The notes under the pieces: model-generated
Database searches by the model: none
What the model was told of the DNA's origin: nothing
Seen by the model: only the letters and a program-made list of their open reading frames with translations
In this document: one piece after another, positions 1 through 53,851 of the stretch
Layout of the letters: each line of letters begins with the position of its first letter
Numbering within the stretch: the first letter of the stretch is position 1
Source: a virus
IMG/VR virus record: IMGVR_UViG_3300022744_000036
Location: 1-53,851 of that record
Length of the DNA stretch: 53,851 nt
Direction: 5' to 3' (one strand)
Translations under genes and position numbers: made by a program

Positions 1-1
1 G

Positions 2-1534
2 CAGAAGAAGGCATACGACGAGATGCTGCGCAAGTTCCGCGCGGACTGCGGCAGCGGCCAGATCACGGCGGTCAACGAGGCGGCCAAGCTCAGCAAGCTC
101 CTGCAGATTTGCTGTTTGCGCCATGATACTAACGTGCTAACGGAACGCGGGTGGGTTCCGATACATGACGTGTCGGCACGCGACGCCGTCTGGGACGGCA
201 CCGAGTGGGTGAGCCAGAAAGGCGCAGCCCTAATGGGGTACAAGCCCACCATTGATTGTGGGGGTGTGTTTGCAACGGAGGACCACCTGGTTCTTAGCGA
301 CTCCGGGTGGCTAACAGCGAAGGAGTTTGCGCGCGGTTATGCCAGCAAAAGACTTGACTGGGCAGAGGTTCGGTTACCTGACGGTGTTGCGTCGGGAGGG
401 GACCTCTGGTGGGGTGAACAAGAAGGCTCGATGGGCGTGCCTGTGCGATTGCGGGAACGAGGTTACGCGCGAAAGCCAGTACCTACGCAGCCGGCACAGA
501 ACCCACCCCCGCAGTTGTGGGTGTCACCACGGAAACGAAAAGCACAAGATGGCGGCATCTCGCCCGTACCGAACGTGGACGGGTATGCGTCGGCGCTGCC
601 TAGACCCGTTGGACAAAGACTGGCCGAATTACGGCGCGCGTGGCGTGACGGTGTGCGAGTCGTGGCGCAGGTCTTTCTCGGCGTTTTGGGCGGATATGGG
701 ACCGAGCTACCAAGACAACCTGACCCTTGGCCGCGTGGACAACGACGGACCCTACTCACCCGACAACTGTCGATGGGAGACCGTGCACCAGCAGGCCAAC
801 AACCGAAGAACGAACACTCTGGTAGCCACATCAAAGGGTTCGATGACGCTGAGCCAGGCAGCGAGGGCTTTCGGCTTGAAGCCGGTCACGCTGCTGGCCA
901 GGATACGTCGCTACGGTTGGACGCTGGAGAGGGCGCTGAACACCCCGCCGTCTACGACCTCGTCGACTGTGGCCCACGAAATCGGTTCGTCGTCAGGGGC
1001 GTAGATGGCAAACCACGTATAGTCCACAATTGCGGCGTGGCCTACGGCGAAGGCGAGGCCGAGATCCTCCTGGATGCCCGCCCCCGCATCGAGCTGGTCA
1101 AGGAGATCATCGAGGAGAGCGAGTCCAAGGTGCTGGTGTTCGTGCCGTTCACGGCAGCACTGCACAAGGTAGCCGAAGAAATCGCCAAGCACTACTCGGT
1201 GGAGGTGGTGTACGGCGAGGTGTCCAAGACTCAGCGGGACCGCATCTTCCACGACTTCCAGCACGCCAAGGACCCCCACGTCCTGGTGGCCGACGCCCGC
1301 ACCATGAGCCACGGACTGAGCCTGACAGCGGCCAGCACGACCATCTGGTACGGCCCCCCTAACGGGAACGAGACCTATCTGCAGGCTAACGAGCGCACAC
1401 CCCGCCCGGGGCAGAAGCTCAATACCCTGATCGTCAACATCGAGGGCACCCCCGTGGAGCGCAAGGTGTACGAACGACTCCGAGGGCAGACCAAATTGCA
1501 GGGGCTGCTGCTCGACATGCTAAAAGGCGGTTGA
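2..1534 (+). CDS. SNF2-family DNA helicase, 3' part, interrupted by an intein
   Basis: This is the C-terminal part of a superfamily 2 (SNF2-like) helicase whose N-terminal ATPase half lies left of the window; the frame is open from base 2. The N-extein ends at LLQIC, and the C-extein begins CGVAYGEG at base 1031. The C-extein carries the RecA2 domain: KVLVFVPFTAALHKVAEEI, then a motif V-like SHGLSLTAASTTIWYGP and a motif VI-like QANERTPRPGQ, the arginine-finger region. SNF2-type helicases in phages usually lie with replication genes, as here with a primase-helicase downstream. Splicing at Cys31 and Cys337 (numbered from the ATG at 23) would restore LLQIC-CGVAY. The stop codon overlaps the -35 of the next promoter. 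The family call is firm; its exact role in replication or recombination is inferred. Confidence 0.85.
   Translation, partial: QKKAYDEMLRKFRADCGSGQITAVNEAAKLSKLLQICCLRHDTNVLTERGWVPIHDVSARDAVWDGTEWVSQKGAALMGYKPTIDCGGVFATEDHLVLSDSGWLTAKEFARGYASKRLDWAEVRLPDGVASGGDLWWGEQEGSMGVPVRLRERGYARKPVPTQPAQNPPPQLWVSPRKRKAQDGGISPVPNVDGYASALPRPVGQRLAELRRAWRDGVRVVAQVFLGVLGGYGTELPRQPDPWPRGQRRTLLTRQLSMGDRAPAGQQPKNEHSGSHIKGFDDAEPGSEGFRLEAGHAAGQDTSLRLDAGEGAEHPAVYDLVDCGPRNRFVVRGVDGKPRIVHNCGVAYGEGEAEILLDARPRIELVKEIIEESESKVLVFVPFTAALHKVAEEIAKHYSVEVVYGEVSKTQRDRIFHDFQHAKDPHVLVADARTMSHGLSLTAASTTIWYGPPNGNETYLQANERTPRPGQKLNTLIVNIEGTPVERKVYERLRGQTKLQGLLLDMLKGG
113..1030 (+). mobile_element. Mini-intein in the helicase, 306 residues, middle part overprinted
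   Basis: This is a protein-splicing element inserted in the RecA2 region of the helicase. Block A is CLRHDTNVLTERGWVPIHDV with nucleophile Cys1. Block B is ATEDHLVLSDSGWLTAKEF with the TxxH motif (TEDH). Block F is VYDLVDCGPRNRFVV, and block G is GKPRIVHN followed by Cys+1 of the extein. All the residues expected for splicing are present. Between roughly residues 105 and 310 of the ORF there is no in-frame LAGLIDADG or HNH domain. The reading frame there is a Pro/Arg/Gly-rich stretch that looks like the +1 shadow of another gene (339-1004, same strand). The intein boundaries are clear; splicing activity is inferred. Confidence 0.88.
339..1004 (+). CDS. Homing endonuclease nested out of frame inside the intein
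   Basis: The 221-residue product resembles freestanding phage homing endonucleases. It has an N-terminal zinc-binding-like part (RFGYLTVLRREG, then CLCDCGN and RSCGC), a central nuclease core (NYGARGVTVCESW, LGRVDNDGPYSPDNCRWET, QQANNRRTN) and a C-terminal helix-turn-helix (LSQAARAFGLKPVTLLARI). ATG 339 follows GAAGGAG at 319-325 with a somewhat long gap; TTG at 327 is an in-frame alternative but too close to that site. The whole gene lies within the intein in a different frame, so both frames stay open for over 200 codons. It presumably cuts an intein-less helicase allele and drives intein spread. The nuclease family call is good; activity and target are inferred. Confidence 0.82.
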   Translation: MPAKDLTGQRFGYLTVLRREGTSGGVNKKARWACLCDCGNEVTRESQYLRSRHRTHPRSCGCHHGNEKHKMAASRPYRTWTGMRRRCLDPLDKDWPNYGARGVTVCESWRRSFSAFWADMGPSYQDNLTLGRVDNDGPYSPDNCRWETVHQQANNRRTNTLVATSKGSMTLSQAARAFGLKPVTLLARIRRYGWTLERALNTPPSTTSSTVAHEIGSSSGA

Positions 1535-1559
1535 TCCGCTAACGTGTTAGGTATATTAT
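1531..1559 (+). promoter_or_regulatory. Sigma70-type promoter with CTAACGTGTTAG dyad in the spacer
   Basis: TTGATC at 1531-1536 and TATTAT at 1554-1559 are 17 bp apart, an ideal spacing for a host sigma70 promoter. The spacer contains the near-perfect dyad CTAACGTGTTAG at 1539-1550, leaving 2 bp to the -35 and 3 bp to the -10. The promoter overlaps the stop codon of the helicase and would drive the genes from 1584 on. The same dyad in the same place recurs upstream of other units, which suggests an operator. Confidence 0.72.
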
Positions 1560-1583
1560 TTAACCCCAACCTGAAAGTGCCCC

Positions 1584-1949
1584 ATGGCTAACGACAACGA
1601 CCGCCTGAACTCTAACGCCACCTTTGAGGAAGCCCGCCGATTTTTTGACGCCCGTATCGAGTCGCCCACCGAGGAAGACCTGGACCGCTGGCTCGGAAGT
1701 CGGCCGCTTCACTACGACATCGAGACCTTCGGTCGACTCTACTTCTGCCGGGCCGACCGCGTCCACAGTATGTACCCCTCCCATAAACCGCCCCCTGCGG
1801 TGTTGGCAGCCTACGCCGACGTGCGCGCTCGGAAGCTCCACGACGCTCTGAATCGTAAGTACGGCGGGGGCTACATCGACGCGGCTTGGGATCGGGGGAC
1901 GGCCACGCGCTACGCGACAGGCGGGCCCAGCGGCCCGTATACCCATTAA
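1584..1949 (+). CDS. Hypothetical early protein, 121 aa
   Basis: I do not recognise this protein. It is soluble-looking and charged, without membrane segments, with an acidic N-terminal half (FEEARRFFDARIESPTEEDLDRWL) and a Gly/Thr-rich tail. It is the first gene after the promoter at 1531-1559, which makes it a candidate for early or dyad-controlled expression. It is followed 13 bases later by the next gene, whose leader has an ACTGGAGAG ribosome-binding site. Codon use matches the neighbours. Coding status is supported by position, start site and lack of a better competing frame. Confidence 0.7.
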   Translation: MANDNDRLNSNATFEEARRFFDARIESPTEEDLDRWLGSRPLHYDIETFGRLYFCRADRVHSMYPSHKPPPAVLAAYADVRARKLHDALNRKYGGGYIDAAWDRGTATRYATGGPSGPYTH

Positions 1950-1962
1950 CTGGAGAGTTACC

Positions 1963-2346
1963 ATGCCCGACATCGACGCGCTCATCGAGCGATACGTCCT
2001 CCTTCGAGACAAGAAGGCCCAGATCAAGGCTGCGTATGAGGCCGAGGTCGCCGAGTACGACGGGGCCATGGACCGTATCGAGGGGGCCATCATGGCGCAC
2101 CTCAACGCCACCGGCACCACCAAGACCGGCTCCAAGGCCGGCACCGCGTTCATCGAGAAGACCACCAGCTGCACCACGGCTGACGCCGAGGCGTTCTTCA
2201 GCTACGTGCAGGCTAACGGCCTGTGGCACCTCATGGACAAGCGCCCTAACAAGACGGCAGTTGCGGAATTCCGCGCGGCCAACGATGATATTCCGCCTGG
2301 CCTGAACTGGCGTGAAGAAGCCGTGGTGCGCATCCGCCGCGCCTGA
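1963..2346 (+). CDS. Coiled-coil early phage protein, 127 aa
   Basis: The N-terminal 50 residues form a charged helix (ERYVLLRDKKAQIKAAYEAE) of the type seen in a widespread phage family encoded next to ssDNA-binding or recombination genes. The C-terminal part is a compact domain with WHLMDKRPNKTAVAEF and a final basic RIRRA. I know of no assigned function; a Gam-like or DNA-associated role is possible but cannot be shown here. The gene has a clear TGGAGAG site before its ATG and is followed after 25 bases by the zinc-containing protein at 2372, probably in one transcript. Confidence 0.75.
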   Translation: MPDIDALIERYVLLRDKKAQIKAAYEAEVAEYDGAMDRIEGAIMAHLNATGTTKTGSKAGTAFIEKTTSCTTADAEAFFSYVQANGLWHLMDKRPNKTAVAEFRAANDDIPPGLNWREEAVVRIRRA

Positions 2347-2371
2347 CCCCATCAACCACTGGAGAAACCCC

Positions 2372-3370
2372 ATGTCCGCCATCATCCCTCTGACCCCCGG
2401 CACCGTCCTGCCCGCCTACCTCAAGAACCGCGACGCGCTCGCCACCATCAACTCGGACGTCATCACCCATGGCACCGGGTTCCCTGTCCTGTCCATCAAG
2501 GGCAAGGTCTTCACGTTGGTCAAGGACAACGAGCGCAAGGTGCTCACCCGTCCGGAAGACCCCGACGAGGTCCTGCAGAACATCACCCTCACGGCCATCC
2601 GCGCCAACACCAAGAGCCGCGTGTTCTACGCCAAGGCGTATAGCGAGGACGACAGCGAGGGCGCCAAGCCCTCCTGCTACTCCAGTGACGGCGTGTCCCC
2701 GGCGGCTGATGCCCGCGAACCCCAGGCCAAGAAGTGCGCCGTCTGCCCGCACGCCGTGTGGGGCTCCAAGTCGGGCAGCGAGGGCAAGGGCACCGCGTGC
2801 ACCGTGAACACCCGCCTGGCCATCGCTGACCCGGACCAGATCCTCGCCAGCGAGAACGTGGAGCCCTACCTGCTGCGCGTGCCGGCTGGCAGCCGCGCCA
2901 ACTTCGCCGATGTGGTCAAGGCCGCCCAGGCGCGCGGTATCCCCTACAACGCCCTGGTGCTCAAGGTGGGCTTCGACAAGGAGGCGCCGAGCCCCAAGCT
3001 CACGTTCAAGCTGGTCGGCCTGGTGGACGACGCGGTCTACAACAAGATCACCGAGCTGTACGAGAGCGACGACGTGAAGGCGATCGTGGGCCTGGCCCCG
3101 GTGGCGGCTTCCGCCCCTGCCCTGCCGGCCCCCAGTGTGACCGAGGACGACCTGGACGCCGCCCTGGCGGCCAAGGAAGCCCGTGCGGCCACCGAGAAGG
3201 CATCCAAGGCGGCGAAGACCCCTGCCCCTGCCCCTGCCCCTGCCCCTGAGCCGGTGGCTGAGAAGCCCGCCAAGGTGGCCAAGCCCAAGGCGGAACCCGC
3301 CGCCACGTCCGGCGGCATGGACGACCTGCTGGGGGACCTCGACAGCCTGCTGGGTTCGACCGACGACTGA
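2372..3370 (+). CDS. Probable ssDNA-binding-like protein with zinc site and acidic tail
   Basis: This 332-residue protein has a beta-rich N-terminal half containing a likely metal site. A Cys near residue 103 (PSCYSSDG) is followed by KKCAVCPHAVWG and GTAC. A flexible PAPAPAPAPEP linker follows, encoded by a CCCTGC-type microsatellite at about 3223-3250. The protein ends in an acidic MDDLLGDLDSLLGSTDD tail, the hallmark of single-stranded DNA-binding proteins that recruit replication partners. The start at 2372 is chosen because it follows ACTGGAGAAACCCC; upstream in-frame codons lie inside the preceding gene. It sits just before the primase-helicase, which fits an SSB role. The function is inferred from architecture rather than from a certain family match. 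Confidence 0.68.
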   Translation: MSAIIPLTPGTVLPAYLKNRDALATINSDVITHGTGFPVLSIKGKVFTLVKDNERKVLTRPEDPDEVLQNITLTAIRANTKSRVFYAKAYSEDDSEGAKPSCYSSDGVSPAADAREPQAKKCAVCPHAVWGSKSGSEGKGTACTVNTRLAIADPDQILASENVEPYLLRVPAGSRANFADVVKAAQARGIPYNALVLKVGFDKEAPSPKLTFKLVGLVDDAVYNKITELYESDDVKAIVGLAPVAASAPALPAPSVTEDDLDAALAAKEARAATEKASKAAKTPAPAPAPAPEPVAEKPAKVAKPKAEPAATSGGMDDLLGDLDSLLGSTDD

Positions 3371-3375
3371 TGCAC

Positions 3376-3397
3376 GAGGGGCCCGGCCGGGCCCCTC
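3376..3397 (+). terminator. Perfect GC hairpin, probable terminator or attenuator
   Basis: GAGGGGCCC and GGGCCCCTC form a perfect 9-bp stem with a GGCC loop, five bases after the stop codon of the SSB-like gene. The following T tract is short (TCTCT), so termination may be partial, which would lower expression of the HTH and primase genes relative to the SSB-like gene. Confidence 0.6.
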
Positions 3398-3412
3398 TCT
3401 ACAAGGACACCG

Positions 3413-3682
3413 ATGGAACTTGACTTCTCGCTCATCAAGCGTGCCGGCGTCTCCCAGCGGGAGTTCTCGCAGTTAGCGGGTGTATCGAGAGTGACCACTA
3501 ACCTGTGGGTTGCGGGTAAGATGAAGCCCCACCGCCTACAGGCCGACAAGATCGCCGCAGTCATGCGCGCACTTGAGGCAGCCGTCACCCATGAAGAACT
3601 CCCACTGCCCGGGGCTATCCCGGTCGCCCGGCGCATTCCCACAATTCAGCGCATCCTGCAGCAGCGCGGTGCGCCCCTCTGA
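3413..3682 (+). CDS. Helix-turn-helix regulator, 89 aa
   Basis: The first 50 residues have the shape of a Cro/XRE-like helix-turn-helix: VSQREFSQLAGVSRVTTNLW is the recognition segment and MKPHRLQADKIAAVMRALE follows as closing helices. The rest (IPVARRIPTIQRILQQRG) is a short basic tail. This is the only compact Cro-like regulator in the window, so it is a candidate for binding the recurring CTAACGTGTTAG dyads; that link is inference. It lies between the SSB-like gene and the primase-helicase and starts seven bases after ACAAGGAC. Confidence 0.72.
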   Translation: MELDFSLIKRAGVSQREFSQLAGVSRVTTNLWVAGKMKPHRLQADKIAAVMRALEAAVTHEELPLPGAIPVARRIPTIQRILQQRGAPL

Positions 3683-3701
3683 CTGACGTCGCGGGGAGAC
3701 G

Positions 3702-6700
3702 ATGCTCAACACCTTCTTCGGGGACATTCTCCCCACTACGGGGCACTACTGCCTCGTTCTTCTTCCAGAGGGTCGGCACCTGTGGGCCAACACCCATGAC
3801 GAACTGGCCGACCTAGCCACCCAACACAAGGACCGCACGGGGGTCTACTACGGCACCGCCTCGTTCAAGACCACCGACAACCGTACCCAAGCTAACGTGT
3901 TAGCCCTCAAGGCACTGCGCCTTGACATCGACGCCGGAGCCAAGAAGTACGAGAAGGACCCCGATGGAACTTACCCCACCCAGCGCGACGCCCTCGCCGC
4001 CGTCGTCGGATTCGTCCGAGACACCGGGCTGGTACCTTCCTACATTGTCTCCAGTGGCGAGGGCCTGCATGTCTATTACTGCCTGGACGCCGAGCTTGCC
4101 CCGGACACATGGCGCCCCCTTTCTGCGGGACTGGGTCAGCTCGCGCAGGCTCACGGACTTCGGGCAGACCCGTCTGTTACCCAGGACTCGGCTCGGGTCC
4201 TACGCCCTATCGGTAGCCTGCACTCTGCGCAGAAGCGCGTTGTCGTTCTCAAGGCTACGCCTGCCCGGTATTCCCCCGAGGGGCTTGCCGCGAAACTCCC
4301 CGCGCAACCCGCCGCCCGCAAGTTCGACCTGAGTGTCAACGACGACGTCACCACCAGCTACGAGGGCCCACCCTCAAGCGCGTACAAGGTCGCCCACCAC
4401 TGCGGGGCCCTGCGCGAGGTGGCGGAGACAGGCGGAGACGTGCCGGAGCCCCTGTGGCGGGCCATGATCGGTCTGGTCAAGCGTTGCGTCGAGGGCATCG
4501 AGGTCGCCCAGGAGTGGAGCCAGGGCTACGATGGCTACGACGAGCGCGAGGTGGAGCGCAAGTTCAACGGCTGGACTACCGGCCCGACTACCTGCGCCGA
4601 GTTCTCCAAGCACAGCAAGGCGTGCGCCAGTTGTCAGTTCAGGGGGAAGTTCAAGTCCCCCATCGGCCTGGGCGAGATGACGACACCCGAGATCGAGGAG
4701 CTGCCGGAAGACAAGCAGCCTGCCCAGCCGGCACCCCCCGTCGCTACAGGCATGCCGTGGGACGGGCACATTCCGCCGCGCTTCGAGGTTGTCACGCAGG
4801 GCCAGGAGCGCACCCTGGTCTACAAGATGCAGATCGAGAAGGAGTCCGACACGGGCGACGTTGTCCCCGTGAACGTGGCGGTACCGGTCACGCACGACAT
4901 CTTCTGGTTCACCCACTGGTCGGAAGCCGACCACAGCGACGACAGCGCCTGCGTCACGCTCAACCTACTGCGCGGCGGGTACGTCAAGACCTACGACATG
5001 GACCAGACCCTGGTGGCCAGCCCTTACAAGCTGTTGGAATCACTGGCGGGCAAGTCCATCCACACCACCACCCACAAGAGGGCACCCCAAGCCATGCAAG
5101 ACTACGCCAAGGCGATGCTCCAACGCATCAAGACCAACGGCCAGCGCCCGAAGGTGACGGACCACCTGGGCCTGCGCATCCTCGACGACGGCCAGCTCGT
5201 CGCTGTCCAGGGCAAGCACGTCATCTACCCGGACGGGAGTATCCGCGAGGCCACCCTGGGCGGGGCGGTGCGCGGGCAAGCCGACGCCATGAACCTGCCG
5301 ATCCCCCCGAATTTCGCCGGAGAGTGGGGTGCCGAAGTGTGGGCCGAGCACATCGAGCCCAGGGCGCGCAAGCACGTGGAGTTCATGCGCCGGCACTACA
5401 CGCACAAGGGCCTGGAGAAGTACCAGCTCGCCATCATGATGGCCCTGGCCAGCCCGCTCATGGCGTTCGCGCAGGGCACGTTCCACCGGGGGTCCAAGCT
5501 GCCGGCGCAAGGGCTCACGGTGTCTCTTTTCTCCCGCGACACCGCGCGGGGCAAGACGGCTGCCATCAAGGCCGCGATGCTGGCCTACGGCAGTCCGGAC
5601 GTACTCTCGCGCGACAGCAACAAGACGGGCTCCACGGACCTGGCGCGCATCGCCAAGATGTCCATCCATGGCACGGTGCCGCTGGGTATGGACGAGATCG
5701 GCGACCTGCCCATCACCTCGATGGCGCAGCTGGTGGAGTCTGTCGGCAACGGTACCGGGCGCGACCGAGCGGACCGCAAGGGCGGCCTCGTCGAGAGCAA
5801 CGGCACCTGGTCCCTCGTGGCGCTGATGGCGGCCAACCGCTCCGCCCGGGAGATGATCGCGGCCTGCCGAGCTGAGAGCCCGGCTGTGCAGTACCGGCTC
5901 ATTGAGCTGAACGTGGACGACATGCCCGAGTTTGACCAGGAGACGCGCGAGACCTACAGCAACGAGTGGTCTCATATTCTGGGTGAGTGCGCTGGTGCGC
6001 TGGGCGGGGTGATTCACCGGGCCATCTGCGCCCTGGGCGCCGAGCAAGCCAACCGCCTGGTCCTGGAGTGCGTCAACAAGGCCAGCGCCGCCGTCAAGGC
6101 TACGCAGAGCGCGCGGTTCCAGTACCGAGGCCTGGGCATGGTGCTCATGCTGCAGACGCTGCTGAGCCGCCTCGGCATGCAGATGTTCGACACCCGCACC
6201 CTACTCGCCGAGTTCAAGGCCGCCATGGACAACAGCGTCGAGTTCATTCAGGAGAACCTCTTGCCGACCGACCCCTTGGAGCTGGCGCAGCGCATGCTGT
6301 CTGACCTGCAGCCCAACACCCTCGTCACCGAGCACGAGTCGCGCCCGTCCGGTATCGTGCACAAGTACGACGTGATGCTCAACTCCCGCATGCCGGACCC
6401 GGTGCTGGCTCGCCACATCGTCAACCTGCGCAAGACCTACGTGTCAGCAGCTGCCGTGCGCAAGTGGTGTTCGGACAACCGGGTCAGCGAGATGGATATG
6501 CTGCGGGCGTGCAAGGAGCAGGATGTGATCGGCAAGATCGGGCCGACTGGCTGGACGGCGCCACTGAACCTGCTCAAGGGCCTGAAGGACAACGCGGGCA
6601 CCCGCACTCGGGCGTACAGGTTCGACACCGGGCGACTCAACATCCTCACCAGTGTCCCGCTGGAGTTCGCCAGCGCCGACAACGTGGTCGAGTTCCCGGC

Positions 6701-6755
6701 ACCGCAGGCCCGGCCTGATGCGCCGGAAGAGGGGGATGCGAATGCGGCCGGCTGA
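3702..6755 (+). CDS. PrimPol-type primase-helicase, 1017 aa
   Basis: This is a fused replication enzyme expected to prime and unwind at the fork. The N-terminal archaeo-eukaryotic primase-like domain shows LRLDIDAG (DxD metal site, near residue 72), SSGEGLHVYYCL (sGxGxH) and RVLRPIGSLH. The centre has a Cys cluster, CAEFSKHSKACASC. The C-terminal half is a DUF927-like P-loop ATPase with a Walker A-like SRDTARGKTAAIKAA (near residue 610) and a Walker B-like GMDEIGDLPI. The start follows GGGGAGACG. It is the largest early gene and fits with the DNA polymerase, DHH nuclease and helicase of the same phage. The domain order is clear; the ATPase subfamily is less certain. A copy of the CTAACGTGTTAG dyad lies inside its 5' coding region. 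Confidence 0.85.
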   Translation: MLNTFFGDILPTTGHYCLVLLPEGRHLWANTHDELADLATQHKDRTGVYYGTASFKTTDNRTQANVLALKALRLDIDAGAKKYEKDPDGTYPTQRDALAAVVGFVRDTGLVPSYIVSSGEGLHVYYCLDAELAPDTWRPLSAGLGQLAQAHGLRADPSVTQDSARVLRPIGSLHSAQKRVVVLKATPARYSPEGLAAKLPAQPAARKFDLSVNDDVTTSYEGPPSSAYKVAHHCGALREVAETGGDVPEPLWRAMIGLVKRCVEGIEVAQEWSQGYDGYDEREVERKFNGWTTGPTTCAEFSKHSKACASCQFRGKFKSPIGLGEMTTPEIEELPEDKQPAQPAPPVATGMPWDGHIPPRFEVVTQGQERTLVYKMQIEKESDTGDVVPVNVAVPVTHDIFWFTHWSEADHSDDSACVTLNLLRGGYVKTYDMDQTLVASPYKLLESLAGKSIHTTTHKRAPQAMQDYAKAMLQRIKTNGQRPKVTDHLGLRILDDGQLVAVQGKHVIYPDGSIREATLGGAVRGQADAMNLPIPPNFAGEWGAEVWAEHIEPRARKHVEFMRRHYTHKGLEKYQLAIMMALASPLMAFAQGTFHRGSKLPAQGLTVSLFSRDTARGKTAAIKAAMLAYGSPDVLSRDSNKTGSTDLARIAKMSIHGTVPLGMDEIGDLPITSMAQLVESVGNGTGRDRADRKGGLVESNGTWSLVALMAANRSAREMIAACRAESPAVQYRLIELNVDDMPEFDQETRETYSNEWSHILGECAGALGGVIHRAICALGAEQANRLVLECVNKASAAVKATQSARFQYRGLGMVLMLQTLLSRLGMQMFDTRTLLAEFKAAMDNSVEFIQENLLPTDPLELAQRMLSDLQPNTLVTEHESRPSGIVHKYDVMLNSRMPDPVLARHIVNLRKTYVSAAAVRKWCSDNRVSEMDMLRACKEQDVIGKIGPTGWTAPLNLLKGLKDNAGTRTRAYRFDTGRLNILTSVPLEFASADNVVEFPAPQARPDAPEEGDANAAG
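3892..3903. promoter_or_regulatory. Intragenic CTAACGTGTTAG dyad
   Basis: The dyad is identical to the one in the 1531 promoter but lies about 190 bases inside the primase-helicase gene. It has no good -35 or -10 around it. If the dyad binds a repressor, this copy could act as a roadblock or auxiliary operator; it could also be chance. Confidence 0.4.
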
Positions 6756-7098
6756 TTCGAGCGAACTGTTGAATGGTTGGGTACTGGTTACCGAGCGCAT
6801 GCCGGTGTCTGGACAAGTCGTGCTGGCTTGCTGCACAAATAGCGCGGGTGCGGTACAGTGTATTCGGGCCAGCTGGATCGCCACCAAGACTGTCGAGGCC
6901 GACACGGACATCGACACGAGCGTTTTCGAGTACGACGAGGCTACTGACCGCTACTGGACCGTCGAGGGGTGGTACGAGCGGATCGACAACTGGGGCGACC
7001 ACAGCGCCGTGGCTGTGACCGAAGGGGCGGTTACGCATTGGATGCCGCTTCCCGCGCTGCCTAACGCAACAGGAGTAACAACAGAGAGGGGCCCCTAG
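6736..7098 (+). CDS. DUF551-family protein
   Basis: The product has the DUF551 signature: an N-terminal WVLVTERMPVSGQVVLACC, an internal WYERIDNWGDHS and a C-terminal THWMPLPALP. DUF551 proteins are small, common in phages and of unknown function. The gene overlaps the end of the primase-helicase by 20 bases. ATG 6736 and ATG 6742 are both possible; the GGAAGAGGGGG just upstream fits 6742 slightly better. It is the last gene before the terminator at 7087, so it closes this plus-strand operon. Confidence 0.75.
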   Translation: MRMRPADSSELLNGWVLVTERMPVSGQVVLACCTNSAGAVQCIRASWIATKTVEADTDIDTSVFEYDEATDRYWTVEGWYERIDNWGDHSAVAVTEGAVTHWMPLPALPNATGVTTERGP

Positions 7099-7110
7099 GG
7101 GCCCCTTTTT
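7087..7110 (+). terminator. Strong intrinsic terminator between converging operons
   Basis: A 20-base palindrome, AGGGGCCCCTAGGGGCCCCT, is followed by four more T residues on the plus strand. It overlaps the end of the DUF551 gene and lies at the 3' end of the minus-strand late operon. The U tract faces plus-strand transcription; on the minus strand the following sequence is less T-rich, so it probably stops mainly the early transcript. Confidence 0.85.
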
Positions 7111-10100
7111 ATTGCGGCATCGCTTTCTGCAGCTTGCGCTCCCGGTCGGCCTGTGCCTTGGGGTACTTGAGCAACGTCGACAGGGGCTGGCGCTTCATCT
7201 CCTCGGGCTGGTCGTTGAACCAGTGGCGCACGTTGTCCTTGCCATCCTGCAGCTCCTGCCAGTCCTGGCGCAGCTTGGCGGCCTTCTCGTAGTCGTCGGC
7301 CTTCATCGCCTCCGCGTAGCGGTGCTCGATGTCCTTGGTGCGCTCCTGGTAGAACTGCCGGACCTCGTACTGCTGGCTGCGCAGCCACTCCATGTTCTTG
7401 AACGAGGTGCTCTTGAGACCAACCGCGTCGAGCGCCAGGGCAAACTCGTTGACGTCATCCGGCTTGACCATCACGTCGCCGTTCTTGAGCGTGTAGCCCT
7501 CGTTGGCGATGCGGGCAGCCTTCATGGCGTCGGCCGGGCCCTTGGGCATGAGCTGCTCGACCCCACGGTAGAAGTCCCCACGTTTGAAGTAGCCGACTCC
7601 TTCGGCGAACCGGCCGGCCTGCGACAGCGTAGGGCCACCCAGAATACCGCCCAGAGTCTGGGCCATCTCGCTGGCGCTGCCGAACTTGAAGTCGGTGTAG
7701 GGCGCGATGCTGAACACCTTGTCGTCACCCAGCTTGGAGGACATATCCAGGCCCACCATGTTGAGCGGGCCGTGCAGGAGCAAGTCAGCCACGAACGGGT
7801 CGCCGATCCACTCGCGCATCTGGCGCTCAGTGCTCCACGGCTCATCGTCGCCGCCGAACAGGGCGCCCATCACCAGGCCCACCAGGTTCATCGCGGGCAG
7901 GCCCAGCACGCCGGCCGCCATCGAGGTGTGGAACAGCTTGAACGCCAGCATGCGCTTGCCGATGGCCCGCTCCTCGGGGGTTGCGCCCGTGAACGCCTGC
8001 TTGAACGCCCGGGTGTAGAGCGCCGCCATCATGAACTGGTACTTGCGGTACTGCGTCATGACCTTGGGCAGGCGCTTGAGGAGCAGGGGTGCGCCCGTGC
8101 GCGAGAAGTCGCCCTGCGTGGTCTGCAGGATCCGCACTGCGTATTCCTGGGCGGCCTCTTCCGTGCGCCCCTTGGCGATCGCCATGTTGTAGGCCGCCGT
8201 AGCCGCAGCCACGCGGTTGGCCGTCTCCACCGCACGCGAGACCTGGCGCAGCTTGTGCAGCGCGGTGCGCACGCCCTTGGACGCCGCGTCCACCGGGGCG
8301 TAGCCCGTGCGGGTCGCCTCGAAGTGGGTGAGGTCCTCGTCCAGGCCAATGTCCAGCACGCCCATGTCAGCCGCGCGCTGCAGGGCACCACGCAGGCCCG
8401 GGTTCTTCACCCGCTCAAGCTGCAGCTGACCCCACACCCCGGTGTCCTTGAGGGCCTTGTAGCCGTCAGACAGGTGCTTCCACGCTCCGGAGTAGTCGCC
8501 GAAGTCTGCCGCCAGCTTGGGCAGCGTGACCATGAACCCCTGCGTCGCGTTGGCGACGTGGTAGCCCAGGCTGGTCAGCAGCTGCCAGGCCGACGTGAGG
8601 GCCATCGCCCGGTCGGTCCAAGGGGTCTCCTTGTACGACAGGTTCTCGCGGTAGTGGTCCGCGATGGCGTTGAACTCGTTCTGGTGCTCGCGCTTGCCCG
8701 TCAGCGGGTTGCGCGCCTCGCGCTGCATGCGGTAGAACGCCTCGTTGATCTTGCCCCCATGCTCCAGGTTGGCCAGCCAGTTGGCATCCGCTCGCGCGTG
8801 CGAGAGGAAGGAGCGGACCATGTCACTGTCGTAGCCCGCGCGGTTCATGCGCTTGAGCGTCGAGGTGCGGGCGTGGTGCTCGTCGATCGACTGGAAGTAC
8901 ATGTCCTGCACCATCTTGGTCAGGGCTTCCTTGGTGGCCTTTGGCATCGCCTCATCCGCACCCATGGCGGCCAGCAGGCGCTGCAGCGTCGCGTGCTTCG
9001 GGGCCATCGAGTCCGCCAGCTCAGCGGACTTCTCGAAGTGATCGGACCAGTCGAAGCCGCCGCCACCGGCCTTCGAGTTCTTCTCGGCGAACAGGGCGGC
9101 CTGACCGGGCGTGTCGAAGTACGACACCACGTAGTGGTTCGGGTCCTGCTTGAGGGCCTTGACCCGGCTGGCGTCGTCGGCCTGCTCGGCGTCCCGCAGC
9201 TCCTTGGACTTGAGCACCGCCACGTAGTCGCCGAAGCGCTTGAGGGGGGCGTAGGGCTTGCCGTCCGAGCCGGCACCCATGCTGGTGAGCTGGTCCACAT
9301 CGTCGAGCTTGAGGGCCTTCATCAGGCCCCGCTTGACCTTGAGCATCTTCTGCCCATGGGCGAACACGTCGCGCACCACTTGCTGCTCCTCGGGCTTGAG
9401 CAGGTTGAAGTCGCGCTGCAACGTCGGGTCCACCTCGTACTTGACGGGCTCGCCGGCCTTGTCCTCGGCGGGGAACAGGTCCTTGTGCTGCGGATCCAGG
9501 GACGGGTCGTAGCCCCACTTCTGCTGGAAGGTGGACTTGGACAGGAACTCGTTGACGTTCTGCGTCCCGCCAGGCAAACGCTCGGCAGCGGCAGCGACGC
9601 GCTCGGCGTCCTGCTTGAGCTTGTTGCGGGTAGCCTGGACATCCTGCACGCCCTTGTACCAGTCCTTGATGGAGGGCAGGCTGCCCTTGAGGTCATCCAC
9701 CAGGTCGTGCAGGAACGACAGCGAGTCGGCCAGTCGCCGTGCCGTGTGGGTCACGTCGGTTACCACCTGGGACCCCGTGGCTCCCGCCACTCGGCGGGCC
9801 GCAGCGGACACCGGGCTCGGGATGGGCCCGGCGTCGGGCTCGACAGAGAAGCGAATGTCGGGGTTGGGGCCGGTCGCGCCCTCTCCCGCGTAGCTGTACT
9901 TGCTCTCCGTAGAGCCGCCCCGGGTGTCTTCCCCGAGCTGGAAGTGGGCGGCGCCGTAGGCCATGTCCACCACGTCCTGGGCGGTCAGGCGCACCGTGCT
10001 GCCAAGCCTCAGCTTGGCCAGGCCCTTCTTGAGGGCGGCGACCAGGGTGCTCATCCAGCGCTCGACGTTCGTGCGGTACTTCATGGCCGTGGGGTCCACC

Positions 10101-13100
10101 CCGGCACGCACCGCCTCCTCGACGAAGTAGGCCGCCAGCTCCGAGCGCTTCTGCTCGTCGAGCGTACCGGCGTTGATGATCCGGGCCAGGGCCTTGCGGG
10201 CAAGACCCGCCTCCTGACTGCCGTCCGTCATCTCGGACCAGTCGAGGATCTGGTCGGTCAGGCGCTGGAACTCCTTGACGGTGAGGATCTCCTCCAGGCC
10301 CAGGTGCACGCCGGCCTCGTGCATGAGCACGGAGCGCGCGTTGCCCGGCTTTATGTTCCCAGCGATCAGGTACACCCGCCCTCCCGTCACGAACCCCTGC
10401 ACCCGCTTGGCCTTGGGGCCTTCCTTGGACAGCGACTTCTGCACGCGTGGAGGCAGCTCGGAAGCGTCCTGAACGACCACCAGGCGGGGCGACTGCAGCG
10501 CAAGACCCAGCCCCTTGAGTTCCGCCTTGACGGCATCGACCGTGCTGGACTGGCGTCCGGGGCCGGCGACCTTGGACAGCTGCGGCCGCTCCGCCGACAG
10601 CTCACCCCGGCTCATGCGGGACAGCGTATCCTTGGACAGGTGGCGGGCCGGCTCCTGGGCTACTTCGCGGGGCTCGACGTCGGTGACGTCCTGCTCTGCT
10701 CGGCTTGCAGCTCCTTGATCTGTTCGTTCAGCTTGGGGTCCACCTCCCTCCCGTTCAACTGCCTGAACTCCTGTATTAGCTTGAGTTCGTCCAGAGTTGG
10801 CAGCGGGTACTTTCGTGGGAGGGGCCTGCTTGTGGTCATTGGAAATCCTCAGTTGGAATTTGGCTAGGAGAGCGGCTTCAGTATTACCGATCTCCCCCTC
10901 ACCGGACTTCAGTTGGGTGCCGAACTCGGAAACCCAGTCCGCCTTCATGGCGTCGTGGAGATCTTCCCAACTCGGGATCACCGCACCGCCTGACTCCGCA
11001 TTGTCCACGGCTTGAGCGCGCCACTCGTCGGCCGCCATTTCGGCGAGCGGGGAGCCTAGCAAGCGTCGGATGTTTTCTGCACGCTTCGGCGCGTTCAGAG
11101 TGCGCAGGTCCGTAACGATGGCGCCTTCCGGGACTACCACCGCGTCCTCGCGCTTGGCGGGTGCGGGGCCTGCTTTCCGGAGAATGTCGTCAGCCTCCGC
11201 TGCCAGTTTGCGCTGCGCAGTGGTTGGGGCGTCACCAGTCAAATGCCCGTCTCCGGCGGCGGCCCCCAGAGTGTCCTCCACCCGGAATCCGGGGGCGTCA
11301 CCGGCCTCCACGTTGTCCAGGCCCAGCTCGCTGGCGTTGATGGCGTCGGGGCTAACGGCGCTGGCCAGCGCCACGCGCTCGTCGATGCCGAAGTCCTTGA
11401 GCGACGAGGTGATCGCCTGACGGGTCACTTTCTTGCCCGTGCGCTCGCTCTCGACCCGCGCGATCTCCGCAAACGGCATGGGGTCGCGGCCCTCGACCAG
11501 GATCGGGGCGCCCGTGTCCGGGTCTTCCGTGATGTCCCAGCCGGTGGCCAGCAGGATGCGGGACTTCTGCAGTGGGGTGGCGTGCAGGATCTTGTCCGAT
11601 ACCTGCTGGGCGGTCACCGCGCGCTCCCGGCCGGAGCGTCCCACAGTCGTCGTCTTGTTGGGGTCGATGCCGGCTACTGCAGGGGCGACGCCACTTCCAC
11701 CTGGTACAGCCACACCCGCTGCGCGGCTTGCTCCAGGTGCCGGGGTATCGACAGCACCATCAACTCGCTGGCCGGCAACGACAGGTACAGATCCTGCAGC
11801 TCGCTCGCCTCGTAGGGGAGCAACACCCGGTTGTCCACCAGTTCCTTGAGCCACGGGTTGAGCTTGGCCGGTTGTGCGGACATCTGCGGCTCCTTGAGTC
11901 GTGACGGGGGTGATGGGCTTGGCATCCGCCTCGGCTTGCAGGCGAGTGTGCTCGGCCTTGGCGTCGATGAACTTGCGCACGGAGGCGAACCGGCGGGTCT
12001 TGAGTTCCCCGATGCTCTCGGCGTAATCGCCGTCCTGAATCTGGCCGGACTCGTGCAGCGCCTTGAGTTCGCCGAACAGCCCAACGGCCTTGTCGCCCTG
12101 AAGCCCGAAACCGGCGGCCTCGGCGCGCAGCGCCTCAATCCGTGCGGCGTGCTCGTCAGCCTGACGCTTGATCTCGTCCTGACGGGCCTTGTTCGCCAGC
12201 CACACCTGGCGGGCCATGGCGGCCCCCGGGTCGGTCATGTTCTCGGTATCGACGGGGTTGCCCGTCAGGTTGCCGAAGGAATCCGCGTGGACCGTGTCAC
12301 CCTGGAGGTTGACGGCGGGCATCTGCAAGGTCGGGGCGACGGCGCCCTCAACGCGAGGGTCCACCGGGCGGCCATCGCCAGCATACGGGCGCGGATCGTC
12401 GATAGCCAGGGTCAGGCCGGACGTATCGATGGCGGGGATCTGTGTACCCGACGGGCGCCCCTGCGGCAGCTCCTGTTGGGGACCGACCACATCGAGGCCG
12501 CGCGGAATCGCAGTCACACCCTCAAAGCCCTGGGTAGTAGTCCACTCGGGAGTCAGATCGCCAAGCGCCGGGTCATACGCCCGGTTCGGGATGGGGGCCT
12601 GCAGCGGCGCGCCCGTGTCGACACCCTCGAAACCCTGCGCCGTGGTGAGCCCGCCGGGGTTTAGTAGGTCCTTGCCGCCCGTCTGGTCGATCGACGGCGT
12701 GGGGGCGCGACGCCCGGAGCGGATTCCGCCCGGCAGGCCCATGAGACCTTCAACCAGGCCCCCCGCCACCCCGGAGTTCAGGCGCTTGGAGAACGCATCG
12801 TCGGGGCTCACGCGGCCGTTGTAGGCCATCTCCATCTCGTTCTGGAGCAGCTCACTCGTGGCGCCGGTCGCGCCTTGCGTGGCACCGGCCTTGCCGATAC
12901 GGGTCAGCAGGTTGCCCTGGAACCCGGCGCCGTGTCCGATACGCCCGACCAGCATGGCCTCGGGCAGGGTCTCCGTGAGGGCGTAAGGCAGGCCGCCCGC
13001 CAGCGCAGCAGCGCCCGAGTTCGGATCGCCCCCTTCGACGGCTTCCTGGTACAGCGAGCCGACACCTTGGCCGTAGTTGAACGCGCCGCCGCCGACTACC

Positions 13101-13612
13101 TGCTTGGCGAAAGTCTGACCGGCCTCCAAGGCCGCGCGGCGCGCAGCAAATTCGGAGCCGCCGGTAGCCGCAGCCTCCGCCACGCGAGCGGCCATCCCGC
13201 CGCCACCAAGAGCCCTGGGGAGCAGAGCCGCCCCACGAGACAGCGCCGCCGGTACCGCCACTTCCGGGACCACGAGGCCCGCCGCAATGGCGCCGCCGAT
13301 GTTCGGAACCTGCTTGGCCACCTGGTAGGTGGCGTAAGGGAGCCACTTGCTCGGCTTGTCCCACACGTCCTCGACGCGCTCCAGGTCCGGGCGGCCGTTG
13401 AGCTGCGACTCCCGCTGGTTGCGGTCAGCCTGCTCGTTGAGCCAGTCGCGGGCACGATCGGCACCAAAGGTGTCGGCCATGGCCCCGAGCGCACTGTAGC
13501 CAAGACCCTGTAGATCGTCGGTACCGGACGACAGGCCCGCCACGAGCGCATTGCGCTCCGGGCGAGGGCCCAGGTCAAAGCTCTGGAGAATTCGACCTTC
13601 GATGACGGGCAT
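7109..13612 (-). CDS. Giant internal virion protein with PLxRFG motif and HExGxH site
   Basis: This 2167-residue protein is the last gene of the late operon, where podoviruses encode their ejection protein (T7 gp16 position). The sequence has a Gly/Ala-rich, membrane-prone N-terminus (residues about 90-250), long disordered stretches, a zincin-like VLMHEAGVHLGLEEI near residue 1097, the PLKRFG motif near residue 1454, and a C-terminal region (about 1850-1950) with YRKYQFMMAALYTRAF followed by a hydrophobic segment, resembling LPD38-type polyvalent-protein domains. PLxRFG proteins are large phage virion or polyvalent proteins thought to enter the host with DNA. The start follows AAGGAGG. The virion role is strongly suggested by position; the protease-like motif is HExGxH rather than canonical HExxH, so catalysis is uncertain. 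Confidence 0.82.
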   Translation of the reverse strand: MPVIEGRILQSFDLGPRPERNALVAGLSSGTDDLQGLGYSALGAMADTFGADRARDWLNEQADRNQRESQLNGRPDLERVEDVWDKPSKWLPYATYQVAKQVPNIGGAIAAGLVVPEVAVPAALSRGAALLPRALGGGGMAARVAEAAATGGSEFAARRAALEAGQTFAKQVVGGGAFNYGQGVGSLYQEAVEGGDPNSGAAALAGGLPYALTETLPEAMLVGRIGHGAGFQGNLLTRIGKAGATQGATGATSELLQNEMEMAYNGRVSPDDAFSKRLNSGVAGGLVEGLMGLPGGIRSGRRAPTPSIDQTGGKDLLNPGGLTTAQGFEGVDTGAPLQAPIPNRAYDPALGDLTPEWTTTQGFEGVTAIPRGLDVVGPQQELPQGRPSGTQIPAIDTSGLTLAIDDPRPYAGDGRPVDPRVEGAVAPTLQMPAVNLQGDTVHADSFGNLTGNPVDTENMTDPGAAMARQVWLANKARQDEIKRQADEHAARIEALRAEAAGFGLQGDKAVGLFGELKALHESGQIQDGDYAESIGELKTRRFASVRKFIDAKAEHTRLQAEADAKPITPVTTQGAADVRTTGQAQPVAQGTGGQPGVAPLRGERAAGSVPVVAGQRVDGAVDTPAPGASRAAGVAVPGGSGVAPAVAGIDPNKTTTVGRSGRERAVTAQQVSDKILHATPLQKSRILLATGWDITEDPDTGAPILVEGRDPMPFAEIARVESERTGKKVTRQAITSSLKDFGIDERVALASAVSPDAINASELGLDNVEAGDAPGFRVEDTLGAAAGDGHLTGDAPTTAQRKLAAEADDILRKAGPAPAKREDAVVVPEGAIVTDLRTLNAPKRAENIRRLLGSPLAEMAADEWRAQAVDNAESGGAVIPSWEDLHDAMKADWVSEFGTQLKSGEGEIGNTEAALLAKFQLRISNDHKQAPPTKVPAANSGRTQANTGVQAVEREGGGPQAERTDQGAASRAEQDVTDVEPREVAQEPARHLSKDTLSRMSRGELSAERPQLSKVAGPGRQSSTVDAVKAELKGLGLALQSPRLVVVQDASELPPRVQKSLSKEGPKAKRVQGFVTGGRVYLIAGNIKPGNARSVLMHEAGVHLGLEEILTVKEFQRLTDQILDWSEMTDGSQEAGLARKALARIINAGTLDEQKRSELAAYFVEEAVRAGVDPTAMKYRTNVERWMSTLVAALKKGLAKLRLGSTVRLTAQDVVDMAYGAAHFQLGEDTRGGSTESKYSYAGEGATGPNPDIRFSVEPDAGPIPSPVSAAARRVAGATGSQVVTDVTHTARRLADSLSFLHDLVDDLKGSLPSIKDWYKGVQDVQATRNKLKQDAERVAAAAERLPGGTQNVNEFLSKSTFQQKWGYDPSLDPQHKDLFPAEDKAGEPVKYEVDPTLQRDFNLLKPEEQQVVRDVFAHGQKMLKVKRGLMKALKLDDVDQLTSMGAGSDGKPYAPLKRFGDYVAVLKSKELRDAEQADDASRVKALKQDPNHYVVSYFDTPGQAALFAEKNSKAGGGGFDWSDHFEKSAELADSMAPKHATLQRLLAAMGADEAMPKATKEALTKMVQDMYFQSIDEHHARTSTLKRMNRAGYDSDMVRSFLSHARADANWLANLEHGGKINEAFYRMQREARNPLTGKREHQNEFNAIADHYRENLSYKETPWTDRAMALTSAWQLLTSLGYHVANATQGFMVTLPKLAADFGDYSGAWKHLSDGYKALKDTGVWGQLQLERVKNPGLRGALQRAADMGVLDIGLDEDLTHFEATRTGYAPVDAASKGVRTALHKLRQVSRAVETANRVAAATAAYNMAIAKGRTEEAAQEYAVRILQTTQGDFSRTGAPLLLKRLPKVMTQYRKYQFMMAALYTRAFKQAFTGATPEERAIGKRMLAFKLFHTSMAAGVLGLPAMNLVGLVMGALFGGDDEPWSTERQMREWIGDPFVADLLLHGPLNMVGLDMSSKLGDDKVFSIAPYTDFKFGSASEMAQTLGGILGGPTLSQAGRFAEGVGYFKRGDFYRGVEQLMPKGPADAMKAARIANEGYTLKNGDVMVKPDDVNEFALALDAVGLKSTSFKNMEWLRSQQYEVRQFYQERTKDIEHRYAEAMKADDYEKAAKLRQDWQELQDGKDNVRHWFNDQPEEMKRQPLSTLLKYPKAQADRERKLQKAMPQ

Positions 13613-13624
13613 GGGCCGCCCTCC

Positions 13625-15271
13625 TTATCGTGCGTTGGCTTGCTGGTACTGCGTGATCCTGCGGGCGATCTCGGGTACGGCACGGGGGTTGTTGCGCTGG
13701 GCCGCGCGGTACTCAGCCCACAAGGCATACAGGGCCGGGTCACGGCTGGCCGTGGCTGCTGCCGCTTCTGCGGCGCGCTTGGCGGGAAGGGCGACCTGCC
13801 GCGCCTCTTGTCCGCTGCGCTCATAGAGCGACCGGGCGTCCGTCAGGGCGGGTGCGGGGGGCGCGGTCGACGCCCCACTCGGCAGGTCCCCGGTCTTTGC
13901 CGGAGCCTTGGCTTTGGCCGCTTCCGCTGCGGTCGAGTACGTCTGCCCGTCGCCCCCAACAAACCCGAGCTTCACGCCGCTGTCGGTCTCGACGTTCACC
14001 AGCTCCACACCCACGTCCTGCGCCTGCTTGCGGTAGGACTCCAGGGTCGTCGACGTCATGCCCAGCGGGATGGCGAAACCATTGTAGGTGTTGTAGAGCG
14101 CCCGACCGCCGTCCTTGGAGAACGCGGTGTACGTGCCGTCGTCGTTCTTCTTCTGCTCCACCGGCAGGTCCAGCAGCTTCTTGGCCCCGGAGCCCCCCGT
14201 CGCCGGACGGCCGAGGTTGATCTGCCCGCCGTTGCGGACGTTGAGCATGTTGAAGCGTGTAAGCAGACCGCGCCCCTCGTCCCCCTGCTGCTGGGCGGGG
14301 GTGAGCTTGTCCCACTGAGCCTGGAGTTGAACCGCTTCCTCGCGGCGCCCTTGCGCATCGCGGATGTCCTGCAGCTGCGCGTTCTTGAGGTCGCGCGTGG
14401 TGTTGGCGTTCATCATTGCCGCGCCGGCTTGCGTCTGGTGCGCGCGGGCCGTAATGAGCCCGTTCTGGTCCTGGGCAGCGTCGTGGGTCGCCGTATTGTT
14501 GCCCTTGGCCAGCGCTTCTTGCACCTTGTTCCACTCGCCAATGTGGCCGGCGATGTCCTTGTGCGCAGCCTGGAGCGTCGCCATGGCGTCCGCACCGAAG
14601 CCAGCCTCGCCGTAAGCGTGGGCCAGCGCAACCTGGCGCAGCTGAGCTTCGTTGAGCGTGAACTGCGACCCCGCGATGGGGGTCTTGCCATCCGCCTCGG
14701 TCTTGAGGAAGGTGTAGCCGTTCTTGTCCTTGCCCGTGTAGAGCATCGGGTAGCCGCTCAGGTTGATGTCGGCCGCCTGCCGCTCCAGGTCCTTGAGCGA
14801 GGTCTTCATGACCGAGGCCGCCACCGCGTCCTTGCGCTGGGCCTTGGCTTCGGCTTCCAGGGTGGTCAGGGCGTTGGGGTCCCGCATCGCCACGGCGATG
14901 TTTTGACGGGCTGCAAGCAGCTCGGCCGGGGAGGCCGTGCGTTGCACCAGAGGGGCACGCGTTCCATCCGGAAGCTGTAGCCCGGTGGGCTGTGCCTGTT
15001 GGCTGGCGGGGACCGGGCCCAGGCCGCCAGGGGCCGACACGGACGTGCCGAAGTCCACCTTGGAGCCGTCGACCACGCCGCCTTGCAGCGCCGAGTAGTT
15101 CTTGAAGGCCGCGTCCTGGCTTTGACGATCGTTCTGCCGCCAGCTGAATTCGGCCTGCCGCTGGGCCGCCTCTTGCTCGCGCATGGCCATCTCTCGCTGG
15201 CGCAGCTTCTGGTCCTCCGCAGAGTCCCAGGCGTCCATGCCGAATTTCAGGCCGGTCTGAAAAGCACCCAT
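13625..15271 (-). CDS. Internal virion protein, gp15-like position, 548 aa
   Basis: No conserved family is recognised. The N-terminus is a long Gln/Arg/Glu-rich helix (QKLRQREMAMREQEAAQRQA), the middle is helical and Ala/Gln-rich, and the C-terminus is Ala-rich (RAAEAAAATASRDP-like composition). It lies between the gp14-like and gp16-like proteins, which matches T7 gp15, a component of the ejected DNA-translocating channel. The gene is tightly packed, with 9 to 12 bases to its neighbours. The call rests on gene order and composition. Confidence 0.65.
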   Translation of the reverse strand: MGAFQTGLKFGMDAWDSAEDQKLRQREMAMREQEAAQRQAEFSWRQNDRQSQDAAFKNYSALQGGVVDGSKVDFGTSVSAPGGLGPVPASQQAQPTGLQLPDGTRAPLVQRTASPAELLAARQNIAVAMRDPNALTTLEAEAKAQRKDAVAASVMKTSLKDLERQAADINLSGYPMLYTGKDKNGYTFLKTEADGKTPIAGSQFTLNEAQLRQVALAHAYGEAGFGADAMATLQAAHKDIAGHIGEWNKVQEALAKGNNTATHDAAQDQNGLITARAHQTQAGAAMMNANTTRDLKNAQLQDIRDAQGRREEAVQLQAQWDKLTPAQQQGDEGRGLLTRFNMLNVRNGGQINLGRPATGGSGAKKLLDLPVEQKKNDDGTYTAFSKDGGRALYNTYNGFAIPLGMTSTTLESYRKQAQDVGVELVNVETDSGVKLGFVGGDGQTYSTAAEAAKAKAPAKTGDLPSGASTAPPAPALTDARSLYERSGQEARQVALPAKRAAEAAAATASRDPALYALWAEYRAAQRNNPRAVPEIARRITQYQQANAR

Positions 15272-15281
15272 CGTTTCCTCC

Positions 15282-16082
15282 TCAGAACAGCCACTTCTTC
15301 ATGGCCAGCCCGCTACCGATACCCAGGATCGTGTTGAACGGGTCGTTGGCCGAAGCCAGCTGGTCTTGCTGGTTCTTGTAGTTCGCCTCGGCGTTCCACA
15401 TGCCCGTCGCGTTAGAGCCCATGGCCCCCGCCATCGAGCCAGCCGCGCTGAAACCGGCGTTGAGGCCGGACAGCCCAGAGTTCACGGCGGTGAGGCCGGA
15501 CATACCCAGCGACGCGCCCGTGGCGCCCAGGCCGGAGGCCATCGACGGGAACCCCGACAGGATGTTGGCCGCGTTACTCTTGAGCTGCAGGCCCTCGGCC
15601 CGAGCCGCCTCGCTCACCTTGCGACCCGCCAGCACCTTGGCCAGGGCCTCGTTCATGTCCATCTGGTTGTGCAGGCCGGCGTAACGCCCGTCCGCTGGGT
15701 TGACCCCCACGCGCGCAAGGTCCCGCAGCTGCTGGCCACGGGCCGAACCGAACGCCTGCGTGATGTCCGCGTTGGCCTCACCCATCAGGGTGTTGCGGCG
15801 GTCTTCCTGGTTGAACTGGCGGGCCTCGTTGACCAGCGGGTCGATCGCGGCGGTGTACTTATCGCGCATGTCGAGCGCGTACTTGCGGTCTTCCTGCCCT
15901 TGATCGTAGGCCGTGCGTGCGGCGTCCAGGCCGAACTGCATCTGCTGGCGCTGCAGGGGCGCGAGCTGCTCCGTGTTGGCCAGCACCCGGCTGATGGCGT
16001 CGTCCTGGACGCCCATCGAATGAATCTGCGCGTCGACCAGCCGGGGATCCGGGGCGGGTGCGCTGGAGGACTTAGCGCCCAT
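15282..16082 (-). CDS. Internal virion protein, gp14-like position, 266 aa
   Basis: The start at 16082 is chosen because TTGGGAGAACGCT precedes it; longer in-frame starts run into the acetyltransferase gene. The N-terminal half is helical and charged (NTEQLAPLQRQQMQ, DQGQEDRKYALDMRD). The C-terminal half is Gly/Ala/Ser-rich and weakly hydrophobic (SAAGSMAGAMGSNATGMWNA), as expected for a protein that inserts in the outer membrane, like T7 gp14. It overlaps the upstream gene by 11 bases, indicating translational coupling. It ends in a hydrophobic MKKWLF. Confidence 0.65.
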   Translation of the reverse strand: MGAKSSSAPAPDPRLVDAQIHSMGVQDDAISRVLANTEQLAPLQRQQMQFGLDAARTAYDQGQEDRKYALDMRDKYTAAIDPLVNEARQFNQEDRRNTLMGEANADITQAFGSARGQQLRDLARVGVNPADGRYAGLHNQMDMNEALAKVLAGRKVSEAARAEGLQLKSNAANILSGFPSMASGLGATGASLGMSGLTAVNSGLSGLNAGFSAAGSMAGAMGSNATGMWNAEANYKNQQDQLASANDPFNTILGIGSGLAMKKWLF

Positions 16083-16503
16083 AGCGTTCTCCCAAGAAGC
16101 GGCAGTCGTCCCGCCACATGGAGTAGATGATGACGTCCGAGCCATCCTCGGACGCCTGCTTGAGCCGGGCTTCCGGCTTGAACCCGAGGTGCTCCACCAG
16201 CCGGCGCGAGGCGGCATTGCCCTCGCTCACGTAACCGCTGACTCGCTTGACGCCCATCTCGTTGAACGGGTACTCGAAGCTGTAGCGCAGAAACCCCCGC
16301 GTCATCCAGGAACTGCCGGGCTCGGCGGCGACGTGCATCCACACGTTCTGCCCGTTGAAGCCCTCGTACAGCACGCCCGCTTCCAGCTCGCCCCCGCGCT
16401 CCAGGCCGATGCCTTTCATGCCGCCAACGGGTTGCATGGGCATGTGGCGGCTCACGTAGGTGTAGACGCGCAGCGGGTCAGAGATGACGCGGGTGGAATT
16501 CAC
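16072..16503 (-). CDS. GNAT acetyltransferase-like virion-cluster protein (T7 gp13-like)
   Basis: The 143-residue product has a GNAT-like fold signature in its second half: GFLRYSFEYPFNEMGVKRVSGY followed by NAASRRLVEHLGFKPEARL, the typical acetyl-CoA-binding and C-terminal strand region. T7 gp13 and relatives are acetyltransferase-like proteins encoded just before the internal core proteins, the same position as here. The substrate is unknown; a structural or assembly role without catalysis is possible. Translation starts at GTG, overlapping the upstream stop as GTGA. Confidence 0.75.
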   Translation of the reverse strand: MNSTRVISDPLRVYTYVSRHMPMQPVGGMKGIGLERGGELEAGVLYEGFNGQNVWMHVAAEPGSSWMTRGFLRYSFEYPFNEMGVKRVSGYVSEGNAASRRLVEHLGFKPEARLKQASEDGSDVIIYSMWRDDCRFLGERYGR

Positions 16504-16751
16504 GCCGCGTCGGGCAGCTCGATGCTGGGAACCTCGATCTCGTCGGCCGCCGGCTCGGCTGCCTTGGGGGCTTTCTTGCGGGCGGAGGCCTTGGGCGGCT
16601 CCTCCACCACTTCCAGCTCCTTGGCCTTGGCGACGCCAGCCTCAGTCATGATGAACTGCCCGTTGCGGTACTGGCCCACAACGACGCCATTGAGGATCAG
16701 GTCGCCCGCGACGCAGTCGGCGCCAGCAACGGTGAAAACGTGTTCGGTCAT
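16500..16751 (-). CDS. Small late protein with Lys/Ala/Pro linker, 83 aa
   Basis: A compact N-terminal domain (GADCVAGDLILNGVVVGQY) is followed by a flexible KASARKKAPKAAEPAADE linker and a short IEVPSIELP tail. I do not recognise the family. It is the first gene after the dyad-containing promoter at 16774-16802 and has a GGAGATCCTC site before its ATG, so it leads the internal-virion-protein transcript. A structural or assembly-accessory role is possible but unproven. Confidence 0.68.
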   Translation of the reverse strand: MTEHVFTVAGADCVAGDLILNGVVVGQYRNGQFIMTEAGVAKAKELEVVEEPPKASARKKAPKAAEPAADEIEVPSIELPDAA

Positions 16752-16773
16752 GAGGATCTCCGTAGATACCGGG

Positions 16774-16802
16774 ATTATGCTCTAACACGTTAGTGTTGGC
16801 GA
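16774..16802 (-). promoter_or_regulatory. Sigma70-type promoter with CTAACGTGTTAG dyad in the spacer
   Basis: On the minus strand, TCGCCA (16802-16797) and CATAAT (16779-16774) are separated by 17 bp. The spacer holds CTAACGTGTTAG (16793-16782), here 3 bp from the -35 and 2 bp from the -10. It lies in the short gap between genes at 16752 and 16806 and would feed the internal virion protein genes. The layout is almost identical to the early promoter at 1531. Confidence 0.72.
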
Positions 16803-16805
16803 GCC

Positions 16806-17063
16806 CTAGTGTGGGTTCTTCGGCGCGCCCTCGGTCTTGGTCGTTGCCGTGGGGTCAGGCGTGGGCGCGACCGGAATCAGGTGCTGCGCCAGCGTCATCA
16901 CGCCGACGATCAGCGCGGGGGTCAGGCGCTGGCCCTCGTTGTCCTGCAGCTGGGCCTGGACGATCTGCAGCACATGGTCGCGCGCCGCGCGGGGGATCAG
17001 GCCGTCAAAGGCCGGGGCCAGGCTGGCGCCTGGCATCGTGGGGCGGGAGTGCAGGGGGTGCAT
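16806..17063 (-). CDS. Hypothetical late protein, 85 aa
   Basis: The start at 17063 follows TGGAGGGCCAACTG and overlaps the stop of the large tail fibre gene. The product has a helical middle (AARDHVLQIVQAQLQ and TPALIVGVMTLAQHLIPV, the latter weakly hydrophobic) and a Pro/Thr-rich tail. I do not recognise it. Its place right after a fibre gene would suit a fibre chaperone or attachment factor, but nothing in the sequence proves that. Confidence 0.65.
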   Translation of the reverse strand: MHPLHSRPTMPGASLAPAFDGLIPRAARDHVLQIVQAQLQDNEGQRLTPALIVGVMTLAQHLIPVAPTPDPTATTKTEGAPKNPH

Positions 17064-20000
17064 CAGTTGGCCCTCCAGGCCAGAATCTCGTAAAGGGTGC
17101 CGTTGTCGTCGTACTCGATCCACGTCGGCGCGCCGGTGTAGGTGCCGGGCTTGGTGGACACGCTCGACGGGATCGACACGGTGGCACCGCCGCCCGCGTT
17201 GACGTGCAAGGTGCGCCACGCCCCGTCGCTGGCCAAGATCTTTCGGCCCACGCCGTCCGGCTTGCCGATGACCGTGCCCGCATAGGTGATCCAGCCCACG
17301 TCGAACGACGCGTTGCCCGAACAGCGGAAGAATGGGTCGCTCTGCGACTTCGCGGCGGCATAGCCGTCGGAAAACCAGATCGGCGACCCCGCGACGTTGA
17401 GCGCGCCCGTCTCGACCTTCAGCGCCGCCGAGCGCTCGGCGTAGATTTCCAGAATCTGCGCGCCAAGCGCGGAGTTGGTCCCCGTGAAGTCGTCTTCCAT
17501 CAGCACCAGCGGGTTTTGTCTGTAGGTAGACCCCGCTTTCTCGAAGTACGCCAACGGGGTATAGGCGCCGACGCTGGTGTCAATCCCGAACACACCCTGA
17601 CCGCCCGTGTACGTGCCAGCCTTGAGCGCCGCCATGCTGACCGTGCCAGTGACCAGCAGCGAGCCGTCAATCACTTGCGTGAGGACCGACCACGAGCTGT
17701 TGCCGTTCGTCGAATACGTCCCGTCGTTGCTGTACGTCGTGCTGTAACTGGTGCCGTTGCTGAACACCACCGTATCGCCCTTGATCGGAGTCGTCGGCGT
17801 GAGGCCGGCCACAGCGGCGGCGATCAGTGTCGTCGCCTGAGACTTGTACGAAGCGGAGCCAGCGCCGGAGCCATTGTTGTAGGTGCTGGTGTAGGCCACA
17901 TTCGTGTCGTAGACCGTGCGGCTACCTCGTGTGCCCGTGCTTCCGCTCTTGGTCTTGGCGATCGTCTGCACCAGATTCAGCGTCACATCCGCGCCGTTGG
18001 CTCGGCGCACGGTAACCGGGAACGTGATGGTCACCACATCCGTCGCGGAGTCCATGGCACTGGCAACCGCCACCGTTGCCGTTGTCGTGGTGCTTCCGCT
18101 GATCGCGCCTACCGTGATCTTTCCGGCCGGGGACACCGTCGGCGTGCCGATCGTGAACCGCCCGGCGGCCAGCGTGGTCGAGTGGTAGGTGAGGTACGTC
18201 GAGCCTTCAAGCATGCGGATCGTCGTCCCGCTGCCCGTGTAGCTGGTCACCGCCCCGGCGCTGTCGGCTGGTACGGTGTGGTTCTGGTTAGAGAACTCAT
18301 AGCTGATGCCATCGACCCCGGCGACCTGCTTCGTGATCGTCAGCGGGACATCGCGATACACCGATGGCGCTGCGGTCAATGCGACCCGGAACGTGATCGT
18401 CGTCTGGTTCGACGAGTTCGCCCACGACCCGGAACCAGTCACGGCAAATGCTCCCGTGCTGCTGTTCATCGTCGCAGTGAGCGTCGATGGGTTCGCCTGG
18501 ATCGAGTACGTCAGGCCCGACGTGATCAGCGACCCCCCTTGGTACAACTGCAAGGAGCCCGCCGCATTGGACCAGGATGTCACGGCCCCGGTACTGTCAG
18601 CCGGAACGGACACGCTCTGCCCCGTGGTCAGGATCGACAGGTAGGGCTCCTGGCCATCCGTGATGCGCAGGATTCGAACGGACTTCGTGGCAAGCGAGCC
18701 AAGAGTCGCCGTGACATCAACGTATTGGACCGGGTTGCCGGGCAGGATGAAGTTCGCCGCCGTGAGGGTGCGCGAGTCGCCCGAGCCCGTCAGGTAGCTT
18801 GTCAGAGTGGCGAGCACGGACCCTGTGGACGAATACGCGGTCGCCGACCAAGTAACCGTGCCCGCCAAGCTAGAAGGGGTGCGCGTGACCGTGAAGGTCG
18901 CGCTCTGCCCGCTCGACGGGTACTCCGCGCCCGTGGTCGTGAACGCGAAGTTGGCGTTGTTGGTCGTCAGCGTGATGAGCTGGGCATCAGCGCCCGTGGC
19001 GCCGGCCCGTACCCTCGTGATCGTGAACACCGCGTCGCGAGTGGCGCCGCTGCTATGCGTCGCGCGGAAGGTGATCTGCGCTGTGTCGCCCGTGCTCCAT
19101 GTGATGCTGGAAACGCCGTACTCCCCCGTGGATGGGTTGATGCAGGAGCTTCCGGCATAGGGGCCCGACACCGCCGTGACGCCCGTGAAGCTGACCTGCG
19201 AGTACGTCACGCCACTGGACAGCGTGGTGCCGCCTTGCGTGATCTTGAACTGCTGCGGCGCGCTCGCGCTGTGCTGCGCCCCGGAGTAGTCAGACACCGT
19301 GCCGTCGTTGGCAGATTGCAACGCGACAGATGGCTTGGTCAGGCCCGAGATGATCGGCTCGGCGCCATCCGTCAGGCGCACGATCCGGACCGTGGAAGAA
19401 AGCGCGCCGACCGTAGCCACCACGTCCACATATTGCACGCTGTTGGAGAACGACCCGCCCGGCTGCATGAAGGCGGTGGACGTGAGCGAACGGGAATCGC
19501 CGGATCCCGTGAGCGTCACCGATCCGAGAGAGCTGCTACTGGAGTTGTACGCGGTAGCGGTGAACGTCGCTGTGCCTGACAGCGATGTCGGCTGCCGTGT
19601 CAACGTGAGCGCGGCGGCCTGTGCCGCAGGGTACGCGGCGCCAGCGCTGTCGAGCCCCATCGTCAGCGAGGACGATGTCAGGAATACCGCGTTGAAGTCC
19701 GTCCCATCTGTCCCGGCAAGCTGCTTGGACACCACCAGGGCGATGTCCCGGTAAGAGCCGGGGTCAGCCGTCAGGGCCGCTCGCAAAGTCACGTTCGACG
19801 TGGTGGCGCTGGAAGTCCACCAGCCGGAAGGCGAGCCCGGGAAGGACAGCGAATACTGGCCGTAGGTGGCGCCCGACGTGTTGCTGATCGTCACGCCCAG
19901 GCTGTCCGGGTCGGAGTGCACAGAGAACGTCAGGCCAGACGACTGGAGCACGCCGCCGTAGTAGACCTGCATGATGCCGGTCTTGGCCGATCCGAAGCTG

Positions 20001-21154
20001 GACACCACCCCCGAGGCGCTGGCCGCCAGGCCGATGTAGGGATTGGTCAGCACCGGGACAATGGTCGCCGTGCCCTGCGTGATGCGGTACAGCGTCACTG
20101 TGTCGGTGTAAGTCGAAGCCCCCACGGTCAGCGACGCCGTGAAGGTCATCGAGTCGCCCGTGAAGTCGCCCCCTCCGACCGTCCAGGTATTCGCCCCTGT
20201 GGGCACGGTGCCCGTGAAGGTGCCGGAGCCGTGCGCCCAGGTGACGAACCCGGACAGGCCGCCCGACAGGTTCGCCGTGAGTGTGATCGAAGACGGGCTG
20301 GTGGAGCTACCCGACACGAGAAAGATCACGCCCGAATAGCTCAGTGACAGGTCCGGCGTGGTGGCCAGGTCCGGCAGGTCAACGTTGTAGTAGAGCGTGT
20401 CCGTGGACAGCACGCCCAAGGCCCGGGACTTGATGGCGAAGCGGTACTTGCCGGCCGCCCCGGCGCGCGTCTCGAACGGGCTCTGCGTCAGTATGCCGTC
20501 GTACCAGCCGGTCATCGTGTCCCACGTGTCCGTGCCATAGGACCCAGAGCCGTAGTAGGCCCAGCGAACTTGCGCACCCTCGTAGCCCACCGGGGGCTTG
20601 GTCGTGGTGTAAGCCCAGGACAGCTCGCGCGTGCCGTCAGCGAGCGCGGACACCGTGAAGGTGTCGAACACCGGAGGCGTCGTCTCGGCCGGGATCGTCG
20701 TCCCGAGGCGCGCGGCAAGATCCACCAGGCGACGGGTCAGGTTGTCCCGCACCGCGTTCAGCAGGTCCTCCAGGCGGCTGTCCCCGCCTGCCCGTTTGGT
20801 GGCTTCCTCGCCGATGGCTGCCAGGAGCTGCTGCTTGATCGAAGCGTCCGTTGCGCCCGTGACGGTCTTGGCGGTATCCGTGGACAGGCCGAGCCGACTC
20901 AGAAGCTCCGTAGCGCTGATGAGCTGATACCGGCCATCTGCCAACTGGGTCACGAAACCCGGCTTGCCGTCAGGCAAGGCTACCCGCGTGCGGGTCAGGA
21001 CGCCGAGAGACTCCAACTCACCCCGCAGGACTGTCTTCTCAGACGTGTCGCCACGGCTGCCCTCGCGGATCTCAAGGCGCTCCTTGACCGCTTCGAGGAA
21101 GCTGTCGAGGTCGGGCTTCCCGGTGCGGACAGGCTGCAGTGCTGGTAGCTTCAT
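17063..21154 (-). CDS. Large repeat-containing tail fibre or receptor-binding protein, 1363 aa
   Basis: The N-terminal ~160 residues are helical and charged and are the likely virion anchor. They are followed by a fibronectin-like segment (PPVFDTFTVSALADGTRELSW) and then a long series of beta-sandwich-like modules rich in Thr, Ser and Gly. Recurring phrases include QGGTTLSSGVTYS, YQGGSLITSGLTYS, YYGGVLQSSGLTFS and DGTDFNAVFLTSSSL-type starts, showing internal duplication. The C-terminus (WYRQNPLVL- and GGGATVSIPS-like regions) is probably the receptor-contacting tip. It is coupled by ATGA overlaps to the nozzle gene upstream and the 85-aa gene downstream. Fibre or spike identity is inferred from composition, size and position. 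Confidence 0.75.
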   Translation of the reverse strand: MKLPALQPVRTGKPDLDSFLEAVKERLEIREGSRGDTSEKTVLRGELESLGVLTRTRVALPDGKPGFVTQLADGRYQLISATELLSRLGLSTDTAKTVTGATDASIKQQLLAAIGEEATKRAGGDSRLEDLLNAVRDNLTRRLVDLAARLGTTIPAETTPPVFDTFTVSALADGTRELSWAYTTTKPPVGYEGAQVRWAYYGSGSYGTDTWDTMTGWYDGILTQSPFETRAGAAGKYRFAIKSRALGVLSTDTLYYNVDLPDLATTPDLSLSYSGVIFLVSGSSTSPSSITLTANLSGGLSGFVTWAHGSGTFTGTVPTGANTWTVGGGDFTGDSMTFTASLTVGASTYTDTVTLYRITQGTATIVPVLTNPYIGLAASASGVVSSFGSAKTGIMQVYYGGVLQSSGLTFSVHSDPDSLGVTISNTSGATYGQYSLSFPGSPSGWWTSSATTSNVTLRAALTADPGSYRDIALVVSKQLAGTDGTDFNAVFLTSSSLTMGLDSAGAAYPAAQAAALTLTRQPTSLSGTATFTATAYNSSSSSLGSVTLTGSGDSRSLTSTAFMQPGGSFSNSVQYVDVVATVGALSSTVRIVRLTDGAEPIISGLTKPSVALQSANDGTVSDYSGAQHSASAPQQFKITQGGTTLSSGVTYSQVSFTGVTAVSGPYAGSSCINPSTGEYGVSSITWSTGDTAQITFRATHSSGATRDAVFTITRVRAGATGADAQLITLTTNNANFAFTTTGAEYPSSGQSATFTVTRTPSSLAGTVTWSATAYSSTGSVLATLTSYLTGSGDSRTLTAANFILPGNPVQYVDVTATLGSLATKSVRILRITDGQEPYLSILTTGQSVSVPADSTGAVTSWSNAAGSLQLYQGGSLITSGLTYSIQANPSTLTATMNSSTGAFAVTGSGSWANSSNQTTITFRVALTAAPSVYRDVPLTITKQVAGVDGISYEFSNQNHTVPADSAGAVTSYTGSGTTIRMLEGSTYLTYHSTTLAAGRFTIGTPTVSPAGKITVGAISGSTTTTATVAVASAMDSATDVVTITFPVTVRRANGADVTLNLVQTIAKTKSGSTGTRGSRTVYDTNVAYTSTYNNGSGAGSASYKSQATTLIAAAVAGLTPTTPIKGDTVVFSNGTSYSTTYSNDGTYSTNGNSSWSVLTQVIDGSLLVTGTVSMAALKAGTYTGGQGVFGIDTSVGAYTPLAYFEKAGSTYRQNPLVLMEDDFTGTNSALGAQILEIYAERSAALKVETGALNVAGSPIWFSDGYAAAKSQSDPFFRCSGNASFDVGWITYAGTVIGKPDGVGRKILASDGAWRTLHVNAGGGATVSIPSSVSTKPGTYTGAPTWIEYDDNGTLYEILAWRAN

Positions 21155-22902
21155 GAGGCTTTCAGCTCCGCAGTGCTGGACGCGATAGTCACCTCAGTGA
21201 CCCGCGCCGTCGTCTCGACTTCCATCTCTATCTCTTTCGGCCTCCCCGGGGGCAGCCGCGTCGGTGTAGAGCTGGTCAGCGTGGAGGTGTGCCAGAGCGC
21301 GCCGTCCGCGTACAGCCGCACCACGACCGGCGACGACCAGTCGGACAGGGCGTTGATCCACGCAAACCCTGCCTGCTTGGGCTGAACTTGGATGCGCGAG
21401 CGCCACAGCCCCGACGCGCGGCCCGATTTGAACTGGGGGGCCACGTTGGTACCGCTCGCCACATACAGGGTGTCGGTCGTCTTGTCCGCCCGGGCCGCCG
21501 TGGCTGTGATAGTCATCTTCACCAACTTGCCAGTGGCCAGATGCAAGGCGTAGCACCCACCGCCCGACCCGGCGTACCAGAAGTAGTAGATCCCGTCGTG
21601 CTCAGCAGCGAACATACCAGTAGGCGTTAGGGCCTGCCAGTCCTCGCGCGAGAACATGGACCCCGTCACGACTTTCACGCCGCTTTGGTCCGCGACGCAC
21701 AGCCCATCGGGGGAGGCGTATACGACGGCCCCGTCCACCGTGACCATGGAGCGCGGGGACGCGCACACCTGAAGGCTGACCGACTTGATGCGGGACATCG
21801 AACTGGGGTCCGCCCCGCTGATGTAGTCGATGCCGCCGGCATGGGAGACGACCAGGGTCTGGTTGAACACCCCTAGCGCGTTGACGTCGTACTCCAACGC
21901 CACCCGGTAGTCCTGCGGCCAGGCATACGGGTGGTACGGCTCGCAGAAGTACACCGTGGACCCGATGTATCCGGCGATGATGCCGTTGGGCAGGCCCGTC
22001 ATGCCGCTCAAGTACACGCCGCTCACCACAGGGGGCTCGGCCCACGTCGACGAGGGGCAGGTCTCACCCAGCGCGTTGGTCGCCACATCGTCGGTGAGCG
22101 ACAGGTTGGCGCCGTGGGTGACCGGCCACAGGCCGTCCGCCCGGACCGGGTTGGGTACGAGCTGGAAAGCCGCCGTGTCGGAGCCCGCCAGTGAACGGTA
22201 GACGTTGACCCCCACGATGTCGCGCGTGCCGCCCGTACCCCAGTCAACCGTCGCCGGCTTGGTCAGCGTCAGACCCACCGTGTCATTTTGGTCCAGCTCG
22301 ACCACGTCCGATACCGGGCTCGGTGCGGACTCCTCCCCGAGACCGGAGACGTGGGTGTAGATGTACGCCCGCTCCTCAACGATGCGCTGCACCGCCGCCG
22401 GGATGCGCAGGTCGATCTGGTTCTGGTTGAACATCGTCACCAGGGCCTGCACCAGCATGCTCTGGTCATCCGTGCGCCAGGCCTCCAGGTAGTAGGCCTC
22501 GATCTCCTGCTGCAGCCTCTTGATTTCGGCGTCCGCGTTCAGGATCGCCGTGACCATGCCCGCATTGAGCGCGCCGGCCGACAGGTCCGGGTAATCCGGA
22601 CGCGCCTGGATTGCGGCCGGGCCGATCTTGGCGTCCAGTGCGTTGACTTGGGTTTGAGCCGTGCCGGCGTTGAACGCGCGGGCCGCCAGATCCACCGCTC
22701 CGCCCAGTGACGTGTCGGCGCCGGACGGCAGGCCAGAATCGGACCTGATGGCGAGGAACTGATCCTGCAGCCATGCCGCCAGGCCGGCCACGTCAAGCCG
22801 CTTGACGCCGTCGGCGCCCGTGGTGTACCGGGACTGCACCTCGGAGATGATGCCGGCCACCGCCGTGGACCGCACGCCATTTGCGTAGACGACAGTGGTC
22901 AT
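21151..22902 (-). CDS. Tail nozzle, C-terminal beta-propeller part, 583 aa
   Basis: Beta-rich segments such as YIYTHVSGLGEESAPSPVSD, VNVYRSLAGSDTAAFQLV, GVYLSGMTGLPNGIIAGYIG and DGAVVYASPDGLCVADQSG are characteristic of podoviral tail nozzle (tubular B) propellers. The N-terminal 150 residues are helical. It is joined to the 403-aa gene upstream by an ATGA overlap, and together the two cover what is a single nozzle protein in many phages. The C-terminal region (RPKEIEMEVETTARVTEVTI) resembles the usual nozzle end, which describes the tip domain. Confidence 0.75.
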   Translation of the reverse strand: MTTVVYANGVRSTAVAGIISEVQSRYTTGADGVKRLDVAGLAAWLQDQFLAIRSDSGLPSGADTSLGGAVDLAARAFNAGTAQTQVNALDAKIGPAAIQARPDYPDLSAGALNAGMVTAILNADAEIKRLQQEIEAYYLEAWRTDDQSMLVQALVTMFNQNQIDLRIPAAVQRIVEERAYIYTHVSGLGEESAPSPVSDVVELDQNDTVGLTLTKPATVDWGTGGTRDIVGVNVYRSLAGSDTAAFQLVPNPVRADGLWPVTHGANLSLTDDVATNALGETCPSSTWAEPPVVSGVYLSGMTGLPNGIIAGYIGSTVYFCEPYHPYAWPQDYRVALEYDVNALGVFNQTLVVSHAGGIDYISGADPSSMSRIKSVSLQVCASPRSMVTVDGAVVYASPDGLCVADQSGVKVVTGSMFSREDWQALTPTGMFAAEHDGIYYFWYAGSGGGCYALHLATGKLVKMTITATAARADKTTDTLYVASGTNVAPQFKSGRASGLWRSRIQVQPKQAGFAWINALSDWSSPVVVRLYADGALWHTSTLTSSTPTRLPPGRPKEIEMEVETTARVTEVTIASSTAELKAS

Positions 22903-24110
22903 GCGCCGCCTCCTTCATTGCCGGTGATGACCGTTCGGGCGTTGGCGACGTTGATGGCCAGATCGGCGATCGAGTTTGCGAACGCGGTGATCGAGTCCGT
23001 GATGTCGCCGCTGATGCCCGAGTAGAACGACTCCAGGGTCGGCTTGGAGAACGCCAGTGCGCCCCCGTCAAGCCAGCCCTTCAGCGCCTTGACCCGGACT
23101 GCCATCTCATCAAGCTTCGGGGCAATGGCGGGTGCTGTCGGGCTCAGGTATGCCTCCACCGTGTCACAGATCACCGCGACCTCGCCCGACGTGTACAGGT
23201 GCTCACCGACAGAACCGCCGGGCAGCGGGATCGCCGCAAGCGCCGTCTCTGCCGCTGCCCGGTCAAGCTCGATGGTGCGCGTGAAGGCGTTGAACGGGAC
23301 GACCCAATGGTCGTCGCCGGTCACGGTGCCCCAAGTCGTGCCCCATGGGCTCGTCTCCACGCTCACGCTCGGCATGCTCTGCCAGTAGCCTTGCAGGCGC
23401 GGATCCAGCGCCCATGCCCAGTTGTCGGCCGTGTTGATGTTGGAATCGACGTAGGCCGTTTCGAACCCGCCATCGAACGCCCCGCCCGTGCTCGTCGCGC
23501 GGAGGGCCCTGCCGACCTGAGTAGCGGCGTCGCCGGCCGTTGGGTCAAGCGACCGGACGAAGTAGCCCGGTACCGCCATTCCCATGTTCGGACCCAGGCC
23601 CGTGTCAGACGTGAGCGCGGCTGCGCAGCCCACCGCGAGTTGCAGGTTGTCGTGCACGGAATCCCGTGCATCCAGCCCAGCAGCGGCGATGGCCGACGAC
23701 CTCATGTCGGCTGTGAACTGCGTCACATTGTTGACCAGTACCGTCGGGGCCAGAGTCGGAGCCGGCACACCCAACGGAAGACCGGACGGGAAAATCTGAG
23801 GGGCCGCCGAGCCGTTCTGGCGCGAGACATAGGTCCGCTCATTGGGGTCATCGTTGACCTGACCGCGAACGATGTTCACGATCTCAGAGGATCCGTACCA
23901 CGACCCGCCTACCTGGTGGTACTTGTAGATCGTCGCAGGGTTAGAGACGGCGTTCGCCGTGGCTTCCGGCGTACCGGGGCCAAGCACCGGGCGGAACTCG
24001 CTGGTGGACGGCAGGATGTCCCGAGCCACCTGGGCCGCACCCTCCGGCAACGCACGCGGAGATGCGGCGGGCAGCACGCCGCCGAAGTTGTTTGCGCGAA
24101 TAACCGGCAC
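22899..24110 (-). CDS. Tail nozzle, N-terminal part, 403 aa
   Basis: The N-terminus NNFGGVLPAASPRALPEGAA followed by AQVARDILPSTSEFRPVL is the common start of podoviral nozzle proteins (FGGxxPxxxxRxLP). The rest is mixed beta and Gly/Thr-rich, with a helical end. Translation begins at GTG (24110-24108) after AGGGAGCG. The stop overlaps the start of the 583-aa nozzle part as ATGA, implying coupled, near-equal synthesis. A CTAACGGGTTAG dyad lies directly upstream of its ribosome-binding site. The split of one nozzle into two ORFs is unusual and could also be a genuine two-protein arrangement in this phage group. Confidence 0.72.
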   Translation of the reverse strand: MPVIRANNFGGVLPAASPRALPEGAAQVARDILPSTSEFRPVLGPGTPEATANAVSNPATIYKYHQVGGSWYGSSEIVNIVRGQVNDDPNERTYVSRQNGSAAPQIFPSGLPLGVPAPTLAPTVLVNNVTQFTADMRSSAIAAAGLDARDSVHDNLQLAVGCAAALTSDTGLGPNMGMAVPGYFVRSLDPTAGDAATQVGRALRATSTGGAFDGGFETAYVDSNINTADNWAWALDPRLQGYWQSMPSVSVETSPWGTTWGTVTGDDHWVVPFNAFTRTIELDRAAAETALAAIPLPGGSVGEHLYTSGEVAVICDTVEAYLSPTAPAIAPKLDEMAVRVKALKGWLDGGALAFSKPTLESFYSGISGDITDSITAFANSIADLAINVANARTVITGNEGGGA

Positions 24111-24120
24111 CGCCCGCTCC

Positions 24121-24132
24121 CTAACCCGTTAG
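24121..24132. promoter_or_regulatory. CTAACCCGTTAG dyad before the nozzle gene
   Basis: This copy overlaps the stop codon of the 72-aa gene and sits just upstream of the nozzle ribosome-binding site. No convincing -35/-10 pair flanks it, so it may be an operator without its own promoter, or a leader element. Confidence 0.4.
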
Positions 24133-24347
24133 GCCTTGGCCTTGAACACGCCGGCCAAGCGTAGTGCGTTGACGACGTCGGTGGCCAGCGACTGCAGGAC
24201 CGGAAGCTTGTCGGTCACAGAACCCACCACGCCCTCGACGATGGCGATCGCCGCGTCGAATTTCTCTTTGCCGGGGGAATCCGGCATGAGCGATTCAACC
24301 GTCTTGATGGCGACGATCAAGGTGCGGATCAGGATGAGGTAATTCAT
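24129..24347 (-). CDS. Small late protein with hydrophobic N-terminus, 72 aa
   Basis: The first 15 residues (MNYLILIRTLIVAIKTVE) are amphipathic or membrane-associating. The rest forms two short helices (AAIAIVEGVVGSVTDKLPVL and NALRLAGVFKAKA). It lies between the holin-like gene and the nozzle gene, within the lysis block, so a membrane or holin-accessory role is plausible but not demonstrated. Its ATG follows AAAGGCTCCC. The family is not recognised. Confidence 0.65.
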   Translation of the reverse strand: MNYLILIRTLIVAIKTVESLMPDSPGKEKFDAAIAIVEGVVGSVTDKLPVLQSLATDVVNALRLAGVFKAKA

Positions 24348-24414
24348 GGGAGCCTTTCAGAAGCTGCACTTGATCCCGACGAGGACGGGCGGGATCGTCC
24401 CGTGTCGCAGATGG

Positions 24415-24753
24415 TCAAGGGCCCGGCTCGCTGCCTGAGCCTGGTCCGCTGGTAGCGGGGTCGTCACCTCCAGGGCTGCCCATGGGCGGCAGTCCGATCT
24501 TGGTGGTGGTGACGACGTGCACGATGGCGTTGCCAACGAGCAAAGCAGCAGCGATGCCGCCACCCAGCTGGTTGATCGTGTCCTGCTCGATCTGCACGTC
24601 ATAGCCGAACCCCTTGGCGATCACGACGATTGCCCCGATGAGCCCAATCACGTTCGTCTTGAACGCGCCTGATTTCAGGTCGGTCGAGGTGGTGTGAGAA
24701 AGCGACTTGGTGCGCTGGAACGCGACGAAGAACGCCTTGAACGAGTCGATCAT
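24415..24753 (-). CDS. Holin-like membrane protein, 112 aa
   Basis: Two hydrophobic segments are visible, VIGLIGAIVVIAKGFGY (about residues 36-53) and GGIAAALLVGNAIVHVV (about 65-81), followed by a Gly/Pro/Ser tail without charge clusters. Size, two membrane spans and position directly after an endolysin gene fit a class II-like holin that would release or activate the endolysin at lysis. A second frame on the same strand (24357-24602) overlaps it and is discussed separately. The holin family is not identified. Confidence 0.65.
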   Translation of the reverse strand: MIDSFKAFFVAFQRTKSLSHTTSTDLKSGAFKTNVIGLIGAIVVIAKGFGYDVQIEQDTINQLGGGIAAALLVGNAIVHVVTTTKIGLPPMGSPGGDDPATSGPGSGSEPGP

Positions 24754-24760
24754 GTTTGTC

Positions 24761-25240
24761 TCACTCGATGGGGTGGATGCCGGGCACAGGGCCTGCGGCG
24801 GTGATGGTCAGCACCCGGTTGATCGGGTTCTCGGGCCGGTGCGTCGAGACATGGACCCAGCGCTTGCCGCGCAGCCCCTCGACGATCAGCTGGCCGATCT
24901 GCAGGTCGTTGACCGCCGGCTCCAGGGCCTTGGCCACGTTGTATGCGCCGCCGAAACTGGGTACCGAGATGTCGGCCGCGTCGGCATTGCGGTGGTCGCT
25001 CTTGGGGTTGCCGCCGACCAGGCGGTTGAGCAACTCGCAGCGGTAGCCGCTCGACAGGATGATGGCTCGGTTGTTCAGGGACTCGCGGATGCGCTCCAGC
25101 ATCTTGGCCGTGGCAACGGCGCGCGGTAGCAGCTCAGGCGGCAGCTGGTTGTCAATGGCCTTCTCCACCGCCGTGAGCGAGTACGTGAACTCGCCAAGGG
25201 TGAAGTGGGGGGATAGCCGGAGCGCGTTGTCCTGGGCCAT
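24761..25240 (-). CDS. Endolysin, peptidase M15 family
   Basis: This 159-residue enzyme has the M15 (D-Ala-D-Ala carboxypeptidase-like) signature: SGYRCELLNRLVGG, then SDHRNADAADI with the zinc ligands H and D, and WVHVS with the final His. The N-terminus LSPHFTLGEFTYS is also typical. It should cleave peptidoglycan cross-links and lyse the cell once the holin opens the membrane; no signal peptide is present, consistent with holin dependence. It overlaps the spanin-like gene by ATGA and precedes the holin by seven bases. Confidence 0.88.
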   Translation of the reverse strand: MAQDNALRLSPHFTLGEFTYSLTAVEKAIDNQLPPELLPRAVATAKMLERIRESLNNRAIILSSGYRCELLNRLVGGNPKSDHRNADAADISVPSFGGAYNVAKALEPAVNDLQIGQLIVEGLRGKRWVHVSTHRPENPINRVLTITAAGPVPGIHPIE

Positions 25241-25527
25241 CAGCGGTCCTTGTCAGCCTTGCTGTCAAGCTTCTCGAAAATCTTGTCGAACCCCGCCCGG
25301 ACCTCGCGGCTCAGGTCCGTCATGCTGTCGTGCATGCGGTTGACCGCGTTCTCGACGTCCACTTTGCGGGCGTAGTTCTCGGCGATGTGCTCGCGCAACT
25401 CCGCGTGCTTTTTCTGCATCTCACGCACGTCGTCGTACAGCACCCGGGCGAACCACCCAAGCGCTGCCAGTACGGCGCCTCCGATTAGATTGATGACCCC
25501 CTGATCCACTTGTGTTATTTCCCTCAC
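25240..25527 (-). CDS. Membrane-anchored coiled-coil protein, spanin-like, 95 aa
   Basis: A single N-terminal transmembrane helix (INLIGGAVLAALGWFARVLY, about residues 12-31) is followed by a charged coiled coil (MQKKHAELREHIAEN, MHDSMTDLSREVRAGFDKIFEKL). This topology fits an inner-membrane spanin or a holin-accessory protein and is consistent with the adjacent endolysin. It begins at GTG, overlapping the adaptor stop as GTGA, and its own stop overlaps the endolysin start. No matching outer-membrane lipoprotein is certain in the window; a weak candidate overlaps the holin gene. Confidence 0.65.
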   Translation of the reverse strand: MREITQVDQGVINLIGGAVLAALGWFARVLYDDVREMQKKHAELREHIAENYARKVDVENAVNRMHDSMTDLSREVRAGFDKIFEKLDSKADKDR

Positions 25528-26222
25528 GCTGCCGCACCCGTGGCCGAAGCCGCCGGGTGGTTCGGGTTGCCCCGGCTCGTCGGAGCCACCATGACCGTGG
25601 CCTTGATCTCAACACCCAGGGCAGTCATGGCCGCCTGGTAGTGCGCCTGGGCCAGCTCCGCGTTACCTGCGTACTCCGCATCCTTGGTGTAGGCGAAGTA
25701 GCAGAGGAGGTCATAGACGACGCTGGCAAAGATGTCCGGCAGATCCATGTTCCCCGAAACACTGGCGTAGGTCCCGCCGTCAGCGGGCTCCGAGATGTCC
25801 GTGGGGGCCGCTGCGTAAACGATGTCCACGGAGGCACTGGTGGTGGCAGGAGGGTAGACGTAAAACACGCGCGGGTCGCGCTGGTCAAACATGAAGTGCT
25901 TGAGCGCCGTGGCTCCGGTGAGGGTGTGCCAGCTGGGAATCTGCGCGTCCAGGATTTCACGGTCCACCAGGCGCATGGCGTTGCCGTTGGTGTTACGCAC
26001 CACCTCGATGAGCTTTATTCCATCAGCGGGGATCGTCTGTTTGGTCCCGTTGACCAGTGTCACCGAGGCGTTGGTAGGCTTGGCATCAGGTCGGTTAAGG
26101 ACCACGATGCGCTGCGCGTCGTTGAACCAGCGAGCCAACTCGCTGATCGGCCAGCGAACAGAGGTTGGATCCTGCAGCGTGCCAACGACACGGTGGATGA
26201 TGGATTGAGCGGAGATGGTCAT
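25524..26222 (-). CDS. Phage adaptor protein, DUF6682-like, 232 aa
   Basis: The sequence has the pattern of the podoviral head-tail adaptor family: VRWPISELARWFNDAQRIVV near the N-terminus, then TKQTIPADGIKLIEVVRN, RVFYVYPPATTSASVDIVY, and a helical C-terminus with NAELAQAHYQAAMTALG. Such adaptors dock under the portal and connect the nozzle. It lies after the capsid genes and directly before the lysis block, and it is followed by GTGA coupling. The C-terminal 30 residues are Ala/Pro-rich and probably flexible. Confidence 0.8.
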   Translation of the reverse strand: MTISAQSIIHRVVGTLQDPTSVRWPISELARWFNDAQRIVVLNRPDAKPTNASVTLVNGTKQTIPADGIKLIEVVRNTNGNAMRLVDREILDAQIPSWHTLTGATALKHFMFDQRDPRVFYVYPPATTSASVDIVYAAAPTDISEPADGGTYASVSGNMDLPDIFASVVYDLLCYFAYTKDAEYAGNAELAQAHYQAAMTALGVEIKATVMVAPTSRGNPNHPAASATGAAA

Positions 26223-26232
26223 GTGTCAGTCC

Positions 26233-26892
26233 TCACGCGAACGGGTGCATGGCGACGACCACGTCGCCGCCGGTACGGTTGCGGTTTGCCTCAACGCGAG
26301 CGCGGTTGACGCCGAGGCGATAGACGGCCACAGCGGCGGTGGCCACAGCGGCATCGCTGTAGGGAGTCCCAGGGGTCAGGGCCAAGCGGTATAGTGCGCC
26401 TGCCACGATGTACTCTACCCACTCGTTGAAGAGCGAGTCGTCCACTGTCGTGGCCGCCCTGGTAGGGGAAAGCGCCACGAGGGCGCTCAAGAGATAGGTC
26501 GAAGCCGACGCGGTGTCGGGCAAGGGGTACACGCTGACGGAACCTGCGGTCTTGGTGTACGCCAGTGTGGGGGCGCCTTGGGAGGCCGTCGCGTCCCCCG
26601 TGTTTGTCACATAGGCCAGGGGGCTGTCGATCTCGGCAGCGGGCACCATAACCAGCCTGCGAGACCCGCACCAGGCCCGGATGATCCGGGAGACCCGCGT
26701 GTCCGAGGGTACCGTGAGAGCGTAGGTCCCCGTCCCCGCAACAAGCGCCACGGGCGCAGTCACATATCGGACGACCTGTGTCTCTTCGCAGAAGTCGATG
26801 GACGCGTCCAGCAGCGCCTGGAGCGCCGTAGGCTCCGGGCATGCCGGCACTTGCGGCAGCAGGCGAGTCAGAAACGAATCCAGCGAAATCAT
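26233..26892 (-). CDS. Head-tail connector or adaptor protein, 219 aa
   Basis: This is a second connector-like protein: a helical N-terminus (ALQALLDASIDFCEETQVV), beta segments typical of adaptor proteins (GTGTYALTVPSDTRVSRII), and a C-terminal helix pair (NEWVEYIVAGALYRLAL and AVAVYRLGVNRARVEANR). Proteins of this shape are encoded next to the DUF6682-like adaptor in several podoviruses. A terminator lies just upstream, between this gene and the decoration-like gene, so its transcript level may differ from that of the capsid genes. Confidence 0.7.
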   Translation of the reverse strand: MISLDSFLTRLLPQVPACPEPTALQALLDASIDFCEETQVVRYVTAPVALVAGTGTYALTVPSDTRVSRIIRAWCGSRRLVMVPAAEIDSPLAYVTNTGDATASQGAPTLAYTKTAGSVSVYPLPDTASASTYLLSALVALSPTRAATTVDDSLFNEWVEYIVAGALYRLALTPGTPYSDAAVATAAVAVYRLGVNRARVEANRNRTGGDVVVAMHPFA

Positions 26893-26905
26893 CGTGGTCC
26901 CAATG

Positions 26906-26935
26906 TGAAAAAGCCCCTACCGGCTGGCAGGGGCT
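26906..26935 (-). terminator. Intrinsic terminator after the capsid/decoration genes
   Basis: On the minus strand AGCCCCT and AGGGGCT pair in a 7-bp stem with a 10-base loop and are followed by TTTTTC. It would reduce read-through from the highly expressed capsid genes into the connector, lysis and tail genes. Confidence 0.8.
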
Positions 26936-26938
26936 ACT

Positions 26939-26950
26939 CTAACACGTTAG
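26939..26950. promoter_or_regulatory. CTAACACGTTAG dyad beside the terminator
   Basis: This is an exact copy of the dyad (CTAACGTGTTAG on the minus strand) in the gap between the decoration-like gene and the terminator. No clear -35/-10 pair is seen on either strand, so it may be an operator for an atypical promoter or a roadblock site. Confidence 0.5.
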
Positions 26951-26967
26951 CATGTTGTTGACCAGCG

Positions 26968-27336
26968 TCAGGCGGAAACCGACCCGACGAAGGTCACGGC
27001 GGCAGCCGTGCAAATGAACTTGCCGGTCTTGCCCGCGCCCACGGACAGCGCCGCGTTGGCGGAGCCGCCGTTGACCGTACCGCCAGTGGGCGGGTACACG
27101 GCCAGCGCGTTGGCACCGAGGTTCACGACGGTGAACGTGTCGCCTACCTCGCCTTGCGGAAGCTGCACGCCCGTGCTTGCGGCGGCAGTGGTCACCACGT
27201 TGATGCTGGTCGTGAGGGCCGTGGCGTCGCTGTACGCGCTGCCGGCAGCCGTGATGCCCATGGTGACCAGGCCAACGATGGCCGTGGCCGCGCTGGTCGA
27301 GAGACCAGACGTCACCAGAGTGGATTTGCGAGTCAT
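26968..27336 (-). CDS. Head decoration-like protein, 122 aa
   Basis: The start at 27336 follows TAGGAGCAGAC; an upstream extension reads into the capsid gene and is excluded. The product is small, Ala/Thr/Gly-rich and beta-structured, with GDTFTVVNLGANALAVYPPT and GKTGKFICTAAAVTFVG, a pattern common to phage proteins encoded right after the capsid gene. A decoration or head-fibre role is inferred from this pattern and position. A strong hairpin separates it from the capsid gene. Confidence 0.7.
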   Translation of the reverse strand: MTRKSTLVTSGLSTSAATAIVGLVTMGITAAGSAYSDATALTTSINVVTTAAASTGVQLPQGEVGDTFTVVNLGANALAVYPPTGGTVNGGSANAALSVGAGKTGKFICTAAAVTFVGSVSA

Positions 27337-27352
27337 GTCTGCTCCTAGAAGT

Positions 27353-27374
27353 GGAGGGGGCCGAAACCCCCTCC
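27353..27374 (-). terminator. GC hairpin between capsid and decoration-like genes
   Basis: GGAGGGGG and CCCCCTCC form a perfect 8-bp stem around a TTTCGG loop on the minus strand. No T run follows, so it is more likely a partial attenuator or a 3'-end stabiliser for the capsid mRNA than a full terminator. Confidence 0.55.
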
Positions 27375-27380
27375 GTTCGA

Positions 27381-28382
27381 TCAGGCCACGACAGCCAGCG
27401 ACAGGGCGGTGTCCTTGACGACCTTGAAGCCGTAGACGTTCAGCGAGCGGATGTAGTCGCCGAAGTCGTTCGGGTTGCGCACCGTCTCCATCTTGGTGAT
27501 CTGCGAGGCGAACGTGACGGCCGACTTGTGGCCTGCAATCAGGGCGCGACGCTTCAGACCGGAGCTGGAGGTGACGCTGTTCTCCGAACCGTCGCCAGAC
27601 AGCCACGGGGTGCTGGAGCCCGAAATGGCCTTGGGCAGCTGGTTGGAGACGTACACCTTGAAGCGGTCGATCGAGCCGATCAGGCCGTTGCGCACCGGGG
27701 AGGTGGAGTCACCCATGAGCTGGGCCTGGGCCAGCGGCGACTGCAGGAGCAGCTGACGGGTGTACGGGTCGATCACGAGCCAACGATCGCCGTCGGGGAT
27801 GTTCTGCTCGTCCAGGACGGATGCCATCGCCAGGATCGTCGCCAGCACGTTGTTCGGGGTCAGCACCACCGGGGCCGCGTCGGTGCCCAGGTTGTACGAC
27901 GCCGACTTCGCGCCAGCGGTAGCGCCCTTGTTGGCCGCCGCACCGCCGGAGAACGTGTTGTAGATGATGTTCGAGTCGATGGCGACACGCATCTGCTGCG
28001 CGGCGTCACCGGAGAACACGTCGATCAGGTTCGGCTGCGCCTGGTACGCCAGCACGTCGTTGACCTGGAAGGCAAAGTATTTGCCCTTGTCGATCACGAG
28101 TTCCTGGGTATCCGGCGTCGGAGCCTGGTACGACACGCCGCTGCCGGCCGTGTAGTTGGACACGGTGATGCTCGGGGCGGTGTGGATGATGACCTTGTCA
28201 CCCATGCCACTGATCTCGCCCTGCCAGTTCGTGTTGGCGAGTTCGGGCATGACCGACGTCGCGTAGAACTTGGCGTTGAGCTTGGCCGACCAGACGGCCG
28301 GGATGAAGGTGCCGGAGTAGGCCGGCGAGGTGTTGAACGGGCTTGCAACGGGGAACGTTGCGGCCGGAGTGATCGTCGACAT
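27381..28382 (-). CDS. Major capsid protein, 333 aa
   Basis: The product has the size and features of a podoviral HK97-fold major capsid protein: FIPAVWSAKLNAKFYATSVM near the N-terminus, GKYFAFQVNDVLAYQAQPNL (E-loop/P-domain region), PNNVLATILAMASVLDEQNIPD and RWLVIDPYTRQLLLQSPL, and a C-terminal MRSLNVYGF-like RSLNVYGFKVVKD. It directly follows the scaffold gene, as expected, and is followed by a hairpin that could stabilise its mRNA. It forms the icosahedral shell after scaffold release. Confidence 0.9.
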   Translation of the reverse strand: MSTITPAATFPVASPFNTSPAYSGTFIPAVWSAKLNAKFYATSVMPELANTNWQGEISGMGDKVIIHTAPSITVSNYTAGSGVSYQAPTPDTQELVIDKGKYFAFQVNDVLAYQAQPNLIDVFSGDAAQQMRVAIDSNIIYNTFSGGAAANKGATAGAKSASYNLGTDAAPVVLTPNNVLATILAMASVLDEQNIPDGDRWLVIDPYTRQLLLQSPLAQAQLMGDSTSPVRNGLIGSIDRFKVYVSNQLPKAISGSSTPWLSGDGSENSVTSSSGLKRRALIAGHKSAVTFASQITKMETVRNPNDFGDYIRSLNVYGFKVVKDTALSLAVVA

Positions 28383-28391
28383 GACGGTTCC

Positions 28392-29363
28392 TTAGACAGG
28401 TGCCGTCCGGGGCATCGCGTTCACGATGCGGCCTTCGGACAGCGCGTTGTTGAACACGGCCTCGATGCGGGCGACTTCCTCGTCACGGCCACGGAAACGA
28501 CCCTGGGCAACGTCGCGGTAAAACGACTCGACCTCGGCCACCGTGTAGGTGCGACGGGGGTCAGCTGCGGGCTGACCGGAAGAAGCGGCGCGCGGGGCCA
28601 CTTGCTTTTCAAGCTGGGCGGAGGGCTTGGGTGTCGGAGCGGGGGCCGGCGCACGCAGGGCCTTGAACGCATTGAAGATGGCCGCAGTGCGCCCGGCGTC
28701 GCCCGACTGGGCAGCTGCCGTTAGCGCGTTCTGGCGCGGAACACCGTAGACCGGGTCTTCTTCGGCGAGCCAGGCCAGAAAGCCGTCGTCGACGTTGATT
28801 TCCTTGTAGTCCGGCACGATCCGTTCGAGCTGGTCCAGGAAGACCTGCTCCGCCGTCTTGGCCACTGTTGCGCTGGTGCCTTGAATGTGCTGCTCGATCC
28901 GCTGGAGTCGGGCCTCGAAAGCCTGCGCGGCGCCACCGAAACTCGTCTCGGCAACGCGGCGGACCATCTCAACCAGATCCGAGCCGAAAGTCTCCACGTC
29001 CTTGGGGTCGAACTGCGGGGCGGCGGGCTTATCCGCCGGCTTCGCTTGCTCCGTGCGCTGGAGCACCTCATTGAGCCGCGTGGACAGTTGGCTCACCTGG
29101 TCCTTCAAGTCACTCACATGGCGGTTGTGGATGCCCTGGAGCGTCTTGTACTTGTGCTGCCAGTCCTCGGCCTTCGGTGCAGGCTCGGGCGCTTGGGCGG
29201 CGGGGGCAGGTTCGGGTGCAACGGCCGGGGGTTCAACCGCCGGGGCCTCTGCAACAGGTGCAACAGGCGGCGGAGCAGCTGGCTCTTGGGCAGGCGCGTT
29301 GGCGCTCGCCAGAAGGGACTCAGCGTGTTCGAGCTGCTGTTGAACTTGCTTGGGCAGTGCCAT
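28392..29363 (-). CDS. Scaffold (capsid assembly) protein, 323 aa
   Basis: The chosen start follows CCCAGGAGTTTTTC; an upstream in-frame codon at 29381 is less likely. The N-terminal 110 residues are Ala/Pro/Glu-rich and disordered, followed by a long helix (YKTLQGIHNRHVSDLKDQVS) and a helical C-terminal half ending in a basic capsid-binding-type region (ARIEAVFNNALSEGRIVNAM). This composition and the position between portal and capsid genes fit a scaffolding protein that directs procapsid assembly and is then expelled. Confidence 0.82.
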   Translation of the reverse strand: MALPKQVQQQLEHAESLLASANAPAQEPAAPPPVAPVAEAPAVEPPAVAPEPAPAAQAPEPAPKAEDWQHKYKTLQGIHNRHVSDLKDQVSQLSTRLNEVLQRTEQAKPADKPAAPQFDPKDVETFGSDLVEMVRRVAETSFGGAAQAFEARLQRIEQHIQGTSATVAKTAEQVFLDQLERIVPDYKEINVDDGFLAWLAEEDPVYGVPRQNALTAAAQSGDAGRTAAIFNAFKALRAPAPAPTPKPSAQLEKQVAPRAASSGQPAADPRRTYTVAEVESFYRDVAQGRFRGRDEEVARIEAVFNNALSEGRIVNAMPRTAPV

Positions 29364-29393
29364 GAAAAACTCCTGGGTCAACGACCTGTCAGG

Positions 29394-29636
29394 TTAGAAA
29401 GCCCCTTGCGGGGGAGATACGCTGGGCCCCTTGCGTGGGGCCAGAGCCGCGTCCAGTGACTCCACAAGGTTCTGCAGGCACAGCGCATACCCTTGGGTAC
29501 GTCGCAGCTGCTCCCCGTCGGCCGTCATGACCAGCTCCTGGTGCTTGCGCGCCAACTGCTCCAGCAGGTATTCGCGCAGTCGCGGTTGTCCCCGCGCCAC
29601 GGATTCGAACATCTGCAGGTCTTTTGAAGTTAGCAC
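29394..29636 (-). CDS. Small protein between portal and scaffold, 80 aa
   Basis: The gene starts at GTG (29636-29634) after ACGAGGTGAGTAA and is the first coding sequence after the promoter at 29657-29686. The product is helical and charged (LREYLLEQLARKHQELVM and GYALCLQNLVESLDAAL), without membrane segments, and resembles small phage proteins found between portal and scaffold genes. Its function is unknown. It is likely to be expressed strongly, since it heads the capsid transcript. Confidence 0.7.
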   Translation of the reverse strand: MLTSKDLQMFESVARGQPRLREYLLEQLARKHQELVMTADGEQLRRTQGYALCLQNLVESLDAALAPRKGPSVSPPQGAF

Positions 29637-29656
29637 TTACTCACCTCGTAGGGCGG

Positions 29657-29686
29657 AGCATAAACACGATAACACGTTAGTGTCAA
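29657..29686 (-). promoter_or_regulatory. Capsid-operon promoter with dyad next to the -35
   Basis: On the minus strand a consensus TTGACA (29686-29681) is followed at once by CTAACGTGTTAT (29680-29669) and then by TTATGC or TATGCT with a 17 or 18 bp spacer. It overlaps the end of the portal gene and would drive the small protein, scaffold and capsid genes. The same dyad inside a promoter spacer appears in the early region. Confidence 0.72.
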
Positions 29687-31761
29687 GCTCCGTAGTTGTC
29701 CGTCACAGGCGCGCCGTTGTCCAGCTGCTTCTTGGAGCTATGGCCCTGAGGGGCGGCCTGGCCTGCTGCAGCTTGCTGTGCCAGCATCTGCTGGGCACGC
29801 TGGGCCAGCTGGGTCTTGAGCTGGGTGTCCGAAGGCACGATGTCCGACGAGTCCAGGTCCAGCGTCTTGGCCGTCGAGCGCAGCAGCTCAGCGATGCCGG
29901 GCACGCCGATGATCTCCTGCACCACCGGGCTTTGCAGGGCCACGGTGAGGAACTCGTTGCGGCGGACTTGCGCGGCGTCCTTGGTAACCAGCGACAGCGC
30001 CCCGCGCGCCTCGATGTTGAGGTCGCCTTTGAGGTCAGGGTCGCCGACGTAGCGCATGATGTACTCGTAGCCGCTGCGGCACACGGGCTCGATGACCCGA
30101 AAGTCCAGGCTGGCCAGCCGATCCTTGACCGTCTTGTTGGCGTTGCCGATCATCATGGACATGCCAGAGGCGGTGCGCCCTGCCCCGTTGGCCCCGTCGA
30201 TGCCGGCCATGTAGCGCGGGATGCCCGTGTACTCGTCGGCCAGCTGGCTGAAACGCTCAAACACCGTCATCAGCTCGTTGGCGTTGCTGGTAGGCTGGAA
30301 GAACCCCATCGGGGCGGCCGACGACCCCGCCGGGTCGGTGATGGTCTGCGTAATCTTCCACGGATACAGCGCCGTGATGTCCTCGCCGGGCGGCAGGCGG
30401 TCGATGTTGACCCACACCTGGGGGCCCGAGGCGATGCCGAGATTGTTGGACAGCGCCCGCGCGGCCGCGTTGCACATGTCCTGGCAGTCGCACATGGTGT
30501 CGAACAGGGACACGCCCCAGAACGCCCCCGGCTGGCGCTTGAAACTGTCCGTGAAGTACGGCCGACGAGCCAGCGGGTCTGCGTTGATGACCGCCTTGAT
30601 GACGTCCGTGCCGACCAGCCAGGCTTCCACTTCGTAGGTCTTGGCCTCGTCCGGCACTTCTTCGGGCGTCATGCCCCACTCGCGCAGCAGCTTGCCCGTC
30701 GCCGAGCCCCAATACTGCAGGGTGTCGATGAGGTCGGAACTCTGCTCAAGGGGTAGCGTGGTGCGGCCCTCGGCCCGAGCCCGCTCCGTATCCACGGCGA
30801 GCCAGTCGTGCAGCCCGTTGATGCCGTGCAGGTCCAGCACACGGCGGATAGCGTCCTCGCTGTAGCCCTCCACGCCGATCATCTCGCTCAGGGCCTGCGG
30901 AGTCAGGCGATGCCGCTCGATCAGGTAGCCGTCGTTGATGGTCCGCGAATGTGGGGAGGGGTAGACGTTGAGGGGGTCCACGCGCTCCCAGTGCGGCTTG
31001 ATCGCTTCAGTTGCAATGGGCCGGTACGTGCCATCCTGGCCGGGCTGCCACGACAAGGTGCCCACGCGGCGCATGACAGGACCCTTGATGAACGCCGTCT
31101 TGAACACCGCCAGGTCGTCCAGGAACTGGTCCAGCGCCTCGTAGAAGCCCCCTTCGACCAGCAGGTCCTCCAGCTTGGTCTCCGCGCGCTTGCTGCGCGC
31201 CCGGGCCTCCTCGTCCGTCGAAGCCTCCGCCTGCGTCTTGGCGTCGCGCATCAACTGGCGAATCTGGTCCACACTCAGCGGCGTCGGGCTCTGCTCAGCC
31301 TGCATGACCAGCTCGGCCACCCCCTTGAGGATGCTGGCCACGATGTCCGGCGGGAGTTCCGGTGCCGGAGTAGCTTTCAGGGACCAGGGCTTGTCGTCGC
31401 CTGACCCCATGAGCACGTCGGACAGCAGGGCCTTGAACTGCCTCGCCTTGGTGGCGAACAGCATCATGTAAATCTCGGAGCTGTTCTGGTCCTTCAGGCG
31501 CTGCAGTTTGTCGGGGTCGTACTCGCCGCGCATGGAGCGCAGGGCCCGCAGCATCAGCTGCTCCGTCTCCCGCTTGGCGTACTTGGCCAGCTCCCAGTGC
31601 TTGCGGATCTGCGCCGCCAGAGACTGGATGACGACGTCGTTGCGGCCGTCTTCGGCCCGGGCCTGCTGGCGGTCCTGCTCAAGCAGCGCGCTCAGCGGCC
31701 GAACAGACATGATGCCGCCCACGCTCGCGCTCTGTTGCGGAATCTGGAGTCCTAGCTGCAT
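29683..31761 (-). CDS. Portal protein, 692 aa
   Basis: This has the size and pattern of podoviral portal proteins: an N-terminal helical region (AKYAKRETEQLMLRALRSMRG), KPHWERVDPLNVYPSPHSRT, RRPYFTDSFKRQPGAFWGVS and MCDCQDMCNAAARALSNNLG in the wing and stem parts, then GRTASGMSMMIGNANKTVKD and a Gln/Ala-rich C-terminal barrel region. It forms the dodecameric vertex through which DNA is packaged and ejected. Its 3' end overlaps the capsid-operon promoter. Only a weak ribosome-binding site precedes ATG 31761. Confidence 0.9.
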   Translation of the reverse strand: MQLGLQIPQQSASVGGIMSVRPLSALLEQDRQQARAEDGRNDVVIQSLAAQIRKHWELAKYAKRETEQLMLRALRSMRGEYDPDKLQRLKDQNSSEIYMMLFATKARQFKALLSDVLMGSGDDKPWSLKATPAPELPPDIVASILKGVAELVMQAEQSPTPLSVDQIRQLMRDAKTQAEASTDEEARARSKRAETKLEDLLVEGGFYEALDQFLDDLAVFKTAFIKGPVMRRVGTLSWQPGQDGTYRPIATEAIKPHWERVDPLNVYPSPHSRTINDGYLIERHRLTPQALSEMIGVEGYSEDAIRRVLDLHGINGLHDWLAVDTERARAEGRTTLPLEQSSDLIDTLQYWGSATGKLLREWGMTPEEVPDEAKTYEVEAWLVGTDVIKAVINADPLARRPYFTDSFKRQPGAFWGVSLFDTMCDCQDMCNAAARALSNNLGIASGPQVWVNIDRLPPGEDITALYPWKITQTITDPAGSSAAPMGFFQPTSNANELMTVFERFSQLADEYTGIPRYMAGIDGANGAGRTASGMSMMIGNANKTVKDRLASLDFRVIEPVCRSGYEYIMRYVGDPDLKGDLNIEARGALSLVTKDAAQVRRNEFLTVALQSPVVQEIIGVPGIAELLRSTAKTLDLDSSDIVPSDTQLKTQLAQRAQQMLAQQAAAGQAAPQGHSSKKQLDNGAPVTDNYGA

Positions 31762-31778
31762 GTCGATGTGCTCGTGGG

Positions 31779-32288
31779 TTAGGGGGTGACCTTGACGATC
31801 GCGGACCCGTAGTCGGTCACGCAGCGATCCACAATGGCGGTCGGGGTGTACGTCGGCCCTAGATTGACGTCCGACAAACTGCGGGCTTTACCGACGTACT
31901 CGGCGCATTCCCAGGCGTCGTTCTCTCCGGCGCGCACGGCCCCTAGGGCCGCCTTGACAGCCTCCAGCTTGGAGTAGCGCCCCTTGCCCACCAGCTCAAA
32001 GCAGAAGCCCTCTTCGATGTCGCTCATCTGGCGGTTCAGTCGCAACCAGTAAAGACCCTCCGGCCCTAACAGGTTAGACACGGGCACCATCCGAACGAAC
32101 GGCGTGACCGATTCCAGGACAAACAGGCGCCCGTGGTGACGGTACGCAAGCCCGACGTGGCAGAACTCCGACCGAGTGAACACCCGCACCGCCTGCACCT
32201 GCCAGTCATACCACGTCGCCCACCCGCGATGCGTCCAGGCCAGGACATCACCTGACCGGATCAGCGAGCGGGCGTCGGAGTAGCGCAT
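31779..32288 (-). CDS. Papain-like (NlpC/P60, YiiX-type) hydrolase in the late cluster
   Basis: The 169-residue product has the layout of permuted NlpC/P60 or YiiX-like cysteine hydrolases: SGDVLAWTHRG, then SEFCHVGLAYRHHGRLFVLES with the catalytic-type His, and a C-terminal WECAEYVGKARSL in which Cys would be the nucleophile. Such enzymes can cut peptidoglycan peptides or lipids. Because the gene lies among portal, fibre and structural genes rather than in the lysis block, it may be a virion-associated enzyme used at entry. Function is inferred from motif order. Confidence 0.68.
   Translation of the reverse strand: MRYSDARSLIRSGDVLAWTHRGWATWYDWQVQAVRVFTRSEFCHVGLAYRHHGRLFVLESVTPFVRMVPVSNLLGPEGLYWLRLNRQMSDIEEGFCFELVGKGRYSKLEAVKAALGAVRAGENDAWECAEYVGKARSLSDVNLGPTYTPTAIVDRCVTDYGSAIVKVTP
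32066..32077. promoter_or_regulatory. Intragenic CTAACAGGTTAG dyad
   Basis: A variant of the repeated dyad inside the papain-like gene, with no evident promoter around it. The centre is AG instead of the common CG/GT pair. It may be a chance match. Confidence 0.3.
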
Positions 32289-32290
32289 GG

Positions 32291-33007
32291 TCAGCGGATC
32301 GCGGCGGCGGCAACAAACAGCGCATCGATCTGCTCGGATGTGAGGCCGAGAGCGCCCTGCAGTTGAGCGATCAGTGGGTTGTCGCGGCGCACGGCGCTGG
32401 ACTTTTCCCAGGTGATCCGCGCGGCCCGGCCGGCGTCGCCCGGGATCGCCGCGATCGCGGTGTCCACGGTGTCCAGCAGACCCGCGCCCAGCAGCGCGAG
32501 CTGGGCCTGGCGCATCGTCACTTCCTGCGGCACACCGTTGATGGCTGGCGGCACGAGCGCATCTAGTTGTGCCTGCAGCGTCTGCACCTGGGCCTGCGCA
32601 GCATCGCGCGCCTGCTCGGCGGTGGTCTTCTCGGCGTTCAGCGCCGTCAGTTGCGCGGCGCTTGCCTGCGCGGTTGCAGCCTTCTCGCTGGCGAGCGCGG
32701 CAAGCTGTTCAGCGTGTGCCTGAGCGAGCGCCGCCTTTTCTGCGTTCAGCGCGGCGATCTGCGCCTGCGCCTCGTCATAGGCGATCACGAGACCGGCGTT
32801 GATCTCAGCGGCGACATCGGGCCAGGTGAAGCCGGCGCCAGCCGCCTCGCCGATCGTGGTTGCCCGCCCAGGTTGGCGGACAATTTCCTGCCCGTCGCTG
32901 GTGATGACGCGGAAGCGCTCGACGTGCCCGCCCTTGTATGCGCCGTCCGTGTCTCCACGGAAGGCCAGAACGACGCGCTCGATGTGGTTGGTTTCGTTCA
33001 GTGCCAT
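32291..33007 (-). CDS. Coiled-coil structural or fibre-accessory protein, 238 aa
   Basis: A short N-terminal beta domain (RVVLAFRGDTDGAYKGGHVE and VITSDGQEIVRQPGR) is followed by about 100 residues of Ala/Gln/Glu coiled coil with clear heptads (ALNAEKAALAQAHAEQLAAL). The C-terminal domain (VTMRQAQLALLGAGLLDTVD and GLTSEQIDALFVAAAAI) is found at the end of many phage proteins next to fibre genes. This arrangement suggests an elongated virion or fibre-accessory protein. ATG 33007 follows TGAGGACACC. Confidence 0.7.
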   Translation of the reverse strand: MALNETNHIERVVLAFRGDTDGAYKGGHVERFRVITSDGQEIVRQPGRATTIGEAAGAGFTWPDVAAEINAGLVIAYDEAQAQIAALNAEKAALAQAHAEQLAALASEKAATAQASAAQLTALNAEKTTAEQARDAAQAQVQTLQAQLDALVPPAINGVPQEVTMRQAQLALLGAGLLDTVDTAIAAIPGDAGRAARITWEKSSAVRRDNPLIAQLQGALGLTSEQIDALFVAAAAIR

Positions 33008-33014
33008 GGTGTCC

Positions 33015-34415
33015 TCACACAGATGTGACGGTTTCCCAACCCGACGCGCCGCCGATGCGGAGCTTGTCGAGGTCGGTGTTGAAGTAGCTCGACCCGTTGG
33101 CCCACGATGGTTCGGTCGCGTTCGTGAATTGGCCGTGCGCCGTGGTGCCAGTGGCGATCAAGTTTCGGAGCTTCAGGTCGCGGTAAGTGCCGGCGGTGCC
33201 GGAGTTGATTTCCAGTACCCCGGCCGCGCTCCGCGAAAATCCAACGTCTTGGCTCCCGTAGGCCTCCGATGTGCTGCTGCTCCACGCGACCGCACCGCCC
33301 GCGATCAGCCCGATGCCAAATCCGGTGGACACTCCCTGCAGCGTCCCGATTCGCACTGCGCTGGAATTTGCGCCCGTGACAGTGTTGACTCCGCACGTTG
33401 CGTAAAAGCCGCTCGATCGCATCCCGCCACCGGGGTAGGTGGGCGTCGCACCGACGTGATACAGGACTCCATATTGACCTGAGATCAGCGCAGAGTACGT
33501 GCCGTCTGATGTGGCGCCAAATTCGACGGCTTTGTCAGCGTCAGTGAATGCGGTGGAGCTGGTAGCAACCGTCTTCAATTGCAGGTTGCCGGTGGCGGTC
33601 AGGTTTCTGAGCTTGATGTCGCGGAAGCTGCCTGCCGTGCCATTGTTGATCTCGACAACGCCGGCTGCGTTGCGATCGACACCCAGGTCCAACACGGTAT
33701 TTGCAGTGCCGAATAGTGCAAGGCCGGCAGCATGCATGTGGTAATAGGCCGATGAGTTGCGGACGGCAACACCGGCCGGGCCGGCGATCTTGTCCATGAT
33801 GCCGTAGGTCTGGTTCGCCGGGGCGAACATCTCGGCGCCGATCGGTACCCATGTAACCGAGTTAGCGTCGGTCGCGCGAACCCGTCCGCTGCCATATGTG
33901 AGTGCCGCCGACGATCCGAGCTTGACGCCGCTACTGGCGGTGACATACCCGCCGAACGCCACGTCCGCCCCCGACACGCTCGACCCCGACACCGCACCCA
34001 TAGCCGACCCGCTGGATCGGTACTGCAGTTCGGTGCCGGTGCCGGCTGGCGATGCCCCGCCGCTGACGGTCAAGTCACCAGACCCCAGCACGCTGGACCC
34101 GTTGATGGTCTTGATGTTCGTGCCGCTGACCAGCGCGTCCTGCTTGGCGTTGGTGGCCAGGGCCGCCCAGGCGGTCAGGTTGGCGCTTGCCGCCTGGAAC
34201 ACCGACCCAAGGGCGGTCTTCAGGTTGGCCCAAGTGAGCTTCTTGCCCGCGCCGGAGGCGGCGCTATCGGAGATGGGCAAGCTGTCTGCATCGACCGGGG
34301 TAGTCTTGGCCGTCAGAGCCGCAGTGGACGTGCCGATGTCTTGCACCGCCGAGTTGGCTTTGGCGACCGCAGCGTCAACCTGCGCGCCTGTGTACGAGCT
34401 GTTGTAGTCAGGCAT
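33015..34415 (-). CDS. Tail fibre protein, about 466 aa
   Basis: The product is Ser/Thr/Gly/Ala-rich and beta-structured. It begins with an attachment-type N-terminus (DYNSSYTGAQVDAAVAKANS), continues with ANLTAWAALATNAKQDALVS and INGSSVLGSGDLTVSGG, typical of phage fibres, and contains two copies of a module, AGVVEINNGTAGSFRDIKL and AGVLEINSGTAGTYRDLKL. It ends in a short ANGSSYFNTDLDKLRIG tip. ATG 34415 overlaps the stop of the 53-aa gene (ATGA); AAGGTG lies just upstream. A second, larger fibre is encoded at 17063-21154. Confidence 0.75.
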   Translation of the reverse strand: MPDYNSSYTGAQVDAAVAKANSAVQDIGTSTAALTAKTTPVDADSLPISDSAASGAGKKLTWANLKTALGSVFQAASANLTAWAALATNAKQDALVSGTNIKTINGSSVLGSGDLTVSGGASPAGTGTELQYRSSGSAMGAVSGSSVSGADVAFGGYVTASSGVKLGSSAALTYGSGRVRATDANSVTWVPIGAEMFAPANQTYGIMDKIAGPAGVAVRNSSAYYHMHAAGLALFGTANTVLDLGVDRNAAGVVEINNGTAGSFRDIKLRNLTATGNLQLKTVATSSTAFTDADKAVEFGATSDGTYSALISGQYGVLYHVGATPTYPGGGMRSSGFYATCGVNTVTGANSSAVRIGTLQGVSTGFGIGLIAGGAVAWSSSTSEAYGSQDVGFSRSAAGVLEINSGTAGTYRDLKLRNLIATGTTAHGQFTNATEPSWANGSSYFNTDLDKLRIGGASGWETVTSV

Positions 34416-34576
34416 CACCGCACCTTGAAGTTGTTGCCGTCACTGGTGACGAAGTTCTTCCCGTCCGAGGTCTTGAACTGGTACCAGACCAGGGGGCCGA
34501 GGTTGTAGGCCGCCTCGCGCACCGTGCGCAGCACGGGCAGGAACGGCGAGCGCAGCGCTGCGAGGAACTGGCTCAT
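34415..34576 (-). CDS. Small late protein, 53 aa
   Basis: This short gene fits exactly between its neighbours: its stop overlaps the fibre start as ATGA, and its ATG (34576) lies four bases after the 90-aa gene's stop. The product has a helical start (MSQFLAALRSPFLPVLRTV) and a duplicated end motif (TSDGKNFVTSDGNNF). Tight packing and the in-frame start argue for a real gene; function is unknown. It may be an accessory part of the fibre. Confidence 0.65.
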   Translation of the reverse strand: MSQFLAALRSPFLPVLRTVREAAYNLGPLVWYQFKTSDGKNFVTSDGNNFKVR

Positions 34577-34579
34577 GGC

Positions 34580-34852
34580 TCAGTTCTGGTCGACCCCGTA
34601 GGCCGTGCCCAGGGGGTTACGCACCACGCGGAACGTGCCGGCAGCGGCCAGCACTTTGATGGGCTCCTGGTCCGTCAGGCGCCCGATGGTGTAGTAGTTG
34701 CCGTCAGCCGACTTGGCCTGGATGTCGGCGTTGGCCCCCTGCGGAATCTGCGCGGTGGCAGACTTGAGCAGCAGGGTAGCAGAGGACCCAGCGGAGACAG
34801 TGATGTCCGCCGAATTGGCCAGGGTCGTTCCGGAAGAAATCAGCTCGGCCAT
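34580..34852 (-). CDS. Small beta-rich structural protein, 90 aa
   Basis: The sequence alternates Ser/Thr/Ala-rich strands (LANSADITVSAGSSATLLL, ADGNYYTIGRLTDQEPIKV and GTFRVVRNPLG), which suggests a small beta-sandwich such as a decoration or head-completion protein. It follows the large terminase gene and starts after TTGGAGGCCCC, a good ribosome-binding site. A CTAACCTGTTAG dyad lies in its leader, 3 bp after a CATAAT hexamer. Confidence 0.7.
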   Translation of the reverse strand: MAELISSGTTLANSADITVSAGSSATLLLKSATAQIPQGANADIQAKSADGNYYTIGRLTDQEPIKVLAAAGTFRVVRNPLGTAYGVDQN

Positions 34853-34866
34853 GGGGCCTCCAAGGA

Positions 34867-34878
34867 CTAACAGGTTAG
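34867..34878 (-). promoter_or_regulatory. CTAACCTGTTAG dyad in the leader of the 90-aa gene
   Basis: On the minus strand the dyad lies 3 bp downstream of CATAAT (34887-34882), so it would cover the transcription start if that hexamer is a -10. The matching -35 (TGCGCC) is poor, so the promoter is weak or needs an activator. Confidence 0.5.
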
Positions 34879-34914
34879 CGTATTATGCACCGCTTCCGTA
34901 AGTGGGCGCAAACT

Positions 34915-36351
34915 TCAGGCGTAGACGTACCGCGAGGCCACCACTTTGCGCGCTTGCTGCCGGCCGTACCAGGGCCCCTCGATCTGCGTGTTGACGTGCA
35001 GCGCCAGGTACTGGACGGAGTCCCCGCAGTGGGAGTAGTGGTTCTTCTCGATGGTGGCCTGCATCAGGCCGCTGGTGGTGCGCTTGTAGCGGTGCCCCCA
35101 CTCCAGGGTGTTGGCGACATGGGTGCATTCGGGGTCGACCAGGAACGCGGCCGCGCCGTCGATCTGCCGGGTCAGCAGGCCCTCCACGGCCTGGATGCGC
35201 CGCTCGGGGTCGTTGGTGGATGCCTTGACCACCTTGTAGCCGCGCTGCTGCACCGCCTGCGCGATGGTTTTCTCGTCGACCTGTGAGCGGGCGAAGCACG
35301 CCGGGTCCAGCACGAACACGATATTCTCCGACCGGAACTGGGGGAACTTGGCCCGCAGCTTTGGGATGAGCAGCCTGTCGAGGAACGTCTCCACGCCCAT
35401 GGTCTCGCCCTCGGGGACGTATGCCTCGGCGAGGATGTTGACCCGCCCCCGCGCGTCCTGCTGGCCCACCGTGGCCGCCGCCGTGAGCCCGTTGTCCATC
35501 CCCACAATGAGGGGGTGCAGGGTCTGCATGATGGCGTTGAGCGGGGTCTTGGAGACGTGGAACGACTTCTTGAACGTCCCCTTGTAGATGGGCTGCCCCA
35601 GGTCCCCGGCGCCGAACTGGTTCTTGAGGTAGACGTTGATCCAGTCCTCGCTCTTGCCCGACACGAGGTTCTCGTAGTAGTCGGGCGCCAGGTTCTCCAG
35701 GTTCTCGGCGTCCGCGTTGAGTGACCCGTCGTCCAGCAGCGCTGCGGGCTGGATAAACGCCTCCACGCCCTTCTCTGTGCCCGTCATCAGGCCGTGCCAG
35801 AAGCCCCCCACCGGGGGCGGGTTCATCGAGCAGATGACGCCGGGGTAGGTCACGCCCCCAGCGATGCGTGACGGGTAGCGGTTGACCCGGCCCTGCAGGC
35901 CAGAGAAGACCTCGGGGTCCACCTCGCGGGCCTCCTCCACCCACGCCGCGCTGGCCTCCAGGGACAGTAGGCGCCGCACGTCCTCCGGGGTGTCGGCCGC
36001 CATCAGCATGAACTCGCTGTGCACCACCGTGTCGTCGGGCAGGCGGAATTTGGCTTCGAACACGTTCTCCGACAGCCGCCACTGGCCCATCGTCCCGCCC
36101 GTCATCGTGACGAACCAGGTGTCGATCAGGGGCTTGACCGTCGACTTGAGCTGCGCCACCGTGTTGCGCAGGATGATGAACTTGGTGCGCCGCACCCCGT
36201 TGAACGGCGACTGACCAACCGCACGCTGCAGCAGGTCCATGAGGGCCACGGTCGACTTGCCGCCACCCACGGGCCCCATGATGAGCTTGATGAAGGCCCT
36301 GGAGTTCAGGAACCTCTGGCCCGTTGCGCCGGCCTTGTAGTCGAGCGACAT
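34915..36351 (-). CDS. terL: Terminase large subunit, 478 aa
   Basis: This is the packaging motor. The ATPase domain has Walker A GPVGGGKST at residues 26-34, an adenine-binding or coupling region RTKFIILRNTVAQLKST, and a Walker B-like LEASAAWVEEAREVD. The nuclease domain shows the expected acidic residues in LIVGMDNGLTAAATVG, ENIVFVLDPACFA and NHYSHCGDSVQYLALHV. Length is typical of podoviral TerL. It overlaps the probable small subunit by one codon (ATGA). The nearest end of the late operon to the divergent region is here, as is common in such phages. Confidence 0.92.
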   Translation of the reverse strand: MSLDYKAGATGQRFLNSRAFIKLIMGPVGGGKSTVALMDLLQRAVGQSPFNGVRRTKFIILRNTVAQLKSTVKPLIDTWFVTMTGGTMGQWRLSENVFEAKFRLPDDTVVHSEFMLMAADTPEDVRRLLSLEASAAWVEEAREVDPEVFSGLQGRVNRYPSRIAGGVTYPGVICSMNPPPVGGFWHGLMTGTEKGVEAFIQPAALLDDGSLNADAENLENLAPDYYENLVSGKSEDWINVYLKNQFGAGDLGQPIYKGTFKKSFHVSKTPLNAIMQTLHPLIVGMDNGLTAAATVGQQDARGRVNILAEAYVPEGETMGVETFLDRLLIPKLRAKFPQFRSENIVFVLDPACFARSQVDEKTIAQAVQQRGYKVVKASTNDPERRIQAVEGLLTRQIDGAAAFLVDPECTHVANTLEWGHRYKRTTSGLMQATIEKNHYSHCGDSVQYLALHVNTQIEGPWYGRQQARKVVASRYVYA

Positions 36352-36692
36352 CAGTCGAGGTCCAGATCGGCGTTCACCGCCACGTTGGCCAGCAGTGCGG
36401 GAGTGGGCTCAAGCAGCACCGTTTGCGTGGAATTCTCCCCCACGGCGGTCATCTGCATCGCCCCTCCGTTATGGAACGTAATGTTGAACACCGGCAGTGC
36501 GGCGTTGGCGTCCTGCTTCTTCTCGGTCTCAAGGCCGAGCGCCCGGATCGCCAGCTCCACCGCTTTGCGCTTGTCGTCCACGGTGCCATCGGTGCGCAAG
36601 GAGTCGAGGTAGTCCACCAGCAGGCTGGCAGCCGTCTCCTCCAGCGAGTCGAGGAACGCTTCCTTGAAGGCCTGGCGGGTCTGCGCGGACAT
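36351..36692 (-). CDS. Probable terminase small subunit, 113 aa
   Basis: The product has a helical N-terminal half (RQAFKEAFLDSLEETAASLL and DKRKAVELAIRALGLE) and a beta-rich C-terminal tail, and it lies immediately before TerL with an ATGA overlap. Size and position fit a small terminase subunit that recognises the packaging site, but no typical helix-turn-helix is obvious. There is no good ribosome-binding site before ATG 36692, so the start may need revision. Confidence 0.65.
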   Translation of the reverse strand: MSAQTRQAFKEAFLDSLEETAASLLVDYLDSLRTDGTVDDKRKAVELAIRALGLETEKKQDANAALPVFNITFHNGGAMQMTAVGENSTQTVLLEPTPALLANVAVNADLDLD

Positions 36693-36719
36693 CGGTAGGG
36701 GTGGAGGTGGTGCGCGGCG

Positions 36720-36884
36720 TCAGCAGGCGCGCTTGGAGCGCGTAGCCGGCACCTTGCCTGCGGGCTTGGCCTGACGGCGGTCGTAGGCTTCCTCGCGGGC
36801 GGACCCCTCCTTCATCGAGCGGGACTCGACATCGCGCTTGGAGCGCTCGAAGGACTTGGGGGTGGAGGGGGGTTTGCGGTTCAT
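36720..36884 (-). CDS. Small basic protein at the head of the late operon, 54 aa
   Basis: A short reading frame encodes a strongly basic product (KSFERSKRDVESRSMKEGSA and EEAYDRRQAKPAGK), without hydrophobic segments. Similar small basic proteins with an SKRDVES/KEGS pattern occur near terminase genes of other phages, as I recall. It would be the first gene of the late transcript. No clear ribosome-binding site is seen before the ATG, which limits confidence. Confidence 0.5.
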   Translation of the reverse strand: MNRKPPSTPKSFERSKRDVESRSMKEGSAREEAYDRRQAKPAGKVPATRSKRAC

Positions 36885-37433
36885 GGCGCGATGTTAGCGT
36901 GGATGGGCGTTCGCGGCAAGTTAGTGCTTGACGGGCTGAGCGGTTAGGGTGTTAAATATTTAACACGTCCGTGAAAACTGACTGGCCGTGGAGACCGGGT
37001 GATTAAGGGCTGGGGGCGGGGCTAGATCCGCGTGCCCACTCCCCCCGGTCCCCGGGACCCCCAAGGCCCGGCCAGGTTGACGCGGCCCTATAGGTAAGGG
37101 CGCTGATCGTAGCACCCCCAGAGCACGATGAAAGGCCCGTTAGGCTCAGTGCGTTAGCGCCCGGTCCGTAGACTGCGCGCGGCCCGCTGCAAAGCCCGAC
37201 GTTCCCGGAGTGGTCGGTCATTAACAATTCAGTTCCGGCGTCAGTACCCGCGAGGGGAAATGGGCCGGCGCATGTTAGGGCATGCGTGAGCTAATCCCTA
37301 CGTCCAAACCATTCCGCGCGCCTAACCCGCAAGGCACGGCGCAAAGGGCCTAGCAAACCCTTGGGATGGCTTTGGAGGATGCATTGCCTTGCAGTGTCTC
37401 CTTTGAAGCCCATTCACTCACTTAGGACTGACC
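36885..37433. promoter_or_regulatory. Divergent intergenic region between late and early operons
   Basis: This 549-base region separates minus-strand late genes from plus-strand early genes. It has an AT-rich core at 36949-36966, several CTAAC/GTTAG half-sites (around 36919, 36943, 37137 and 37149), a TTGACG (36928-36933) that could pair with TTAAAT about 18 bp downstream for plus-strand transcription, and GC-rich stretches without convincing genes. The 74-codon minus-strand frame inside it has no support. A packaging site or regulatory hub is plausible. I see no tRNA. Confidence 0.6.
36949..36966. repeat. 18-bp perfect palindrome GTGTTAAATATTTAACAC
   Basis: The palindrome is the most AT-rich spot between the two operons and is made of the same GTTA/TAAC half-sites as the 12-bp dyads, but with a wider ATTTAAAT-like centre. 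It could be an operator controlling both directions or part of a replication or packaging signal. Confidence 0.65.
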
Positions 37434-37871
37434 ATGACCACCGAAATTTCCACCGTTTCTTTCGCCGACGTCGCCACCGTGCTCAGCACGACGAACAAGG
37501 CCGGCTCCCGCGTGTCCTTCGAGGCCTCGATCGCCTTCGCGTCCAAGGACTCCCGGCTGATGCTGTCGGCCAAGACCTACGCGATCGCCGTCGAACACGG
37601 CCGCTACGCCGGCCTGATCCGCGATGCCCTCGATGCGGGCCTGATGACGAAGGACGCCGCCGGCATCGTCGCCGACATGCTCGGCGCGGCCCGCAACCCC
37701 TCCAAGGAAGTGACCGTCAGCGTATGCAACGTCATTCTTGGCCGCGTCGCTGGCAAGGCGCTCAAGGGTAAGAAGGCTTTCTATGCCGACCTGATCCGCC
37801 GCCTATACGACAGCTTGACCGGCACGCACACCCCCGCCAGCACCGACGTGGTGGAAACCGCCCAAACCTGA
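37434..37871 (+). CDS. First early gene, hypothetical 145 aa
   Basis: The product is helical and Ala-rich (SRVSFEASIAFASKDSRLML, AGLIRDALDAGLMTKDAAG, KAFYADLIRRLYDSLTG), without membrane spans, and I do not recognise it. It is the first plus-strand gene after the divergent region. Its leader CATTCACTCACTTAGGACTGACC contains the CATTCACTCACT element seen before other early genes and a weak AGGA. An early host-takeover role is possible from position alone. Confidence 0.75.
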   Translation: MTTEISTVSFADVATVLSTTNKAGSRVSFEASIAFASKDSRLMLSAKTYAIAVEHGRYAGLIRDALDAGLMTKDAAGIVADMLGAARNPSKEVTVSVCNVILGRVAGKALKGKKAFYADLIRRLYDSLTGTHTPASTDVVETAQT

Positions 37872-37960
37872 CCGAGAGCCCAGCCTATGCCCTTCACGGG
37901 GCATGGAGTGCGCTTTCTGCACCGTGTTAGGGGGCGCCGAGCCCCCGTTAGCCCGCACTC

Positions 37961-38480
37961 CCATAGAACACGGGTGTTTTCGGGGGTGTGTTCTATGGCG
38001 AGATTTCACAATCCGGAAAATAGGGGTGTGCTGCATGTGATCTATGGGTGTTTTCGGGGTGTTTTTCTATCTATCTATCTATCTAATAAAGAACAATAGA
38101 ACACATAGAACACATAAAACACATCAAAAAAAAATCAATTTCGCGTAAACGTTTTGGAAATTACAGAACCTTACACCCCCTGACCCCTAGTAGGGGTGTG
38201 GTGTACTGCGATTTCCTTTATTGAGATTGATTTTTTTTACCTGTGTTTTATGTGCGTATTGTGTTTTAAAGCCCGTGCTTATTGTGTTTTATGGGAGCAC
38301 ACCTGTGCTCTATGGCGACACTCCCCTGTGCACCAAGTCCCCCATAGATCACTGTCCGCACAATAAAGCACAACGCGACACATCTAGCACAATAGATCAC
38401 TGTCCGCACGGTTGTGCTCGAATAAAACACAATACCGTACATATAGCACGCCTGTGCCCCAATGCATCACATAAAACACA
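37961..38480. repeat. AT-rich iteron-like field, candidate replication origin
   Basis: About 15 copies of a 9-mer close to ATARANCAC lie here. Three are tandem at 38096-38122; inverted copies (GTGTTTTAT, GTGCTCTAT) dominate 38243-38313, and direct copies run from 38344 to 38479. Other features are an 11-bp inverted repeat CCATAGAACAC/GTGTTCTATGG at 37961-37998, an 18-bp direct repeat (ATAGATCACTGTCCGCAC) at 38344 and 38392, a TCTA x5 tract (38066-38085), and a short palindrome ACCCCTAGTAGGGGT (38183-38197). This is the only long AT-rich stretch in a GC-rich window and has no convincing gene. An origin or a major regulator-binding region is inferred. Confidence 0.7.
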
Positions 38481-38594
38481 GGCGACCGAGCCCCCCCCGG
38501 CCCGCGACGCCCTCACTCCCTACAGCCCTGCCGGATGGTGCCTAAAAAATAGGCACCTGTGCCGCACGAACGTGTCGGCCTATCCGGGAGCGTT

Positions 38595-38610
38595 GTTAGC
38601 GCCCGCTAAC
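38595..38610. repeat. Inverted repeat GTTAGCG-CC-CGCTAAC
   Basis: A perfect 7-2-7 inverted repeat with the half-sites in the opposite order to the common CTAAC..GTTAG dyad, just upstream of the 31-aa peptide gene. It may be an operator or a small hairpin in the leader. Confidence 0.5.
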
Positions 38611-38644
38611 TTTGCCCCATTCACTCACTAACTGGAGTCCTGCG

Positions 38645-38740
38645 ATGCCTGCCATCCTGCCTTCCCACGCGCGGTACCCGTACCGCATCCTGCGGGCTGT
38701 GTTCGCCCGCATCCTGCGGGCTGTGTACCGCTGGCTCTGA
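38645..38740 (+). CDS. 31-aa cationic amphipathic peptide with internal duplication
   Basis: The ATG follows ACTGGAGTCCTGCG, and the leader has the CATTCACTCACTAACTGGAG element shared by several early genes. The peptide ends with YRILRAVFARILRAVYRWL, a duplicated RILRAV unit that would form a basic, membrane-binding amphipathic helix. The duplication is visible in the DNA as two copies of CGCATCCTGCGGGCTGTGT. It resembles antimicrobial or small toxin peptides in design. The good start site and leader argue that it is translated; the function is open. Confidence 0.6.
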   Translation: MPAILPSHARYPYRILRAVFARILRAVYRWL

Positions 38741-38783
38741 CCCGCCGCCACCCCATCAACCCCCTAACTGACTCACTCACACC

Positions 38784-40688
38784 ATGACGTTCTATCCTCC
38801 CCCCAACGCGGTGCCGGTGCGCGAGCGCACGCTGGCGTCCCATCCGGGACCGTCCTTCTGGTCGTACTCGGAGCATGGCGAGTACCTCTGCGTCGCGGTT
38901 GTCCCCCGCGAGGCGCAGACGGTTGTCGGCATCCCTGGCAGCCCCGCCGATTACTGGAAGCCGATCTACGCGGGCAACACCACCCACTACGCTGCTGCGT
39001 GCGCGGCTGCTGACGAGCACAGCGGCCTGCGCGGCCCCGGCGAACCCCGGCAGCTGGTCTACCTCAACATCTACGACCGCGACGGCCTGGGCGAATACAC
39101 CTACTACGACGCCGCCCGGACCGGGGCCCCGTCCATCCGCCTGGTGCGGGCGTGGGCTATAACCGCTCTCCGTTCGACCTTCCCGGGCGTCGGCCTCCGC
39201 GCACGGTTGCGCACGATCATCGAGGGTGGCGGCTTGGGCACTCCCCGCATCGGCCCGGTGCAATACCGCAACGTCATGGACGCCCGCAGCGCCATCGGCA
39301 CCTCGCTGTCCGACTGGATCAAGGAGTACCGGGACGCGGACGACAGCGAGGGCGCCAAGGAGGCCCTCCTGGAAACCCTGGTGTCCCTGGAAACCCAGCT
39401 CAACTGCCTCGACAAGGACCGAGACGAGATGAACGACCTGGCACGCACCGTGGCGAACAAGGTGGGCCTGCAGACCTGGGAGTGCCCGGTGTACTGTCAC
39501 TGCTGGCACTGGGAGATCAGCGACCGCACAACGTCGGTCGGGTCCCGGCCGGTCACCCGCTGGTGCTGGGACTGCGTGGGTAACCGGGCCGTGTGGGTCG
39601 AGGGGGAAGACCGCTACTACCCTGCCAGCGACGTGTACTTCTGGGACAGCGACGGCGAGTACCACCTGAACCCCGAGGAGGAGGAGGAGGAGGAGGAGGA
39701 GGAGGAGGAGGACAGCGACAACCCCGACCGCCTGCTGGACTACGGCGAAGACGCGCTGAGCCACCTCAGCATCGACAAGAGCGTGCACACGGCCCCCGAT
39801 GGCGACTTCCTGATGGGCATCGAGCTGGAGATGCAGCTGCCGGGAGAACCCAACCGCTACATTGAGGAGATGCGCGACAAGCTGCGTGGCCTGCACAGCA
39901 CGACGGCCGACCCGTGCAGCCACTACGCGGTGTTCAAGTACGACAGAAGTCTACCCACGTGTGGGGCCGAGATGGTCACCAGGCCCACCAGCCTGCTGCG
40001 CCATCATGCGGTCCTGCGCAAGTGGAGCGCCCCGAGCGGTACCTCGGCCTGGGACAACGGCCGGTGCGGTATGCATGTGCACATCGACAGCCGCGCGTTC
40101 ACGCCGCTGAGCCTGGGCAAGTTCGTGACGTTCATCAACCGCAGCGAGAACGCTGAGCTGATCCGCATGGTGGCGGGGCGTCACCCGGCGCAAGACCACC
40201 AGGCTGCGTCCTACTGCCAGGCCCTGGGGTACGAGTGCCTCACCACGCCAGCCAAGGCCAAGAACGGGGACACCGAGCGCCACCGCATGGTGAACCTGGA
40301 GAACCTCAAGCCCGGCGACTGCGAGCGGCTGCAAGTGAACCCAATGCGCTTCGGCGATGCCGGGACCGTGGAGCTGCGGATCTTCCGGGCGTCCCTCAAT
40401 AAGGAGCGCCTGCTGGCCCAGCTGGAGTTCACCCACGCCTCCGTGGTGTTCTGCCGCGACGCAAGCTGGAACGGGCTGACCGAGAAGGCGTTCGTCGACT
40501 GGCTCAAGCGCCCCGAGAACGCGCGCACCTACCCGGCCCTGGCCCTGTGGGTGGGGGCCCGCATCCGCCGGCCCCGCCGTGACATCCCCGCCCCGACACC
40601 CGAGCCCGCCACCGAGGAGAACACCAGCACGGCGCAGGCTTGGGCCGTGACGGCCACTGCAGACGACCGCTTCGCCCTCGCGGCTTGA
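38784..40688 (+). CDS. Amidoligase-family enzyme with Glu12 tract and Cys-rich segment
   Basis: The C-terminal part has the signature of the predicted COOH-NH2 ligase family related to glutamate-cysteine ligase and glutamine synthetase: MGIELEMQLPGE (near residue 344), CGAEMVTRPTS, CGMHVHIDSRAF (about 428-439) and RFGDAGTVELRIFRAS (about 522). These enzymes join carboxyl and amine groups with ATP. The N-terminal half is unfamiliar; it has a Cys/His-rich CPVYCHCWHW...CWDC segment near residue 235, and residues 298-309 are twelve Glu encoded by GAG repeats. The adjacent GATase gene could supply ammonia or process the product. No ribosome-binding site is evident; the leader is CTAACTGACTCACTCACACC. 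Substrate is unknown. Confidence 0.78.
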   Translation: MTFYPPPNAVPVRERTLASHPGPSFWSYSEHGEYLCVAVVPREAQTVVGIPGSPADYWKPIYAGNTTHYAAACAAADEHSGLRGPGEPRQLVYLNIYDRDGLGEYTYYDAARTGAPSIRLVRAWAITALRSTFPGVGLRARLRTIIEGGGLGTPRIGPVQYRNVMDARSAIGTSLSDWIKEYRDADDSEGAKEALLETLVSLETQLNCLDKDRDEMNDLARTVANKVGLQTWECPVYCHCWHWEISDRTTSVGSRPVTRWCWDCVGNRAVWVEGEDRYYPASDVYFWDSDGEYHLNPEEEEEEEEEEEEDSDNPDRLLDYGEDALSHLSIDKSVHTAPDGDFLMGIELEMQLPGEPNRYIEEMRDKLRGLHSTTADPCSHYAVFKYDRSLPTCGAEMVTRPTSLLRHHAVLRKWSAPSGTSAWDNGRCGMHVHIDSRAFTPLSLGKFVTFINRSENAELIRMVAGRHPAQDHQAASYCQALGYECLTTPAKAKNGDTERHRMVNLENLKPGDCERLQVNPMRFGDAGTVELRIFRASLNKERLLAQLEFTHASVVFCRDASWNGLTEKAFVDWLKRPENARTYPALALWVGARIRRPRRDIPAPTPEPATEENTSTAQAWAVTATADDRFALAA

Positions 40689-40713
40689 CACAATAACGTG
40701 TTAGCCTGCAAAC
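40685..40713 (+). promoter_or_regulatory. Promoter-like TTGACA with TAACGTGTTAG dyad before the GATase gene
   Basis: TTGACA (40685-40690) overlaps the amidoligase stop codon. ATAACGTGTTAG follows at 40693-40704 with the same 2-bp and 3-bp flanks as the 1531 promoter. The -10 (GCAAAC or CAAACT) is poor, so the site may need activation or be weak. Confidence 0.6.
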
Positions 40714-40744
40714 TACCATCAACTCACTCAATTAGGACAACATC

Positions 40745-41830
40745 ATGTGTCTGCTTTTCACTGGCCAATCCAACACCGTGCGTAGCACGTTCCTCACCAC
40801 TGCCGGCCTCATCGAGAGCATGTTTGACCAGAGCCCTGACGGCCTGGGCTTCATGTTCGCCGACGCCGGCCAGCTGGTGATCCACAAGGAGCTGCCGCAG
40901 TCGGTGGCCGACGTGCGCCGCATGTTCGAGGCCCTGCCTGACGACGACCGCCTGCTGGCCGGGCACGCCCGGATGCGCACCCACGGTGACATCAACCTGG
41001 ACAGCTGCCACCCCTACGTCATCTACGAGGGCCACGCCCTGATGCACAACGGCGTGCTGTCCACCGGCAACCGCAAGGACAAGACCAAGTCCGACACCTG
41101 GCACTTCATCGAGGACCACCTCAAACTGTGCAGCGCCGACTCCCTGCATGACAGGGGGGTGGCGGCCATGCTGGGCCGATGGATCGGCGGGAACCGCTTC
41201 GCCATCATGAGCGCCGACGGTCGCCTGACCGTGGTCAACGAGCACCAGGGCGTCGAGGCCGCCGGGGTGTGGTTCAGCAATACCTACGCCTGGGACCCCG
41301 CGCTCCTGATCCCCTCGTACAAGTCGTACACCAAGTACGGCGGCTACATGCTCGAAGACGAGGAGGATTCGGTCGGCCAGACGGCCCACGCCGGGGGCGC
41401 ATGGCGGACGGGCGCGCTGCGCAGCACTCATCAGGGCGGGCGGTTCGACGAGCTGGCGCTCGACGTGGCGCTGGAGCAGAACGAGCCCGATGAGCTGGCC
41501 GAGATCCTGTACCTGCACCCCCGCTCCGCTGTCGAGTACCTGCTGGACGTGTACGACTGGGAGCGGTACCGCACCATCAACAGCTCGGATCTGACCCGGC
41601 GCGACCGTGCCTGGACGGAGAAGATGATCCGTGGCCGCAAGGCCGACATCATCAACGGGCTGCGCTCCAACGTCAACGCGAGCACCAACCTCGCCGAGGC
41701 GCTGGTGTACTACATGGAGTGGACGCCGAAGAAGGCCGTCGCCTTCACGCCCGACACAGAGGCCGTCGAGTCCGACTGGGACGACGTGGGCAGCGAGTTC
41801 GACAAGCCCACCCTGAGCCTGGTGCGGTAA
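40745..41830 (+). CDS. Class II glutamine amidotransferase, 361 aa
   Basis: This is an Ntn-hydrolase of the YafJ/GATase II type. Cys2 (after removal of Met from MCLLFTG) is the expected nucleophile; PDGLGFMFAD, LAGHARMRTHGDINLDSCHP and ALMHNGVLSTGNR carry the substrate-binding residues. It would release ammonia from glutamine or hydrolyse a related amide. The C-terminal 150 residues are helical and unknown. It directly follows an amidoligase gene, a pairing known from predicted amidoligase operons. TTAGGACAACATC precedes the ATG, in a leader with the AACTCACTCA element. The partner and target are inferred. Confidence 0.85.
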   Translation: MCLLFTGQSNTVRSTFLTTAGLIESMFDQSPDGLGFMFADAGQLVIHKELPQSVADVRRMFEALPDDDRLLAGHARMRTHGDINLDSCHPYVIYEGHALMHNGVLSTGNRKDKTKSDTWHFIEDHLKLCSADSLHDRGVAAMLGRWIGGNRFAIMSADGRLTVVNEHQGVEAAGVWFSNTYAWDPALLIPSYKSYTKYGGYMLEDEEDSVGQTAHAGGAWRTGALRSTHQGGRFDELALDVALEQNEPDELAEILYLHPRSAVEYLLDVYDWERYRTINSSDLTRRDRAWTEKMIRGRKADIINGLRSNVNASTNLAEALVYYMEWTPKKAVAFTPDTEAVESDWDDVGSEFDKPTLSLVR

Positions 41831-41844
41831 CGGAGCCGGCGCAC

Positions 41845-42018
41845 ATGAACACCACATACCTGCGCCGGGTGCGGGCCCTGTTCGCCAACGACCTGACGCC
41901 GCGTCGCACGACGCGCCACAACATGCGAGCCTGGGTGCGGATGGTCCGCATCCTCGGAGACAACTGGCTGCTCTCGCAGGCCAACCAGCAGCGCCGCGTG
42001 ACACGCACCACCCGCTAA
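41845..42018 (+). CDS. Small basic early protein, 57 aa
   Basis: The product is very basic (TYLRRVRALFANDLTPRRTT, then MRAWVRMVRILGDNWLLSQA), largely helical, and could bind nucleic acid or acidic proteins. The ATG follows CGGAGCCGGCGCAC and lies 14 bases after the GATase stop, so both are probably on one transcript. I do not recognise the family. Confidence 0.62.
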   Translation: MNTTYLRRVRALFANDLTPRRTTRHNMRAWVRMVRILGDNWLLSQANQQRRVTRTTR

Positions 42019-42041
42019 CCCTTCACTGGACTTACTCAATC

Positions 42042-42503
42042 ATGACCGCGCCCAACACCACGATGGCCGTCGCCCTCACCTCCGCCGGGGTCAAACCCCT
42101 CCCCCTGGCCCGCCGTATCTGGACGATGGTCAAGGACCACCCGGGTGACACCGCCGACCAGATCGCAGCCCGGCTCTGCGTCAAGCCCCAGCGGGTTCGC
42201 ACGGCCCTGCACGACATGTGCGCCCGCAAGATGGTCACCGCGCGGCGCGAGCGCAACCGACACACCGGGCACCTGAAGGCCCACTGGAGTACCACCATGC
42301 AGGCGTTCGAGTGGCTGCCCCGGCCCAAGGCCGAGGTCGGGCCCACGCCGCTGCCCGCTTCGGTCACGGCCCCGCCGCCCGCCTCCCCCCGCACCCAGGA
42401 CAGCCCGCACACCACCGGCATCCCGGACGTCGACACCCTCACCATCGCCCAGGCCCGCGTCCTGTACGTGAAGCTCAAGGCGTTTTTCGGAGACCCGACG
42501 TGA
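42042..42503 (+). CDS. Winged-helix DNA-binding protein, 153 aa
   Basis: Residues 20-75 form a winged helix-turn-helix: ARRIWTMVKDHPGDTADQIA, RLCVKPQRVRTALHDM and CARKMVTARRER with the wing. A Pro/Thr-rich linker follows, and a short C-terminal helix (LTIAQARVLYVKLKAFFG). It may regulate early transcription. A second wHTH protein of a similar kind lies at 48011. Its leader is CTTCACTGGACTTACTCAATC, another member of the early-leader group. It is coupled by GTGA to the next gene. Confidence 0.75.
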   Translation: MTAPNTTMAVALTSAGVKPLPLARRIWTMVKDHPGDTADQIAARLCVKPQRVRTALHDMCARKMVTARRERNRHTGHLKAHWSTTMQAFEWLPRPKAEVGPTPLPASVTAPPPASPRTQDSPHTTGIPDVDTLTIAQARVLYVKLKAFFGDPT

Positions 42504-42676
42504 TCGTCCCGACCAACCCCACCCGACAACCCACCCAGCGCGATCTGCTGCTGGCCATCCTGAACATGCTGGACTCGCAGGCCGAGCGCATCAAGCGCAC
42601 CGAGACGCGGGTGTGCAAGCTCGCAGCCCACATGGGCATCGACGTCAAGACCCCCACCCGAGGAGAGCCGTCGTGA
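42500..42676 (+). CDS. Small helical early protein, 58 aa
   Basis: The gene starts with GTG overlapping the stop of the wHTH gene (GTGA) and ends overlapping the GTG of the DUF2591 gene. The product is one amphipathic helix (RDLLLAILNMLDSQAERIKR) with short basic tails and one Cys. Translational coupling on both sides supports a real gene. Its function is unknown. Confidence 0.65.
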   Translation: MIVPTNPTRQPTQRDLLLAILNMLDSQAERIKRTETRVCKLAAHMGIDVKTPTRGEPS

Positions 42677-43155
42677 AAATCAAGACCAACGAACTGATTG
42701 GGCCCGCCCTTGACTGGGCGGTGGCGAAATGCGAGGGGTACAACCCCGGCGTCATCACCGTGGAGGAGATGGTACAGGAGCAGCTTGAGGCGGAGCGACA
42801 GCACGCTAACCGGGCGGACGTCCTGGAGTACCTGAACACGGTGTTCAGGGCGGCCTGTACGCCGAAGCTGTGTAACGTCGATCCGGACGGCTTCAAGGCT
42901 GTGTATGTGGTGCACTACGGCGGCAGGTCGTGGCCCCTTGCGTTCTCCACCGACTGGGCCCAGGGCGGACCGATCCTTGATCGGGAGCTGATCGATGTGT
43001 ATACCCAGTACCCGTGCTCAGGTCCCGTAGTCTGGTATGGGCGGCACAAAGGACGCATCAAAGGGGTGGGCCCCACCGCACTGATTGCAGCAATGCGTTG
43101 CTTCGTCTCATACAAACTCGGCGATGCAGTCGAGGTGCCGGAGGAGCTGCTGTGA
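42673..43155 (+). CDS. DUF2591 (NinX-like) phage protein, 160 aa
   Basis: The sequence has the DUF2591 features: MKIKTNELIGPALDWAVAKC at the start, STDWAQGGPILDRELIDV in the centre and GPTALIAAMRCFVSYKLGDA near the end. These proteins occur in the early regions of many phages; their function is unknown. GTG start overlapping the preceding stop, preceded by CGAGGAGAGCC. The C-terminus is coupled to a zinc-ribbon gene. Confidence 0.85.
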   Translation: MKIKTNELIGPALDWAVAKCEGYNPGVITVEEMVQEQLEAERQHANRADVLEYLNTVFRAACTPKLCNVDPDGFKAVYVVHYGGRSWPLAFSTDWAQGGPILDRELIDVYTQYPCSGPVVWYGRHKGRIKGVGPTALIAAMRCFVSYKLGDAVEVPEELL

Positions 43156-43304
43156 TCTCCATTCGCTGTCCCTCCTGCGGCGCTGGCGGTTGGTGCGTAA
43201 AGCACGACCAACACGGGCCGGTCTACTTGGGTCGGACCCATGTCCGACGCATCACGCTGCGGCACAAGATCGTCCGCGTTCTGCGTCAAGGGATGGTGAC
43301 ATGA
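43152..43304 (+). CDS. Zinc-ribbon mini-protein, 50 aa
   Basis: The product starts with CPSCGAGGWCVKH, a likely half zinc ribbon with additional His ligands, and ends with basic residues (THVRRITLRHKIVRVLRQG). This is typical of small phage nucleic-acid-binding proteins. GTG start overlaps the DUF2591 stop, and its own stop overlaps the next ATG (ATGA). Confidence 0.68.
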   Translation: MISIRCPSCGAGGWCVKHDQHGPVYLGRTHVRRITLRHKIVRVLRQGMVT

Positions 43305-43610
43305 GCAGTCTACCTGACCTACCTGAACACCTTCACGCTTTCTTCAACCGCGTGAACTCCATCGAGTTCATCGACGACCAGAAGTGCTTCAGTGACTCCG
43401 ACAGACTGCAGCCCGCGTACAGATGGCTGGCCGGCTACATCGGAGACTTCGAATACACGGCCCTCTGTTGGCGGGCGGGAGCTGTGCAAGCCGTTCATGG
43501 TGATCGACGGATTCTCGGCCGAGACGATCGCCGCTCTGAAGGCGGACCTGTGGCGCAGCTACGCCCGGGCCGTCGAGTTCAAACCGAAGGGCATGGAGGA
43601 GAAGGCATGA
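43301..43610 (+). pseudogene. Small early protein gene, apparently frameshifted
   Basis: The frame from ATG 43301 gives a plausible protein (HAFFNRVNSIEFIDDQKCFS, YRWLAGYIGDFEYTALCW) and then turns into an Arg/Gly-rich shadow from about 43475. In the +1 frame a plausible end appears (GRELCKPFMVIDGFSAETIA, LKADLWRSYARAVEFKPKG) and stops at 43610, overlapping the next ATG. The two halves look like one protein of about 100 residues. A sequencing error, a real frameshift or two genes (second start ATG 43497) could explain it. Function unknown. Confidence 0.5.
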
Positions 43611-43930
43611 AACCCAGCCAAGCACTGCGTCAGGTCGCCGACGATCTGGAGGCCAGGCGCCCGACAGGAACCGTCACAGAGAAGGCTATCTGCGCTCGAC
43701 TCGACGAACTCGGCTGCCATCGCACGGCTACCGACCACATTGTGGATCTCCTCGGCGGGCACGGCTTTTACACCGGTTGGCTGCTTGAGCGCTACCCAAG
43801 GCTATACGAGGAGGCCCTGGAGTGGGCGGCGGCAAACCGGAGTTACATGCCCGATTGCCCCAAGATCATTGAGGCCCGGGTCAACTGGTGCCGAGACATG
43901 GCCGACTACTGGGAAGCCCGGGGCAAGTAG
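43607..43930 (+). CDS. Hypothetical early protein, 107 aa
   Basis: The start at 43607 follows ATGGAGGAGAAGGC and overlaps the preceding stop. The same frame is open from 43301 upstream, but that part is unlikely to belong to it. The product is helical (SQALRQVADDLEARRPTGTV, LYEEALEWAAANRSYMPD) with CARLDELGCH and three Cys. It resembles phage proteins with a short N-terminal helical domain; I do not recognise its function. Confidence 0.7.
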   Translation: MKPSQALRQVADDLEARRPTGTVTEKAICARLDELGCHRTATDHIVDLLGGHGFYTGWLLERYPRLYEEALEWAAANRSYMPDCPKIIEARVNWCRDMADYWEARGK

Positions 43931-43949
43931 CCCCTTCTCAGCCACCACC

Positions 43950-43961
43950 CTAACGGGTTAG
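43950..43961. promoter_or_regulatory. CTAACGGGTTAG dyad before the 137-aa gene
   Basis: A copy of the dyad in a 56-base gap between two early genes, followed by the ACTCATTCACTCAAGGAG leader. Flanking -35/-10 hexamers are weak. As the gap interrupts a chain of overlapping genes, a start of a new transcript here is plausible. Confidence 0.5.
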
Positions 43962-43986
43962 ACTCATTCACTCAAGGAGAATCAGC

Positions 43987-44400
43987 ATGGGCAACCGCGC
44001 TGTCATTACGGCGGGGACCACCCCCGCATCCCCCTGCATCTACCTCCACTGGAACGGCGGCTACGCCTCGGTGCTTGCGTTCCTCAAGGCCGCCAAGGAC
44101 CTGGGCATCCGGCGCATGCCGTGGAACAACGCGGGCCAGGCCCGGGCGTTCGATGCCATCGCTGCTGTGGTGGCCGGCCCGTTCTTCGGCTGCGACGTGG
44201 GGCGCACCGTGTACCGCGAGACCTACGGCGAGACCGACACCAACAACCACGACAACGGCGTCTATGTCATCGACGAGCGCCTCAACATCTGCGACCGCCT
44301 GTTCACCCGCCTCGGGCGGGAGGAAGTCGACCCGGCCAAGACCTCGGCTGTCTACGAGCAGATCATGGCCCGCGCCCCTGTGTTCAACGGAGAACTGTGA
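43987..44400 (+). CDS. Conserved phage protein of unknown function, 137 aa
   Basis: The N-terminus MGNRAVITAG and CIYLHWNGGYASVLAFLKAA belong to a common family found in many phages and mobile elements; its role is not known to me. The middle has ITAIVAGPFFG-like AAVVAGPFFGCDVGRTVYRE, and NDNGVYVIDERLNICDR follows. An excellent AAGGAGAATCAGC site precedes the ATG. It is followed by a membrane protein with a one-base TGATG overlap. Confidence 0.78.
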   Translation: MGNRAVITAGTTPASPCIYLHWNGGYASVLAFLKAAKDLGIRRMPWNNAGQARAFDAIAAVVAGPFFGCDVGRTVYRETYGETDTNNHDNGVYVIDERLNICDRLFTRLGREEVDPAKTSAVYEQIMARAPVFNGEL

Positions 44401-44528
44401 TGGACGAGGACAACGTGGTGTTCCACATGGACGAGGCATTCAAGTGGACCGAGCGTCTGCTGTGGGTGGTTTCGGCTTTCGCGCTGTGGCTCCTGGCCGA
44501 CGCGCTCATCTGGCTTCTGGAGAACTGA
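44400..44528 (+). CDS. Single-span membrane protein, 42 aa
   Basis: An acidic N-terminus (MDEDNVVFHMDEAFK) is followed by one clear transmembrane helix (LLWVVSAFALWLLADALIWL) and a short tail. The start overlaps the preceding stop (TGATG). Such small early membrane proteins can alter the host envelope, for example in superinfection exclusion, but nothing here proves a role. Confidence 0.65.
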   Translation: MDEDNVVFHMDEAFKWTERLLWVVSAFALWLLADALIWLLEN

Positions 44529-44529
44529 C

Positions 44530-45252
44530 ATGCACAAGAAACCCCGACTGTGGACCCTGTCCGGCCTCAAGGCCAACTGCGAGGTCAGCGGCAACTGCTG
44601 GCTCTGGACCGGCGGCTGCGACTCCAAGGGCCGTCCGATTACCAAACATGGCGGCACGGTGCGCTACGTGCGCCGGCTGACCCGGGAGCTGGCCGATGGG
44701 AAGGCGCTGCCTCCGGGCGGCGAGGCGTGGTGCCGGTGCGGCAACCTCAAGTGCGTCTCCCCCGAGTGCAGCGAGGTGGTGTTCACGGGCGACGACGTGC
44801 GCGCCATGATCCAGGCCGGCCGCAGGGGGGACGCAGCACTCATCATTCACCGCACGCTCCGGGCCCTCAAGGAGTTCCGCTGGGGCGCCACGTCGAGCGA
44901 GGTGGTCGAGACCATCACCCAGCACCGCAAGAAGACGGTCGCCGCGCTCCGGTTCCTCGTAAACATCGGCGCGGCCTCGGTGGATAAGGTGCACTACCAC
45001 ATCACCCGCGCAGGTGAGCTGTTGCTCGCGCAGCACCCGAACGCCCTGCTCATCGACAAGGCCGTGGCAGACGCTGTGAGCCAGGCCGGCGAGGAGGAGA
45101 GCAGCGCCCCCGCAGTGGCGGCACCCCGCCACCTGGTCAACGGCGCCATGCGCGAGACCCTCACGGGATACAGCTCGCAGTGGGTGACCGCCCGCCCCGG
45201 TGCTGACCGGGCCTACAAGCTGCCCAGTCGCGGGATCGGAGGTGCGGCGTGA
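44530..45252 (+). CDS. HNH-derived zinc-finger and winged-helix protein, 240 aa
   Basis: Residues 17-85 match the outline of HNH_3-type domains: NCWLWTGGCDSKGRP, YVRRLTRELADGKALPPG and WCRCGNLKCVSPECSEVVF. The two catalytic or metal His positions appear as Cys, giving a CxC..CxxxC zinc-binding site, so nuclease activity is unlikely. Residues 100-165 look like a winged helix (RTLRALKEFRWGATSSEVVE, TVAALRFLVNIGAASV). It is probably a DNA-binding regulator evolved from a homing endonuclease. ATG follows CTGGAGAACTGAC. The tail is Ala/Ser-rich. Confidence 0.68.
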   Translation: MHKKPRLWTLSGLKANCEVSGNCWLWTGGCDSKGRPITKHGGTVRYVRRLTRELADGKALPPGGEAWCRCGNLKCVSPECSEVVFTGDDVRAMIQAGRRGDAALIIHRTLRALKEFRWGATSSEVVETITQHRKKTVAALRFLVNIGAASVDKVHYHITRAGELLLAQHPNALLIDKAVADAVSQAGEEESSAPAVAAPRHLVNGAMRETLTGYSSQWVTARPGADRAYKLPSRGIGGAA

Positions 45253-45512
45253 GCGCCGAATCGAAGCCGACCCAACCCGAAGCCCTGCGGCTGGCTGACA
45301 GGCTCGATGCCAACCCTGGCGACACACGAAAACAAGCCGCCGCCGAGCTGCGCCGCCAGCACCAAGCGCTCACCGAGATGCGGGAGGCGCTGACGATCCT
45401 GCTGCTGTTGAGCGATTCCGAACGGCTAGTGCCAAAAGCGGTCATGGACCGCGCACTTGCACTCGCCCGCGAACACGCCCGCGAGACCTTGGAAAAGTGG
45501 AAGGAGTGCTGA
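45249..45512 (+). CDS. Helical early protein, 87 aa
   Basis: The product is almost all helix (EALRLADRLDANPGDTRKQA, LRRQHQALTEMREALTILLL, RALALAREHARETLEKWKEC). The first part, LADRLDANPGDT, is a phrase often seen at the start of small phage proteins. GTG start overlaps the preceding stop. Function unknown. Confidence 0.7.
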   Translation: MSAESKPTQPEALRLADRLDANPGDTRKQAAAELRRQHQALTEMREALTILLLLSDSERLVPKAVMDRALALAREHARETLEKWKEC

Positions 45513-45513
45513 C

Positions 45514-45720
45514 ATGGGGCAGGCAAAAGCACGTGGCACGTTCGAGGCCCGGCGCGTTGAGGCGATCGTGCGCAACAACCAAGTGGCCGAGCAGCGAGAG
45601 CGTGCTCGGATTGAGCGCGAAGCCCGCATGACTCCGCGGGAGCGGGCGCTGCGACAAGAGATGTCCATCCTGATCGCCGTTGCGGCGGGGATGGGAATCA
45701 ACCTGAAGGAGATCACATGA
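45514..45720 (+). CDS. Small charged early protein, 68 aa
   Basis: The start follows GGAGTGCTGAC. The product begins MGQAKARGTFEARRVEAI, a pattern common in small phage proteins, continues as an Arg/Glu-rich helix (EQRERARIEREARMTPRER) and ends with a short hydrophobic segment (ILIAVAAGMGINL). Its stop overlaps the next ATG. Its function is unknown. Confidence 0.7.
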   Translation: MGQAKARGTFEARRVEAIVRNNQVAEQRERARIEREARMTPRERALRQEMSILIAVAAGMGINLKEIT

Positions 45721-45932
45721 CGGCACAGCAGAAAGAGGGACGGTCCGTCGCCATCCGACGCGACGACGGGTCCGAGTTTTTGTGCCACTCCGGGCTCGGA
45801 CATGAGCCGCCTGTCTGGCGCGTGAGCCACCGGAAGGGTGCGGTGGCGCACAAACGCGAGCTGATCGAGCATGGGTTCCGCGCCCGTGTTGTGCGGGTGC
45901 GGCACTCACCCGCTGTTGTTGTGGAGAAATGA
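45717..45932 (+). CDS. Hypothetical early protein, 71 aa
   Basis: A small soluble protein with RSVAIRRDDGSEFLCHSG and a basic middle (HRKGAVAHKRELIEHGFRAR). No family is recognised. It overlaps the previous stop (ATGA) and precedes the 266-aa gene by one base, indicating co-translation within the early operon. Confidence 0.66.
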   Translation: MTAQQKEGRSVAIRRDDGSEFLCHSGLGHEPPVWRVSHRKGAVAHKRELIEHGFRARVVRVRHSPAVVVEK

Positions 45933-45933
45933 C

Positions 45934-46734
45934 ATGAACATCACCGACGAACAGATCATTGCACTGGCTCAGGAAGCGGGGCTACCGCCCGGCCCGGACG
46001 GGTCGATTGCCGCGCACAAGCATTTCGCGCGCGCCGTCCTGGCGCTGGCCGCTCCGGTGTACTGCACTGACAAAATGTGCGCCTGCCGTGGCGGCCCCTG
46101 CGTAACCTGTCCCGATGGGGCGCGGGAAAAAGAGTTGGCCGAACTTCGTGACAGCCTCGCGTTTTACAAGCGCCGCGCCGAGGGGCTCCAACAGGCGCAG
46201 AAGCGGATGCGTGACCCGGAGCGCACGATGGTCTGCGACATTCTCGCCAATGGTGGATTGCTTACGCCAGAAGGCGAGCGTTACACTGCCCCCGCTCCGG
46301 TGGCGCAAGAGTACGACCGGCCCGCCGCCATGGATGCATTCGAGGCGTGGGCCGACGCGACGGCGCCAGATTCCAAGAGCACGAGCCTAGAGAAGGCGCA
46401 GCTTGCGCACGAAGCGGCGCGGTTGATGGGGGTCGGCCCCGCCCCGGTGGCGCAGGGTGAGCACCGGCTCCCGCAAGACATGCGCGATGCGTTCAGCCGC
46501 ATCGAGGACGAGGTTGCCGCCGGGAAGATCGATGCGATGGCAACGCTCGCCCGGATGCGCACCGCTGCGCAGGCGTTTGCGCTTGCTCCGGTGGAGCGGC
46601 CGCTGACGGACTCACAATTTTGGCAGATGCGCGAATCCCAAGGATGGTACCCGGGCGACCACTATCGCATACGAGAACTAAGTCGTGCCATCGAGCGCGC
46701 CCACGGAATCGGCGAGGAAGGCGGTGCAGCATGA
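45934..46734 (+). CDS. Hypothetical early protein, 266 aa
   Basis: The N-terminus ITDEQIIALAQEAGLPP is typical of a loosely conserved phage family. A Cys cluster (YCTDKMCACRGGPCVTC) follows near residue 45, then a helical segment (LAELRDSLAFYKRRAEGLQQ). PAPVAQ phrases join three parts, including YDRPAAMDAFEAWADATAPD and MRDAFSRIEDEVAAGKIDAM. The domains look like modules shuffled among phages. The start at 45934 follows GTGGAGAAATGAC. Function unknown. Confidence 0.68.
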   Translation: MNITDEQIIALAQEAGLPPGPDGSIAAHKHFARAVLALAAPVYCTDKMCACRGGPCVTCPDGAREKELAELRDSLAFYKRRAEGLQQAQKRMRDPERTMVCDILANGGLLTPEGERYTAPAPVAQEYDRPAAMDAFEAWADATAPDSKSTSLEKAQLAHEAARLMGVGPAPVAQGEHRLPQDMRDAFSRIEDEVAAGKIDAMATLARMRTAAQAFALAPVERPLTDSQFWQMRESQGWYPGDHYRIRELSRAIERAHGIGEEGGAA

Positions 46735-46979
46735 AAAAAGTCGTCGGCACCAACATCGACGGGCGCGTGGAGTGGCATGCGCGCCCAATCAGCTCGAACG
46801 ACTACCACACGATGTGTGGGGTGGATGCATACGACCCCGACATCGGGCACCACGGAACTGTCGAGCCTCCGAAGGGGCAGAAGATCACATGCCTGCAGTG
46901 CCGAGCCATGTGGGAGGGGTTTCGTGCGCTGGGTCTGCGCGATTCTGACTTTGCGCGCGAGAGTGGAGGTGCAGCATGA
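46731..46979 (+). CDS. Small Cys/His protein, 82 aa
   Basis: The product has HTMCGVDAY and a KITCLQCRAMW segment that together could bind one zinc ion. The N-terminus KKVVGTNIDGRVEWHARP is beta-like. It starts with ATGA overlap and ends overlapping the next start. Related HxxCG...CxxC small proteins occur in phages of GC-rich hosts; function unknown. Confidence 0.68.
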   Translation: MKKVVGTNIDGRVEWHARPISSNDYHTMCGVDAYDPDIGHHGTVEPPKGQKITCLQCRAMWEGFRALGLRDSDFARESGGAA

Positions 46980-47254
46980 CTACCGTGAACGAATTTGTCC
47001 GTGACGGCGTGAAGTACGTCGCGCAGGCCAAAAGAGGGTGTAGGGGGTGCGCGTTCCACCGCATCAGGTGTGCGGATACGCCGCCCTGCTACCCCGAGGG
47101 CAGAGACGACGGCCAAGGCATCATCTGGGTGCGGGCCGATGGTCAGGCCACGGTAGACATTGCCGACATCATCGCAGGCGCACTCAAGACCAGTCGCGCC
47201 CGTGCGTTTGAACTTATGCAGGCGGCGCTTGATGCGCGGGAGGACGGAGCATGA
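46976..47254 (+). CDS. Cys-rich early protein, paralogue of the 49216 gene, 92 aa
   Basis: The N-terminal half (NEFVRDGVKYVAQ, CRGCAFHRIRC, RDDGQGIIWVRA) is similar to that of the protein at 49216, with conserved Cys positions that could bind a metal. The C-terminal half is different (ALKTSRARAFELMQAALDA). The two genes are probably an old duplication inside the same operon. ATGA overlaps join it to both neighbours. Function unknown. Confidence 0.7.
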   Translation: MTTVNEFVRDGVKYVAQAKRGCRGCAFHRIRCADTPPCYPEGRDDGQGIIWVRADGQATVDIADIIAGALKTSRARAFELMQAALDAREDGA

Positions 47255-47364
47255 CGATCTTCTGGGCTTTCGCCGTCGGGATTTTTACGGGACTCGTCGT
47301 CGGGTACTGCATCGGCTTCTACGACGGGTACATTCGCGGGAAGTCCCTCGACGGAGAAAAATGA
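47251..47364 (+). CDS. Single-span membrane protein, 37 aa
   Basis: Nearly the whole sequence is one hydrophobic helix (FWAFAVGIFTGLVVGYCIGF) followed by a short charged end (YDGYIRGKSLDGEK). The gene overlaps both neighbours by ATGA, with GACGGAGC upstream of its start. Possibly an envelope-modifying early protein. Confidence 0.62.
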   Translation: MTIFWAFAVGIFTGLVVGYCIGFYDGYIRGKSLDGEK

Positions 47365-47522
47365 TGACCGACAAGCACATCACCTTCATAGTGTTCATCG
47401 CCCTTTTGCTCGGAGTCTGGATCGGCTATGTCGGCATGTCCATTGGCTTTCAGCAACAGTGTGGGAAGAACCATGAATACCGGGACGGCGCCGTCCGCAT
47501 CAAGTGCGAGGTGACGAAATGA
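47364..47522 (+). CDS. Single-span membrane protein, 52 aa
   Basis: An N-terminal transmembrane helix (ITFIVFIALLLGVWIGYVGM) is followed by a soluble tail with two Cys (QQQCGKNHEYRDGAVRIKCE). ATG 47361 or 47364 can start it; GGAG at 47353-47356 suits 47364 better. It lies next to another one-span protein, and the two may form a pair. Confidence 0.62.
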   Translation: MTDKHITFIVFIALLLGVWIGYVGMSIGFQQQCGKNHEYRDGAVRIKCEVTK

Positions 47523-47689
47523 CAAAACTGCACTATCAACAATATCCGTACAAGCTGACAGCAGTACGGTATGGCTTCCGTTACACGCTGGGCCGGTACT
47601 CCACCCGGCAGAAAGCCGAGGCGGCTATGGCCCGGTTTGCGACGGGCGAGAACGCCTATTACATCGACCTGAAAATTGAGGAGATTTAA
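47519..47689 (+). CDS. Hypothetical early protein, 56 aa
   Basis: The start overlaps the previous stop (ATGA). The product is Tyr- and Arg-rich (YQQYPYKLTAVRYGFRYTLG), then helical (STRQKAEAAMARFATGENA), similar to a small SPOR- or AP2-like arm in size but with no certain match. Function unknown. Confidence 0.62.
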   Translation: MTKLHYQQYPYKLTAVRYGFRYTLGRYSTRQKAEAAMARFATGENAYYIDLKIEEI

Positions 47690-47690
47690 C

Positions 47691-48014
47691 ATGGCTGAAC
47701 ACCAACACGCCGAAATCCTGCGGGCGATCGCGGACGGGAAAGAGATCGAGATTTTCAATCCTGTGAAGGACCTTTGGGTCACCGCCAGCCTTGGCGCCGT
47801 CGTCCAATTTCCGAATGCACGGTTTCGCGTCAAGCCTGAGCCGAAGCCGGATGTGGAACGGTGGTACGTACTGGGCACCCATCCGGGATTCGGCTATCCA
47901 TCGGAGAGCGAAGCGATTCAGGCAATAGGCCTGTTCTCGGCACCCGCCTACGCCGTTCATGTCGTCATCGACGGCGAAACCGGCAAGGCCAAGAGCGTGG
48001 AGATCGTGGGATGA
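47691..48014 (+). CDS. Hypothetical early protein, 107 aa
   Basis: The N-terminal half follows a pattern widespread in phages (HAEILRAIADGKEIEIFNPV, then FPNARFRVKPEPKPD), a small beta domain of unknown role. The C-terminal part (WYVLGTHPGFGYPSESEAIQ and VHVVIDGETGKAKSVEIV) looks like a second small domain. The ATG follows TTGAGGAGATTTAAC. Its stop overlaps the wHTH gene start. Confidence 0.7.
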   Translation: MAEHQHAEILRAIADGKEIEIFNPVKDLWVTASLGAVVQFPNARFRVKPEPKPDVERWYVLGTHPGFGYPSESEAIQAIGLFSAPAYAVHVVIDGETGKAKSVEIVG

Positions 48015-48334
48015 AGCTCAACGCCCATCTGATGGCCCGGATGGTCCGCATGCTGGTCGAAGGGCCGTGCATGGCGCGCGAGATCGTCGACGAGACCGGG
48101 CTGGCCTACTGCACCGTGATCTCGTACCTGCAGGCGCTGCACCGTCAGAAGGCGGTGCACATCTGCGGCTGGGAGCGCGACGTCATGGGGCGGGCGCAGA
48201 TCAAGGTCTATGCCTTCGGCGAACACAAGGACACCCCGCGTCCGCGCCTGACGGATGCGCAGAAGCAAGCCGCGTACAAGTCGCGGCGTCAACTCAACGC
48301 TGCCCAGGCAGCACTCACTGGAGCACAAGCATGA
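48011..48334 (+). CDS. Winged-helix regulator, 107 aa
   Basis: Residues 1-60 form a winged helix (LMARMVRMLVEGPCMAREIV, DETGLAYCTVISYLQALHRQ, KAVHICGWERDV), as in phage transcription regulators that sense nothing and simply bind DNA. The C-terminal part is a basic helix (RLTDAQKQAAYKSRRQLNAA). It shares its plan with the protein at 42042. It overlaps both the preceding stop and the dUTPase start. Confidence 0.74.
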   Translation: MKLNAHLMARMVRMLVEGPCMAREIVDETGLAYCTVISYLQALHRQKAVHICGWERDVMGRAQIKVYAFGEHKDTPRPRLTDAQKQAAYKSRRQLNAAQAALTGAQA

Positions 48335-48762
48335 AAGTCAAAGTCAAGCAACTGCGCCCGAACGCCAAGCTGCCAACCTACGCGACCGATGGGAGCGGTG
48401 CGTTCGATCTGTACGCAGTAGACGGCGGGTACATGCAGGAGGGCGAGAACGCGCAGTATGGAACCGGCCTATCATTCGAGGTGCCGGAAGGTCACGTCAT
48501 GCTGATCTTCTCCCGGTCCGGCCACGGCGCCCGAGGCATTCGCCTCGCCAATTGCGTCGGTGTCATCGACTCCGACTACCGGGGCGAGGTCTTTGTCATG
48601 CTACATAACGACGGCATCTCGGAGTTTTCGTTCGTCGTCAATGCCGGCGACCGCATTGCCCAGGCCCTGATCCTCCCGATCCCCCGGGTCGAGTTCGAGG
48701 TGGTGGATGAACTGTCGCCCACGGCGCGTGGCGACGGCGGGTTCGGGAGCACGGGGTCATGA
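48331..48762 (+). CDS. dut: dUTPase (dUTP diphosphatase), 143 aa
   Basis: All five trimeric dUTPase motifs are present: ATDGSGAFDLYA, SRSGHGARGI, GVIDSDYRGEV, GDRIAQALI and the C-terminal RGDGGFGSTGS. The enzyme hydrolyses dUTP to dUMP and pyrophosphate, keeping uracil out of phage DNA and supplying dUMP for thymidylate. The length is normal and no motif residue is missing. It overlaps its neighbours on both sides (ATGA), within the early operon that leads to the DNA polymerase. Confidence 0.93.
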   Translation: MKVKVKQLRPNAKLPTYATDGSGAFDLYAVDGGYMQEGENAQYGTGLSFEVPEGHVMLIFSRSGHGARGIRLANCVGVIDSDYRGEVFVMLHNDGISEFSFVVNAGDRIAQALILPIPRVEFEVVDELSPTARGDGGFGSTGS

Positions 48763-49070
48763 CGACTACTCTCGAAATCGAGGTCATCGACCAGTACGGC
48801 GGCCGGCACAGGTTTTCTGCCGACTCGCACCGGTTCGAGTGGCGCTTAAAGCCAGGGTCGCTCGATATTGAGGGGGCCGAGTTTTTGGGCATATTCAAGG
48901 ATGTCGGGGACGATGAATTCGAGCTGATTGCCACTTTTCCGAGGCCGTCTCGGGCCGGTGTTGTCACCGACCAGATGTCGCTGGAGATGCCATTCCGGAG
49001 CCCGACGTTTGAACGATGCCAGAGGTGCGGATTCATCCCTCCAGGGTCAATGAAAGGTGGTGCGGCATGA
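48759..49070 (+). CDS. Hypothetical early protein, 103 aa
   Basis: The N-terminal half is beta-like (LEIEVIDQYGGRHRFSADSH, then LDIEGAEFLGIFKDVGDDE). The C-terminal end has one CQRCG pair. I do not recognise the family. It is translationally coupled to the dUTPase gene (ATGA) and to the next gene, whose start overlaps its stop. Confidence 0.66.
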   Translation: MTTTLEIEVIDQYGGRHRFSADSHRFEWRLKPGSLDIEGAEFLGIFKDVGDDEFELIATFPRPSRAGVVTDQMSLEMPFRSPTFERCQRCGFIPPGSMKGGAA

Positions 49071-49219
49071 CAAAAGCCGAATGCCTGCGCATGATGTGTC
49101 TGCTGTCCGCGCTTGAGAGCGTGATGCTCTCTCACGGTCCGATCCCGGATTACCTGCGTGAAGCACTTGCACTGGCGGTCGAGTCCCTACAGCGCGAAAT
49201 CCTGAAGGAGCCGGCATGA
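49067..49219 (+). CDS. Small helical early protein, 50 aa
   Basis: The product is two helices (ECLRMMCLLSALESVMLSHG and LREALALAVESLQREILKEP) and might form a helical hairpin that binds a partner. Both ends overlap neighbouring genes by ATGA. Unknown function. Confidence 0.62.
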   Translation: MTKAECLRMMCLLSALESVMLSHGPIPDYLREALALAVESLQREILKEPA

Positions 49220-49599
49220 GCGACGTGAACGAATTCGCCCTCGACGGCGTGCGGTACGTCGCGCAGGATGACGCCAGTTTCGCCTGCCATGGGTGCGCGT
49301 TCACTGGCGATGCTCGCTGCCACGCCACTCCAAACTGCAGCTCCCGCGACGACGGCCGAAACATTGTCTGGGTACGCGCCGAACCCGAGGCAGCAACCCC
49401 GCCCGCTCCTACCCAGGACGGAAGCCAGGCCGCTGTCGTCGACCGCTCCTATTCGTACCGCCCCATCACGCCCGAGACGCCCCGGGGCAAGTTGATGGTG
49501 GTGGCCAACCGCCAGGCCGGTGTCGCAAAGATCGGAGTGATCCGGTCGGGCGACGACTTCTGGACCCACTGGGCACCACTGCCCGTTTTCGAGGATTGA
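49216..49599 (+). CDS. Cys-rich early protein with DUF551-like tail, 127 aa
   Basis: The first 60 residues (NEFALDGVRYVAQ, CHGCAFTGDARC, RDDGRNIVWVRAE) are paralogous to the protein at 46976. After an Ala/Pro/Thr linker the C-terminal part ends in DFWTHWAPLPVFED, which resembles the end of DUF551 proteins such as the one at 6736. It looks like a fusion of two phage modules. It overlaps the preceding gene and is followed by the possible Nmad5 gene. Confidence 0.7.
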   Translation: MSDVNEFALDGVRYVAQDDASFACHGCAFTGDARCHATPNCSSRDDGRNIVWVRAEPEAATPPAPTQDGSQAAVVDRSYSYRPITPETPRGKLMVVANRQAGVAKIGVIRSGDDFWTHWAPLPVFED

Positions 49600-49602
49600 A
49601 CC

Positions 49603-50163
49603 ATGAGACTGACCAACTTCCACCGCGACGCCTTCATCAACCGCGCCATGGACGATGTGCCACGCAAGCACGCCGACTTCGACGAGGAGTTGCGCAATCT
49701 TGCGCTGCGCACGGTCGTCGCGCACATGCCGCCGCAAGTGGCCCAGGTGTGGTCCAGATTCCCGGACTGGATCCAGCAGGGCACGGTGTGGCTGCGGCCG
49801 TCCGACTTCGGCTGCGAGTGGCCCGGCAGCACGTTGACCAGCGCGTTGCACACACCATTCGCGGATCGTGGCGTGTTGTTGAAGTGGCTCAAGAAGCCGG
49901 AGTACGCCCCGCAGTTCAAGGCACTGTTCGACAGCCGCAACGAAGAGCGCTCACGGATCGATGCTCTTGAGAAACGCCTCCGCGCTGTGGCCTACGGCTG
50001 CACCACGCGTGCCGCGCTCGCCAAGGCGCTGCCCGAGTTCGAGAAGTACCTGCCCGCCGAGGAGGGCGGTGTCGACCGCACCGTGCCTGCCGTGGCGAAC
50101 GTGGTGGCCGACTTCGTGAAGGCGGGCTGGCCGAAGGGTCAGGCACAAATCGCAGTGCAGTGA
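49603..50163 (+). CDS. Nmad5-like protein, 186 aa
   Basis: The start (RLTNFHRDAFINRAMDDVPR, then DEELRNLALRTVVAHMPPQV) resembles the family called nucleotide modification associated domain 5, found in phages. Next come WLRPSDFGCEWPGSTLTSAL and a C-terminal helical part with CTTRAALAKALPEFEKYLP. The molecular function of this family is not established; the name reflects gene neighbourhoods. No base-modifying enzyme is visible in the window. The match is from memory of the family pattern. Confidence 0.6.
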   Translation: MRLTNFHRDAFINRAMDDVPRKHADFDEELRNLALRTVVAHMPPQVAQVWSRFPDWIQQGTVWLRPSDFGCEWPGSTLTSALHTPFADRGVLLKWLKKPEYAPQFKALFDSRNEERSRIDALEKRLRAVAYGCTTRAALAKALPEFEKYLPAEEGGVDRTVPAVANVVADFVKAGWPKGQAQIAVQ

Positions 50164-50173
50164 GGACTAAACC

Positions 50174-51115
50174 ATGACCCCTCTCGTCATCTATCACGAC
50201 CACTGCACCGACGGGTTCGGTGCGGCCTATGCAGCCTGGCTCACTCTCGGCGACGCTGCCGAGTACCTGCCCATGAGCTACGGCCAACCGCTGACGCGAC
50301 CCGTCGCTGGGCGCGATGTCTACATCCTCGACTTCTCGTTCCCGCCCGAAGAGACGCGCCGCATCATCCGCGAGGCTGCGCACACGGTGTGGCTCGACCA
50401 CCACAAGAGCGCATTCGAGGCGTGGTGCGGGGAGTACAAGCGCGGCATGCGCCGCGTCGAGGACGACCGCGACCAGGGGTATGGAGACGCCACGTACAAG
50501 ATCATCCTCGACGACAACAAGTCGGGGGCACGGCTGGCGTGGGGGTATTTCCGTTCGCGGACTGTCCCGTTGAAAGTGCGCCTGATCGACGACCGTGACC
50601 GCTGGCAGTTCCACTACGCGGACTCGAAGGCGTTCCACGCCGGGCTGCAACTGCGCAAGCCGTGGACGTTCGACGACTGGCACAACCTCAACGAAGATAA
50701 GGTGATCGAGCAGGGCCGCACTGCCCTCGCCGTCTACCAGCAGCAGATCGACGACCGGGTTTGGGTGGCCAATCGCGTCACGATCGTCCCCGGCGTCATC
50801 GACTCACATCTCAGCTACCTGCCCCCCTGGCTGTGGTCATTGTCGAACCAGTGCTACGTCGCCGGCCTCGCCGTCAACTCGCCCATTCACCAGTCCGAGA
50901 TCGGGCACGAACTCGCCACGGCGAGCGGTACGTTCGGCCTTGTCTGGTACTACGACGCGGCCACCGGGCGGGCCAACTGTTCGCTGCGCAGCAACGGCGA
51001 CTACGACGTGAGCCTGATCGCCAAAGCGTTCGGTGGCGGCGGGCACCAGAACGCGGCCGGTTTCAACATCGACATGCCGACGCTGCTGCGCTGGCTGCCG
51101 GGACCCCAGGAGTGA
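50174..51115 (+). CDS. DHH-superfamily phosphoesterase, 313 aa
   Basis: The conserved motifs of the DHH family are present: YHDHCTDGFGAAYAAW (motif I), ILDFSFPPEE (motif II), VWLDHHKSAFEAW (DHH motif) and, in the C-terminal DHHA1 domain, AFGGGGHQNAAGFN. Members are RecJ-like exonucleases, nanoRNases or cyclic-dinucleotide phosphodiesterases, all metal-dependent. The position directly before the DNA polymerase (3 bases apart) suggests DNA replication or nucleotide salvage, but anti-defence cleavage of signal nucleotides is also possible. The ATG follows GAGGACTAAACC. Confidence 0.86.
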   Translation: MTPLVIYHDHCTDGFGAAYAAWLTLGDAAEYLPMSYGQPLTRPVAGRDVYILDFSFPPEETRRIIREAAHTVWLDHHKSAFEAWCGEYKRGMRRVEDDRDQGYGDATYKIILDDNKSGARLAWGYFRSRTVPLKVRLIDDRDRWQFHYADSKAFHAGLQLRKPWTFDDWHNLNEDKVIEQGRTALAVYQQQIDDRVWVANRVTIVPGVIDSHLSYLPPWLWSLSNQCYVAGLAVNSPIHQSEIGHELATASGTFGLVWYYDAATGRANCSLRSNGDYDVSLIAKAFGGGGHQNAAGFNIDMPTLLRWLPGPQE

Positions 51116-51118
51116 ACT

Positions 51119-53065
51119 TTGCAGATCGCCACGATCGACTTCGAAACCTACTGGTCCAGCGAGTACAGCCTGACCAAGCTCAGCCCGCTGGAGTACGTGA
51201 TGGGCGACCCGTTCGAGCTGATCTCCTGCTCCATCAAGGTGGATGACTACCCGACCGACGTGTTCTTCGGAGAGCCGGCGATCCGCAAGGCGCTGCACTC
51301 GCTGGACTGGTCGGGCAAGGGACTGTGTGGGCACAACCTCTCGGGGTTCGACGCCTACATCACCGCCTACCGCCTGGGCATCCGCCCCCGGATGTACTTC
51401 TGCACGCTGGCGATGGCGCGTCCGCTGCACGCCAAGACGACCGGGCTATCCCTGGCCAAGTTGGTGGAGCACTACGGGCTGGGCGCCAAGCGCAACGCGG
51501 TGCTGCTGCAGACCAAGGGCAAGCGGCTCGCCGACTTCACGGAGCAGGAGCTGCGGGACATGCGGGAGTACAACCGCGACGACACCGAGCAATGCCGGGG
51601 GCTGTTCAAGAAGCTGCTGCCGCACTACTCGCCTAACGAGTTATGGCAGATCGATGCCCTGACCCGCATGCGCACCGAGCCGGCCTTCGAGCTGGACCGC
51701 CCTCTGCTGGAGACCGCCGCGAGTATCGAGCGGGATCGCAAGCACAAGGCTGTCATCGACCTGGGCCGGCAGCTGGGGGTCCCCTGGATTCACGAGGACG
51801 GCACGGGGCGTACCGCCGAGGAGGTGGAGGAGGACGTGCGCTCGCAACTGGCCAGTGCCCCCAAGTTCAGCGCCCTGCTGGAGAAGCTCGGGGTCGAGGT
51901 GCCTACGAAACCGTCCCCCACCAACCCGGAGAAGGAGGTGCCGGCGCTAGCCAAGACGGACGAGGCGTTCCTCGCGCTGCAGGAGCACGATGACCCCGTG
52001 GTGGCAGCCGCCACCCGGGCTCGGCTGGACGTGAAGTCCACGCTGCTGGAGACCCGCATCCAGAAGTTCCTCACCGCTGGTCGGCTGGCCGGGGGCAAGC
52101 TCCCGGTGCCTCTCCGGTACTGCGGTGCGGACACCACGGGGCGGGATAGCGGCGAAGAGTATAACTGCCAGAACCTTAGTCGAATCGACCCCGACAGACC
52201 TAGGCCATCCGACGCGTTGCGCAACAGCCTGCGGGCCCCCAAGGGTCACAAGGTCATCGTGGCCGACCAGTCCGGCATCGAGCTGCGGGTGAACCACTTC
52301 TTGTGGAAGGTGGCGGCCAGCATGGCGCTCTACCAGGAGAGCCCCGACAAGGCCGACCTGTACCGGGCGTTCGCCGGCCGCTACTACAACAAGGCCCCCG
52401 AGGCGATCTCCAAGCCAGAGCGGCAGTTCGGCAAAATCTGCCAGCTCGGTCTCGGCTTCGGTGCCGGAGCCCCGGCGTTCCAGCGCGTGGCCAAGATCAT
52501 GGGCGGGATCACGCTCGCTGCGCCCGAGTCGGAGTCGGCGGTGTTGGCCTGGCGGTCGGAGTACGCCGACATTGTGCAGGGGTGGCGGGCCTGCGGGCAC
52601 GCACTGACCTACATCGCCGCCGGGTCTCGCTCCGAGGTGGATCCGTGGGGGATGGTGACAACCTGCCAAGACGGCTTTGTACTGCCTTCCGGGCGCCTCA
52701 TCCGGTACCCTGATCTGCGCGTCGAGGAGGATGGCACCTGGCCCGACGGACGCCCCCGGAAGTCCTGGTTCTACGCCCACGGCAGGTACAAGGCGCGCCT
52801 TACCGGGCCCAAGGCCACGGAGAACATCGTGCAGGCCCTGGCGCGCGACTCCATCTTCGACTGCGCGGTGGACTTCTACAAGCACACGCGGCTGCGCCCC
52901 GCTCTGCGGGTGCATGACGAGCTGGTGTATGTGGTCCCCGAGCAGGAAGCTGACGCGCTGCTTACGGAACTGCAGCGGATCATGCGGACCCCGCCACGCT
53001 GGTGGCCGGAGCTGGTCGTGTGGTCGGCCGGCGACGCCGCTGACTCCTACGGCGAGGCGAAATAA
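51119..53065 (+). CDS. Family A DNA polymerase with 3'-5' exonuclease, 648 aa
   Basis: The replicative polymerase starts at TTG 51119 after CCAGGAGTGAAC. The exonuclease domain has Exo I IDFETYWS, Exo II GHNLSGFDAYI and Exo III YNRDDTEQ. The polymerase domain has motif A VADQSGIELRVNHF, motif B ERQFGKICQLGLGFG and motif C LRVHDELVYVV. In motif A the usual DYSQIELR is DQSGIELR; the metal-binding Asp is kept. There is no N-terminal 5'-3' exonuclease, as is usual in phages. A thumb-region insertion (residues about 215-330) is longer than minimal. It is the last large gene of the operon with the DHH nuclease. Confidence 0.92.
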   Translation: MQIATIDFETYWSSEYSLTKLSPLEYVMGDPFELISCSIKVDDYPTDVFFGEPAIRKALHSLDWSGKGLCGHNLSGFDAYITAYRLGIRPRMYFCTLAMARPLHAKTTGLSLAKLVEHYGLGAKRNAVLLQTKGKRLADFTEQELRDMREYNRDDTEQCRGLFKKLLPHYSPNELWQIDALTRMRTEPAFELDRPLLETAASIERDRKHKAVIDLGRQLGVPWIHEDGTGRTAEEVEEDVRSQLASAPKFSALLEKLGVEVPTKPSPTNPEKEVPALAKTDEAFLALQEHDDPVVAAATRARLDVKSTLLETRIQKFLTAGRLAGGKLPVPLRYCGADTTGRDSGEEYNCQNLSRIDPDRPRPSDALRNSLRAPKGHKVIVADQSGIELRVNHFLWKVAASMALYQESPDKADLYRAFAGRYYNKAPEAISKPERQFGKICQLGLGFGAGAPAFQRVAKIMGGITLAAPESESAVLAWRSEYADIVQGWRACGHALTYIAAGSRSEVDPWGMVTTCQDGFVLPSGRLIRYPDLRVEEDGTWPDGRPRKSWFYAHGRYKARLTGPKATENIVQALARDSIFDCAVDFYKHTRLRPALRVHDELVYVVPEQEADALLTELQRIMRTPPRWWPELVVWSAGDAADSYGEAK

Positions 53066-53165
53066 CCACGCCATCAACATGCAATCACGCAAATTCACGC
53101 ACACACTACCGTTAGGAGTAGACTTGCACGCACACCAGGGAGGCCCCTAACTACAGGAGAACGAC

Positions 53166-53771
53166 ATGACACCCGACCGACAAGCCCTGCTTGAGGCCGT
53201 CCGATACCTGGTCGAGTCAGACCAAGCGGAGCGCGAGGCGCAGGAGCTGGACACCGTGGTGCAGTTCGCCCGGCTACACCCGGTCAGGTTCAAGGGAGAC
53301 CTCTCCACCCTCAACCCGCTGCTCGACCTGGCGCTCACGGATCCCGCGACCTTTGAGCGGATCCAGGCCCTCATCAATACCAAGCGCACCGCCGCCGGCA
53401 ATGTGCCGGCCTGGCCTCCCGAGGAGCGAGAGCGCTTCGACGTGCGGACCTATCAGCGGGAACTGATGGCGCGGCGCCGGCTGCGCGTAGGCCGCGTGGT
53501 GGATGTAGAGAACTCGCTGCGCCCCGAGCGGGACCAGATCCGGGGCAACGCCCGGATGGAGTTTGAGCGCGTGCAGCTCAAGAAGTGGGGCGACCAGCTG
53601 CGGGCCCGGCTCGACGCAGCGCGCCTGAACTCCGGAGGCCGGCTCACCAAAGAGCACCTCCAGGGCATCACGGACAAGTTCTGGAGCGGCGTCCTCCAGC
53701 TCGTCGAGCTGGAGGACGCCGCCCGCATCGAGCGACTCAAGCCGGCGCACCAGCGTCGGCGCTTGACCTGA
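53166..53771 (+). CDS. Hypothetical charged protein after the DNA polymerase, 201 aa
   Basis: The product is helical and strongly charged (LVESDQAEREAQELDTVVQF, RELMARRRLRVGRVVDVENS, VQLKKWGDQLRARLDAARL). It has no membrane segment and I do not recognise it. ACAGGAGAACGAC precedes the ATG. The 100-base gap from the polymerase contains CATCAAC and GTTAG elements and may hold a separate promoter, though no convincing hexamers are seen. Confidence 0.72.
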   Translation: MTPDRQALLEAVRYLVESDQAEREAQELDTVVQFARLHPVRFKGDLSTLNPLLDLALTDPATFERIQALINTKRTAAGNVPAWPPEERERFDVRTYQRELMARRRLRVGRVVDVENSLRPERDQIRGNARMEFERVQLKKWGDQLRARLDAARLNSGGRLTKEHLQGITDKFWSGVLQLVELEDAARIERLKPAHQRRRLT

Positions 53772-53782
53772 GAGAAAAAGAA

Positions 53783-53804
53783 CCCCCGGCACTCAGGCCG
53801 GGGG
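53783..53804 (-). terminator. GC hairpin with T tract facing the minus strand
   Basis: CCCCCGGC and GCCGGGGG form an 8-bp stem with an ACTCAG loop just after the 201-aa gene. The T-rich side (TTCTTTTTC) is on the minus strand, so as an intrinsic terminator it works best for leftward transcription. On the plus strand it may only stabilise the mRNA end. CATCAACAAGGAGAAC follows, pointing to another gene beyond the window. Confidence 0.55.
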
Positions 53805-53851
53805 AATACCATCAACAAGGAGAACAACACCCGACCCAACATCGGCCAGAA

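Follow-up and report, generated by a model that had tools for sequence, protein, structure and literature searches.

A predicted phage intein with an overlapping, out-of-frame HNH endonuclease gene, and its relatives in helicase and DNA polymerase genes

Background

Inteins normally hold their nuclease in the same polypeptide as the splicing domain, and Dalgaard is said to have reported an intein with an HNH nuclease in 1997. HNH genes are also common in group I introns. The element described here resembles the in-frame-nuclease inteins (LAGLIDADG or HNH) in having a nuclease between HINT blocks B and F and in occupying conserved motifs of replication genes, but its nuclease is encoded separately, by an out-of-frame gene that has a start and a stop of its own, and the intein protein itself contains none. 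Group I introns of the I-HmuI type with an HNH ORF likewise pair a splicing element with an independently translated nuclease gene, whereas here splicing would occur at the protein level and the nuclease overlaps coding sequence.

Arsenault, Gosselin and Gogarten (2025, PMC11855218) described hidden out-of-frame HNH genes in methylase insertions, which are expressly distinguished from inteins. Like the present element, the ShiLan domain and the Pacc40 gp60 insertion from that work conceal an out-of-frame HNH gene beneath a host frame that remains open. However, those insertions have no splicing domain, whereas the host frame here encodes a HINT intein, through which the host protein would survive; with its splicing domain, the present element falls outside the ShiLan type. 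A weak HINT-N match (E=0.08) raised the possibility that Pacc40 gp60 is a composite intein, but translation of the matching place points to a separate, ordinary in-frame LAGLIDADG intein, and this reading was rejected. By engineering, an intein-regulated meganuclease has been entangled in sequence with a second gene (STALEMATE, PMC12455656), and the present element would be a natural parallel to this.

Several database records already contain parts of this anatomy. In the Hamiltonella phage APSE-1, GenBank lists P46, a nested HNH CDS, inside the polymerase CDS P45, and in the Sodalis phage SO-1, gp39 is annotated inside the polymerase gp38, with the record stating 'type I self-splicing intron' (L016 2501-3397). 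Both pairs are homologous composites, and neither record describes an intein with an overprinted HNH gene. The intron label in SO-1 is probably wrong, because the open frame there terminates in intein blocks. In the Salmonella phage Ent2 record, the same anatomy is annotated as an intein 'encoding splicing domains'; a composite intein accounts for these conflicting annotations. An earlier note on this DNA was aware of no such case. For inteins this stands, in that nothing closer was found in the open-access literature for an out-of-frame, overlapping or nested nuclease, but the nested HNH annotations in APSE-1 and SO-1 and the work of Arsenault and colleagues precede it. The two-genes-in-one intein appears not to have been recognised previously as a class.

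The helicase gene and its intein

The window, which is the whole stretch of viral DNA analysed (IMG/VR record IMGVR_UViG_3300022744_000036; 53,851 nucleotides), opens within a SNF2-type helicase gene that extends beyond the window start. The helicase frame is open over 2-1534, with its stop at 1532-1534, and is interrupted at 113-1030 by a 306-aa intein. All of the coordinates in the earlier note held on re-checking.

2-112, + strand: N-extein, 3' part of the SNF2-type helicase; open frame, with a KL.QI flank as in intein-less homologues
113-1030, + strand: whole intein, 306 aa, from Cys1 to His305-Asn306, then Cys+1
113-382, + strand: HINT N-part, comprising blocks A and B; pLDDT of 89-98 in AlphaFold2
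319-325, + strand: GAAGGAG, possible Shine-Dalgarno sequence for the HNH gene; also encodes HINT residues
339-1004, + strand: nested HNH endonuclease gene, 221 aa, in the +1 frame relative to the intein
383-937, + strand: overprinted linker, intein residues 91-275 (about 185 residues), predicted mostly disordered in the intein frame
938-1030, + strand: HINT C-part, blocks F and G; 938-1004 also encodes the HNH C-terminus
1031-1534, + strand: C-extein, helicase C-terminal domain (PF00271); empty-site homologues resume exactly here

The Cys1 codon lies at 113, block B reads TEDH, block F reads VYDLVDCGPRNRFVV, and a terminal HN precedes Cys+1. In an alignment of 83 relatives, the residues diagnostic of an intein are all in place (C1, T55, H58, H305, N306 and Cys+1), and the catalytic residues are all invariant or almost so; within the HINT N-part, C1, G13, D28, G29, T55 and H58 are invariant. 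The window intein falls below the cut-offs of the curated Pfam/NCBIfam intein models. An AlphaFold2 model built from 83 aligned intein frames gives a pLDDT of about 97 for the HINT halves, and its top Foldseek matches are the solved structures of the DnaX, gp41-1 and DnaB mini-inteins (best E=9e-4), which points to a HINT fold. The complete splicing blocks claimed by the earlier note are therefore borne out both by conservation of blocks A, B, F and G and by the predicted fold, and splicing of the window intein is probably intact. Between the halves, the overprinted linker has a pLDDT of about 48 (mostly 44-57) and a single predicted helix, a mostly disordered prediction that is explained by its DNA encoding the HNH protein in the +1 frame. 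The conserved intein-frame motif RxPDG (window 368-382, intein residues 86-90) is the HNH motif GYLTV read out of frame; RxPDG-like residues survive, fossil-like, in some mini-inteins.

In the closest intein-less helicases, KLVQIA runs directly into CGVAYG and there is no HINT match. The site is uninterrupted in nearly all of 80 helicase homologues fetched, and a HINT match was found in 0/80. Across the clade, the insertion sites sit in conserved helicase and polymerase motifs and fall within a few codons of one another: LLQIS^CG, K^CLQ and LQF^CNG in helicases, and YGGKL^CEN, YGGK^CVEN and EN^CVQA in the polymerases of the +1 group. The motif GK..LG^CGYG is the site of the +2 group and of the +1 members that belong to a second HNH family.

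The nested HNH endonuclease gene

As the earlier note had proposed, a complete HNH gene with its own ATG lies out of frame within the intein. Its ORF runs from ATG 339 to TAG 1004 and matches the HNH endonuclease profile PHROG 374 (E=1.6e-55); unlike the nuclease of an ordinary intein, it sits in the +1 frame and not in the intein polypeptide. The AlphaFold2 model of this frame has a mean pLDDT of 90.8, and a Foldseek comparison with the PDB gave no significant fold match. The conserved residues C36, C38, C60, C62, H69, R132, Y139, N143 and N155 are present. However, the conserved acidic residue of the LDRxD motif is absent from the window protein, which has Gly131 at a position occupied by Asp or Glu in 84/89 nested relatives and 81/82 freestanding homologues. 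In a PDB sequence search, Gly131 aligns with Asp74 of I-HmuI, on a profile match that is itself weak (E=0.65); Asp74 is presumably a metal ligand in that enzyme. The window nuclease may thus be impaired, and its activity is doubtful on the basis of this substitution, but three other nested copies also have Gly at the site, which suggests that it may be tolerated.

The GAAGGAG site proposed by the earlier note is present, but its 13-nt spacing from ATG 339 is unusually long compared with the 7-9 nt typical of relatives. Shine-Dalgarno matches of 5 nt or longer lie close to the start in 51% of nested genes, the corresponding figures being 10% for control windows and 30% for freestanding genes, and nearly all members of the +1 group have a start codon near the HNH N-terminus. 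On the basis of the Shine-Dalgarno enrichment, independent translation of the nested gene is supported for the +1 group. Some +2 members have no evident start codon close to the HNH N-terminus. In Jerseyvirus L012 (+2 HNH, intein bases 155-250), there is no ATG, GTG or TTG in the 30 codons preceding the conserved start motif, and a non-standard start or a -1 frameshift is therefore possible.

Distribution among related inteins

Relatives were gathered with the intein alignment, which was used to scan viral contigs and genomes in GTDB, and duplicates were removed. A further scan was ranked by the HINT halves alone, so that inteins of the same architecture were not favoured. An alignment that combined +1, +2 and mini-intein members contained no stretch conserved enough for scanning. 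The resulting set of 143 distinct complete inteins of this clade includes 98 with the HNH gene in the +1 frame, 31 with it in the +2 frame, and 14 in which none was detected. Relatives with the nuclease in frame, which the earlier note had named as evidence against its reading, were sought with two HNH profiles within this HINT clade, and 0/143 were found. The 98 +1 composites divide into 91 from the HNH family of the window and 7 from the second family, and include two short copies, L109 and L118, with HNH pieces only. One sequence, L079, has an apparently broken intein frame, but it contains N and frame jumps and was left out of the evidence.

Using tblastn with the intein frame, this full-length composite was also located in the DNA polymerases of Caulobacter phages GB2A, RW, RLK and KcrB, of Shewanella phage SFCi1 and of the APSE phages. 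The polymerase inteins of Jerseyvirus and Dhillonvirus have a related HNH gene in the +2 frame, and +1 versions are found in the polymerases of Streptococcus and Gardnerella phages. Both frames are open in independent assemblies as well as in isolated phages. In L095, L101 and L103, one polymerase gene contains two composites, with a +2 member upstream and a full-length +1 member downstream. The arrangement is old and common to a large family of elements, whose host genes encode DNA polymerase A or SNF2 helicases. Because the window copy is one member of this large, old class, the capture outlined by the earlier note did not take place in this phage itself.

Two same-clade +1 composites lie about 500 bases apart in L064 (1115-2002 and 2501-3385), and their sites differ from those usually occupied in helicases and polymerases. 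An adjacent pair of inteins is found in L117 (2501-4130; Aggregatibacter kilianii); the frame of the first is broken, with its HINT halves in different frames, and the second has a nested HNH gene. In Salmonella phage Ent2 (L022 4951-5213), a helicase a few genes downstream is annotated with a LAGLIDADG intein, and both intein designs seem to coexist in that genome.

Selection on two reading frames

The open intein frame that the earlier note described across the nuclease gene recurs throughout the class, with stops in 0/127 nested HNH genes compared with 82/82 freestanding homologues. The latter have no overlapping host frame and contain stops in both alternative frames; each has at least two, and the two relevant frames average 16.6 and 9.3 stops. 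When synonymous HNH codons of the window gene were shuffled, 5.7 intein-frame stops were expected and the frame was open in 0.04% of shuffles, and when intein codons were shuffled, the HNH frame was open in 0/3000 trials. Codon shuffling excludes chance as the source of the overlap.

Substitutions between close pairs change register along the element. In the HINT halves they peak at intein-frame codon position 3 (0.47 and 0.34), in the overlap they peak at HNH-frame position 3 (0.36 vs 0.14 and 0.12), and past the overlap the periodicity returns to the intein frame. The +2 group has an equivalent switch in its own register. This pattern supports two real protein-coding frames, with the intein frame held open by selection, and indicates that the HINT halves are under purifying selection. 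The class also provides a natural, well-powered collection of gene overlaps, in which the two frames are related in two different ways.

Proposed mechanism and alternatives

The element in the window is very probably a composite mobile element, formed from a phage intein and a separate, complete, out-of-frame HNH gene between its HINT halves. The host frame would read through the HNH gene as a mostly disordered loop, the HINT halves would come together and splice all 306 aa out of the helicase, and the HNH protein would be made from its own internal start. By analogy with homing, the nuclease would cut intein-less helicase alleles, and repair would copy the whole element in. Splicing and separate translation are inferred, as is homing, for which the scattered distribution of the element and its family membership are the basis. 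A complete gene could be captured only out of frame, because an in-frame copy would end the host protein early at its own stop. Both the absence of in-frame cases and the need for an open intein frame would follow from this. The arrangement also suggests a route by which an essential gene can take in an entire freestanding gene and still yield an untruncated product. Textbook mobile inteins have the nuclease in the same polypeptide, whereas a large phage clade codes it here as a separate overlapping gene.

That textbook arrangement is the reason to consider whether an ordinary intein, with its nuclease in frame, has suffered a frameshift or a sequencing error. The chance of this is practically negligible, as the nuclease is in frame in 0/143 relatives, independent assemblies and isolated phages alike have both frames open, and the substitution pattern fits two real frames. 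A self-splicing RNA intron with an intron-encoded HNH gene would agree with the SO-1 annotation of a homologous arrangement and with the frequency of HNH genes in group I introns. However, blocks A, B, F and G are conserved and end in HN before Cys+1, the host frame is open, and a HINT fold is predicted, all of which make an intron very improbable. A search of window 1-2000 for a group I or group II catalytic RNA core gave no Rfam match at E<=1, and the RNA intron reading was rejected accordingly.

Other alternatives concern how the composite intein works. The HNH protein might arise as a HINT-N/HNH fusion through programmed ribosomal frameshifting and not from its own start, as some +2 members without ATG, GTG or TTG before the HNH start motif (Jerseyvirus L012) might suggest; the start codons near the HNH N-terminus in nearly all of the +1 group, with their Shine-Dalgarno enrichment, make this unlikely. 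It is less likely still that the intein no longer splices and is simply tolerated where it sits, which is the proposal made for the ShiLan domain. Tolerated HNH insertions of this kind, out of frame and lacking splicing domains, have been described (Arsenault 2025, PMC11855218), but the catalytic intein residues here are invariant or nearly so, the HINT halves are under purifying selection, and the sites lie within conserved helicase and polymerase motifs. A more serious possibility, somewhat short of an even chance and compatible with the class explanation, is that the window copy itself is a decaying, homing-dead element, kept only through the overlap and the constraint on the host frame. 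Gly131 at the conserved acidic site and the long Shine-Dalgarno spacing favour decay, whereas the HNH ORF is complete with a confidently predicted fold, and the recurrence of Gly in three other nested copies may mean that it is tolerated.

Origin and loss of the nested nuclease

Homologues of the nested endonuclease do occur as freestanding genes elsewhere, as the earlier note had anticipated. These phage genes (PHROG 374, including D3 orf78 and BcepMigl gp71) belong to the same family at about 40% identity and represent the lineage from which the nested clade derives. A tree of 209 HNH proteins groups the 90 +1 nucleases of the window's family in a single clade (SH-aLRT 95) that branches inside 82 freestanding phage HNH proteins. 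The second HNH family, which has both +1 and +2 members, sits apart in this tree, where its sample consists of nested genes. This is most simply read as two or more captures, or as a single capture and a frame switch. A tree of the HINT domain has 99 columns, too few for counting captures.

The mini-intein found at the same helicase site, L099, is a deletion derivative that keeps the first ~27 HNH codons, and not an ancestral empty intein of the kind that the earlier note's reading supposes. Pieces of HNH in the +1 frame are present in the mini-inteins L099, L109, L118 and L124, and probably in L115 and L144, which implies that at least some mini-inteins arose via deletions that kept the host frame. 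Shorter inteins in L050, L082, L084, L103 and L127 have HNH genes without the C-terminal ~50 residues, possibly the DNA-binding part. The HNH ORF is visibly broken in 3/127 full-length copies (L101, L108 and L112), and in a few others just the C-terminal part of HNH is missing.

It is tentatively suggested, at slightly less than even confidence, that these are widespread 'entangled' inteins with at least two origins in different frames, in which overprinting ties a selfish nuclease to an essential host gene, so that the nuclease resists the decay of the homing cycle and is lost mainly by frame-keeping deletions. Resistance would follow because frameshifts and many nonsense changes in the overlap would also break the replication protein, and this may account for these nucleases staying intact. 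The low number of broken HNH ORFs and the frame-keeping deletions with relics in several mini-inteins are consistent with such entanglement. The capture and loss of intein nucleases are also made testable in isolated phages, including APSE, Caulobacter, Shewanella, Jerseyvirus and Dhillonvirus. Among the broken copies, L108, from an Arsenophonus endosymbiont, lies in a decaying APSE-like polymerase gene as a composite with a broken HNH frame, and offers a natural view of loss.

Follow-up and report, generated by a model that had tools for sequence, protein, structure and literature searches.

We propose that two adjacent phage genes, one for an amidoligase and the other for a class II glutamine amidotransferase (GATase), each supply one subunit of an amide synthetase that uses glutamine as its nitrogen source, with a probability of about 55% for this coupled amidation chemistry, a figure in which a cell-wall target is not included. 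The genes lie in a virus record of 53,851 nucleotides that was analysed over its whole length (hereafter the window), and the amidoligase-GATase pair is real, widespread in phages and already described. Below we document the genes, their predicted folds, their conserved catalytic residues and their near-obligate pairing, and we infer that the two proteins form a complex in which ammonia is transferred from one subunit to the other.

The two genes and their products

Both open reading frames stand where the sequence-only reading had placed them (Table 1), and the motifs that it had picked out are present, namely GIELEM (residues 345-350), CGMHVHID (428-435) and GTVELRIF (527-534) in the amidoligase, and Cys2, HARMRTHG (74-81) and HNG (101-103) in the GATase. 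The third-position GC is 0.90 and 0.93 in the two genes, in a genome of 65% GC, and their strong codon-position periodicity matches that of its genuine genes. Where translation of the amidoligase begins is uncertain, as the ATG at 38784 has no clear Shine-Dalgarno sequence upstream. No terminator-like site on the + strand is present in the gap between the genes. The pair shares its strand with the replication genes, with the structural genes on the opposite strand, and from this position it is probably expressed early.

Table 1. Features of the amidoligase-GATase locus (window coordinates)
Feature	Position	Strand	Size or basis
Amidoligase gene	38784..40688	+	634 aa
Amidoligase domain order: N-terminal ~230 aa; zinc-ribbon-like 238-264; acidic linker; catalytic ~337-595			
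Zinc-ribbon-like CxCxH...CxxC codons (C238, C240, H242, C261, C264)	39495..39575	+	sequence, family consensus
Glu12 tract, residues 298-309, within the acidic linker	39675..39710	+	
Predicted GS/GCS-fold catalytic domain, residues 337-595	39792..40568	+	predicted fold, conserved residues
Intergenic gap with AGGA ribosome-binding-like site ahead of the GATase start	40689..40744	+	56 nt
GATase gene (class II, Ntn)	40745..41830	+	361 aa
GATase domains: catalytic ~1-193; low-confidence linker 194-232; helical C-terminal domain 233-335			

The amidoligase is predicted to be an ATP-dependent COOH-NH2 ligase similar to glutamine synthetase (GS) and glutamate-cysteine ligase (GCS). Its match to Amidoligase_2 (PF12224; E 9e-6, residues 394-552) reaches 26.1 bits and passes the Pfam curated cut-off of 22 bits, which bears out the family proposed from the motifs, and the same profile matches 20/20 aligned relatives at E <=0.01. 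The model of residues 337-634 has the predicted GS/GCS fold, with matches to YbdK (Z 11.7), glutamine synthetase (Z 11.2), plant GCL (Z 11.0) and PafA (Z 10.3). The conserved residues of the catalytic domain are E347/E349, D387, E396, H431/H433, N504 and E530/R532, with E347, E349, D387, E396, H431, N504, E530 and R532 invariant in 76/76 distinct pairs; from what is known of GS, we take the ExE, HxH and ExR residues to be metal and ATP ligands. The amidoligase profile matched no solved structure in a search by sequence, and hhalign of this profile with single sequences gave only low-probability matches, confined to the GMHxH stretch for E. coli GlnA and to the HxH stretch for YbdK.

Outside the catalytic domain the model is poor, with pLDDT <50 over residues 1-165, and we therefore claim no fold for the N-terminal half. 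This half had been called unfamiliar, with a Cys-rich site and a run of 12 Glu; the site and the run are indeed there, and the half is less unfamiliar than that, because it recurs family-wide. The family consensus at the zinc-ribbon-like motif is VHCDCGHYE...DTWC-SCF, at least two CxnC pairs occur in 62 of 76 distinct homologues, and the acidity of the linker is conserved while its length is not. A 1,217-aa protein (L066), considered as an amidoligase-GATase fusion, which if real would have favoured complex formation, was rejected, as it has a long Cys-rich N-terminal extension and no GATase part.

The catalytic domain of the GATase has the complete glutamine-binding set, Cys2, H74/R76/T79/G81, N102/G103 and D117, with the catalytic Cys directly following Met1 and with the glutamine-binding Arg/Asp and the oxyanion Asn-Gly present. 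C2, H74, R76, T79, N102 and G103 are found in 76/76 distinct pairs and D117 in 75/76. The protein scores below the curated Pfam cut-offs, which are detection thresholds and no structural definition (GATase_4, 18.7 against 23 bits; GATase_6, 16.8 against 27 bits), and its NCBIfam match is also weak and below cut-off. Yet its identity is secure because it matches the GlmS profile by HMM (E 3.5e-6, aligned to GlmS 1xff) and because its model has the EgtC/GlmS fold (Foldseek E 2.8e-6 against 1xff; Z 11.3 for EgtC and 10.9 for GlmS, a tie). The C-terminal part, taken at first as unknown, is less unfamiliar than that, being a helical tail whose conservation extends over about 57 contigs of aquatic phages. 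It is noted that class II GATase folds also act as gamma-glutamyl hydrolases, EgtC being an example, a point against coupled amidation.

Pairing across phages and comparison with known systems

The pairing of the amidoligase and the GATase is near-obligate in phages. Among viral loci with enough DNA, the amidoligase is adjacent to or within ~1 kb of the GATase in 68/68 GATase-seeded loci, and the GATase lies downstream of the amidoligase, adjacent or within ~1 kb, in 75/75 amidoligase-seeded loci, the two sets overlapping; homologous amidoligases are thus accompanied by the GATase throughout. The pair is far beyond chance, its principal catalytic residues being unchanged across all 76 distinct pairs. 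In a mirror-tree comparison the partners co-diverge with r 0.94 over 26 representatives; at 50% identity the correlation drops to 0.48, and none is left in the 10 representatives that differ most, whose distances are close to saturation. Scans of viral contigs with one protein as query gave no match, and an initial amidoligase alignment contained too much divergence for scanning; usable scans were obtained with alignments A2 and A3. With the patterns used, 3 relatives were found among 84,980 species genomes of cellular organisms. The matches obtained with the conserved neighbours of the paired loci were few and weak and fell solely on domains of the replication or recombination type; DNA polymerase is the one conserved neighbour family also present in the window. 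Neither protein matched a PADLOC anti-phage defence model, even at E values as high as 1. In one phage, two evolved isolates, FJK.R9-15 and FJK.R9-30, carry missense changes in both members of the pair (PMC11450229), a hint of a functional link.

The pair has already been annotated in the Methylophilales phages MEP401 and MEP402, for which it was named in PMC10580990, and in the Marvin-group mycobacteriophages. In both groups the two genes are adjacent, with the order and strand of the window, and the catalytic domains are homologous; however, the proteins are only 25-26% identical to those of the window, the GATases have no counterpart of the helical C-terminal domain, and the amidoligases show Cys motifs of another number and spacing. 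The COOH-NH2 ligase type 2 and the LUZ24-type ATP-grasp were searched for in MEP401, MEP402 and the Marvin group and were not found.

In the cassette of phiEco32, LUZ24, tf, PA11, RIO-1 and PSA-HP1, an amidoligase is followed by a class II GATase near replication genes, so that the gene order of the window is also that of phiEco32, LUZ24 and tf, and the amidoligase of these three phages is homologous by profile to the window family (hhalign 96.5%, E 8e-10, 182 columns). This larger cassette has been proposed to modify peptidoglycan (PMC5498523, PMC6256558, PMC11945000), and its GATase is placed under peptidoglycan degradation in PMC5498523. By comparison, the window phage has the two-gene core only. 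The COOH-NH2 ligase type 2 (PF14395) has no match in the window, with LUZ24, phiEco32 and tf matched as positive controls; a query with LUZ24 gp21, the RimK-like ATP-grasp, finds tf and phiEco32 and not the window; and the gamma-glutamyl cyclotransferase (GGACT, PF06094) carried by the larger cassettes of phiEco32, LUZ24 and tf is absent from the window by a search that matches in 9 control genomes, phage cyclotransferases not being among the controls. That the rest of the peptidoglycan cassette is missing from the window speaks against the coupled reading. Moreover, the LUZ24-type amidoligases are without the Cys-rich N-terminus of the window protein, and the LUZ24-type GATases have conserved C-terminal CxxC pairs in its place.

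Among cellular enzymes, the two-protein MurT-GatD and AsnB/LtsA, which has a class II GATase domain, are analogues in the way they work, carrying out the glutamine-dependent, ATP-driven amidation of peptide carboxylates. Their families differ from those of the window pair, since MurT is a synthetase of the Mur-ligase type that works with a class I-like GATase, and AsnB/LtsA contains a domain of the asparagine-synthetase type. Both act in peptidoglycan amidation (PMC3267633, PMC7920481, PMC8554201).

Possible chemistry and targets

In the proposed coupled amidation, a chemistry for which sequence and fold give good support, Cys2 of the GATase, exposed by removal of Met1, would hydrolyse glutamine to glutamate and ammonia, while the amidoligase with Mg-ATP would activate a carboxylate as an acyl phosphate, which on the amidoligase would react with the GATase-derived ammonia to give a carboxamide. 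Recognising the substrate or docking the subunits onto each other is the probable role of the zinc-ribbon-like module and the acidic linker in the amidoligase and of the helical tail in the GATase. By the precedent of phiEco32 and LUZ24 the most likely target is host peptidoglycan, where a carboxyl of one of its peptides or of a precursor may be amidated; this choice of the cell wall is a weakly supported guess. Coupling is further weakened by the ability of a ligase to accept free ammonia, as in glutamine synthetase, which makes a separate glutaminase dispensable in principle. Modification of the envelope, a protein or a metabolite by such pairs is a published prediction, going back to Iyer et al. 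2009 in the passages of PMC10580990, PMC5498523 and PMC6256558 that refer to it, and in the literature on such phage pairs we found no report of enzymatic activity for any family member.

The alternative that survives best, though we consider it doubtful, is that the pair is a ligase with a hydrolase, in which the amidoligase would join a gamma-glutamyl or other amino-acyl group to an amine and its partner with the GATase fold would strip gamma-glutamyl groups, like EgtA/EgtC in ergothioneine synthesis; the pair would then trim or protect a molecule, with no amidation. EgtC, which belongs to the Ntn hydrolases, shares the top fold score for the GATase model and hydrolyses a gamma-glutamyl bond in its known pathway; in general scans of window proteins we noticed neither such a pathway nor a further gene of the ergothioneine type. 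Similarly, the likeness of the amidoligase to glutamate-cysteine ligases such as YbdK is matched by an equal likeness to glutamine synthetase. The placing of the cassette GATase under peptidoglycan degradation and the gamma-glutamyl cyclotransferase of the larger cassettes are in favour of a hydrolase, but an enzyme hydrolysing what the ligase makes would not have to adjoin it so consistently.

It is also possible, though rather unlikely, that with similar chemistry the target is a host or phage protein (e.g., RNA polymerase or a receptor) that is amidated or tagged, and not the cell wall. PafA, a protein ligase, has the same fold, and most family members have zinc-ribbon-like modules, a type of module that commonly contacts proteins or nucleic acids. 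Peptide modifications of proteins, i.e., tagging, are reportedly named in the title of Iyer et al. 2009, which we count for a protein target. Against it, no recognisable substrate protein or tag gene is present among the conserved neighbours at the loci examined. We regard as unlikely the further proposal of a self-sufficient two-protein amidation machine, with the zinc ribbon as its recognition module and with a specific host protein or nucleic-acid-associated target that is not peptidoglycan; if true, phage-specific post-translational carboxyl amidation would occur in hundreds of aquatic phages.

A part for the pair in the hypermodification of DNA bases is improbable: the window does encode an Nmad5-domain (nucleotide modification associated) protein elsewhere (49603-50163, E 2.4e-9), but Nmad5 is found in 0/12 related pair-carrying virus records searched, several of them possibly fragments, and in the scanned window proteins we saw neither a base hydroxymethylase nor an enzyme like it. 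Hosts already possess glutamine synthetase and amidotransferases, and the near-absence of the pair from cellular genomes together with its lineage-specific zinc and tail domains suggests a phage-specific substrate, both of which argue against the least probable reading, an auxiliary nitrogen metabolism in which the pair redistributes glutamine nitrogen for the host, as proposed for a phage with the same kinds of genes in PMC10945688.

Phage amidoligase-GATase pairs have been a prediction for more than 10 years, and annotations repeatedly class them as wall-modifying or auxiliary metabolic genes. The two genes alone, kept together across at least nine divergent lineages, offer a simple system for finding the substrate. 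If the cell wall is the target, the pair would provide a chemical mechanism for phage envelope changes or superinfection exclusion, and if a protein is the target, it would represent a new phage-made modification.

Place of the pair in the genome

Most of the structural genes of the window, a virus record of 53,851 bases (terminase, portal, major head protein and internal virion proteins) are on the minus strand, and most of the regulatory and replication genes (HTH protein, NinX, HNH, dUTPase, Nmad5, DHH phosphoesterase, DNA polymerase A and helicase) are on the plus strand, where the amidoligase gene is followed after a 56-nt gap by the gene of the class II glutamine amidotransferase (GATase), a stretch in which the plus strand has no terminator-like site. 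From the gene position we infer early expression of the pair. The host is probably a proteobacterium, since the terminase and the polymerase have their nearest relatives in podoviruses of Pseudomonas and Rhizobium (31-36% identity). The DNA polymerase is common to 10 of the 12 related virus records behind the pair-carrying loci and the terminase to only one of the 12, a difference that suggests recombination of the early/replication and structural blocks. The Nmad5 protein, which was not found in the 12 related records searched, may be connected with DNA modification or with counter-restriction.

Genes of the pair and other features of the window
Feature	Position	Strand	Remark
Amidoligase gene	38784-40688	+	634 aa; among first plus-strand genes past structural block
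GATase gene	40745-41830	+	361 aa; among first plus-strand genes past structural block
NinX-family protein	42613-43155	+	PF10765, E 1.7e-15; two genes past the pair
Nmad5 domain protein	49603-50163	+	nucleotide modification associated, E 2.4e-9
2,167-aa protein	7109-13612	-	C-terminal third resembles DarB-like antirestriction proteins (phrog_10089, E 1.6e-42)
548-aa ORF	13625-15271	-	adjoins DarB-like gene; no PHROG match up to E 0.01

Pairing of the two genes across viruses

A scan of 2.9 million viral contigs with the GATase profile gave 221 relatives, and one with the amidoligase profile gave 442, the best 80 of each being examined. The GATase is immediately preceded by a same-strand amidoligase ORF in 68/68 GATase loci with enough upstream DNA, and a GATase lies downstream in 75/75 amidoligase loci with enough downstream DNA. 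The two sets share loci and are weighted towards close relatives, so that the counts are not independent; the distinct pairs form 9-12 clusters according to the identity threshold chosen. The distance is within about 220 nt in 74 of the 75 loci and 1,053 nt in the remaining one (L092). Some departures are known: in a Christensenellales phage three small genes separate the partners; the order is reversed at L089:4755-7176, whose contig was placed in the bin of a Nitrosotalea MAG (an archaeal bin) and may be viral or misbinned; and in a partial Microcoleus phage genome no GATase was found near the amidoligase. At moderate distances the trees of the two partners are in agreement (r 0.94, 26 representatives), but they no longer are among the ten most divergent representatives, where identity nears saturation. 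Because a pattern-based scan of 84,980 prokaryote species genomes gave only three GATase relatives, the system is, within the reach of that scan, a largely viral one.

Catalytic domains and flanking parts

The sequence-only reading had noticed adjacent amidoligase and class II GATase genes and had suggested cautiously that they may modify a host protein, the envelope or a metabolite; both the observation and this cautious interpretation are borne out. The amidoligase has an Amidoligase_2 (Pfam) match above the family cut-off. The AlphaFold2 model of the amidoligase, with an input including 19 relatives from viral contigs, is good in the catalytic part only (residues 340-470 and 530-590, most ten-residue blocks averaging pLDDT 70-94). 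In this predicted model, residues 337-634 match (VIA-align 2) YbdK (Z 11.7, 4.3 A, 233 residues), glutamine synthetase (Z 11.2, 3.6 A, 187 residues), plant glutamate-cysteine ligase (Z 11.0) and PafA (Z 10.3). Among 76 distinct pairs, amidoligase G345, E347, E349, D387, E396, G429, H431, N504, E530 and R532 are invariant and H433 is altered in one. Residues of these kinds serve as metal and ATP ligands in glutamine synthetase, the likeness being by kind and not residue by residue. In the GATase, C2, H74, R76, T79, N102 and G103 are invariant in 76/76 pairs and D117 in 75/76.

The flanking parts had been called unfamiliar. The first ~165 amidoligase residues gave no confident AlphaFold2 model, and the fold of the GATase tail is not assigned because structural matches span chiefly the catalytic domain. 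The N-terminal features recur in the family. The consensus near residues 238-264 is CxCxH...CxxC, at least two CxnC pairs (any CxnC counted) precede the catalytic domain in 62/76 homologues, and the stretch looks like a small putative zinc-binding module. The Glu12 run sits within an acidic linker; the N-terminal part of 54/76 homologues includes a segment of 20 residues of which at least 10 are acidic, and therefore the acidity is widely conserved and the exact run is not. At the related locus L066:2310-5960 the amidoligase is 1,217 aa long, with eight CxnC motifs and an N-terminus that is greatly extended. Conservation is also seen in the GATase tail: among the best 80 viral contigs, about 57 match over nearly the full length (~35-38% identity), with different tails in more distant relatives; residues 233-335 are predicted helical (pLDDT mostly 75-89), following a low-confidence linker (194-232).

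Function of the pair

The economical reading is that the pair is a split glutamine-dependent amide synthetase, in which the GATase would act as glutaminase and the other subunit would be the ATP-dependent GS-fold amidoligase. In favour of this reading, the two genes occur together, their active sites are intact and the predicted amidoligase fold is GS-like. In a directed-evolution study (PMC11450229), two evolved isolates had missense changes, at different positions, in both of these genes of a single phage, which would fit one functional unit, though it is not proof. In the main rival reading a gamma-glutamyl ligase would work beside an EgtC-like hydrolase; the well-modelled GATase residues 1-193 give a tie in fold score, with Z 11.3 for EgtC and Z 10.9 for the glutaminase domain of GlmS.

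Like the window pair, the cassette of phiEco32, LUZ24 and tf, a putative peptidoglycan-modification module (PMC5498523, PMC6256558, PMC11945000), has the amidoligase followed at once by the class II GATase. Its run also carries a COOH-NH2 ligase type 2, an ATP-grasp enzyme and a gamma-glutamyl cyclotransferase, for which searches of the window and the relatives tested found none. By profile comparison the LUZ24-type amidoligase is a homologue (probability 96.5%, E 8e-10, 182 columns), and for the GATases the match spans the core motif (87%, E 4e-6). The Cys pairs are at the GATase C-terminus in LUZ24-type phages whereas they are at the amidoligase N-terminus in the window family, as would be expected of a module that acts for the complex and may sit on either partner. 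Peptidoglycan is a candidate substrate favoured only by this precedent, itself a prediction. In PMC10580990 the bare pair is mentioned for the Methylophilales phages MEP401/402 and the mycobacteriophage Marvin, with a possible role in wall modification or metabolism.

The pair belongs to a known kind of system that appears biochemically unexplored. The present analysis adds that the pairing, by count, is near-obligate, that the system is here reduced to a core of two genes, that the zinc-ribbon-like and the acidic N-terminal parts recur, and that the GATase tail is conserved in a large aquatic phage group.
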